Of a stretch of 64,000 bases of DNA, positions 1-64,000 are shown piece after piece. This stretch comes from Brugia malayi (Eukaryota; Nematoda; Chromadorea; Rhabditida; Onchocercidae). Numbering within the stretch: the stretch's first letter is position 1; each line of letters opens with the position of its first letter. The stretch spans positions 18,906,721-18,970,720 of the forward strand of contig NW_025062479.1 of NCBI RefSeq assembly GCF_000002995.4. The letters are read 5' to 3'. The notes under the pieces were generated by a model, which was not told where the DNA came from, searched no databases, and saw only the letters and a list, made by a program, of their open reading frames with translations. The translations under genes were made by a program, and so were the position numbers.

Positions 1-2850
1 TTTCCATGAAATAAAACGAAAAAATAAACGATCAATTTCTAATTCGTTTCATTTTCTATACTTTTCATTAATTTAACGAAATTAATAGGAGCATTTCTAT
101 TCAACTTACTACTGATAATGTTTGCTTATTGCAGTTCGTTTAATAGAATCAAATGCGGTAAGTCACACGTGTGACTGCAATTATGGCCATTAAAGTTAGA
201 AAATAGAGCCAAATGCATGTATAAACCGAGATGAAAACAAACTCGGATTTATTCATTTCAGATTTCCCAATACTTAACTGTTGTTCAAAGTGGGGAAATT
301 CCTTCTTCTTCTTCTTTTTGTTAATCAATAATCACTTCAAATACCTGTTCTGTACGTAATGCATGTGAGCGTTCTTTTGCATGTATGTGTGTACACATCG
401 TTTATTGAAAAATGGTAACATATCATGAGCAATTAAATTAGTGTTTGTTAGATCGTTTAAATTTTTTTGGCTCTAAATTCCACTCTCTTTTCCTACCGTC
501 CATTTCCATCTCTAACTGTTAGCTTTATTTCCTTCCTTGCTTCTTTAAAAGCTTAATTGTGACTATGCTATGCTGTATATCCATCACAATGAAAACCTCT
601 AACTAATTAATCATATCTTGGACAGTATTGACAGATGAGAATGAATGCCCAATCCCAATTACGTTCTGTTCGCCTCGCATTTAAGCGCAAATTTATGTCA
701 ACCTTTTCATTATCACCGAGGATGTTCTATCAGTCCCTAAACAAACTTCACACAAAAACTTTAAGGATGAAAATTACAGAAAATGATGAAAGAAAAACTT
801 GGTTGGTATTCAGTTTTAGAGTAATTTGTTACCATTGATTTTAAATGAGGGAGTACGAGCTGAACGCATCTGAACTGACATTCTCGCAGTCTTACTAAGA
901 GAGCAAAAAAATTAATTTAGAAAAGCGAACGCCTCAAAATTAAAACCATATGTTTACATGAAAGACCGTGAATGCTATTCGGTGTACCCTTTCTGCTCGT
1001 TAGTGTCCTGTGCAATCGACAGATGTACTCAAGTGTGACAACAGCACTCTTCCTATCATCTTGTTTACTAACATCTTTTGTGCTACAGAATCGGAATTTA
1101 CTACTGGTTACTGCTGGTACTGCCTTAGGCAATTGCGCTCAACTGAATTTTGGATTCAGATATTGTATAGTGGCGGTATATGGCTCAAAACGTTGGCAAT
1201 AGATGGATGCCATAAAAATAACTTTTAGGATATTTTTTCAAAAAACTTGAATATCTCTTATGTACACTAATCACTGAAAAAAAAATTTCAAATAAAAGAT
1301 CTTCAATATTCGTCATTTTAATCATCGGATAAACCTTATTTGATATCATTCCTTGTTCTATTGCTATAGCTATTATTATTCCAAATACATTATAAGAAAA
1401 CATCACTTTCAAAAGAATGAAAAGTAGTTGATAGTTGACTTACATACACGTAATAAGTATTTGACTTACACACATGCTCACATACATACAATTAAATACT
1501 GACACATTTGGACATACGCAAGCGTATGATCATACATACGTACATTTGCATATCAGGGAAAATCCAATCTTGCTTCGCTTTTAGGGACTAAGTGCATAAT
1601 CTTTTGAGAGAAGAATTAGTTTTTTTTTTTTTTTTTTGTAAATAGAAATTCATTTTCTCAATTTCACTTGGAAAAATAACGAAGTTAAATATCCAAAAAT
1701 ATGTCATTTTTTTATTTATTCAATTTGACCAAAATAGTGATGGGAAAATTATTTATTTGGATTTTTTACTAGATGTTATCAGGTAGATCACACACACAAA
1801 TGAAAACTGATTTGGACTAAAAAGTTTCATAGTTAATTGGTTATAACTTTCATAGCAAAGTTATTTTATGTTTCTATCCAAAACCAACCAATCAGCCCTA
1901 ATCATTATCATAATATATTTTTGTTATTAATAATTCTTGTGGAACTGAAAATACGGAGTGGATTTAAATACTCCATCGCTTTGATGACTGTCATTAATAA
2001 TCTGAACATCTGGCTGTTTCACTCTTTCCAGACTTATCCTGATTATTTAAATCTCTCTTTTGATAAGAATAACTAATTAAAATATATATATATATATATA
2101 TTTAACTTGGAATTAAGCATAACTTTAGCATTTAAATGTATCAAATAGCTTTATATACATAACACGGTTAAACTGCTATTGATGAATAGCTTTGTGTTAA
2201 AATACTCTATGCAAAATCAAAGAATTTTAATGGATATCTTCAACTATCGATCATTTTTTTTAATGTGCATTTTTCGTGGTTGTATACTTTCGGAATAGAA
2301 TTCTGAAAAATGCTTGAACTGAAAATTTGGGTCATATCTGTCATCGGAGATTTGCTGATAGATAATATACTCTTCAGTAGAAAAGTGAGTAAGCTCATCA
2401 TCATTTTTCTAGAAAGATTTAAAGACATTCTTTCTATTCTATACTTTCCCAAATGGACATTTTTCGTCGTCTTCTCCTGATGCCGTTCTACAAAATTGAT
2501 ATGCTGTACTTGATATGTTCTATTTATCAGTACTAATAATGAAAGACTCTCCTCCTGGCAACTGTTCTTCCAATAGCATTTATTTTGCCAATTTTAGGCG
2601 TTTTGTATCTAGCTGCAGTTAAATTTTTATGTTTTGTGCCGACCTCATTAAACGTTATTTATTTTATGTTTTGTAGATTTTTTCATTCCGAACTTATACA
2701 AATAGCAAAGGCTGTAAAACAAAATATTTCCGTTTGGTAAGTCATTGAATATTCATTCGAAACTTCTCAAGCCTTACTTTTATTTAAATATTGCGTTTCT
2801 CGTTGAAAACTTCTAACATTTCGGTATGTAACTGTCACATCGAAGAAATG
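1..2850. other. AT-rich region, no supported gene
   Basis: No exon with both good splice signals and coding-like sequence was found here. The stretch holds poly-T runs near 1620-1637, CA/TA-rich simple sequence around 1440-1550 and a TA dinucleotide tract at about 2083-2101. The short open frames look like chance. The 5' exon of the GPCR downstream may lie at its right edge but could not be fixed. Confidence 0.4.
2083..2101. repeat. (TA)n microsatellite
   Basis: About nine uninterrupted TA dinucleotides in non-coding DNA. Confidence 0.85.
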
Positions 2851-2866
2851 TGAGAATTCAGGATTT

Positions 2867-3115
2867 ATGATGACAAAAAGTGACAAAGAAATGTTTCGTT
2901 ATTCTGGAAACGAAACGAAAGAACAGGATAGCATACACCCGGACAATTCAATTCAAGTGAAATGCTACGAATCCGACAATTTTCAGACTTTTCAGAAAAC
3001 GGCAAGTTTCAAAAATATTTTAACCAAACATTACGAACTTTATCCGATATTTTTGCCTCAGTGTCATCTGCTTTTATCGTACGGCCAAATTGGTACATTA
3101 TTTAAAAAAAACTGA
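2867..3115 (+). other. Possible 5' coding region of the GPCR gene (unproven)
   Basis: An open frame of 82 codons begins with ATG at 2867 and ends about 240 bases before the first transmembrane exon of the GPCR. It is hydrophilic and contains an N-glycosylation sequon (NET), which would suit an extracellular N-terminus. No splice donor joining it in phase to the exon at 3359 could be confirmed, and no family is recognised. The TM1 exon lacks its own usable start codon, so some upstream exon must exist. Confidence 0.2.
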
Positions 3116-3358
3116 TTTTACAATTCTTTCTCTCTTCTTTTTGATGCTTCTGCTTCAAAAAGGGCAGATGCGACATATTATCAAGCGTTTGGACTGTCAG
3201 TGGTTTGCATAATTCCTTGGTGTAACTGCTTGCAGGCTGAAGTGAAATTTACCGATGAATCTGATGAAAGATTCAAATAGAATTCTGACATCCATTTTAA
3301 TTCTATATAAAAACCCTACTATCCATTTGTGAAAAGAAGTTTTTTACATAATTTACAG

Positions 3359-6118
3359 GTAGACGATTTATTGTTAGCAGCAAGTGTTGCAGCGACCATT
3401 TTTAATGTTTTAGTAATTTTCTGTGCTATAAAATTATTTCGGCGAAGTGGCGACACGATGCATTTATTCATTATCAGTATGAGTATCGGTGATTTATTAC
3501 TTACAGGTGACTGATTCAGTTTTACTAAGAATGATTAAGTGTGTAGCGATAGTAACATTTGAGCAGTGTATTGAATTAGAAATCTGAAATCAAAATTCGA
3601 AAATTAGTCCAAATCTGAGAATTAAACTTAAGTTAAAGTTTTGTCATCACACCACTTCAGTGCTGATATTTTAGCAACAATACATTCGAACAGTTAAGAC
3701 AGAAATTCGATGAAAATCAACTGCTATCTGAAAATTAACTTCGTAGTGAAGGAAATGAAATGATCCGTTCAAAAAGAATAAAAAATTGAAACATTTTTAA
3801 TAATCGTCTTTACAGCCATTATCGTTTTAACTAGACAACAATGTGTGCAGTGGTAAATTTAATGAAATTGTAAGCCCAACATAAAAGATTTAAGATTTTA
3901 AAATACAGTGGCAATAACTGATGTAAAATTTAACTTTCAGTATTTTGTCATCCAAATGAATTCTTAATTCGCAAGCATGAATTCCTGCGACATGCACGCT
4001 TATGTGCAATAACTCATTTCTGCAATTGGTTAGGCTTGGCAGTATCAGGTCTATCACTAACAATGCTTAACATTGATAAACTCATTTATTTCCAATGGCC
4101 GCTAAGCTACGACCGTGCAATGTCGAAAAAAAGAGCTTCCGTTTTATGTGTTTTCATTTGGAGTATTTCAGTAGGGCAAGTTTCACTTTTTTTTGAAATT
4201 TTCGAAAAACCAATTTCCTCTATGATTTTTGGAAAATTTTAGTTCCTGTAAAAATAACCCTGTCCTCATCTCAAAAATATTTTCAGTTAATTATTTCGAA
4301 AAATAAGTGAGTCCTTCACTTACTTAATTTGTAACCATAATAAGCTGCTTTAAATTCTGTAAAAGTAGAAGCACGCAATTTCTTCCAAGCAATCATTTAT
4401 AACACAGCAATACATTATGATATTAAATGATTAGATAAACTTCATCGTACGATGAAAAAAAGAGCTTCCGTTTTACCATAAATGGCATTTCAGATATGTG
4501 ACGTGGGTTTGGGTGTTCAATGTTGTTTACATTGGCAAAAACTGCAATTTGCAAGTAAGTATCTACAAAATTCATTATTTTTTAAATTTTTTTAAAACGA
4601 ATTCTTGTCCTGACGGAGTCGTACTAGCAGTTTAAAATTTTGAATACATCGTATTTTTCACATATAACGTCATCGTATTTTCACATAAAACGAAGCCTTC
4701 AAAGCCTAAAATTATATCATCCGCCAATGTTCGAATTGTTACGTTGATCAAACTCCATAACCGTACATTTAATATGAAACACTTGATAAATATGTATTTC
4801 ATAGCTACCATTTCGTTACCAATCGAAAGTCTGTCTATCCTCGGTATTTTAATTTGACTTATAATGTTTCAAAAATTATTTTGAAATTAGTTCAACGTTC
4901 GGTTTTTTGTCAAAATAAATAAAAGCAGCAGAAAATAAGGATTTATAAGTAATCAAATGTGTTTTTACCAGATGACCAGTGATCAAATGTATTTTTACGA
5001 CATGTTTATGGTAACCTATTGCGTATTGCCAGTGACTTCATCCCTAATTGTTAGTGGTTATTTATATCAACTTACTCGTGAAAAACGCCATAATGGAGCT
5101 TCTGTTGGACAGTCCCAAAAGTTTAAGAATAAAGTTAGTTCATTCACACCACAGTGCTTATTTTTCTACTTAAAAATGCGTCGTTTCAATGTTAACTGTT
5201 TAATGATTTAAATCGATTCTGAAGTATATGAAGTCTTTTGAATCTTAACATTTCGCATTTTTCAACTTAAAAAAGCATTCATTTTAATTACTGCGCATAA
5301 CTATATGTTTACTTCATTTTGCTCTTTAGAAAAAAAATAAAAAAATAAAAGAAGCTGACCCCGATACTTGATCTGCTTTTTTTCACAATAATAGTTGTCT
5401 GAGATTCAAGCCACAGACGTTCAAAGCTTTTGGCCTGTCGTCCATCTCTCTGGGTTTCATCAGTGCCCATTTCCTCTCCAGAATCGCGATCAGCACTTCT
5501 TTCGGTTATTTTTGAAAAACTAAACAAAACAAAGCAGTAAAACAGGTGCCCTCTTCTGTTGAAACAAAGATGTTACGTGCAGATGAAATCACTGGTGTTT
5601 ATTTTCGCCACAACAGCATGGACATCATTCAGCTTATTACCGTATCGCATTTTCAACATCTGCCGAATGCACCTTTTCGAATGGAATACTTTAGATTGCG
5701 ACACACAATCCAAAATGAATTGGCTTGCTTACGTATTGCTTTACCTGCTTTTCTTGAATCCGGTTAGCTCTTCCTTCACTAGTGAAATGAACAGTAGAGT
5801 CATCAGAAAGTGTGAGTATAACTCCTATTAATGGAATGTCAATCGAATTCTCCTGTTTTGTTAAATCACTCAATCTTCTTTCGCACTTTTTCAGATAATC
5901 AATCCCTTGATAACCGCACTAATATATGCACCGTACCGAGTAACATTGAAGCGATTTTTATTCAGCATTCCTGATAGAAATCATCCCTTATATAGCTGTC
6001 GTGATAACCACACTGATTTAAGGTATTTCCGTTACAGAATTCGTTTACCAAATAATGAACCACTACATTGGATCAAATTATTAGTTGATACTAGCTTAGT
6101 AAGCACTTTAATTTACTC
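3359..6118 (+). CDS. Rhodopsin-family G protein-coupled receptor (orphan), partial model
   Basis: Seven-transmembrane receptor built from exons 3359-3506, 3941-4175, 4494-4554, 4972-5133, 5583-5762 and 5895 to about 6022 or beyond. Exon 1 carries TM1 and the start of TM2 (LFIISMSIGDLLL). Exon 2 carries TM3 with LNIDKLIYFQWPLSYD, where the usual DRY is DKL. TM5 is in 4972-5133, followed by a basic third loop (REKRHN). TM6 is in 5583-5762. TM7 has NPIINPLITALIY, an NPxxY-like motif. Exon 2 joins exon 3 in phase only if the donor is a GC site at 4176. The N-terminal exon and the 3' end are unresolved: the frame stays open to TAA near 6122, but a donor at 6023 could lead to an exon near 6730. A nematode peptide- or amine-type receptor is likely, but the ligand cannot be named. 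Confidence 0.75.
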
Positions 6119-7253
6119 CAATTAATGGATCAGTTTTTTCAGGTTTATGTCGTCTGAAAACTCTTAATCACAAGTCAATTACCAAGTTTTTCATTACATA
6201 CACTACCGCTTTACAGCTACACATGGGTTAGTAACAGACGATCTCGAGGATGTCGTGAGTCGGAGATAACTTTGGGTCGTGAAATGGTGAATTTGAATCT
6301 AAAAGCGGAGATTGAAAAATATGTCAAAACCAATAGCGAAAGTTCATAGACTCCATGTATCGCAGAATGTGAGAAGGGAGAAAATGACGTGAGGATTGAC
6401 GTCTGCACAATATGATCTAATAACAACAGCACTGCGATTTTGTACTAAGTAAAGCACTAGAAAATTTAAAAATCAACCATAGGCGTTAATAAACATAATA
6501 ACTAACGTGAAGTTTCTCATCGATATGAAACAAGGCCTTAAAGAGCAATGTTTATGTTGCAGATTGCACTCATTTCAGAATCAGTAATTCATAATCGCCT
6601 TTTCTTAAAAATGTGAAACTGTCATGCTCTCCAAAGTATGATTACTTCATCTTTCCTCCCTCTCTTCATTTTATAGCATTAGAATAAAACTGACCACTTT
6701 TTACTCTTAAAACGAATTTCAAATAAGTTTCAGGTTACATCAGATAGCGGATATGTATCATTATTTGCAGTATTCACAGCAATGATCATTTACATTAAAT
6801 ACCAGTAAAATTTGCCATGTTTGTACGTAAATGCTACGCCAGCACGGGTTAACGAAGCGGACCAATTGTACCGTCGATTGTATATTATATTTCCTTTGTT
6901 CGTTTATTTCCGCATTCTACTACGTGATAAACTATGCACGCTTGTCCACTTACTCATTTCTCATGTGTATCCAGTGCACAAAGTTCTCTCATTAAACTCC
7001 TCTGACAAAAACACCAGATATGAGAATTTTCAAAAACACTGTGAAAATGAGATTAGGAGGTAAGGAAGGAAAGAGAATAGATATTAACATTAATTTCAAG
7101 AGACGCATTTGACATTCCTTTTGCAGCGCATCGAAAACGATGCATATCCTCCCTACACAATATTTTGAAGTTAAGCAAAGAACGGACGATAACAGACATG
7201 AAAAAAGATATATTTACGGAATTTAGACTGCCTACTATGATACCTAATACTGT

Positions 7254-7527
7254 CAGTAAATAGGCTGAAAGTAAAAAACAATCGACAACAACGGAAATTT
7301 ACTTATCTAAGTAGAGTATTAAACGACGTGAATTACAAAAAACGACGAAGAAATTCAACGGGTGGAGAAATACAATGGCAAGCACAATATTCTGGCAATA
7401 AACGACGATGTACAAGCAAACGACAGTTACGACACTCAACGACAATTCAAGGATCAAGAAGAAAAGGAGAAGAAAACAACAACGGTCAGCTCGACCAGTT
7501 CTACTGATAGTACAACCGAAGTTATAA
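7254..7527 (+). repeat. Left arm of inverted repeat
   Basis: Inverted relative to 8306-8551, with high identity over about 245 bases. The left arm carries an extra block of about 19 bases near 7330-7350. Both arms can be read to give VEKYNGKHNILAINDDVQ, on + here and on - in the right arm. Together they bracket about 780 bases. Confidence 0.85.
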
Positions 7528-7944
7528 AAGGAATCGTCTCTTATTAAATAAAGGTTGAAATATTCTTTTTCTTTTCTACAAAATTTTAATTATTGCTGCC
7601 GAAGGTACTTTAGTAACTATAGAATAAGGAGGGGATTGTATATAGTGTATATAGGATTTTATAGTTAATAAAGAACAAAGGAGGTCGTTAACAAAGGAGT
7701 CATCCTAACAAGCAACGAAGCGAAGGGAAAAGCACAATGAGACAATAGATGTACAAAGGAAACGATGTGGATATTAAACCAGAACAAAGAAGGGTTGTCA
7801 GCGATATAAGCGGAGCAATTTCTCGATACGTATGTTGCATGCGGTCGACGAGTTGAAGGATGGTGGTAGAGCGCGCTTAGGTCGCGTTAGAGGAAAACGG
7901 TTAGGAGGACGCGTAAGAGGGATTAGTTCTTAGGACAACAACGG

Positions 7945-7966
7945 GGTTTAATTACCCAAGTTTGAG
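7945..7966 (+). ncRNA. Perfect 22-nt SL1 spliced-leader sequence (SL1 RNA pseudogene or retrotransposed leader)
   Basis: All 22 bases of the nematode SL1 leader (from GGTTTAATTACCC to AAGTTTGAG) are present with no mismatch, followed directly by GTAAAAGC. Real SL1 RNA genes also continue GAG|GTAAA, so the match extends about 5 bases past the leader. Downstream, 7994-8001 reads TATTTTGA, resembling a weak Sm site. No 5S rRNA, the usual filarial neighbour of SL1 genes, is visible, and no clear 3' hairpin follows. The match is far too long for chance. Whether it is an SL RNA pseudogene, a variant gene, or the 5' end of a reverse-transcribed trans-spliced mRNA is open. Confidence 0.85.
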
Positions 7967-7997
7967 GTAAAAGCTTTGATAATGCTTAGAAACTATT

Positions 7998-8375
7998 TTG
8001 AAACGAAGAGAAACGACTAATCAAATTTATGGACCAAAGAATCTAGACGATGCAAAAACAACGTGCAACAGAAGAATTCAATTCAATCAACGAAGAGGAA
8101 CATCAGTAATACCGGCAATACAATTTCAAAAGGAAAGCACAAATCAAAACATCAATTCTAGCAAAAGATCAAGACCTTGTGCACTTTGCAATCGAGATCA
8201 CTGGGACAACGAATGCCGAAAATATACAACTTTGGAAGAACTCCTTGCAAGATTAAACGCTCGAAAAGACTGCTTAAATTATAATTTTATCACGTTTCTT
8301 CTCTTCGCTTCGGTTGTACTATCAGTAGAACTGGTTGAGCTGATTGTCGTTGTTTTCTTCCCCTTTTCTTCTTGA
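7998..8375 (+). pseudogene. Gag-like zinc-knuckle fragment of BEL/Pao element
   Basis: The open frame, which lacks an in-frame ATG, encodes a basic Asn/Gln/Arg-rich stretch followed by CALCNRDHWDNEC (about 8189-8227), a C-x2-C-x3-H-x4-C knuckle. RKYTTLEELLARLNARKDC follows. The CxxC/H/C knuckle followed by 'Y-x-T-x-E-x-R/L-x-x-L' is typical of the gag-protease region of Pao/BEL retrotransposons. Real homology ends near 8280; the rest of the frame runs into the antisense of the right inverted arm. This would be the nucleic-acid-binding part of a capsid polyprotein, truncated here and presumably non-functional. Confidence 0.6.
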
Positions 8376-8551
8376 CCCTTGAATTGTCGTAACTGTCTTT
8401 TGCTTGTACATCGTCATTTATTGCTAGAATATTGTGCTTGCCATTGTATTTCTCCACCCGTTGAATTTCTTCGTCGTTTAATACTCTACTTGGACAAGTA
8501 AATTCCCGTTGTTGTCGTCGATTGTTTTTTACCTTCGGCCTATTTGCCGAC
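8306..8551 (-). repeat. Right arm of inverted repeat
   Basis: Reverse complement of 7254-7527. On the minus strand it lies inside an open frame of 90 codons (8562 to 8290) with a basic lysine-rich segment. No known domain is recognised. Confidence 0.85.
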
Positions 8552-9068
8552 AAATACTTCATTTCTAAGAACTTTCCTGATCGGTCGTGAAGTTGGGAGG
8601 ATAGTTTTCATGCCGACCATATCAATAGTGATACAGCGGGATGGAGGTGTCGTGGAACGTGAGTACCCTGATGTCAGTCTGAAAATATGGGTAGTTCGGG
8701 TGAGGTTGGCTTTGGTGTGGTTTTTGGGTAGTGTGCTGTTGGGGAAGGAGATAGTCGCTTGGTAGGCAAACTGAGAAGTGAGAACGGCAAAGAAGTCAGG
8801 CAGTAAGGTTTGCTGAGCAAAGTTGGCAAGATCCTATACAAGCGGGGACTTAGTTTTTTCTTTTTTTTGAACTTTTAAAAGGTCTGAAATTCATTTGATT
8901 TCTCGAGAAATAACATTTGGGCTGTTTTTTTTAACTCGTTTTTTTGAAGTTGAAACTGTTCCCGTCTTGTAGGACTTGTTTATCAAAGATTTCTGGTTTT
9001 TTTTTTTGAAAAAGGATTTCTGGTTATAGTTACGGGAGTGATTTCTGATAGCTCATAGCGCTTTCACA

Positions 9069-11886
9069 ATGATCCGAAAAAGATGTGTTCTATGGAAATA
9101 CATTTCGCCAGCTGTATTTTCTGAGATGGGATTCCATTCAACTGATGGATGTAGATATTTATGGAATTTACGAAAAGTAGGTTCTTCTCGATCGCAGTGT
9201 GCGCTTATCGACAATGTCTTTGTGAGATTTCGGACTATTTTAGGTTTTAAAATATTTCCTTGTGCTTCTTTCTCTTCCAACTTCTCTCCGCTTTTTATTT
9301 TACCACCTCAAAATTCATTTCGATTTTGAAGATGATTTTTTAAATTCTTGACATATTCTTGTATTATTCTCTTCTCTCAATTTAGAATTTAAACGAATTG
9401 CCGGTTTGCCCAATTCATGAATTAAAATTCCGTAATAAAACTCATCTTTAAGCTTCAAATTATAAGAGGTTTGTAATTCGCTTTGTGTATAAACTACCTG
9501 TTTTTCAGACACCGATCAGGTGGTGTTCCAATGAACCAATTTTCAAAGTTCGTAAAAGGATTCAGTGGGATAAGTCATTTGAACAGCAAACATGCACCGA
9601 AGTAGAAACATCTTCTACCGTTCAAACAGTTAGGATTATTTGTTTTTTCATTCTTATCTTGAGTGATAATAATGGTTTTTTTTTTGAAATTAATTTCCTA
9701 TAACATTTTTCGATGAACAGAGACGGTACATTTTCACTGTATTGTTACGACAGTCTTTAGGAAAATTGTTCCTACAGGAAACATATAATTGTGCTTTAAC
9801 TACCAGTGATCATTTCTAGTAACAATAGTATGTTTGATTTTGGAATAATTATATTTAAGTTATTCTCAGATATCGTGTTTTAAATGGAACCCGTTTTGTG
9901 CTAAATGGGAATACTTAACGGTTTATGTAGTATACCCTATATGTATTGCAGGAGGATCAATCAGAAATTTTGGTCGATTTCAATAACAGAGAGCCAAAGA
10001 CTCTTGCCGAAGCAACTGTGTTAAACCAGTTATACATCAGAAAAATTCGTGAAACGTTGCAGCAGCTTGATCAGAGAACACAGCATGAAAATTTTTTCAA
10101 AAAAATCAGTGAAAAATGGAATTTAAAGCTGGAACTCAGGAAGGCACGATTAATGCGACCTCAAGACCAAGTTACATATACGAGAGAAATACTGGCAGTA
10201 ATTTTTATCTGTTGTATTTAAATTTCTTGCTGCTGCATCTAGAGAAAATAAAAAGTTTTCATGTTTGGAAATTGACAAATATAGTTATACCTAATTTCTT
10301 TTTTTCACTGTGAAACTGGATGTATCAGTTAAAGAATACATTTCTCGCTAAAAAATAGAGAAAAGAAATTTGTCTTTTTTCTAAAACTTGGACAATTTTC
10401 AAATTGAAAGACCAACTTTTAGAAGAGGTTATTTCACCTTGAACATTGCTCCCAACATGTTCCTGACGACTCACATAATTGTGGAAATCTATACAGACCT
10501 TAAAAAATTGTTTCTTTTTTTATTTCCTTGTTTTTTATTTTTTACATTAGTAGGTAGTCCACTGGAAGTTTTAGAATTTGGACCGTTCCGCTGCTCAGCT
10601 GTATTTTGATTGCGCTAATCGATTTCCATATTTGAAGCTCTGCACTGGCAAGTTTGTTTATTCATTTTTAAATTCACTTTGTAGAATCTGTTGTTTTTTT
10701 CTTTTTTTTTTCACGCTTTTTTTTAAATTCACTTTGTACAATCTGTTGTTTTTTTCTTTTTTCATCTAAGTGTTGCTATTTTTTCCATCAAAGTTGGAAT
10801 TGGCAAATACTATCTTAGTTAATAAATGTCGTTTTCATCAAAATTGCTTGTTTTGTTACAGCGCTTTGCTTACCAGACTATCTATCGACGTGGTACAAGC
10901 TCACCCTGATGCATACTTGGTTAGTCCATTTTTTTGCCCAATCTTTGTATCACTGAACTTTTATTTGCGTGTTTTTCACAGTTTATATCTGTGTAATTTC
11001 TTCTCCTGTTCAATCCATCGTTTTTTTTTTTTTTTTTTTCAAGTTTTTTGAGGTAGTGATTGTTTACAGGATGCTGCTTGTTCGCTTACAGTCTGTTTTA
11101 GAAGCAGCAGCTTTTATTAGACTCAGGAACAGTGTTATCGAAATTATGTTTGGTGACGTTGATAAACGTCTAAAAGTTGTCTCGGTATTTTTTCGTGGTT
11201 ATTAGTAAATAGAGCCTCATGCAACGTAGCATTTCTTTGATTTTCACTCTGCTGAAACCTTCGAGTTATCGTCATAAGTTTTTCAGGAAGAATTGCACGA
11301 AATGTTATACCATAAAAGTGACAAATGTCGTATGGCCGGTTTGTACTTACAAACATTTCTCGAGTATGATGAGGTGAATGCATTATTTTTTAGTTTTCTA
11401 TATTCATAATTTTGACTTTATCCTGTGATTTGTCGGTTTTTCTGTTTTTATATAATGCTTCAGCGATTATTCAGGGATTTCTGTCCGATGACACTGCATT
11501 AGCTGGAGCGTTGTGGCGTAATCTTTATATGCAGCGATCTGTAGATCCAATTCATCTCAATCGAGCAGTGTATTATGTGCGTGGAACGGTTTGTTTCAAT
11601 TCTAGATAAAAACAAATATTATTATAATGAAACCTACACAAGATTATTTTTGAACACTAAAATTATCTAAGATGAAATTATGAAAGGGAGGAGTCCAGAT
11701 AATTATAGATTTTGCTAATTGCAGATGACGTACTTGGACAGTCTCAGCTTGGAGGAGATCCTTTTACAAGGTATCAAGAACTGGAAAACTGCACTTCCAA
11801 GTAAAGAAATCAGCGATAAAAATGCTTTTGAAGTAGCTGAGAATGTAGCTTATTCATTAATGAAGCAAAAATATAAGCATGTCTAA
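9069..11886 (+). CDS. UQCC1: Ubiquinol-cytochrome c reductase assembly factor 1 (UQCC1/CBP3 family)
   Basis: Mitochondrial chaperone for newly made cytochrome b, needed for complex III assembly. Exons: 9069-9176, 9509-9628, 9952-10197, 10575-10647, 10862-10919, 11070-11184, 11287-11373, 11475-11588, 11725-11886; all phases agree. The N-terminal part is basic and not conserved, as expected of a mitochondrial presequence. The ubiquinol-cytochrome c chaperone domain starts at AAQLYFDCANRF, continues with LPDYLSTWYKLTLMHTW across 10862-11070, then LEAAAFIRLRNSVIEIMF, and has the family signature GFLSDDTALAGALWR in exon 8 and MTYLDSLSLEEILLQG in exon 9. The intron at 10648-10861 must use a GC donor; the alternative GT donor leads to a stop. 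AATAAA directly overlaps the 3' side of the stop codon (11887-11892). Family identity is secure. A further small exon between 10197 and 10575 cannot be excluded. Confidence 0.9.
10671..10765 (+). repeat. Imperfect 55-bp tandem duplication in a UQCC1 intron
   Basis: The block AAATTCACTTTGTAGAATCT and its T-rich tail at 10671 recurs 55 bases downstream at 10726 with one change. It lies inside the GC-AG intron. Confidence 0.8.
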
Positions 11887-11899
11887 AATAAATTTCCCG

Positions 11900-14800
11900 G
11901 TGTATCATGCGTTCATCTATTAATGAAAAAAAAAATAATTGGCAAAGCAAGTTCATATGGGTTTAAGCTACTTTTTTGAAGTTACTCCATCATAAATAAT
12001 CTAAAGTAGAATTGAATTAGGGTATCCATTTAGTACATTCCTCGCCTTCCAACATTTTCTTTTAAATTCCTGTTCCATTTTTGCTACGAAAAGAAGTGTA
12101 TTTACATTTTTAAGTCTTCACTGTTTCTCTGACGAGCGTTGATATCGTAGATAATTCCCGAAGATATAGACAGCAAAATGGATGAAGAGATTTCGTACAA
12201 GATAGCGTAGAGATTGCGTACAAATCTGAAGAACAAGTTTCTAGACTTCTCAACTTGCAAGAAAAAAGGAAAATGGAGACTTTTTTTTTTCTTATTTACT
12301 TGAATAATGAGCGAAGGAATACCCAATAAAGTTAACATAAATATTCGCAATTCTTACCTATGCTGGTGGAGAGTTTCTTTTTTCTTTTGGCTTCCCAAAC
12401 TTTTTGTTTTCTCTCGGTGTTTTTATGTGTTCGTAAAGCCTTGAAAAGTGAAACTGAATCCCTGTGATTTTCGCTCCATCGTTGTAGTTTCATTCGATTC
12501 GTTTCTGCATTTAAGAATTTCTCGCTTGGATGAAGTATGAAGGAATCACTTAATAATGAAGTAATTGGATTTTGAAAATAAGAGAGAACTAATGCTGGAG
12601 AGAAGCAGTTGGCAAGGATTGAGACAACACAGCGTTGAATTAATCTTTTGATCAGCCCGACTGTTAACTATGCTTGTTAATACTTCCAGTTCTTAGTGGA
12701 GAGACGGTATCTTATTACTACAGATCAAGGAATCTGATTTCGTATGCCAACTGTTGGTTGGGTTGATTGCTTCTTTTTTGCTCCGTTAATAACTTACTAA
12801 TTCCACTCTTCTCATTATCATGCGAGAATGTTCGCGAAAAATCCTGATACTGATGATGTAGATCTTTTTTTAATTAACTTCACCGAAAAATGAGATTCCT
12901 TTGCCAATCAACTCTTTGTAATTGTTCCTTTACTTGTTCGATTGCGCTGTGAATATGAATAATATAAATGTGTTGAACTTTAAATGAACTGTTGTGACAA
13001 ATAATGTGTAAGTTTGGGTTTTGAAATAATGATTGAAGATTGATATGTTTAACATATGTGCTGGCATCTTCCATTCTTTCATTGTATTTTTCAGTCCTTT
13101 TCATGCCACTAGAATTGTGCATTATTGGTAAAGATGAGATGAATGTTTAAAATTTTCAGCCATTTTCCCTCGCTTCAGCGCTTCGAGTAGTGAAACGCCG
13201 GCGAAGCAAATATCGCCATACGTCGCTTCGATTTCAGCATAGCGAACAAATTTCGCCTATGTCTTCGATTGCTTCGTCCTCCGTGTCTCATATCCCTATG
13301 AACGCTTTTCTATGTTTGATGTCTTTTTGTATGAAACAAATAGCCAAGCGTCTTTACTGGGATTATTTTCTTTTCAACTGTTGTTATACTTATGGTCATA
13401 ATGGGAGGAATTAAAGAAGGATTCTGTCAGCACTTGTCTGGTGCTTATCATTTGCTAATAATGTGTAGAGCATTTATTAACAACGTAAGCGTCTGTAAGC
13501 TTTCTGAATGAACCTACTTCAGATTCTCTTGCTTTCTAGTTTTGTATTACGTCTCAAGTATTAAAAAATCAATCAGTAAAGCTCCCCTTTAGCATATATA
13601 TTACCTTCCCACTGTTTCTTCTTTTCACTGCATGTACGCTTGAAGTCTGCGCGAGAAGCTAACGAAGTGTCCACGGAAAGTGGTTATTTACAAAGTTCTA
13701 TATGACACTCATCCAGACTATATCCTTCTACTGCAGTAAATGACAAAAAAAAAAGGAAAAACGAAAACGCTTAGTCGAACCATAAGTGAAGAATACTTTT
13801 ATCTTAAAATATCTTTTCCTGTTTAATTCCTTAAGTAATCTCCTCCGTCTGCATCTCACTTCTATTTGACCTTATTTCATTAGTTATTCTAAGCATTGGT
13901 TAATTATTTATGGATGATGCTGGAATTTATTTTTTGAGCTTGTTTCAGTGGAATTTTAGCAGGGAGTCGTTTAAAGTCTTGTTCAGGATTTAAAATCATG
14001 ATTTTGATTTTTTTTTAAGTTGAAAGCGACATTTTAAAGCCAATTTTAAATCCAGTCTTATGTCTTAATTACTGATGCCAATGAAAAAGTGAAAAAGGCA
14101 AAGCAGAAGGATTGGAACTGCCAACTTCATGCGACGCATTAGTTGCTTCAATTTTCTGTTTTAAACTTCAACAACATAGTTTTTTCCTGCATAATTATTA
14201 CAGAGAAGTAATTATTACACTTTGGCTGCAAAGGCAATCTTTTGTGCACGAAATTAAGTTCGCTGTATAAATGTTCAAAAGTACTTTCAGCTAACTTCCA
14301 AACCGAAATTTTAAACTCTCCATATTTTATATTTTATTGATTTGCTTATGGCTAATTTATAATATTTGCGCTTAGAAAATCATAGAAATTGGGAAAGCTG
14401 CTGTGTTAGGAAGATAAGAAAGCTGAAAGATTTCCAGAAATGGATTTATGATTATTATTTAGGAATTTCATGTCAAATTCGTAGATATCAGGGACAGCAA
14501 ATAGGAAGCCATCATTTTATGATGCGCTGGAATATATTGTCTCATGCATACTAAGTTTCTTTCCAAATTTGAACACTTTAGTGTTTGTTCACTTCAATTT
14601 TTCACATTCTTAGTTAACTACCGGAACCGGTAATACTTATTACATCGAAATTAATTTTATTCCGAGTTCATAATAAAATTTGCAAGGGGAAATAAGGGAA
14701 TCAATCAAAATTTTGACGGTGCTTGAACAACAAAAAAAAAATAATTTTGATAAAAAATTTTAAAGGAGATGAAAATACTGTCGGGGATTGGAAATTTGTT

Positions 14801-17800
14801 GAAGCATCAATGGCTTAATGATTAAACATTTTATAGGGTATGAAAGAATACCTATCTAACCAATAATATTTGATGAGCCTAAGCAGAAATCCTAGTTACA
14901 TATCTTTCCAACACTAAGTTTTATCACGAATATTGACTACATGAAGAAAAAATTTTGCAGTCTTATAGCATCAAAATGATTGACAATATCCTGTAATGGA
15001 AAAAAGTTTATGTGCTCGCTCCTTTTTCCCAGTAAATTGCTAACCAGCCTAAACATATGGATGTAATTTGCTAGATATGGCCATTTTTATACCTTAAAAT
15101 TTAAAACCGGGTAATTTCGAATCCAAGCAACAACAAACGAAAAAGAATATGAGCTATATAAATCTAACTACCATAATTATACTGTTCTTCAGATAGCTAG
15201 TTCGACTTCTTCCTAAATCTACCAAAATTATTAGCTTTTTGAATATTCCGATTGTTGACAAGTCTCAATATGAATGATCAGAAGGATTGTGTCGGAAAGA
15301 TGGTGCAACATGAATAACTCTGCTTTGATATTGAGGTTCGCGCAATCCTTTAAGATTTGGATTTAGAAATGCTTTAATTGTCAATATATCCAAAGCAATT
15401 TATATCTAAACAAAAAAAAAAAAAAAATCAAAAGCAATTTATATCTAAACAAGCGACAACTGAAAAAAGAACTTATAGGTCATAACTGCTGATGAACCCA
15501 TCAACTATTTTATATTTAATGTTGAGGAATAATTTAAGATTAGCTTTTCAACCTGACTTGTGGTAAACGAAAGATAGCATCTAGTAGTCCTGTTTTCCAA
15601 GTTTTCAGGATCAATTTAGCTGAAGAATGATGCCGACAAGTTAAAAATGATTCTCTTTTCGAGAGTTAAACGAGCTTGATTGGACCATTTTTTGCATCAG
15701 TTTATGAAATATATCAATGTAGCGAACAAATCATTTTCACATTACTCAATAAAAAAGAGTTTTTATCATGGATGAATAAAGCAGCCTTATTCTGATTATT
15801 TACTACTCCCCATCAAATAAGATTGAGTTCATTAATATGTAAACTAGGATTTAATTCATTAAGCTCGATTATGCTGTGGGATGATTCAGATATTTTGAAG
15901 CTTATCCACATTTTTCCATTTTTACCATTACATTGGTGCAGTGGCAATAGTTATAAGTTCAGATGACATGTCTTGAACATAGCATAGATATTCCTCGTTT
16001 GTTGTGATGAATAGTGTCTCTCTGTTAGCGTAAAATTCGAATGCTTTGAAATATTTTGCTAACTTTAAATTCCTAACTGGACAAAATTTGTTTCAGCAAT
16101 TTGTATTCATTAATGCGAAGAAATTGATTTTCTTTTGATTGTATCTGAAAATATATGGATTCAATTAATGTCTTTACTTTAATACTATAGAGCATCCTGA
16201 TCTATTTTAATCTTTGTTTAGTTTTCTGGAAATTCTGAATGAAATGAAACCTGAACATGCTTAAGATAAAACTTCTTCAGTGATGCAGCATAAAGGTTAG
16301 TTTTATAGAAACATTTCAACAGGAAAGTTTCGATATTTTGTCATCAGGTACCAACGGTTATCATTAAATTGTTGTCATTACACTTCCAATATTTATTACT
16401 CATTTATCATCGATACAAAATTCAATCGAATCCTTTTACGGCTTTTGTGGTTAGCATATGAAATACTTTTCTTTTTTGAATTTGTAACAAATTGAAATAG
16501 TTCAATCCTATGAATTATTTATTCTTATTCTTTTTTGCAAGTTAGCAGTGCATTTCGTGACTTGCAGACTGCCCTTGGATGCTGGCATAAAGCATTTATT
16601 TCTCGGAACATTGTGCATATTCTGATAACATTCATATTCATATTTCATTCATTCATTCATTCATTTCAGTGAAATATGCCAAAAAAGAAAATAAGATTTA
16701 GATTATATATTTTGGGAAATTCGATCATTTCATGTCATGAATAGAGCAATGCAGTTAATAATCCTCAATTGTTTGTTTGAAACTGACAACAAAAAGCACA
16801 GGTTGTGAGTGAGTTTGTGACTGAAAAATAATTAGAGAAGATAGTGAGTCTATCTTTCAGTCTTTCAAAGTGCTTGAAATTGTCATCAAGTGAAACAGAT
16901 TCTTTCCGTTTTTTGTAATTGCTGCTTTCCACTTACTGCTTGCAGTACTTCAATCACATCTGAAATGGAAGGTCTTAAACAGTTTTAAGCAGCAGCAGCA
17001 TCTTAGAAATGTTCAATTCTTTTTATGATGCTTTGAACAGTTCCATGGTTTTAAGAGAATTTTCAGCGATAATTTAACATTTCCTTTAATAAAGACATCT
17101 ATCTATTTACGGCTGAAATAGCCAATAAGAAACTCATCACTCAGCAGATAGTGTAGAAATGTTATATCAAGAGATATTCTAAATATAAGTTCAGCAGAGA
17201 AATAAAATGAGGATAAAAACATTTATTAGCAATTGAATAGATGTATTTTAGTAACAGAAGAATTACAGATTATTCTCTGTAGAACTGCTAGTACTTGTTT
17301 AATTATTTTGACGAAAGTATATTCCAAATAAGTTTTCTTAACTCTAAATTTTGAAATAGTCATTGGCGAAGTGCAGAAGTGTTGGATGTATTGAATTCAG
17401 GTTATAATGCAGACTTATTATTTTGTTGTATATATTTTTGGTAACATATCATATTATTTTCTGTTGTGGAAAGATGGCACAGATATTGTCACAAAAGTAT
17501 GAAATCCAGGTTTCGAAAAAGGTTTTACAATATAATTAGTGTTCTTTGAGCTTTCCAACCAGTACCATGTGCAGTTCATTAGACATTTCTTGTAATAGTC
17601 ATTGTCGTATTTCAGTTTTTTGATATCAGATGAATTAAAGAAATGCTTTATTAAATACGTATCGATTAAATAATCTGGAAGTCTACTAATTGATCTGTAG
17701 CGCTGTGAATAATTTCACACTGATTTGCTTTTTTTTCGCGAACGTGCCAGATGTCTCAAAGTTTTTGTAGTAAATTGCAGCTGAAAGTCCATTCATATTT

Positions 17801-17820
17801 TAATTTAATGTTGATGCTGC
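11900..17820. other. Gene-poor 6-kb interval
   Basis: No multi-exon gene could be assembled. One candidate exon stands out on +: after a good acceptor (TTTTCAG ending at about 13160), a CG-richer stretch reads FPRFSASSSETPAKQISPY and then meets TAG near 13240. It could be a terminal exon of an unseen transcript or a chance frame. The rest is AT-rich, with poly-A/T runs and the A-tract direct repeat at 15.4 kb. Some of it may be 5' regulatory DNA of the ASPH-like gene. Confidence 0.4.
15392..15452. repeat. 22-bp direct repeat flanking a poly-A tract
   Basis: AAAGCAATTTATATCTAAAC is found at 15392 and again at 15431, separated only by an A-rich run. This has the form of a target-site duplication around a bare poly(A) tail. 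Confidence 0.8.
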
Positions 17821-17824
17821 ACTA

Positions 17825-20800
17825 ATGAATAACAGAAAGCAAGCACAGATCCGACTTCAATTCAGGCGTCAAGGATCTATGAATAGTAAGTTACTTTGTT
17901 TTGATTTTGATGCTCTTTTATGTCTGCTGTTGTTTTCAAGATCGTTTCGATTTTTTCGAGCAAGTTTCACTGTGATAGGAATAGTTTTAAATACCATAAT
18001 TAGATCAGTTTTGGCTAAGTCAAAATCACATTGATGGGAAGAAGATAAGAAAGACCAGTATCAGCTCATCGTCAAATAACCTATTTTTGTTTTTGTTGGA
18101 AAAAAATAAACAAAGCAGAGATGTCAATGAGTGACTGTCCGCACATTCAGCAGGTCATTACGTTCAGGGTCAGGTCAAGCAGAAGAAAGCGCTTAGAGGT
18201 AGCGAGGACGTACTACTTACACGTTGCTTCTTTCTGCTGCAGGCAGCCACCCACTACCTGCAGAACAAGTCACACTGCTTAGGTTAGGAAGTGCTGCTTA
18301 TGCTTACACTCGTCACTTTCAAAAACACATTCGGTGGTGTTTTTTCCTCGGTTTTCGGAAACAAAACTGCACACAGATGATAATATAGTAGACCTGTCTA
18401 TCTGTCTGTCTGCATATGTGCACACACTTATATTGCGAGTGACTTAGACTCAATGGATGAATCTTTTCAACAACCTGTTCACGAATATTTTCATTTTCTA
18501 AAACATCTCGTATCTTTTTTCATCTCTTCTCCTGCAAGTTTTATTTTTAATATATTTTAATGGAGCGTGGAAGTATAATATAGATAGAATTACTTGTTCA
18601 CCTTACGTAGGTCATCATTCCTAACCCATACTTAGCCATCATCGCTAGAAACAGCCAGTTATAATCATTAGTTATATGTCACTGATTTCATATTTGAATT
18701 TTTTCTTTTTTTTGAGTGAACTTTTTCTCATCTTCTATTTATTTATATTTTCTCATCACTTATTTTTTTTTAGAGTTCGGAAAAGAGTTTGAATTTGGTT
18801 GTTTGATAAGGTTAATTTGAGGATGCTTGTGATGTAACACGCAACAGATATTATAATCTAGCTGTATCATAATTAACATAAAATATGCTTCATACAATTT
18901 TATCATGGCAGAATTGAAACCACTTGAATGATGTGAATTACTACCCGATAATAACTATTATTTAGCTTCAGGTTGTGGTAGTGCAGTGCAAGTTAGAAAG
19001 ATCAGATCCCTTATTGACAGGTCACATTGTATGACTTCTAGCTCATTTGTTCATCTTCTTTTATCATCAACAATCTACACAAATATCTCATTCTCATTGG
19101 AAAAATCACCGATTGCGCTGCTGAGAAATCCAATAGGAAACAGGTGTTTTTGTAATAATGGGTAAACATTTTTGATGTGTTCGTCACTCTCACTTCCGTG
19201 AAAAGAATTTTTCTAAAAATTATAAAAGATCTTAAAAAACTACTTTTTGACATAACTTTTTGAACTTAAAGAATTTTCGTCTAAATTAAGACTGCGATAA
19301 TTTTCATTTCCTGGAGGAAATGATCACTATCTAATTTAGGCACTTAATAAGACCCAGTGAATTCGTCAAACAGATTTTACTTAGTACTAAATTTGTCGTA
19401 GTAAGTTTCACTAAATACCTAAATTAATTCAATATACAATTCAGCCTTCCAGTTACTATTTTTTTTGAGAGAATTATGCGGTAACGTTCTTCTCCTTAAA
19501 TTTATCTTTCGATGTAAAAAGCAACATAGGTAAATCACTTTGAATTTCAAATGTTCGAGTGAAGCAGAAATTTCCAGTGAATGGCACAGGATATGTTGCG
19601 CCGATGGCGGTTATGGTTGCGCCTAGCAGGGTAGACTACAGTGTAACAAAAGGTGGTCTAAGGCTTTGGACTGTCCTATTGGTGTTCGTTATCCTTTGCT
19701 CCAGCTTTTACACCTTGTTTTCCACGATGGAATTAGCAGAAGTGGCATTCGGTATTGATTTAAGTAATGAACTCTACTTTGCATAACGTTAAATGCTTAG
19801 GTGTATTCAAAGTGTATCAGAAACAGTGAAACTTTGACCACAAGTGATTACAAACACCATTTTTCCCTTCATTGTTTCTCTTCTGATCTTTTTAGCAAAT
19901 ATGACTGAGCATATTTTTAAAGCCGTAAACAAGTCAAGAAACACTTTTTACCTATTACTGTAGAAGACTTAGTCTTTCCAACAATTATTGTACGAATACA
20001 TTGTTATATTAGAATAACAAAATTCATTTGTAGAAATCGACGGTGATGAGAACTTCGATTATGATGGTGACATTGATAATGATGCAGATGAGATGGCGAT
20101 ACATAATCGACGAGCCGAAAAAGATACCACTCCATCACGAGAGTACATATCACGATCTAGAACATTTGAAGAAAATCGAAAAGCTCATAAACCAGTCCAA
20201 GATGTCCCAGACTCAAGTATTTCTTTTCAGCTATATAGTTTTCATGATATTTACACGCAACATAACACATTAAAACTTAATATTCAAGATTTAACTTCTA
20301 ATTTCTGGTGTTTCCAACTGAAATAATTCACAGCTGGTGCTTTTTTAATTAAATTAAACATTATATTGGAGTTAAGTCAATTCGTACGCAGAATTTTACA
20401 TTGTTGCATGTGATTAATCTTGCCTGTCCAACAGCTCCGAACAAATGAATTCAAAATTTACAGTTATCGTTTTGTAGCTGACGATGATAAATTAGACGAA
20501 GAAGAAGAAACCCGTCTGGCAGATCTTCAAGCCAGAGCTGAACGAAAAAGCAATAAACCACTACATGAAGCAGTTCAGAATGTTAATCGTGATTACAGTG
20601 ACAATGCTACTGGCGATAAAGACGATAGCGATGACAATGATGTTGATAATAAATAATTGATCTCTTCCCACTACTATTTTTGCATGATAGCTAATATATT
20701 ATGTTTTAAATGAATAAGTAGTTAAGTTTTAATCAATGATTCAGATGTTTCAGGTATTTGAACGAACATCAGATAGGCATGTGAAGGAGGAAGATAAAAC

Positions 20801-23800
20801 AAGCGACAAACAAGATGAAGAACAGGACATGCCAAAAGGAACCAAGGTATCAAAGCACCTTAACTACTTTATTTTTGATAATCTTAACTCATTCATGTGA
20901 TCATTAAAGGCATACTGATCATTGAGTATACATATTTCACTAGGCCCGTCATAAACGCATCAAAATTGTGGAAGATGATGAAGAGGAGGAAGAAAGAAAG
21001 ATGACTGAGAAAGTGAAGAAAGAGAAGGAAATGAAAGAAAGAGAAGAACTGAAAGAAGAAGGAACAGACGGGAGAGAAATTCAAATCAAAGATAATGTGG
21101 GACGTGAAGTATGGAAAGTTGAAGTAAGTTTTGTTGGGAGATTTATGAACGGCACAGTTGTTAGTCAGCAAGTAGGCTGGCGGAGATGTCGGCTTTAGTT
21201 TTCTAAAAGTTTCTCTGTTGAATGTATTGAATTGCAGGAAGAAGAGAGCTTAGTGGAAACTGAAGAGGGAGAGGGTAAAGATAAGTATGATGTCGAGAAG
21301 TTGGGACTTAAGTCAAGAAGAAAAATTCCATCTTCTAGTGTGGAAAAACTGAAGCGTGTAATTTATATTTATTTACTTCCTACCAATAAAAAAAGGAAAA
21401 ATTCTAGCAAGAATATTTTATATAATTGGATCATTTTAAGTCCTAATTTCATTTTACAAGTGTAATTTTTAGTTAACTTAAAACCATGTCAACTCTAAGC
21501 TCCTTCGTTCAAAATTATATTTTTTTAGGGATGTAAGGGCAAAAATTGTTTGCCTGAGTACGATCGTCTGCCACGAATGTCGCTTTTAAAACAAATACCT
21601 GTATGTTTTATTTGAATATTATCTTACATTTCACATTTTAAACAAATTATTTGAAATAAGACACATCTGAAGGAGGGAGTGAAGTATTTTTATTTTGATC
21701 TAAAATGCTTGTCCTAAAAGCCTTGAAACTTGCTCATCTTCAATTTTCAGCTATTTTGTAAATCGTACATTTGAGAAGTGGATAAACTGTAAATACCATA
21801 AGTTTTCTGGGTTCTCATTTTTAAAACTGTTTTTTAGGTTTCTATGTCAAGTCGTAACAAGCAACCATCACCGGCTGGTTTCAAACTAACTAAAGATGTT
21901 GAGGAAAAAGAAGAAATGAATGGTATAGATGAAGAAGAAAAAAAAGAAATTGATGACAAAGAAATTGATGATGCAAGCATTCATGATTTAGCTGCTGTTA
22001 AAAAAGAGAAGTCTGTTTATTTTTCTGATCCTTTTTTCAATTTCTTGATTACCATTTTCTGGTTAATTTCGAAGGGTATGAAAGTTTTCTTCGTTAATGA
22101 CTAAAAAAAAGCTTTATAATGTTAATTAAAAGTAATGATCTGGCAAGACGTAGTATCTCTTGTTATACCTAAAGTTCAACTTAGATGTTAATAATAATAA
22201 TGCCTAAAATCATGTCTTTGACAAAAAACTGAATTAAAATGCAGTTACAAAGAGATAACAATATGATAGCAGTTTTTTGACAAAAATATTGAACGATGTA
22301 TATTTTATAAAATCATTCATTTTCCACTCAGTAATTTATAACAACCTATAATTGTGGTTGTATTGTAAAATAGTGACCTGTTTAGTAAATGCTCTTTAAA
22401 AAAACCTATTTTTGCTTATATGGTTATAAAATGCTTGGCATTCTTCTAAAATGCTCATTTCAGTGTAATGAAAAATGAACTGGGCTGTCTTTTACTTAGA
22501 CAAAATAATTTTCGGTTATCACCGCTGCTATTGATAAAATTCTTTTGTAATGTTCTTCAACTAATCATCAGTGATCCAATTTATCGTAGGGTGAATGACA
22601 GAACCGTTTACAAACGCCATGCTATAACAAATCGCGATGATCACAAACATCGAATCCAGTTGGATCGCGCAGATTATCTCGTTGAAAAGGTAAGCAAAAA
22701 ATATAAGGTTAAATGAAAATAAAATTTAAGTTAATCACTACAGAAAATTTGCTATGCTCTAAAAGAAATTGTATAACATAAATTATATTTGTTCAAGTCT
22801 ATCAATCTTTTTTCTTCTCCTTGAATTCAGTTTTAATTCCAAAAATAATATAGCTATTTAGAAAAGTCGCTTTCTTAGGAAGTATTTCTTTCTGGTATGT
22901 ATTAAGGCTATAAAGAGATTTCCAAATTAATTATCATATCCCGATCGATATCATCAACATCGCTACTTTTTCTTTAGTAGCTCAGTTATGCAGTGATTCT
23001 GACTATATATGAATTGTTCTTGACGAATACCTCAAACCGTTAACCGTTAAGTTTGATCCAATACGATATAGGTGTTCCTTTTTCGGGTCATTTGTTGTTC
23101 GTCGAACAAATTTAAGATTATCCTCTCAGTTTGCTTAGATGTTCCGGAAATATGTCTCACCACTACGGTGCTGTAATCGTCCCTTGAATCAGCCAGGATC
23201 TAGATGAGGTCAAATTTAATCTGTTTAGTTTCTTTTCTCTTTTACTGAATGCATGTTTTTATTAAGCTTGAATTCTATGCATGACCTTGATATACATATT
23301 TCTGTTATTCGTTTCGAATTGTAGTTATTTTGTGATGCAAAAAGCTCTTCTCGGTGTCAGCAAATTGCTCATCTTCTCTTTTACATTGACAGCTGCCGTT
23401 ATTTTGTGGTTTGATTCGAACTGGTAAAGATGCTGTGTATAAGAGGTTTGGTCCAAACCTTTTAATGACCAAAATATGCTTTTTTACTTAATTATTTTTA
23501 AATATAAAAAAGATTTTCTCATAAACTGCTTCAATAATTAGGTGTTCTTTAATTATTTATTATTGAAAGATATGTATGTTTGAGTATGAATTGATTTTAG
23601 ACATTAATCATTTCTTATCTCTGTTTAAAGTTATTTAAAAAGCCTCTATGATTGAAAATTCATTATTGTTAACCGATCACTATATCAGTTTTGCATTTTC
23701 TTTTTTTTTTTTTTTTTTAATAACCATTTTGCATTCTTATTTTTAATGATTTCTGTTTTGTTTTCCAAATTCTTTTGAATATTTTTATCCATTCTCTTAT

Positions 23801-26800
23801 CATATATATATATATATATTCATTTATTTATTTAATTACGTTTTATTTATATTTATAAATATACATTTTTTGTTCTTTGCAATAAAACTTGCAGCTATGA
23901 TTGTCGTTTATTCGAGGAAGTACTCTATGATACTGTTAACCTTAACACTGCCACCAAACTTAACAGAACTTCCAAGGGAAATGATTGGAAGTGAAGGATT
24001 AAACCTGATTAATTAATTCACTTGCTTTTACAATCATTTGCTTATTTCCCTCCGATATACTTTACTAACAATGGTGGTCTAACATGTTTTTGAAATGAAC
24101 TAAGCTTTATTTGTAAATGTTATATGGAATGAAGGCGAAAAATGTGAAACATAAAGGAGATAAGCATTCTCGTTGTTTTTGAAAACTTCTAGGCATCTTA
24201 TCATCCTTAAGATTTTCTAGTTTTTGCTTAACAGTTTTAGTTCCATTTCGACTAGTTTAAATCAAATACTTTTAGTTTCAAACTGCTGACGATGTATAAC
24301 TATCTTTAACAGGTCTAAGTTGTGAATTATTGCTTCTTTCGAGTTTAACTTAAATTATTAATTTTTCATACCTCTAATGTCAGAATTTTCCACGCTTGTT
24401 TATTATTGTTTTCATAACTTGGTTGAACGAGGCACCTAGAAATGTGCAAATAAGTCAGGAAGTGATAATCGCTGGAATAAGATATTTCGGAACATCGAAT
24501 TGAATTATAGACTACGCTCATTAAAGAAGAATTCATAAAATTTAGGGAGAGTCATAACTAATTCATAAATTCTAGAAGAGAAATCTTGTTTAGAGTCACA
24601 CTTTAGAGCAAATAAAAATTCATGTGCAGTAGCATTTTCAGCATGATTACCATTCCGCAATCGTCATTTTCGAGACTGTTTTACGGGCTAATCCAGATAG
24701 TCCCCGAGCGCATTTCGGTATTGCTCGAGCGAATGACATCAGAAGCGAAATTGAATCAGATCACACATTCCTAGATACAGCAATCAGCGAGTATCAAAAA
24801 GTATTAGACATTGACAGTACACCGGATGCACTGTTCAAGTAAATTTTATGTTTTGTGTAAAGCCACATGTTGTTAATTCTGATTCAGGTCTCGAGATACT
24901 TGAAATTTGTTCGGAGTTGTTTAAATATAAGTTAGAAAGAAGTGGGATAGGAAGGAAAGAAATATCCCTTTATAGTAACTCTTTTGAAAAGAAACTTTGA
25001 AAAATTTAGATCAAAAATATATTACCGTTTTTTTATGATTATTTGAAACTTATAACGTTTTTGTAAACAACTTATAATTGTGACAAAGTTGTTTGATTTA
25101 TAAGCGTTAATTGACAATATCCCTATTCTTGATGTTTTCCAGTCAAGCGGCATATCGTTTAATCGATCGGGCCAGGTTTCGTGGTTTATTGCATCGTGTG
25201 TTACAAGCACAGCGTTCTCTGATTGATCGATATCCGGATGATTTACAACTGCACAATAACCAAGGATTAACGTTTCTAATGATGGGACGTGAAGATGATG
25301 CACGGAGAGTATTTGAAAATGCAAGTTGATCACTCTCTTTTCCTTCAGATCTGTATTACAACTGCATGAACATCGATGAATCGAATTTGTAGGTTTTGAA
25401 AATCTCACCAACCAATGGTATTGCTCAGGCATATTTTGGGTATATTTTGAAACTGAGCGGAGATTTGGAGAATGGAGTTCTATACATGCGCAAAGGTCTG
25501 CGTACTGTTCGTGAAGTAATTGCCGATCCGAGGTATTCTTTTTCTGTTCATTTATTAAATTTTTATTTTGTTAATCTGGTATTAACTGTTTGTTCCTAAA
25601 CTATTACACCGACTGGGATTAATTCATGTTTTTTAGAAGAGCATTCTGTCCTCTCATTTTGTCTCTGAAATTTGAAATATTTGGTCACATTTCTCAGCAT
25701 GTCAGTAGTAGGATTACTAAAGTGCAGGACAGAAACAAGGGAAGAGTGCACATTCTTTTTTTTTTCCAGATTCGTATAATATTTTTTTGCTTTATTTGCA
25801 GATTTTATTATCATTTCGGTGAAGCTCTGACGCGACTGGGTAAAAGACAAGAGGTACGCGGCTTAAAAGATGGCACCCTTTTTTTCTTGTTTCTTTTCAA
25901 CCAGCCCCGAAGTCTCGTTAAATTTTTTTTTCTATCACTAATGATGCTAAAAAATTTTCTAAACTTTTTTATTAGCGGTTTCTATGAGACAAATCAAGTA
26001 ATCTTACTTTTGCCTTTTTCTTCTTTAATTCTATGATATTTTAAGGCTTATCGAGTGTATAGTATTGGAGCAAAAGTCGGTCTTTTCCCTTCTCCATATC
26101 AGAGATCTCTCTATAACGTCGAAGGTTTAACTGCCCGTCCTTGGTGGTCTATTGAACAAACTTTTTGTTCAAAACATCTGAAGGTGGTTTTTTTAGATTT
26201 GCTCACAAGGACATTTATGGTTTTTCAATATTTTTGCTAATATTAAGCTTGGACAGATTCTTTTTATAGTTTTTTTCTTTGAAAAATTTTTTAAATAGTA
26301 TGGTTTTAGATACCATATTATGCTTAACAGTTAAAAATCAAGAGGTTATACGAGATTGATCTTTTAAAAGAGAAGTGGAATTTTATTTCTAGTACTATGA
26401 ATAAATTATTGTGAAAACTATTTAAAATGAGTGAGTGATATTTACGAATATTTGAAACAAACATGGGAATAATATTCAATCGTCAGAAAATCGAAAGACA
26501 GTGGACAGTGATTAGGGAGGAAGCGGCGGCAATATTGAGCAGTCAGCCGTATTTATTCGAACCAGAACATGAAGAGTTAACTATAGATGGACAATGGTCA
26601 GCGTATTCCTTGTATAGCAGTAATTCATGGAATTCATCAAATTGTTTAAAAGCGCCAAAAACATGCAGTATTATGCGCATGTTCAAGGATTCATCCGATT
26701 GCTTAAAAAGCGAAGTGAGTGTTGAATTATTTGATTGCCCCCTCAATCATCGATTAGATAAAACGGTAGAAATCAGAGAATCTTTTAATATTCTTTGTTG

Positions 26801-27339
26801 TTTTTTGAATATGTACAGAAATTAATCTTCCTTTCCCATACAGACATTCTCTGACAGACCTTCCAGGCAGGAAGAAATCAAAGAGAAAAAAAATAAGAAA
26901 CTTGTAATTTTTAAATTTTATCACTTAAGTGAGAATCGTTGCTTTGAAGGTTTCTCCTTTACAGGTAAAGTTTTCACTTCTAGCAAGTGGCACACGAGTG
27001 TGGCCACATTGTGGGTTTTCCAACTATCGTCTGCAGGCACATCTAGGTCTTATAATTTCGTCCGGTATGTTTTGCCACAAGTTCAGTTTATTTTTCACAG
27101 CCTGACAAGTTATTTTTAAACCATAAATTTTATCTAAAGCTTTTGCAGAAGCTAGATTGCGTGTCGGACAGGAAGTACGAGGTTGGAAAACGGGTCGTTT
27201 CCTTGTTTTCGATGATTCTTTTGAGCAGGAATTATGGTTCGAAGGTGCATCTGCAAACAAATATCGACTAATACTCAGAGTGGATCTGTGGCATCCTGAA
27301 GTGGATCCGGTTAGAAGGGTTGAATTTAGAAGTGTTTGA
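17825..27339 (+). CDS. ASPH: Aspartyl/asparaginyl beta-hydroxylase-like protein, second Fe-ligand His replaced by Gln
   Basis: ER type II membrane protein of the ASPH family (2-oxoglutarate/Fe(II) hydroxylase acting on EGF-like domains). Exons: 17825-17885 (start uncertain), 19578-19763, 20034-20216, 20478 to about 20643, 20754-20846, 20944-21123, 21238-21357, 21529-21600, 21838-22010, 22572-22689, 24642-24838, 25143-25320, 25393-25532, 25802-25853, 26046-26183, 26487-26714, 26965-27064, 27149-27339. Exon 2 encodes the single TM (LWTVLLVFVILCSSFYTLF). A long acidic, Lys/Glu-rich region follows (exons 3-9), then TPR-like repeats (24.6-25.8 kb), then the catalytic domain: LFPSPYQRSLYNVEGL, APKTCSIM, VWPHCGFSNYRLQAHLGL, and a C-terminus with DLWHPEVDP. 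The first Fe histidine (PHCG) is present, but the DDSFEHE motif reads DDSFEQE (27211-27231). Intron 25321-25392 is GC-AG. The family call is firm; activity is doubtful. Confidence 0.88.
18178..18238. ncRNA. microRNA-like hairpin (candidate)
   Basis: Arms AGCAGAAGAAAGC (18178-18190) and GCTTCTTTCTGCT (18226-18238) pair at 12 of 13 positions (one G-U). An inner stem, AGGTAG with CTACTT, continues the fold, leaving a loop of about 10 bases. The total of about 61 nt is the size of a short pre-miRNA. It sits in the long first intron of the ASPH-like gene, if the exon at 17825 is right, inside a small GC-richer island. Expression and strand are unknown, and I do not recognise a mature sequence. Confidence 0.35.
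23802..23819. repeat. (AT)n microsatellite
   Basis: About nine AT units within the intron at 22690-24641 of the ASPH-like gene. Confidence 0.8.
27089..27159 (+). repeat. Copy 1 of duplicated intron/exon boundary
   Basis: This segment spans the branch region, acceptor and first codons (GAAGCTAGATTG) of the last ASPH exon. It recurs in diverged form at 27483-27553, downstream of the stop codon. Confidence 0.75.
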
Positions 27340-29828
27340 AAATTCGTCATTTATTGCATCTATTTTGTTTGTGTTTCAACAACAGAGCTGTGCTACTACC
27401 CATTCAGACATTCTACTGATTGTCTGAAACGTAGGTACTGCGGAATTGTTAAAAAATAAGAAAGATACTTCTGTCGCTTTCTCCATTTTTCACAATCTGA
27501 TAAGTCATTTTTAAATCATGGAAAGTTCAAGTGTCTTTTGCAGAAACTAGATTGATATGTTTAACTACATTTAAAAAGAGAATCTTTATAAGCATTCTCG
27601 AATTTTCTTTTCTGGTAATTTGGATGTTTTTCCTTAATGAAAGTGCTGAACAGATGTATTACTTAACTCATTATGCCGATCGAATTATCTATATGACCAA
27701 CATTCAAACTGTTCTCGATTCTTATCCACAGATAGTCCTAGGGATGTTCAACTGCTTCCAGCTGATAACGCTATATGCGTGACAAGCGACGATTTTAGTT
27801 GTTACTGATATTATCATTTGATAATGCTCTTTTTATGTGTACCAGTTTTGGGATTTAAATTCAAATAGTTTTGTTCATCTCTTTCTTTGGCGATAGCATC
27901 AAGTACTGTAATTATCAGAATAAGTATATTTCTGATGCATTTGAAATCGAATTTAGTTTCTCATTTCGAATCCTGTCAATTGTATTAATCTTATTTCTTA
28001 CTATGCTGGGATTTCAGAGTGATTCGATTTGCTCAATGGACAAATCATTAACTGCTATTAATATTTAAGTAATGTGTTTATTGTAGTTATGTATTTTACT
28101 GCTATGCTGTAGAGAGAAAAGTCAACGAGCTTTTCGGACGAAGTTGAGTACAAACTTCACTCATGTTCTTTTTTAGACTCATCTGCTTCGAAAATTTTTG
28201 ATTTGCACTGAACAAAGCACCATAGTGTGACGTATTAAGATATAAAATCTCGAATTTAACTGCGTTCCACCACTAGGATGGGACTAATCAGAAATGACAC
28301 GAAATTAAATGCACAAAAATCAATTAAGATTCCGAATGCGCTCAATGTCGCACCAGCGAAATGTTACATTGTAAAGTCGATGTATTAAAGGTACCAACGC
28401 TAAGAACATGCATGAAAGGATCATAGTTCAATGGCATAGCAGTTCCAGGCCTAGCAAGTGGAATTTTTCGGAAGCAAATGAGGCCCAGAAGTTCAGAGAA
28501 ATTGACCTGAGGATGGTTTTTTTAGTCCAGTTTTTTCTAACTTTTCAGAGTTTTATGCCACTTCTTTCATGGCAAGTTTAAGGATGGAATTAATGAAATT
28601 CAGGTGGAAGCGGCATTTCACACCACATGAATAGAGGGCTGTGAAGTTTTGCAAACAGTTTGATGAGATCTTCACGGGGAATCATTTTACGGATTTTAAA
28701 CACAAAGTGATCAATCATCACTGTTCTAAATATCTCATACTAAAACAGTAGAAGTGCTCGAGTAGAATAGTTATGGCATATTTATTTCCTTTCCATCAAA
28801 TTTATTAATTGAAGAATCAAGAAATGATCAAAGGAAAGTTGAGGAAGATATTACCGAATCAGCAAAGGAACAACATAATTTTGAATTCCTTTTGACATAA
28901 AGTAGTAAGAAAATGCAGAAGGTAGGTAGTATTCACATAAATAAATGAATTAGAGAACAAAAAGCTACAGAAACTGGATAAGAATATAGTTAGCAGCAAC
29001 CTAGTTATTTTTGTTCTCAAGGCATTTAGAGTAAAATAGTCTCTCGACAGGTTAATCTTCTGTACGATCAGCGTGATCGAACACCTCAATTCTTCCTTAG
29101 ATCTTCATAAACACTTTAATGAAAAACAAGGGGAATTTCCTATCTGCGACATGGCTTCCAGTTAATTATTTGAACGGATAAAGATGGATTTAGGGCAACC
29201 ATGAAATGGAAACTCTGATTCATCTTATAAGCTTTAGATTATATATATATGTGGAGAATTAAACCAGGATCCTTTTTGTCATTGCAACATTCTCGCGTTA
29301 CTAACTTTCCTAAAAGATGAAAGAAAAAATTTAGGCGAAAGCTGAGCAAAATTTGGAGTCAAAATTAAATTTTAAAGAAACTGAAAAAAACCGCCAAATG
29401 GTTTTTTCAGACATTGAAGTATTCAATATAAATCGAAACGCATTCATAAATGGACTATCCAAAGCAGCTTAGCTTCAAAATCACAAAAGCAACAAAACTG
29501 TCTATAAAAAAGATAAGTAAACAGAATAAAAACACATACAGTATAAAAAATGTAGAATGAGTCATCATTAATTAATGGCCATAAAAGTTATTGCGATTAC
29601 CAATCAAAAAAAAATTGGAAATTTCCTCCAAATTAAATTGTGAAATTAGAAAGTCTGGCATCTTAGCATACCTCCGAATATTTTTTCGAAATCATTACGG
29701 AAAAAACAGATGATGTAGATGGTGTATCATCCATATTCACGTGGACAAATGCAAAAAAGTGCACAGAGACACACGTAGATACATGCATACATAAAAACAA
29801 TACTTATAAAAAGATGCCCGGAACGCAT
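27340..29828. other. Interval between convergent genes ASPH (+) and mrp-5 (-)
   Basis: Holds the second copy of the duplicated ASPH intron/exon boundary (27483-27553), which leads into AT-rich sequence that no longer encodes the hydroxylase C-terminus. No other gene is supported. The stretch 28540-28740 is somewhat less AT-rich but is broken by stops in all frames. Confidence 0.45.
27483..27553 (+). pseudogene. Decayed copy of the ASPH last-exon acceptor
   Basis: The segment reads TTTTTCACAATCTGATAAG...CTTTTGCAGAAACTAGATTG and aligns with 27089-27159 at roughly three quarters identity, with the acceptor kept intact. Homology stops right after the acceptor, so the copied exon has been lost or never was complete. 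Confidence 0.6.
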
Positions 29829-41847
<12,019 letters not shown>

Positions 41848-41852
41848 CTAGT

Positions 41853-41862
41853 GCTGAAATTA
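41853..41862 (-). promoter_or_regulatory. Probable SL trans-splice acceptor of mrp-5
   Basis: On the minus strand AATTTCAG is followed by CACTAG and the start ATG at 41847. No upstream coding exon is apparent, which fits spliced-leader addition. Confidence 0.5.
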
Positions 41863-43847
41863 TTACTGGATATGACGACTAAAACAATGAAATTATTGGA
41901 TCATATTGGAAAGCTTCGATATGAAAGCGAAAGTTATTTTTGGATCTATATTAGAAAGTTGTCTCAGTCTTTCTAAGAGTGCTAAAACGAACAGAGAGAA
42001 AAAGATGATCGGTTTAAAAATCTAGAAAAGCATGAAACATAGAAAATAAGGGAGGAGTGAATCATCACTGCTAGAAAAGTTTTTAAAATATTGAACAGAC
42101 GATGAACAAAGCCAAATTAAGGACAGGACATTATCCACCTGATTCTTAAATTCTATTTCAGGTCAGAACACTCCTTGCCTTATTTTCAGACTAATCATAT
42201 GACTGACATCAAGGCACTGAATACTGATGACAACAGTTTTACTCTCCCTATTCTTCTCTCTTCTTCCTCTCGCGTGCATTTCACACTTTTCCCGTTCTCT
42301 TCCTAGTATACTTTCCCCTCACTTTGCGAACTGGAAAAACCACCCTCTATCTCTCAGTTCTTGCTTTTCGCTTTCCTTGCCACTGCTGACTTTATGGTAG
42401 CTTATTTCTCTGTCGCCGTTAAATGCTCGAGATTTAGCTTGCGGAAAGAGGAAGTTCTTCCCAAGGAAGTCGATACTCATCGCTCACGCTGTAGAAACAG
42501 AATCTGATTCGAAATTAATGAAAAGAACATAAAGTATGAAGGAAAAAACTGATCGAGACTACTTTTGAACGCGATATTCAAGACAAACTTGTAACAAATG
42601 AAACGCGTGTGACACTCATGCATGCACGTATGTATGCACCAGTAGGCAGTGCTCTTTCAAAACTCACTCAATCTTTGCTCTTATTCACTTGTCAAAAAGT
42701 GGACGTTTTCAACTATATAGTAATAAGCAATTTAATCAATGATAAGTATTAAACAAATGATAATAGAGTCAGCCTTCTCGTTGAATCCAAAACAGGAAAA
42801 GAAGCAATAAATTGATCAATTAATCACACGTATGTATACAAATAGTCATTAATAATAATCCTATGTATTGGGAACCTGATTAACTTGCTTTACACAAAAT
42901 GTAACTACTTAAGTAATGCCAGAACTATAACACTGATTCACTTTAAAATAAAGAAATATCTTTACTAAAACCCAATTTGATGATTTCATCACGATTTCTT
43001 GAGACATGCGATGAACAACGTTTCGGAAGCTAGAAACTTCAAACTTAGAAAACATCACATAGCCAGGCAAGGCTAAGTCATCCTACAGTCGATTTAAAAA
43101 GAAATAAGATATTTAAAGGAGATGTTTAAATCCATATATAAGCATCTTTTTCAAAGCTATTACTTAACTGTGTCCCTCATCCTCTTTTGACTATTGGTGT
43201 GCCTGCGCATCATTGCACGATGACGTGATAGATGCTTGAAGCAAAGTTTTTGTTCAGTAATAACAAGAGATATGATATCCTTTAGAAAAGACATTACATT
43301 TTACACGAAGCAACAAGTTAGAACTTAACAAAATTATATTGCTGAAACTAAAATACGATATAATCTGCATGTTAATCAAAGCATTATCGATTTTTTGAAT
43401 ACTTAAATATTCTTTACCAATTTACTAATAATTTATGCTTTTTTGAGAACTATCCTTCCTTTATTGGAAACAATCAAAATTTTATTCAGCATTTCTGAGT
43501 ACTTTTCTGCTCTTGCTCTACTGAATGAACAGAACGAATGACATGAAATATGAGGGATTTGAGTGCAGTATAGAAAGTATAACAGAAACAAGGACTGGAA
43601 AGGAAAGCAATACAGAGAATGAGGAAAAGGAGAATAAGTAGGAGCTCATAAAAATGCAGCTTTGATAACTGGACTTATCACTTAAAAGCTTAAATGGAGA
43701 CAATAATTTCTTCGCTTATATTTTTGCGATTTAAAAAGATCAAACGATTACACTGGAACTAAAAATTTCTATGTTTCACTGTCTACAAAAGATGCAGTAC
43801 CTAAGCAAACAGAAAAATACATATTTTTGTCATTTTGATTACTTTAC

Positions 43848-44089
43848 TTGTAGTTTTTCGCCTTCTCGATATATTTAAAATCTATTTCAGAAACTCGTTT
43901 TTGAAATTCTTTTCTGAAAGGATCTAGAACTATATTTAAATATAAGTATTTCCACTCTTCTTCACTAATATGGTGACTTCGAAATCTCATAGCTGATTTC
44001 TGGAGTATTTGAAAAAGTAATTGATTTTCAGTCATAAACTTTTTATATACTTTTATCTGCCTTTCTAGCCAAAGGAATGCCACCCACGT
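43848..44089 (-). other. Orphan exon, unrecognised protein
   Basis: The acceptor CCTAACAG and donor AA|GTAAAG flank 242 nt open in one frame, reading from TWVAFLWLERQIKVYKKF through SAMRFRSHHISEEEWKYLYL to KYIEKAKNY. Composition is coding-like (Trp, His, Glu, Arg spread, amphipathic helices), unlike chance frames nearby. No partner exons were found and no family is recognised. It may be one exon of a gene with long introns on the minus strand, or a relic. Confidence 0.4.
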
Positions 44090-45059
44090 CTGTTAGGAAT
44101 TTTCACAGTTCTTATCATCCTTTTCCCAATAAATTAGGGGTCTACATTACACAAGAATAGAGTGCTGACAAAAATGTTTAAGCTTGATTTCTCAGAGGCA
44201 CTTGAAGAAGTTTTGATCTTTATATACTCGTGTTGCAATAATAAATGAGGTTACTCAGATGGAAGAAATGGTTCATACCTCGGACTTAGTTTCTAGTTAC
44301 CTGCACACAATACAAAGGATTAAGATCTTAATATAAGAGATGTGTTGGAGATATGAAAATAATGTCGTAGAGACGAAAGATTTAGACAGTTTCTTCAAGC
44401 AAATGTATGGATAAAACATTCTTACTCTTAAGAGGTATAAACAGTGAATAATGAGGAAGATACAAGATTAGTTGTTGAATTTATAGAATTTAACATCACA
44501 TTTAAAAGAGAAAAGATCTAAAATGTTCCCAAGTTACAAGTTGGTTCAAAACTTAGATAACTGAAGAGCATTAAGAATTATGTAAGGCCGTTCTAATGAA
44601 AAGAAACTCTTGCCTTACTCAGAAGAATAGCAACCAGGAATCAAAAAACCAAAAAAGACAGTTTACTTCCCCCTTCTTTCTGCATATGACACAATGGAAA
44701 GTGACGTAAACGGCTCATTAGGAAGATGAACAACACGAGATGGTTGGTGTACAACCAATCTTTGACTTGCTTCCATTCCTTATGAAAAAGGACTGAAAGG
44801 AAGCATAATAATGTCTCTGGCCAATCCTGTCTCCCAAAATGACCATTTGTTCTTTACGTCAAATCAGCATGCTACAGGTTCTCTCGAAATAATTTAACAG
44901 CAATGATGGAAGACATCATGACGACACCAACACTGTCCTTCCGTTTTTCTGTGATACATGAAATTTGTTATTATGATACATGATAATGCATGTACAATAT
45001 GTAATCAGTCAAGGTGAAATTTCTGAAAGACACTTCTGTCGTGGAAGATTTCAAAATTT

Positions 45060-45220
45060 AATTATTATTTTGGGAGATGTTGTTGATTTCGAGGAGACTG
45101 TTGCATGTAAATGTAAATATGTGGTAACAGAGGAATATAGTAATTAGCAGAAGCAACAGTACAATAACTTAATAGAGAAGAATTGAAGTTGAACTCTCCT
45201 GGCTCTTGGTAAAAACACAC
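45060..45220 (+). repeat. Dispersed repeat, copy B
   Basis: Aligns with 38221-38355: TTATTATTTTGGGAGATGTT..., GTAACAGAGGAATATA, GAGAAGAATTGAA and CTCTTGGTAAAAAC are shared in order. Copy B has an extra block of about 25 bases near 45145-45170. Diverged, so the insertions are not recent. Confidence 0.75.
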
Positions 45221-48200
45221 AATACTTCCTTTCCCTGAACAGGGCTGTCCTCCTCATATAGCAAGCAATACGCGTAAACAAAATATATGATTTACAATAA
45301 GAGGTTGATCTGCCGAAAGAGTAATCGGTCTAACAAAGAGCTGTTGACCTGGTTTACAAGCAAATCTATTTACCAGTTGACAAACCGCAAAGGATATCAG
45401 TTAAGCAAAAGTTGTTAACTTCATAGATTCAAAGATAATTTATAATTAGTGGCGACACAAACATGAGGTCAACTAGATGAGGAGTGATACCGTGTAAACA
45501 ATATATAAAAAATTTACAGAGAGTATAAGCATCATTTGCAAGATTTCATGGGACATATTTCTTACTCATATTCTCAATTATCATATAATATTTTAGAGTT
45601 TCGCGATATTAAAATCTGCGATAACTTCTAATTGGAGGAAGATATCTTGAAACGTTCACAAAAAGTTTTGCTAAGTAAAAAATACTCACTCACTGACTTG
45701 CAAGAACAGCATTTTCTAATGCCTATCTATGACTCTACAGAGCTTACTGGATAAAATGATGCTTACCACATTTAAAACCACTTTCTCTATTAAGCAGTAA
45801 TTAACAGCAAACAAATTTCGTGTCAAGTTAGGGAGTCCAAAATACCAAAAGTCTAACTAATGCACAGACTAAGAATAGCATAAAACAAGAAACAATATAC
45901 ATCGTAAGCATCACCTAGAACTGTAATATTGTCACAGTGCTACAGTCTTGTTCATAAGTTATCGCAATAAAAGAAGCTGAATTCGAATGTGCGACTGCAG
46001 CAAAAATGACAAGGTTATTTAGATTATAATGCCGTCAAAATATTCTTGGACTATTAAGCGACGAATGATACGATAAGTCGTATACTGCCCGCCAATCTCA
46101 TTATTATTGGCAGATTTCACGTTATAGGATTAGTCATTAGTTCAGAGGTATAAAAGTCTTAAAACCTAAAATATTTCGACAACAATGAAAAGGTAATGAC
46201 TTTAAGTTGTTATTCTCACCAAAATAACTGATCTGAAGCAAATATAAGCACCGAAAAATTCATAATTCGCACATAGATATCGCTTACTGCTGTTAATCAA
46301 ATATTTTGACAAACTCTCCTGAACACATTAACAAGCTGAGTAGTATGTTAAGCAACAGAGCTCAATATCAGGTCTTCCGAATCCTCCTTCTTCCTTCTGA
46401 GGATAGCAAATGGTATCTGTCTAGCAATCCATTTAAAAAGTGTTGCTTGGGAAAAGAAAATAGGGATAGCAGTTATAAGCGGAACGTATAAGCTGTTAAA
46501 AAGGAGATGGGCAACTGCTCGGAGCAATTCGATATTTTCACTTGGGATTGCGGTTATAAAACAAGAGGCATAAAAGAAGGATGGTGTAGTCTTTTGCGGA
46601 AAAATGCACACAGCAACCAATGTCTCATGCCTCATAGCTAACATGCTTGAAGACATGGACATGTCCTTTGCAAATTATGCAGCTGCGCACTTTCACTCAT
46701 ACATAATATAGGTATTAATCGATAACTACGTTTATTGTGGCAACTTCCAGCTTTATTGTGCTGACTGAATTTTGCAGTTCGGCTGAAACGTCAACTTTGT
46801 ATTTACTTTTGTGTACTTTAAACTGGAGATAAATGGATCCTGCACTGTGTGGTGATAGTCTCGTGCTTTTTGGTATTAGTAGTAAATGATAACGTCAACA
46901 AATTCATTATGTCTATCAGCAGCTATCTGCATAAAGCTCTTTAAATAAGTCGAGGTTGCTACTGGTTCATTTATTTCGAATATCTTTTGCTTGTTAGCAC
47001 TTAATTGTGTATACTGATTTTGCAACAGATTAGGCCGTCTTAAAAGTGCCTAATGAAATAAGTATTAAGGTAGGTATATCAACAACAGTTTGTACAGTTT
47101 TAATGTTTTCATTAACCTAAGCGTTGGAATTATTATCAAAAAAGAAAAAATGTTGAAGTATATTTGCATTAAATTCTGAACGGTCCCACAAACACTTTAC
47201 TTGATCCTTGTACACCATATTTTCACGACAGCAAATTATAATTTCAGATAAGTTTTGATTAATAAATATCTTTACTTTGATGCCGTCAAATCAGCTACAT
47301 TTTATTAAGCTTGTTAAGAATGTTCTTATAAAACGTTCTAAATTACGCGCCTCTAATCTCGCTGGTAAAGGAACGGTAACTACATTTTCTGATAAACAAC
47401 TTCATTATTTACCCATAGACTAGTATGTTTTCTTTTCTTCAAAAAACAGATTTGATTCAGCAATTAACGTAATGGGAAGTTGGACAGAGTGTTTGATCAA
47501 AGTAAAAGAAGTCAACTGCTAAACAAATTGTATAATTTTGAATAATAAAGTCATAAAATGAGAAGTAATGGAAAAGTTGACGGCAATGCTTATACGGTAT
47601 AAAAGTGAGATAGATCGGCTAACTGATAAAGCAGTAAAAACATGATTCCGTATGATCTCAACAAACTGATAAGAACTGCAAGCTGGAGAGAACGCATTGC
47701 GTCTAATGTAAACGAATGGCTGATGAACATTCCTTCGCAATTTTCGTTAGCAAGAATTGTAAAATGCTCTCTACATAATTCGCTGATAAAATATTTGCAC
47801 CAATGAATAAATAAATTCACCTGATAACAGATAAACAAACTTTTATCTATTAAAATAAAATCCGAATATATATAATGCCGGAGCTGAGCAATTTTGCTGC
47901 ATTTATTTCCCTGTTAATATTCACCAGAAGACTAAACTCTTCAGAAATTTTCATTACTAGATAATGGTCATAAATTTATAGCGAATGAAATGTGTAAATA
48001 CATTGATGTATTAAGGTGTATAGAATGGTATATTCCTTTTATTTAAAGATTCAAAGGAAAAAAATAGTGTAGGAGTTGGCTACTGAGAACATAAGTTCAA
48101 GAGCTTTCTTATGCTTAAGTGAATGTTACTAATTTAAATAACTTATATATAACTTTAAATAACTTTTATAACTTTAGCTGCGAATCATTTATAGTCCAGT

Positions 48201-49000
48201 GAACCATTTCCACGTGATTCTATAATGCTTCCGGAATGAAAATAAGTGAAACAATGAACCTAAAAGAAACTATAAACATAAGTGAAAAGAATAGTACCAG
48301 ACACTTTATTAAATGACGCAGCTAATAAACGGAAAAACAATAAATGGAAGAAAGAAATGATATTGGACAGAGATTTGGGTTGAAAAGGAAAGGAAATGAT
48401 AAGGAGTGAGAGAAATAGAGTGCTCAAGATGACTGCTAATAATCCATTTATAGTTTTAATATTCACACCAATAAACACAATATATCAAGAAATTCACTCC
48501 AGAAAGTTAACTCGATGCCAGATTGTCTTCCAGTACCTTAAAATGACTACATCGGCTTCTCCACACCTGTTACAGTCCTCCCTCAACATTCCTCTTTCAG
48601 CTACGATTCGTAGCGCTGAAAACAGTGTGTTATGGTGGCAGAGACATTATGCAACTATGTTTTCGATAGTGTGTTGAGAAGGGTTCTCATTAAATTTATT
48701 AGTAATTTAACTTGTTGGTTTTATGATTGTGTTAGTAATCGGTGCGAAGAGCACTTTCGGCAGTTAAATCTCATTTGTAACGACTATAGAGGGAACTTGC
48801 AGATTAAGCCGTCTTTTCCTTTTTTAATGTTCTGCACAGCCGAACAAATCTGTCCATCATTTTTATTGTCCTTTGCAGCTGTTAAGTCTCATAATTGTTA
48901 CAGTGATACAAATAGTTTCCGTGAATTTGGAAAATGAAATAAGAGCCGGTTGGATCCGTTGGCTTAGTATTTTTAAATTGCGGTGAGTTCTAGATGAACA

Positions 49001-52000
49001 ATGTCGCTGGAAAGAGGGATAGAAGACTTGAAAGTTTTGAACGAAGAAAAGAATGTGGATGATTCCGATTCCGAGGTTATTTTTTTTTTTTTCATAATTT
49101 TAATTGTTCTGGAATATGCTTTATTGTTATTGTCTATCTTAAGCTAGGTAAATTTCGCATGTTGTCCTGCTTTCTCAATGATTTATTGTTTTAGAGTAAT
49201 TTTGTTCCATTGTTCACAGAAGATGAAAAAAATGAAAGTAATGTTTGTCGTGCTGGATCGGTTAACGTTCTACATTTTCAGAATTCTGCTGAAGCAACAC
49301 TGTATAATTTCAGGTTAATATGATATCGATTTGTCTTCAATGATCAAACTGTTTTTAGTTATAAATTGATCACTTAATATTATTCTGTTGATGTAGAATG
49401 AATTCGCTGTGAGTGGTATAATTTTAAATTCAATGTGGTTTGATGAGATTCTTTTTCTCTTAATGTTTAGGAAGGAATGGAAGTCAGAATTAGATTCTCG
49501 ATTGAAGGAATCGAGTTCGGTGTCAATGGAAACTAGAAGCAGGAAAGAACAATCGTTGCACGATGCTGTAACTTTGTTTATTTGATATGTAAAGATATTA
49601 TAAGTATGATATAGACTGCATAGCTTCAGAAATACCTTGGCAGGTGCGATTGCTAAGTGTTTTTTATATTCATTTAGTGACTAACGATATTAATATTCAG
49701 TCAAGTGTGGACAGGGCAATGTATGCTGTAAATTATTTCCTTCTTTTAAAATCAACTGGATCTCATATTTTCTTTGAAATTAATGATTCATCAGAAAGTA
49801 TTTAGACAAATAACAAAGTAATAAACGGTTTGAGGCAACAAAGTTGTTCTTGGAAGGTGTAGACTGCGAGAGACGAGGCGATATGTGGGAAGCAGTCCAA
49901 AGATACATGGGCGCTGTACGTATGGTTCCCGATATTGAATCGAAATTGTACAAAGATCGTATTTTATCGGTATTATAAATTTTTTCTAGCGCTGAATGTT
50001 ACCAGTTTCTTTTTCTATCGTTTTTTTTTTTCTTGTTTTGTTTTTATGAATGTAATCTTCTCGTTACTATTGTGAATGATTTCAGAACTCAATAGGGTCC
50101 AGTGATTGCCAGCGTTCTCGTTCAAGATCTCATTATGGTTTTCATGATTTAGAAAAGATTCTGCATAAACGACTGGTTGACGGGGGGAGATTTTTTGAAC
50201 CGGAATTTCCGGGTAATGGTTTTAGTGAATACTTCTTTTTATGTTTTGAATTTTCATTATCTGGTCTGAAAAAAGTTCGATAGGAACGAAGGATAGTCGT
50301 TAGTGACATCTGGACGAATTCCACAAATATTCTGTTCAGGAAGATAGTTTAAAATTTTGCTCTATAAAATAATGGAAAATTTATTCAATCTTTTCATAAT
50401 TTGTCGAAATTTCTCTTGATAGTGTTGTATGACATTATTTAGATTAGTAAGACTTCCCTGATTGCACAAAATTTTAGCGTGATTTGTCATTTAAAATTTT
50501 ACAAATGCGGTTTTATAGAATATACATAATCTTATTAGAAGTCGATGAAAGTAAATGACACTGCAGATGAACCTTGTCCAATTGCGCTTTTACCTGTGGA
50601 ATTACTTTCCATACTGATACGGTACGTTGTCGGGAGCGAGCTTGACGTGTATTGTCTAGAATTGCTGTCGATGACTTCAGCTGGATTTTATCTTCTTGCG
50701 CGGTATTTTGTGTTATATAAATGATTAATTTAAATTTAGGCTATCCCAAATTTGTTAGCTCGCGGACATAGGTACCACTGCTTGACAGATGATCTGATGA
50801 ATAAGTTACTGTTATGGCATTTATTGTTGTAAAAAAAACCCGCTGTGTTTAGTGATATGCGGGTTCTATGAAATTAATTTACTTTGTTCGGAACCACTAT
50901 AAGAAATTATTGTGTAAAACCTGATATAAAGTTGTTGTTATATGCCTACTTTTAAATAAAGTTAGTAGTTATCCATTTCCTCTTCTTGTAAACTTATCTT
51001 TTTCAAATTCTGTCTCCTTTACGAATAATGTTTTTTAGTGACGGAGAACTGTGGCATGCAATATGTCGTCTAACTTTTGGCGCGAAGTATTTTAACTCGG
51101 TTTCATTCACCACGTCATTGAGTTGGCGTCAGATGTATATAACATATCCACATCCTTAATTGCACGGAGTTTATATTGGGAAAATGACATATCTTCGCAA
51201 TGGAGAAGCATCTTTTCAAGTATTTCTGCTCTGTACATCCTAATAAATTCCTGTTCATTTTTTTCATCGCTCGTTTTTCATTTTTTGTTCTTGCCCATAT
51301 TATTTTTATGGTTGAATTTGTTGAAATCCTTTAGCAAGAATTCTCTTGGTACCTTTTTAGGACCAGTTTTACAGACCTTGGCATATAGTCATCTATTATC
51401 GGATGCTGAGATTTTTTGCAGATGGTTCGTTATGTTTTCTTTTTGCTTTTACAGTGAAATTGCAAACCTATCAATGTAATATACTTTTTTCAAGTATTTA
51501 TTGTTAGGATCGTTGCTCATATGAAACTGAAATACGTAGTTAAGGATAAAATACTTCTTTCCTATATTTAGGTACAGTTATTATGGTTATCACATCTGAA
51601 GTGCCAGCACAAGTTGTGGGACTTTTGAAATCAAAAACCCCTCGTTTAGCTGGAGTTTTTTTTGGTCATTACTGGATGGTGAGTCAAGATCGTATAGCAG
51701 CACAGGTATCATTTCCTGAGCTTTATGGATAAATTTTCTGTTTTTATTCATTTAAATTTTTGGACTGGTGGTCGGTGTCAGTTTGTTGTAGGAGACAGCG
51801 TTTATATTTTTTCTGTAACAGAAAAAATTTAGTTTCATCGTCACAATGAAAAATCGCTTCAGCGGACGCGACGTATCCACAAATCGCTTCACCCGTTCTT
51901 GCCCTATGAAGTAAGTCCAATTTTTATTTTAAAAGATGCATTTTTCTTGTATTTCAGTAACTGCCTATGTTATTCTTGCAGATATTGGATCAGAAATTCG

Positions 52001-52205
52001 AAATGGAATTACATTTTGGAGATGGAATAAAGCGACGAGCTCACTGTGTGCTACTTTTGAATATAATTGTACAGTAACCTATTTGGATGGTAAAGTGTCT
52101 TACAGTTGTCTAGATACAACTGATCATCAGGCATGTCCGCCATTGTTTTTCAGCCGGGTAAGGAGCTATGCTGTTCCTGATGGTTGCGATGAAATTTTAG
52201 TTTGA
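49001..52205 (+). CDS. FBXO9: F-box protein, FBXO9 family; reading frame broken twice
   Basis: SCF ubiquitin-ligase substrate adaptor. Exons: 49001-49075, 49195-49313, 49471-49567, 49835-49969, 50086-50212, about 50535-50702, 51039-51219, 51361-51424, 51572-51705, 51833-51910, 51982-52205. A TPR/MIT-like helix pair (FLEGVDCERRGDMWEAVQRY) is followed by MVPDIESKLYKDR. The F-box begins LLPVELLSILIRYVVGSELD. The C-terminal FBXO9 domain includes SLSWRQMY, GVYIGKMTYLRNGE, FYRPWHIVIYYRMLRFFADG, GHYWMVSQD, and ends PLFFSRVRSY. Two lesions are clear. TAA at 51157-51159 is in frame between two conserved blocks. Near 52055-52059 (a TTTT run) the conserved frame shifts, as if one base were missing. All splice sites look intact. 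Either a young pseudogene or an assembly/sequencing error; no intron of plausible size removes the stop. Confidence 0.85.
51157..51159 (+). other. In-frame TAA within the F-box gene
   Basis: The frame SWRQMYITYPHP, stop, LHGVYIGKMTYLRN is FBXO9-like on both sides. See the parent gene. Confidence 0.85.
52051..52060 (+). other. Frameshift site within the F-box gene
   Basis: Upstream frame: FEMELHFGDGIKRRAHCV. Downstream frame: EYNCTVTYLDGK and then PLFFSRVRSY. One base is missing at about the T run 52055-52058; the upstream frame would stop at 52075. Confidence 0.75.
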
Positions 52206-53397
52206 AGGAAATAGTTATTTGAAGTGTTTATTCCGGTTTTGTTATTTTAAATTATTTGATGAGTGATGTTAGGAACATATTAGCACCATATCTAATATGG
52301 TGAAGTTATAACATTTATTAGAAGGGATTATATCCGTAATAGTGAGTAAAATGCATTGCTTATTAATAGCATCAACCTATAAATGTTAATACCATGATGA
52401 GTTGATTTAGAATAGCCAACTTAAGTTTTTTTACCATATAGTTTCGCTAATTTTAAATGTTGGGGACATATCTTCACTTTGAATTTAGTGGTTATAAACC
52501 AACTCATCTCTTTCTTGGAAATAAAGGTCAGAAAATTTACTGTTTCATGAAAAGTTCCGTACTTCATGTGAAGTGTGTGATTGCTTAAACATCATAATTT
52601 TTATAGCTGTTGAAATAGTATGCCATTTTGTTAAGAACTTGATACCAATATTTTTGCCAAAAATTTCATTATTGCTTTCATCCATTGGTTCTTGATTTGT
52701 CATTGATGGGATGCAAGTAAAGAAGAATCTAGGATTTTTTCCACAAGTCGCTCTTCCAATTTTTGATATTTAAATGGTAATAAGTACTTGTCTTCACAGG
52801 ATGAAAAAAGGAAACTTAAAAAAATGACTGAAGATCAGTTTCACAAAAAAAATTTTTTTCTGCTTCATTTCGAATATCATAGAGATTCGTCTACTAAACT
52901 GCACTTCAATTACTTCTGCAAGCAGAAGACAATTGTATACTCTCATGCTCTTTTCCACTCGCAGAATCGGTTATCCGCATGAGACTTTTATTCTACCATA
53001 ATAAGATCGGAATAGTGAAGGTAAGTTTACAAGTTTTCCTTTGATTCTTGAAGAAAAAAAACTACACGCTTAATATTTCTTTATCCAGGAACGAAATGGT
53101 TGTTATCTTGATGTTTTATTCAATTCTTCCAATGATTGCAAGCAAAGATGATTAAGAGATTTCACTGATTTTATTTGGACTGCTTGTTGAAGATTTGGAG
53201 GTCCCAGAAGTCCTCGAGTTCTCAACAACTAAACCCAGAAATTGGGAAATGAGTACTTCAGCTTAAGAAAATACGAGGTTAAAAACTAGGCTCGATTAAT
53301 GTTGCGGGGATGTGAAACCTGTCAACAACTGGTGAAGTCGAAAGCTTAGTAATAGCCTTGGGAGAAATTTCCATTTCCTTGGTCCTGGGGTAAGCCT

Positions 53398-53433
<36 letters not shown>

Positions 53434-53931
53434 ATTTACCTGTCTAAAACAGGAGTGACAATAATCATAAACCAACTGACAATTTCCCATGAAGTATAAA
53501 ACTTGATATTGAAACAAAGGGGGACTGTAACGGAAAATTGTCTACAGCACAACGATTGAAATCGAATTGTGAATATTTGCATTGTAATTAAAGGGGAGGA
53601 GAATTTAGCTAAGTGACTTATCATATTGTACACGTAACATCTATTTGATAATTTGTGTAATGAAACATGGAGTACGAAGTATTTGCAACACAAATTTTAT
53701 TATTCAAGAATATTAATTATAAATTATTTGGAGGTTCGCGATTTCGAATTTCGCGAAAGTAATATGGGTGCATTGTGTAACATTGCGTTAACTTAACATA
53801 GCAATGTTTGGAAATGTTTTCTACATGTGAAGGGTAGTGAAGAACGCGATACTGCAAAGTGCTTTATGCAAAACGATAGTTGTCAAATGTATGATAGTTA
53901 GATATATTACTAATGTGAAGTCTACATCCAA
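52206..53931. other. Interval between FBXO9 (+) and PLPP6 (-)
   Basis: Mostly AT-rich, with a 30-bp (AT)15 run at 53401-53430. A short Lys-rich open frame follows an acceptor-like site at 52799 but has no homology and no partners. Around 53713-53755 the sequence TTATTTGGAGGTTCGCGATT weakly recalls the left end of the dispersed repeat. No gene is supported. Confidence 0.4.
53401..53430. repeat. (AT)15 microsatellite
   Basis: Thirty bases of uninterrupted AT repeat in intergenic DNA. Confidence 0.95.
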
Positions 53932-55875
53932 TTATGCGTTTCGTTGTTCATAACTACCAAATATCACGGGAAACATTTGTTTCAAAGCATCTATTGTGTG
54001 TAATGGCAAACACTGTACGAAATTTCCTTCTGCATAACCAAGTAATAAGCCTGTAAAAAAAAGTTGAAGAACAAGTGGAAAACAAAGGCAAGCAGCTTCC
54101 GTCGAAAGAAATACTTTTGACTTTAAAGTTTGTCAAGATTAAATCAAGACTGTGAAATACTATATGAGTTAGCAAAACAAAATTCAAAAGAGAATGTTTT
54201 ATTTTTGCATTATTTGGAGTAACATGAAGATATTGTAAAAAAAAAAAGAAAGAAATAACACGAACCAATCATAACATCGCTAACATAGTGTCGACCAATA
54301 AAAATTCGTGAAGCTCCCAATACAAGTGGAAATAACTTCACAAAGAGAGTAATAAACTGTGGAAGCGAACAAAAAAAGGTCAAACTAAAACGAGAAAACA
54401 AACGCTTCGTTGGCTAGTCTAGTGCAAAAATTACCGAAGTGGCAATGCAAAGATTTTGCCTACTATTCAATATATTCAAAATTCAAATCTGTTACCATAA
54501 AACCGATAGCATCGCACCACGAGAGGAATGACCAGAAGGGAATGAAAACTTGTCGACCAAAGGTGCCTCATAGAGCTAGAATGCTTTATTAATAAACAAG
54601 GAAAGAAAGTCAACGATTAATTGACGGAGTATTCTAGCACATCTGATTCGCGACAAAGCGTTTCATGAATCCAAAAAATTTGAAGGCTTCAAATTCTACT
54701 TCGGAGAGTGTCAGAACAGTTACTGTTTAACTAAATAGCAAAAAATTCGAAAGTGAAAATTCTCAGTGACGTAGAAAACTAAAATTTCTTCTTACACTGA
54801 TTTGAGGGAGTTGGTGTTAACATTCTCGTATAATAATAAGATGTATAATAAGATTCGAAACCGTCGTATACCTGATCTTTAATATTGAAAGGTGGTCGAG
54901 ATCTCCTTGCTATTCCTTTGATAATCCCAACAATTATCAAATCAGCAAACAGACCTTAAAAAAAATTACTAAGTGTTTCAGATTCCCACTTTTCGAAAAA
55001 AGGGAATGAAGGAAGTGTTCAGGTATCTCGGAAAAATATTGCCTGAAAAATTAAAGTACTTACCAAATATTAATACAGCTAATTCATATCTCATATTCAA
55101 CAAAAAGTTATATCTCATAGATATCAGGAATATAAATGAACTGAAAACAATATCATTGTAATGACCGACTCATTGAAAATAATTTAAAAATGCTGAAGCA
55201 TCCGAAAGTGTTGCAAATTAAATTAAAAAATTATTTTATGAAATTTACGAAAACTATGGAGCATGAATTCTTCTAGGTTGTTCGGAACAACTTATTAATT
55301 AATAGAAACAATTTTCATTTAATAGTTAACTTAATAAATAATAGTTTTGAAAATTGAAGCAAAAATATGAAGATGAAATACCTAAAAATTAGCCACAAAG
55401 CACCATGCATTGACCACTCCATACATAAAAAGATGAAGCGCAGATTACTTTGCGAATCAATACCACTATTTAATACCATGAACGAGGTGATTTCGTGATC
55501 CCAAATCCACAACTGTGTTTGAACTAGAACTAATTGGAAGTCATATTCAAAACAGAATACTCTGATCAAACAAAATGTTTACAATGAAGTACCTTAAGCT
55601 GCTGCAGCACAATAATTGTTTCCTTCGATATTTACTAAAAAACTTGAATTCCTTCCTCCTTTCCCCTGTCACTTTTATTCGATCCCATCCACTCTCTACA
55701 CTTTATTCAGTTTTACCATAAATTCCTTACTACCAACTTTCCATTAATTAAACAATTTATTTCTGATGTCATAAGTACCATAATACCATACTGACATCAA
55801 TAGTATCTTGAATATAATACTGTACTTCTAGCATGCTATGAAATGTAAAAACTCACCGTCCGCCATGTTCACCAT
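53932..55875 (-). CDS. PLPP6: PAP2-family polyisoprenoid/lipid phosphatase (PLPP6 type)
   Basis: ER/nuclear-envelope membrane phosphatase related to vertebrate PLPP6 (presqualene and isoprenoid diphosphate phosphatase). Exons: 55875-55857, 55529-55382, an exon starting near 55045 that ends YFSEIPEHFLHSLFSK, the exon with GLFADLIIVG to FNIKDQ (ending about 54892), 54575-54496, 54384-54266, 54050-53932. All junction phases agree. All three PAP2 motifs are present: C1 KGIARRSRP, C2 FPSGHSSRGAM (the catalytic-site histidine follows SG), and C3 SRIFIGRHYVSDV, whose His is the nucleophile. About five hydrophobic segments precede and surround them. An in-frame ATG at 55866 is an alternative start. 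A likely cis- or trans-splice acceptor (TTTGATCAG) sits directly before the ATG at 55875. It lies 665 bp downstream of the SLU7 stop on the same strand. Confidence 0.88.
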
Positions 55876-56093
55876 CTGATCAAACCATCTCCCACAACTG
55901 CCCTTGAATGCTCCGATATTAATCAAGAACACCAATCATCGCTTGACATCCGTTGCCTCCCTGTTGACTCATATAAGATGTTTGAATATGACTGTTATAC
56001 CAAATTTGTATTATTGTATTAAAGAGTATCACAAAATGTATTAGGAGCACAATTCCAATAATTAGTTAATGTCCTTTATGTCTCTATACTTAC

Positions 56094-56193
56094 GAATGCT
56101 GTCATGTACAAGATGAAGGAACAAACAGTCACACCAATGAAAACAAAAAGAGAAAACTTCGCTTCAGATTTAACTTCATGATGATTTGTTTCT
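56094..56193 (-). other. Orphan exon encoding a transmembrane segment
   Basis: TTTTTTAG acceptor and GTAAGT donor flank 100 nt read as ETNHHEVKSEAKFSLFVFIG then VTVCSFILYMTAF. It has a charged lead-in followed by about 20 hydrophobic residues. This resembles the start of TM6 in nematode chemoreceptor-like GPCRs, but one exon is too little to assign. It lies between the SLU7 stop and the PLPP6 start. It could be an alternative 5' exon of PLPP6 or a receptor relic. Confidence 0.35.
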
Positions 56194-56454
56194 CTAAAAA
56201 AAGTAGCCTTGACTAGGTGTGAAACTGACTTTTTTAAAAAGATAAACAGCAGAGCTATACGTATGTATAAGAAACTAGCAACTGACAAGCGTTGCACCAA
56301 ATTTCATTTATTTTCGTTTAAACAGTACTATGTACACACACATACGTAACCAATTCTCCATTGGGATTGATAACAAATGTTCTGAAATCAAAACGCCTTA
56401 AACAATCACAAAAACTCATCAAAGACTTAAAGTCACCTCCTCCACGACTAATGA

Positions 56455-56460
56455 TTTATT
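56455..56460 (-). terminator. Poly(A) signal of SLU7
   Basis: AATAAA on the minus strand, about 80 bases past the SLU7 stop codon (56540-56542). Confidence 0.5.
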
Positions 56461-56539
56461 GAAAAAAAAATCTATCAACAACCAAAGAGCATTCTCGAGA
56501 TGTAGTTGATATTTTACAAGATCAATTCGACAAAGGGAT

Positions 56540-59500
56540 TCAGTCTTTTTTAGAATGCTTCTTCAGATGTTTTTCTTTTATAAATGCAGCCATTGGATCA
56601 TCAGCGTGAATTTTCGTCAATTTATAAGCTTCCATTTCAACAGGTGTTGGAGTACTTATGTCATAAATGGAATGATAGCGCCGTTTTCGATCACCCTAAA
56701 AATTTATATTTTCCTGTCTAATTTTCCTGATGTTATGTTCTCTTGACTACCAACTTTAACAGCCCCATTGAAGCATCTCCTAATCAGTATTCACCCGATT
56801 TACTCTGTGAGGAAAATGTTAAACATTTTCTCATGTAAGAGAAGATAGTGAGGAAAATCACTTAAAATAACTTTTTTAACAGAAGTGGAAAAATACCAGC
56901 TGTAAACTTTCTTCGGCATCTTCCCATTCCTTATTGATCTTTTTAATTGCATGTTCAAGTTCTTTCATCCTTTTCTTCTCATCATCTGATGGAAATTCAT
57001 CCAAACTTTTTTTCTTTATTTTCGAAGCTTTTTTATTCTTCTCCCTCCGCTCTTTTTGTCGTCTTCTCTTTTCCCTCTTTTTTTCACGTCTCCTATCGTC
57101 ACGCTTAACTAAACGCCAAACATAATTTTTTTTTCTTTATAAAACCTTCAAGGATCATTAATGATAAAAGACCGAAATTAAACACTGAGATCAGTGTTTG
57201 TGTTGATGTTTAGCAGTAAAAAAATATACAAGATGCTAAAGTACCTTTCTCAAGTTCATATTGTCGTTCTTCTTCCCATTTTTTTTCGTCTTCAGCGTTC
57301 TTCTTGGAGTCAAATGTATCCGACGATGATTCACCATCAGCAGAGGAATTTTCTTTCTCTTCTAGCTTCTTTCCCGATGTTACACCTGCAAAATTAAACC
57401 GTTTATAAGATACTTCACAAATTTGAAAATTGGCCAAACTTATTGGCTTTAATAACTAATCAAAATAGTACTAGTAGTTTCTTGTTTGACACTTGGGTCG
57501 GTCAAATTTGAAAATTGGCTTTAATAACTAATCAAAATAGTACTGGTAGTTTCTTGTTTGACACTTGGATCGGTATTTGGGATCACGTTTTGCGGCAAAA
57601 TGACTCCTTCCAGAGTTGTTGCATTTCTATCTTTACCAACTTCGCCAAGGCAGTATGAATTCTTTATGAAAGAATGACAGCAAGCAAAACCCCACTGTCC
57701 AGATTTCCAGTAAGATCCCCAAACAGATTTGTGGTTATTCAAGTATCTAAACATAAAAGCACATTATCACCACTGGCCGACTGATAAATTTACTCTTGTT
57801 CCTTATATGTTTATCAAAGATAACGGTTAGAATATTATACATTATACAAATATATACCTCATGTTTTTTTAATCATATAATTTCTTAACAGAATAAGAAA
57901 AAAATAATCTTACCTGTCCTCCTCATAACGGCTTAATATCCCTCGTCGTTCCTCACCTTTTACTACTTTTCCTTTTCTGTTATACTCCACATAATTCTCC
58001 GTTTGCGCTAACAACAATTCCTTCGGTGGTGCATGTAAATACTTCTAAAAATATTTTCAATATTTTGGCCACCGTTCTTCGCTCATTTCCACTCTTTTGT
58101 CCGTAAATTACGAAGTGAATTTCAAGGGCAAATAAAAGATGTAGAATGTCACTAAAGATTTGATTACTAATAGAGATAATGTCTGAAGAGAACTAAAACT
58201 GAAAAAAATGAAAAATAAGCTCAAGCTACAAATAACTTTGGCACAGTATAAACGCTAAAAAACTAGTGCTGACTTACTTCTCCACCATATTTTTCCAATA
58301 ATTTGCTTTTGTGCTCCTCTTTCGCACTTAATTTTTGTTGTTCAAACTCTTTTTTCATTGCTTCCAGCTTTGTAGGCTCAGCTAATGCATGAACATCAAT
58401 TCCTGCAATAGAGAAGCACGCAGCATAGAAACATTAATGAAAGCAGCTGAAAAGTGCCTAATAGAATTAATAAAAAGTAATAAGTCATTTTTAAATTCTG
58501 ATCAACAGCAAACATTAACACTTGTACTTACTTATTAACAAAAGTGACTTAAATTAATTTAAACTTTTCTGTCATGGATTTCTTGTGCATGCTGCATTAA
58601 TTATAATCGATGATTAATGTTGTAATTAATCATGACCAGAAAGAAACATAGAGCCTAAATGAAATCCGAACATTATAATACTCAGTGCTGTATGCTTCCT
58701 TACCTATCACACAAGATCTCAGTCCTCACGTCTTTTTGAAATAACAGTTCCGTTTCATGGAATACTAAATATGGGAAAGAAAAATAAGCGTAAGTTCAAT
58801 TCTACTCTAAACTATTTTCATATAAGAACTAGATATATCCTACTATAGGTTTTGACTTAAAATTACTTTTCCTAATTATAAGAATAAAATAGAAGCATTA
58901 ACCTTTACAACGAGCCTGCCATGCGAACACCTGTGCTTCATTAGCCTGTACTACTTCTCCTGTATAACGTATGAAATTCTCACCAGCAAATTTAGCTGCT
59001 TCTTTCTCTTTTCCAGGTACATTCTGCAAAAATAATTTTAATAAAACCGAAAAGTGTAATCCTAAAAAAAAAAAAAATCATATTCTACTTGAAACTGTGT
59101 TATAGAGTAGCCAAAACAATCATAAGACAAAGAAAAAAAAAAAAAAAAAACGATGTTTTGAACAAGACTTCTTACTGCAAATGGGTTCTCCCTCATCGAA
59201 CGCGACTTCGGATCATAATAAGGCCCATTTGGATCCAAATTATAGAGGTATTTTGCAGTATCTTCTCTGAAATTACTACTCTAATAACCTCTTAAAAAAA
59301 AAAAGATCACATAACATTACCTGAAATCTTTACTTCTATACCTGATACGAAGATTCCTCACAGTAATTCGCGTACGCGAATCCATATCAACTGTTACACC
59401 TGCCATATCAGCATCATCGGCATACATATCTTCATCTGCAGGCTCTTCTGCTATATGATGGTTACCTTCTCCAGTTTCCAATTCTTCTTTCAAAAGTTCT

Positions 59501-60842
59501 CCTTTCATCTAAAACAAACAAAACCAATCAGAAATACAGGCTAACGATGGTATAAGATTTTAAGTTCAAAGTTTAAACACTTGAAGAAAACCGAAATTAC
59601 CTTCTCCTCCCTCAGAAGCTTCCTTGTTTGCTCCAATTTCTCATGTTCTTCAACAACTTGCTTGTATGTCTGCGGGTCATATCCATTCCATCGATCTCGT
59701 TTCGCATCCCAGCCAAGTGTTAATTTCGGCTTTAATTATAGTTTTATATAAAATAATTGTACTAAATGCTGAGAAAAACGAATAATTGTGAGAAAAAGGA
59801 AAAAAATTTAATTTGTCAAAAAAAATTGGCTTATCAAATTTCGACTATATCTGTTTTCACTGTATAGCATGATCTACAACTCTCCCATAATCTAAATCTC
59901 TTAAATCACTGTTTCGATATATTGAAGAATCTTTCAAACTCAAGCGATTTGCACGCGATTTATTTTGCATAATTAAAACAGTTGGAAGGCAAACCTGGAC
60001 GTATTCGTCTGGAGCAATATCCTGATTTGTCCATATGGCACCTATTTTACGAGGTCTCTCTAAACAATCTTTCTTTCGATGCGTCATAGCACCGCAGTTT
60101 TCACAGGCACCCTAAATTTCTAATTTTTCAAGAACATGTAAGTACTATGAAAAATCAAAGATAAAAAACAAGTTTTGGACTTAGTACAAATTTAGACAGA
60201 CCTTTCGGAACTTCGTAGCTCTTTCATTTGTTGTACCTCTTTTATACCAATCATCGATCGATGACCACTTAATCTGTCTTTCTTCATGTGGTCTTTGATG
60301 CTTAAATTGGGTATTTTCTAGAGAATTAAGTAAAGCTGCAACATGCAGTCGGAAAAACGAACGTCATCTTTTGTTACTCGCAGTTTACTCCTTGACCTTT
60401 CGCAAAAACATGACTAGTAACATTTTGTCCTTGCGTTTCAAGCATGCGCCATGATGGTAAAATTGGATCTTTAAATTAACCTGTAGAGTAGGTCCATCAG
60501 CAGGCACATACCATGGATGCTTTGCAATGAATTCTGGAATATGCGGGTTGATATCACGCCCTGTTACAACATCCACTGTTGCTGGAGCTATACCCAACTT
60601 TTGCTCTTCTTCCAAATCCTTCGAAAGACTTTTCATTTCAGTTTAAGATTAAAAACTTCACGATCACTTGTTTATACCGCTTTTTCATAATTTTCAAAAA
60701 AAAATTTTTTTAAATGATAAGGATCCAGTACCTTCTGCTTCCTGTATTCATCCTTACTTTTCCGTCCTTCCTGCACATCGCCTATCCCAATTTCTTGCCG
60801 GAGCAGTTTCGATACAGGAATTTCTGAACCATTTGATGTCAT
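56540..60842 (-). CDS. SLU7: Pre-mRNA-splicing factor SLU7
   Basis: Nuclear second-step splicing factor that helps select the 3' splice site. Fourteen exons: 60842-60732, 60618-60481, 60300-60202, 60111-59995, 59729-59601, 59508-59342, 59266-59176, 59023-58903, 58402-58278, 58044-57914, 57746-57544, 57385-57245, 57108-56897, 56695-56540, all in phase. Hallmarks in order: [18 protein letters not shown], then [13 protein letters not shown]. The CCHC zinc knuckle [14 protein letters not shown] lies in exon 4, followed by [82 protein letters not shown], and [20 protein letters not shown]. The C-terminus is long and Lys/Arg/Glu-rich, and ends LKKHSKKD. The start is chosen from the acceptor TGTTTCAG 11 nt upstream of the ATG. 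The full conserved core is present, so the gene appears intact. Confidence 0.95.
57443..57574 (-). repeat. 72-bp tandem duplication over a SLU7 exon-intron junction
   Basis: 57443-57502 and 57515-57574 are near-identical (two or three mismatches) at 72-bp spacing. The right copy contains the last codons of exon 11 (SVKQETT) and its donor; the left copy lies in the following intron and carries the same potential donor. Confidence 0.85.
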
Positions 60843-62316
60843 TCTTTTTTCCTTCTGAAACAATGCATTTATTGTTGTCAAAAAATCGCACTGTATTGTT
60901 TCGTACAGTATAGTTAAATTGAACTTCCCAACAGAAGACTTGTCCAGAATACGTCTAATAAAGCTTCCCGAAAAATCCAGCCCCACTTAACTCTCCTCCA
61001 GAAACATTCCACATAACTACCAAAGCATCTACAACGGGAAGAAACCAACCGTGAAATACCATAAGGCAACTGCAAAACTGCTTGGTCAATGAATGCTGGT
61101 ATCACGCAAGTAAGTTTTTATCTCTTTACTTAAGTCTGATTAAAAGTAGTGTTGTAGGTACGGCGTTGTCTTTGAGCAGTCCTTCAATAGTTTGTCTATA
61201 ATCACTTCTCAGCATGCGGCACGGACGAACTGCGCGATGCAGTAGTGCTTGTATGTTGGCTATAGTATTTCATCGTATATGCGACATGCATCGAACAGTA
61301 TGAAGTTCCATGCTCTTTCGCTATACATTCCTGTATTGATAACACAGGAGTTTATGCTATATGGTCATTTTAGTTGGGTTATTAAAGTTTAATTCGTACT
61401 TTCTAGCTCAAAGAATTCCTTACGATTTACAATACTCTGACAGATTCGTGTTTTCGGGCGTGCATCCGAGAATTCAACCATCATCAGCTAATTGAATCCG
61501 AAGCGGAATGTATCAACAAATGTAGTTTTTTTTATTCATATCTCCAACTTAGGAATATGCTTGATTATTTGAAGCACATGCGAATTGAATGGGCTGCACA
61601 TCTAAATTAGAAAACGGTCCTGTAGAATCCACACATTTGTCTGGTCATGCATCCACTTATCTAAATGTTTAAATTCTATGCACTGCAGAGTTTATCAGAA
61701 GCGTTGGTTACGATTAAAGTATTTCTCGCTGACAGAATTTTCTAAGACTTCCAAGATGCCGTATTTGAGTTTTAATATAAGTATTAGGTATTAAGTATTA
61801 AATATTACATTAACACCGCATATCTTTGTTTCATTATCTTTTTTTTTTCTCAGAACTTCTTGGACGTGTATTGCGTGTAATTTCTTTTTCTTCCAAAACC
61901 GTGCCATAATATTGTTTAAGTGGAGTTTCATAGAAAATCAGATAATAAGTATTAAATTTTGTATTTTCGTTGTTATTTGTCGTATTCCTGCATGCCATTG
62001 AAAATACCACCACTACTTTTAATTGAAAAACTTCAAGGACACTAAACATCCGTTCCTATTAAGTTTTTCAAAGATCAAAGTACTTGTTGTTAAAGGAATT
62101 TTTGGGACTTTTAAAACGCCATATTTGAGTGTTAATATAAAGCATTATATTTTTGCAGGCATTGATAAGCACATGCGGACAAGTCAACGTCTGATGCTGA
62201 TATTTGCCGAACAAGCTCCAAATAAGTTATTTAAAAAGGAAGAATCATCGAAATAACAGTTCTTGCTTCTTCGAGCTGTTTTGTTTTTTTCATTTTGCAT
62301 GCATTCAATTTTGCAG
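60843..62316. promoter_or_regulatory. Divergent intergenic region SLU7 / EXOSC4
   Basis: About 1.5 kb between two head-to-head genes, probably holding both promoters. SLU7 has a likely trans-splice acceptor at 60855-60856. A diverged direct repeat of about 40 bases is seen at about 61752-61790 and 62113-62150 (GCCRTATTTGAGTKTTAATA). No gene is supported. Confidence 0.4.
62310..62316 (+). promoter_or_regulatory. Probable SL trans-splice acceptor of EXOSC4
   Basis: TTTTGCAG lies 5 nt before the ATG at 62322 that aligns with the start of RRP41 proteins. No upstream coding exon fits, so leader addition is the simplest reading. Confidence 0.5.
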
Positions 62317-62321
62317 AAGTT

Positions 62322-63763
62322 ATGAGTATCATATCAGAGCACGGTTTCCGTCAAGATGGTCGAAAGCCACATCAAATTCGGAATCTAAATTATAAACTGG
62401 GAGTCTATTCACAAGCTGATGGTTCAGCGTACCTTGAACAAGGCAACACTAAGGTTTTTTCATTGTTTCTTTTAATGCTGGTTGTTTAAGTTGCTATCCC
62501 AAACCGTGCAATGCAATGATATTTGAGGAAGTGAAAGTGGGACTACTCTGATTAGTTATTTTAAGATAAGAATTTTCCCTATTTATTTCTGCAAGTACAC
62601 TCTATCGCACTCACCAAAATAGAATGCTAAACTTCTGTATATTTTTCATATGTGTTTGAGCAGATGTGGTTTAGGTTCTTTGCGCAGTATATGGTCCTTA
62701 CGAACCTAAACAACGAAGCCGTTTGTTAGAGGATCGTTGCATCATCAACTGTCAATATAGCATGGCCACATTCTCAACTAATGAGCGGAAGGTTTATTTT
62801 ATTCTAAAATGTATATCGAAGTTGAAAATAATTTATCATTTATCTATTACATATTGTAAGAGAGTCAGTAAATATATGTGACTTCTCGGTTACAGTTACG
62901 TGAAATTTATTGCTTTAGGAACGACCACGAGGAGATCGTCGGTCGCTAGAATTTGCTCGGTTAATGGAAAAAGCGTTCGAAGAAGCAATTCTGACAGAAA
63001 ATTATCCACGATCTCAAATTGATGTTTTTTGCGAATTGTTGCAGGTACTGATCTTATAGTGTTTACACTTGTGTTTCCATCGTTATCAACACTATCACTT
63101 ATACCTAGCTCAACCAGTTGTTGATTTTAGGTCTTAACCGACTGTATTTGTTGTTTTAGTATGAGCAAAGATTTTGACACATGTATCATACATGTATGAT
63201 AATACCTTCATATTGCCATTCCTATTTTGTATTGAGTGTCTGGAAGGGATTTTTTTTTTTTAGAGAAAAATTTTCTTTATATAAGTTTTTTTTTTCAGGA
63301 AATTCTGTATATTTTTCTTCAGAATCATATGTGCTATCTAAAACATTTGCTTTACGATATTTCTTTTGCGACTTTTTTTCTTTTTCAGGCGGATGGAAGT
63401 CATCTTGCTGCATGTGTCAATGTGGGAACGTTAGCACTTGCTGATGCAGGTGTGCCAATGCGTGGTCTGGTTGCGGCAGCATCATGTGCTTGTGCACCTG
63501 GTGGATTAGCATGTGTAGATGTCAATTCGCGTGAAGAAATGGGTATTGTTCCTCGACTAACAGTGGCTACAATATCGGGGCAAGATGCAGTTGTGATGGC
63601 GGAGTTACAAAATAGGCTGCACAAGAATCATCTAATGGTGATACTGGGAAATGCCCGAAAAGCAACAGCTCATGTACACTCATGTCTCGAAGCTGCCGTA
63701 TTGACTCATATTAAAGCTGCCATTGGTTTACCTTCCGATAGTGATGTGGAACGTGATAGCTAG
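62322..63763 (+). CDS. EXOSC4: RNA exosome subunit RRP41 (EXOSC4)
   Basis: RNase PH-like subunit of the six-membered exosome ring, acting in 3'-5' RNA processing and decay in nucleus and cytoplasm. Exons: 62322-62453, 62675-62791, 62919-63043, 63389-63763, all in phase; about 249 residues, the usual length for the family. Motifs in order: SEHGFRQDGRK, YSQADGSAYLEQGNTK, VLCAVYGPYEPKQRSR, NCQYSMATFSTNERK, PRGDRRSLEFARLMEKAFE, PRSQIDVFCELLQADGSHLA and AGVPMRGLVAAASCAC. As in other animal RRP41 proteins, the phosphorolytic residues need not be functional. The last exon is more GC-rich than its surroundings. An AUG further upstream (62295 region) has no support. Confidence 0.95.
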
Positions 63764-64000
63764 CATTTGATGTGCTGACTAAATAGCAAAAATATCTCGT
63801 TTTAAAGACACTTCGTTTTATTGTTTTCAGAGAATTAGTATGAATTTCAAAGAAATATGGAATACTTTAATGGAATGATTTTGTTTTGTTTGGACAGATT
63901 TTTTCAACTTATCGATATTAAATGTGTTTTTTGTTGGTTATTTATCAATGGACCATTTGTTTATGCCTTTTATTCGATTTTATTGGTTTAAAATTTCCTT
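63764..64000. other. 3' flank of EXOSC4
   Basis: AT-rich 3' UTR and downstream sequence. No canonical AATAAA is seen close to the stop. Nothing else is visible up to the window edge. Confidence 0.5.

Follow-up and report, generated by a model that had tools for sequence, protein, structure and literature searches.

A complete SL1 spliced leader inside the long terminal repeats of several Brugia malayi retrotransposon families, most likely acquired through trans-spliced element RNAs

Copies of the SL1 leader close to retrotransposons are already known from Brugia malayi. The available text of Foster et al. 2020 counts 120 intrinsic SL1 sequences, of which 60 lie no more than 1 kb from PAO elements and now and then form a same-strand pair around one element, and infers that the leader was added to expressed PAO transcripts that then integrated (PMC7181701). 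The copies we describe here resemble those in the 22-mer, the element class and the general inference; however, in its available portions that report describes SL1 as flanking elements, whereas here it lies inside the long terminal repeats (LTRs), at one place per family, and mosaics that break at SL1, SL1-less relatives, and solo LTRs with target-site duplications that carry SL1 go beyond that description. In C. elegans, RNA of the LTR retrotransposon Cer1, of the Gypsy/Ty3 class, is trans-spliced to SL1, the leader being found on the spliced RNA while the 8-kb RNA is not trans-spliced at that site (PMC3315495); the text available to us makes no mention of SL1 in LTR DNA, in contrast to the present elements, which carry it there and are BEL/Pao-type where linked. 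For flatworms, 597 discarded SL loci tied to mobile elements (LTR, LINE) have been explained by integrated trans-spliced transcripts (PMC12582326), but these are partial leaders, for which the sections available describe no within-LTR structure, unlike the full SL1 here. Dinoflagellate retrogenes, in which reverse-transcribed trans-spliced RNA leaves a relict leader in DNA (PMC12014239), are, in the part of that source available, cellular genes with a leader fragment, whereas here the leader sits in the terminal repeat of a replicating element. A literature search made mostly without subscription journals returned no description of SL1 inside LTRs. Set against these sources, as far as they were available, SL1 near PAO elements is already known. 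What looks like new detail is where SL1 sits within the LTR, together with the mosaics and the relatives that have no SL1; a counterpart without SL1 whose join falls at an AG, the two SL1 sites of one family (F1) and a further lineage (Z) also seem additional. The B. malayi genome offers SL1-bearing and SL1-less relatives for comparison.

The window analysed here is a stretch of 64,000 nucleotides in contig C139 (24.9 Mb), and other copies were sought in the assembly of this single species (86.8 Mb, 139 contigs). SL1 occurs in the window at 7945..7966 on the plus strand (22/22 bases, 0 mismatches), followed directly from 7967 by GTAAAAGC; it is the sole match at up to 3 mismatches in the window, and 100 dinucleotide shuffles gave 0. 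The leader and the bases after it, a gag zinc knuckle 3' of it (CX2CX3HX4C, in a fragment 90% identical to another copy's gag) and inverted arms around it (about 7251-7537 and 8292-8552) are all present as the preliminary description of this DNA had claimed. By comparison with other copies, 7246-8557 resolves as one insertion, with a unit of ~1.3 kb, made up as follows.

7246..7250, no strand: left half of the target-site duplication, AATAC, an exact match to 8553-8557
7251..7580, plus strand: short SL1-less LTR, TGTCAG...CTACA (comparison with other copies)
7295..7316, plus strand: decayed second SL1-derived site, AAATTTACTTATCTAAGTAGAG, inside the short LTR (alignment with relatives)
7581..7595, plus strand: first post-LTR bases, AAATTTTAATTATTG, ending short of the primer-binding site (comparison with L059)
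7598..7966 (start approximate), plus strand: U3 portion of a long LTR, its first bases missing, with SL1 at its end (alignments)
7945..7966, plus strand: perfect SL1 leader, the first SL1 site of F1 LTRs (motif scan, relatives)
7967..7974, plus strand: GTAAAAGC, a donor-like LTR/gag junction (comparison with relatives)
7971..8280, plus strand: gag fragment with the zinc knuckle at 8178-8216, 90% identical to C139:2828180-2828490
8272..8552, minus strand: inverted short-LTR piece, outer end TGTCGGC on the minus strand, without the TATA/AATAAA end (alignments)
8553..8557, no strand: right half of the target-site duplication, AATAC, an exact match to 7246-7250

The unit has TGT...ACA LTR ends, with AATAC on both sides of 7251-8552, and its right LTR is inverted; U3 ends face outwards on both sides, and what integrated at this locus was therefore probably a rearranged cDNA. 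The U3 block 7598-7966 plus a few bases is 85% identical to C139:2826.5 kb and 80% to a solo LTR of family F1 at C138:4081.7 kb, which is bounded by the duplication TCAGT. GTAAAAGC itself is LTR sequence (GAG|GTAAAAAAC in relatives) joined to gag (AGTAAGCTTCG in L059) at a short common GTAA. With inverted LTR pieces in place of two direct LTRs, and with no pol in its 1.3 kb where an intact gag-pol would be expected of a complete element, the unit reads as a rearranged, dead and defective member of F1. Peptidase_A17 is absent from it; the gag piece, which covers the later part of gag only, gave nothing above the Pfam cut-off, and PDB and Pfam searches together returned weak zinc-knuckle-type matches at most. 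The gag of the F1 relative L059 matches PF03564 (DUF1759) upstream of the zinc knuckle (32.8 bits, cut-off 25.4; a 60-residue piece with X placed at stops), a domain that we take to be that of BEL gag, and by this assignment is BEL-type. In one F1 relative A17 is matched at C139:8846601, in the orientation of that copy's SL1 and gag match. SL1 stands at the same place, perfect or with 1-2 mismatches, in F1 relatives at C139:2826.9 kb, C138:4081.7 kb, C135:9514 kb, C3:65.9 kb, C58 and C10, and at loci L034-L038, L046, L049 and L050 the same place holds SL1 or a decayed form. The preliminary description had allowed that other copies might lack SL1, leaving an isolated insertion; instead the relatives keep it, and the window copy is better read as part of the LTRs of several retrotransposon families than as a stray insertion.

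Genome-wide, SL1 has 404 sites at up to 2 mismatches, many of them in SL gene arrays, and 103 perfect copies (100 listed) that are not preceded by C and so lie outside the usual SL-gene context. We read 93 contexts, picked for a perfect SL1 and including the window and L058, and assigned the class, TATA and AATAAA labels ourselves; 92 are LTR-type, from several families. With a letter for the U3 end and a number for the U5, they comprise 52 a-1, 5 a-2, 2 d-2, 12 b-3 (family F3), 2 b-1, 1 b with unclassified U5 (L080), 16 c-4 (family F4), 2 F1 and 1 outside any recognisable LTR (L135). SL1 occupies one place per family and in most contexts read is next to an AATAAA signal, which falls within 10 nt before or 22 nt after it in 84 of the 93. 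In class 1 the GTTTCACGACA end lies eleven bases past SL1, and internal-side copies then have the TTGGTGCC primer-binding site. When 20 further copies each of F3 and F4 were fetched by U5 alone, 38 of the 40 had SL1 or a decayed form; of the remaining two, one retained just the 3' portion of SL1 and the other just the initial nine bases. GT or GC directly follows SL1 in 89/93 contexts; a donor function for it was considered and set aside, the sequences beyond mostly resembling poor donors. TATA motifs lie at -35 (L008), -50/-44/-17 (L082), -23 (L093) and -44/-38/-16 (L003) relative to SL1, a spacing compatible with a transcription start near SL1 and too loose to serve as proof. With ~100 genomic SL1 copies in LTRs, libraries primed on SL1 could include RNAs that falsely appear trans-spliced, and the annotation of SL genes can be misled. 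Six perfect SL1 at C136:10316014-10326191, on one strand and at an exact 2,031-bp spacing, belong to a tandem unit with an a-1 LTR (first copy L079).

Both LTR ends were found for 12 of the 93 contexts, and five of these (four a-1, one b-3) have perfect 5-bp duplications (shuffled mean 0.47, maximum 4); three of the 12 lie before a primer-binding site, three after a GGGAG tract, and one, L122, is the second (3') LTR of the full element begun by L121. F4 is a ~466 bp repeat with TGT...ACA ends and SL1 at 266-287 of 466, and among eight copies read, one is bounded by a perfect duplication, GCTAT. The solo LTRs with duplicated target sites, together with SL1 in both LTRs of an element, show that SL1 is inherited within LTRs. 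Of 17 same-strand SL1 pairs with 4-9 kb between them, 6 have a Peptidase_A17 match inside, two of these with a common LTR, and 9 of the 11 pairs without one are a single tandem array. Among the 100 listed perfect SL1, 21 have a same-strand A17 match within 6 kb, none of them F3 or F4; F3 is linked to a-1 solely through resemblance of their LTRs (the chimeric LTR of L003 matches the two), and F4 was linked to no element body. Conversely, the 114 A17 places (137 matches, overlapping fragments partly dropped) include 18 within 6 kb of a perfect SL1, 15 near a site of the SL1-less family X and 81 near neither, lineage Z among these last. Where a body could be linked, the SL1-bearing elements are BEL/Pao-type. 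At C139:15344449-15360838 three Peptidase_A17 matches stand exactly 6,014 bp apart with SL1-bearing LTRs between them, and these tandem elements seem to have LTRs in common. The commonest family, of Pao type, has ~22 peptidase matches of nearly the same score (7.0e-45, 7.9e-45), many of them in open frames of 1,831-1,838 residues; its two LTR regions read, L140 and L141, gave no SL1-like sequence on either strand when up to 5 substitutions were allowed.

We consider it likely (roughly three chances in four) that the LTRs of several families carry SL1 as a built-in module, gained by trans-splicing and reverse transcription and since inherited, and that the window holds a copy in a dead F1 member. 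SL1 most likely entered the LTRs via trans-spliced element RNAs copied back into DNA. An element RNA would gain the host SL1 by trans-splicing downstream of its 5' end and upstream of the primer-binding site; reverse transcription would yield a short minus strand ending in the SL1 complement, which would transfer to a 3' LTR, either on that RNA or on one packaged with it, leaving U3-SL1-U5 in both new LTRs. From then on SL1 would be replicated along with the rest of the LTR, and recombination between LTRs would spread it. The first transfer would be eased by six bases, GGTTTA, that family X has at this place in common with the SL1 5' end, and later ones by SL1 in both partners. Among the observations against this explanation, SL1 is mid-LTR in F1 and, as given above, at 266-287 in the F4 repeat, and only the 21 of 100 listed perfect SL1, none in F3 or F4, are near a same-strand A17 match. 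A reverse-transcribed, trans-spliced retroelement RNA was one of three origins put forward in the preliminary description; for the families it gains support from the bare exon and its place in LTRs, and for the window locus it fails, SL1 having come in there as part of an LTR.

The clearest view of SL1 as a module comes from family X, which has no SL1 at its join, AATAAAG|GTTTATTAATC...TTTCACGACA, beginning AATAAAG|GTTTATT; its 22-nt core has 51 genomic sites at up to 1 mismatch, and in its LTR regions L143 and L145 neither strand has anything resembling SL1 when up to 5 substitutions are allowed. Class-2 LTRs read AATAAA-SL1-GTTTATTAATC, with U5 as in X. In the three LTRs compared, the U5 is identical to X at 59-60 of 63 positions plus 4 gaps, while similarity over the 150 nt upstream is at shuffle level. 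L121 matches X at 138/145 positions over 150 nt, the primer-binding site and gag start included; by contrast, the last 74 U3 bases plus SL1 of L009 and L121 are 98% identical to a-1. Similarity to a-1 runs on for 3 nt beyond SL1, and similarity to X sets in 2 nt before SL1 ends, so that in class 2 SL1 is the exact boundary between blocks of two different families, and stands where X has whatever lies upstream of an AG. In L009, a 35-nt block resembling X and a 56-nt block resembling a-1 lie farther upstream in the LTR, making its U3 a patchwork rather than the product of one clean swap. The element flanked by L121 and L122 has a peptidase (L194) that groups within X, at 96-97% identity, against 58-60% to a-1; the X peptidases in this comparison were chosen by nearness to an SL1-less X site, a status that LTR reading confirms for two regions only (L143, L145). 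Of two further peptidases compared, L203 adjoins L214 (SL1 with 1 mismatch), and L202 is only doubtfully SL1-less. The b-1 LTRs combine a b-like U3 end with a class-1 U5, and the U3-U5 combinations a-1, a-2, b-1 and b-3 are all found.

These mosaics also enter an explanation to which we give about even odds: the leader was acquired in one or a few ancient captures and has been passive since, with no role in replication, and the mosaics arose where the template switched between short stretches of homology (AGGTTT, GGTTTA). The common AGGTTT is a possible site of the crossover, which makes the mosaic explicable without new trans-splicing, and the X AG, judged by the nematode splice-acceptor consensus, is a poor acceptor with no pyrimidine tract, which counts against capture by trans-splicing there. 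SL1 also decays within families almost as fast as its flanks (F4 4.6% vs 6.2%; F3 5.7% vs 9.9%), in a sample of 32 of 40 places each from which 8 F4 places and 8 F3 places with altered SL1 are omitted, so that the F3 figure leans towards conservation. Strong within-family conservation was accordingly rejected as a description, the effect in F3 and F4 being modest only; such decay speaks against a strong function, although dead copies would show it in any case. Perfect SL1 across classes with dissimilar neighbouring sequence speaks against a mere passenger, although the contexts were chosen for perfect SL1.

Lineage Z, in which SL1-like sequence lies in LTR regions beside three Pao peptidase matches of similar score, bears on the same question. 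Its LTRs read GGTTTAATTACCCAAGATTGAG (L214, 1 mismatch) and GGTTTAATTACCCAAGATAAAG (L144, L215, 3 mismatches), ~80-100 nt before a TGGTGCC/TGGTGCT primer-binding site and near the LTR end, and SL1 is therefore not confined to the a-d combinations, F1, F3 and F4. The peptidase matches are in open frames of 1,268, 1,840 and 1,969 residues, and a leader with 1 mismatch in one LTR and 3 in two others beside such frames favours a passive passenger. It also speaks against SL1 as an R region renewed by trans-splicing, a further reading of the younger families that we regard as tentative and rather doubtful. In the retroviral R-region model, a terminal repeat of the RNA provides homology for minus-strand transfer; here the RNA would begin with SL1, encoded or trans-spliced, and end just past it, and the leader would be rewritten from the host. 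Trans-splicing should remove the 5' R of an LTR element and hence be harmful, and leader-bearing LTRs would be a way round this. Were the reading true, any trans-spliced element RNA could complete reverse transcription, and unrelated families would have one common R and hence swap U3 and U5 through SL1. Z appears to support the spread of SL1 in LTRs and to weaken renewal about equally, and the idea does not cover F1, in which the TATA/AATAAA pair lies ~300 nt downstream of SL1.

About 50 bp beyond the first, F1 LTRs have another SL1-derived site that looks older, GTTTAATTACCCAAGTTGAG-TATTAAACG in L046, L047 and L053, where the window has its decayed form at 7295-7316 and L049 a single perfect SL1 fused onto the second-site context; L043 and L044 miss the first site. 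This double SL1 points to repeated capture or tandem duplication. The short LTR 7251-7580 differs from the long LTRs in being without the U3 block and first SL1 site, with the junction GAAAG|TAAAAAAC, and it could be asked whether it and its inverted partner represent the state of F1 before capture or derive from the long LTR by deletion or splicing. We think the former unlikely: short LTRs do read GAAAG|TAAAAAAC or CCGAAG|GTAAAAAAC against SL1-GAG|GTAAAAAAC in long ones, as such a state would, but the U3 block adjoins 15 of the 18 main short-LTR matches by position (one partly), and the junction has a common AGGTA and GT...AG ends, which deletion or splicing would fit equally well. No clean SL1-less ancestor was found in this one species for F1, F3, F4 or Z, with F3 and F4 searched by U5 only.

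An origin of SL1 in LTRs by mutation and selection, mimicking a trans-spliced 5' end with no trans-splicing involved, is very improbable: X, though SL1-less, has AATAAAGGTTTATTAA at this place with the six bases in common with the SL1 5' end, but SL1 is identical at 22/22 positions in classes with different flanks, and the U5 continues as in X right after the exon 3' end. The other two origins first proposed, in which the element would contain a decayed SL1 RNA gene or an SL RNA unit that it had captured, have next to nothing in their favour beyond a weak window match to the Rfam SL1 model (RF00198, 25.3 bits), owed mainly to the leader and far below both the gathering score of 75 and two genuine SL RNA genes of the same genome (122 and 101.8 bits), and are refuted as far as sequence allows. 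The supposed SL RNA-like stem and Sm-like site likewise find no backing in that score; a scan of the whole window at gathering score gave no Rfam match, nor did four LTR-type contexts (L008, L082, L093, L121) and the isolated L135 match the SL1 model at E <=0.5. In SL array copies the exon is followed by GTAATTG, in one with 5S rRNA adjoining, whereas that intron start follows SL1 in 0/93 contexts, the exon being bare. The window copy lies outside the SL gene arrays with only gag and LTR pieces around it, and an SL gene context was rejected, GTAAAAGC and then gag standing in place of a GTAATTG intron or 5S unit. The window SL1 and its GT are best read as a fossil of an LTR, neither a working donor nor an SL RNA gene. 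The two Gs before the leader had been suggested to be cap-template additions, but other families show other bases there.

Three minor observations concern SL1 elsewhere in the genome. L135 (C139:19250540) is a perfect SL1 in no recognisable LTR, with TTTTACCAGAAA before it and ATACGAG after it; no tRNA was found there, and it is possibly a retrocopy of another trans-spliced RNA. In the C18 array (L013-L017) some SL RNA units have a changed leader (GGTTTAATTATCC...) and ATAATTG replacing the GTAATTG donor, and are apparently dead SL genes. Slippage of the SL1 tail is seen in L005 (C4:36480), where TTTGAG is doubled, and at C1:79881, which reads a scrambled GGTTTGAG...AGTTTGAG.
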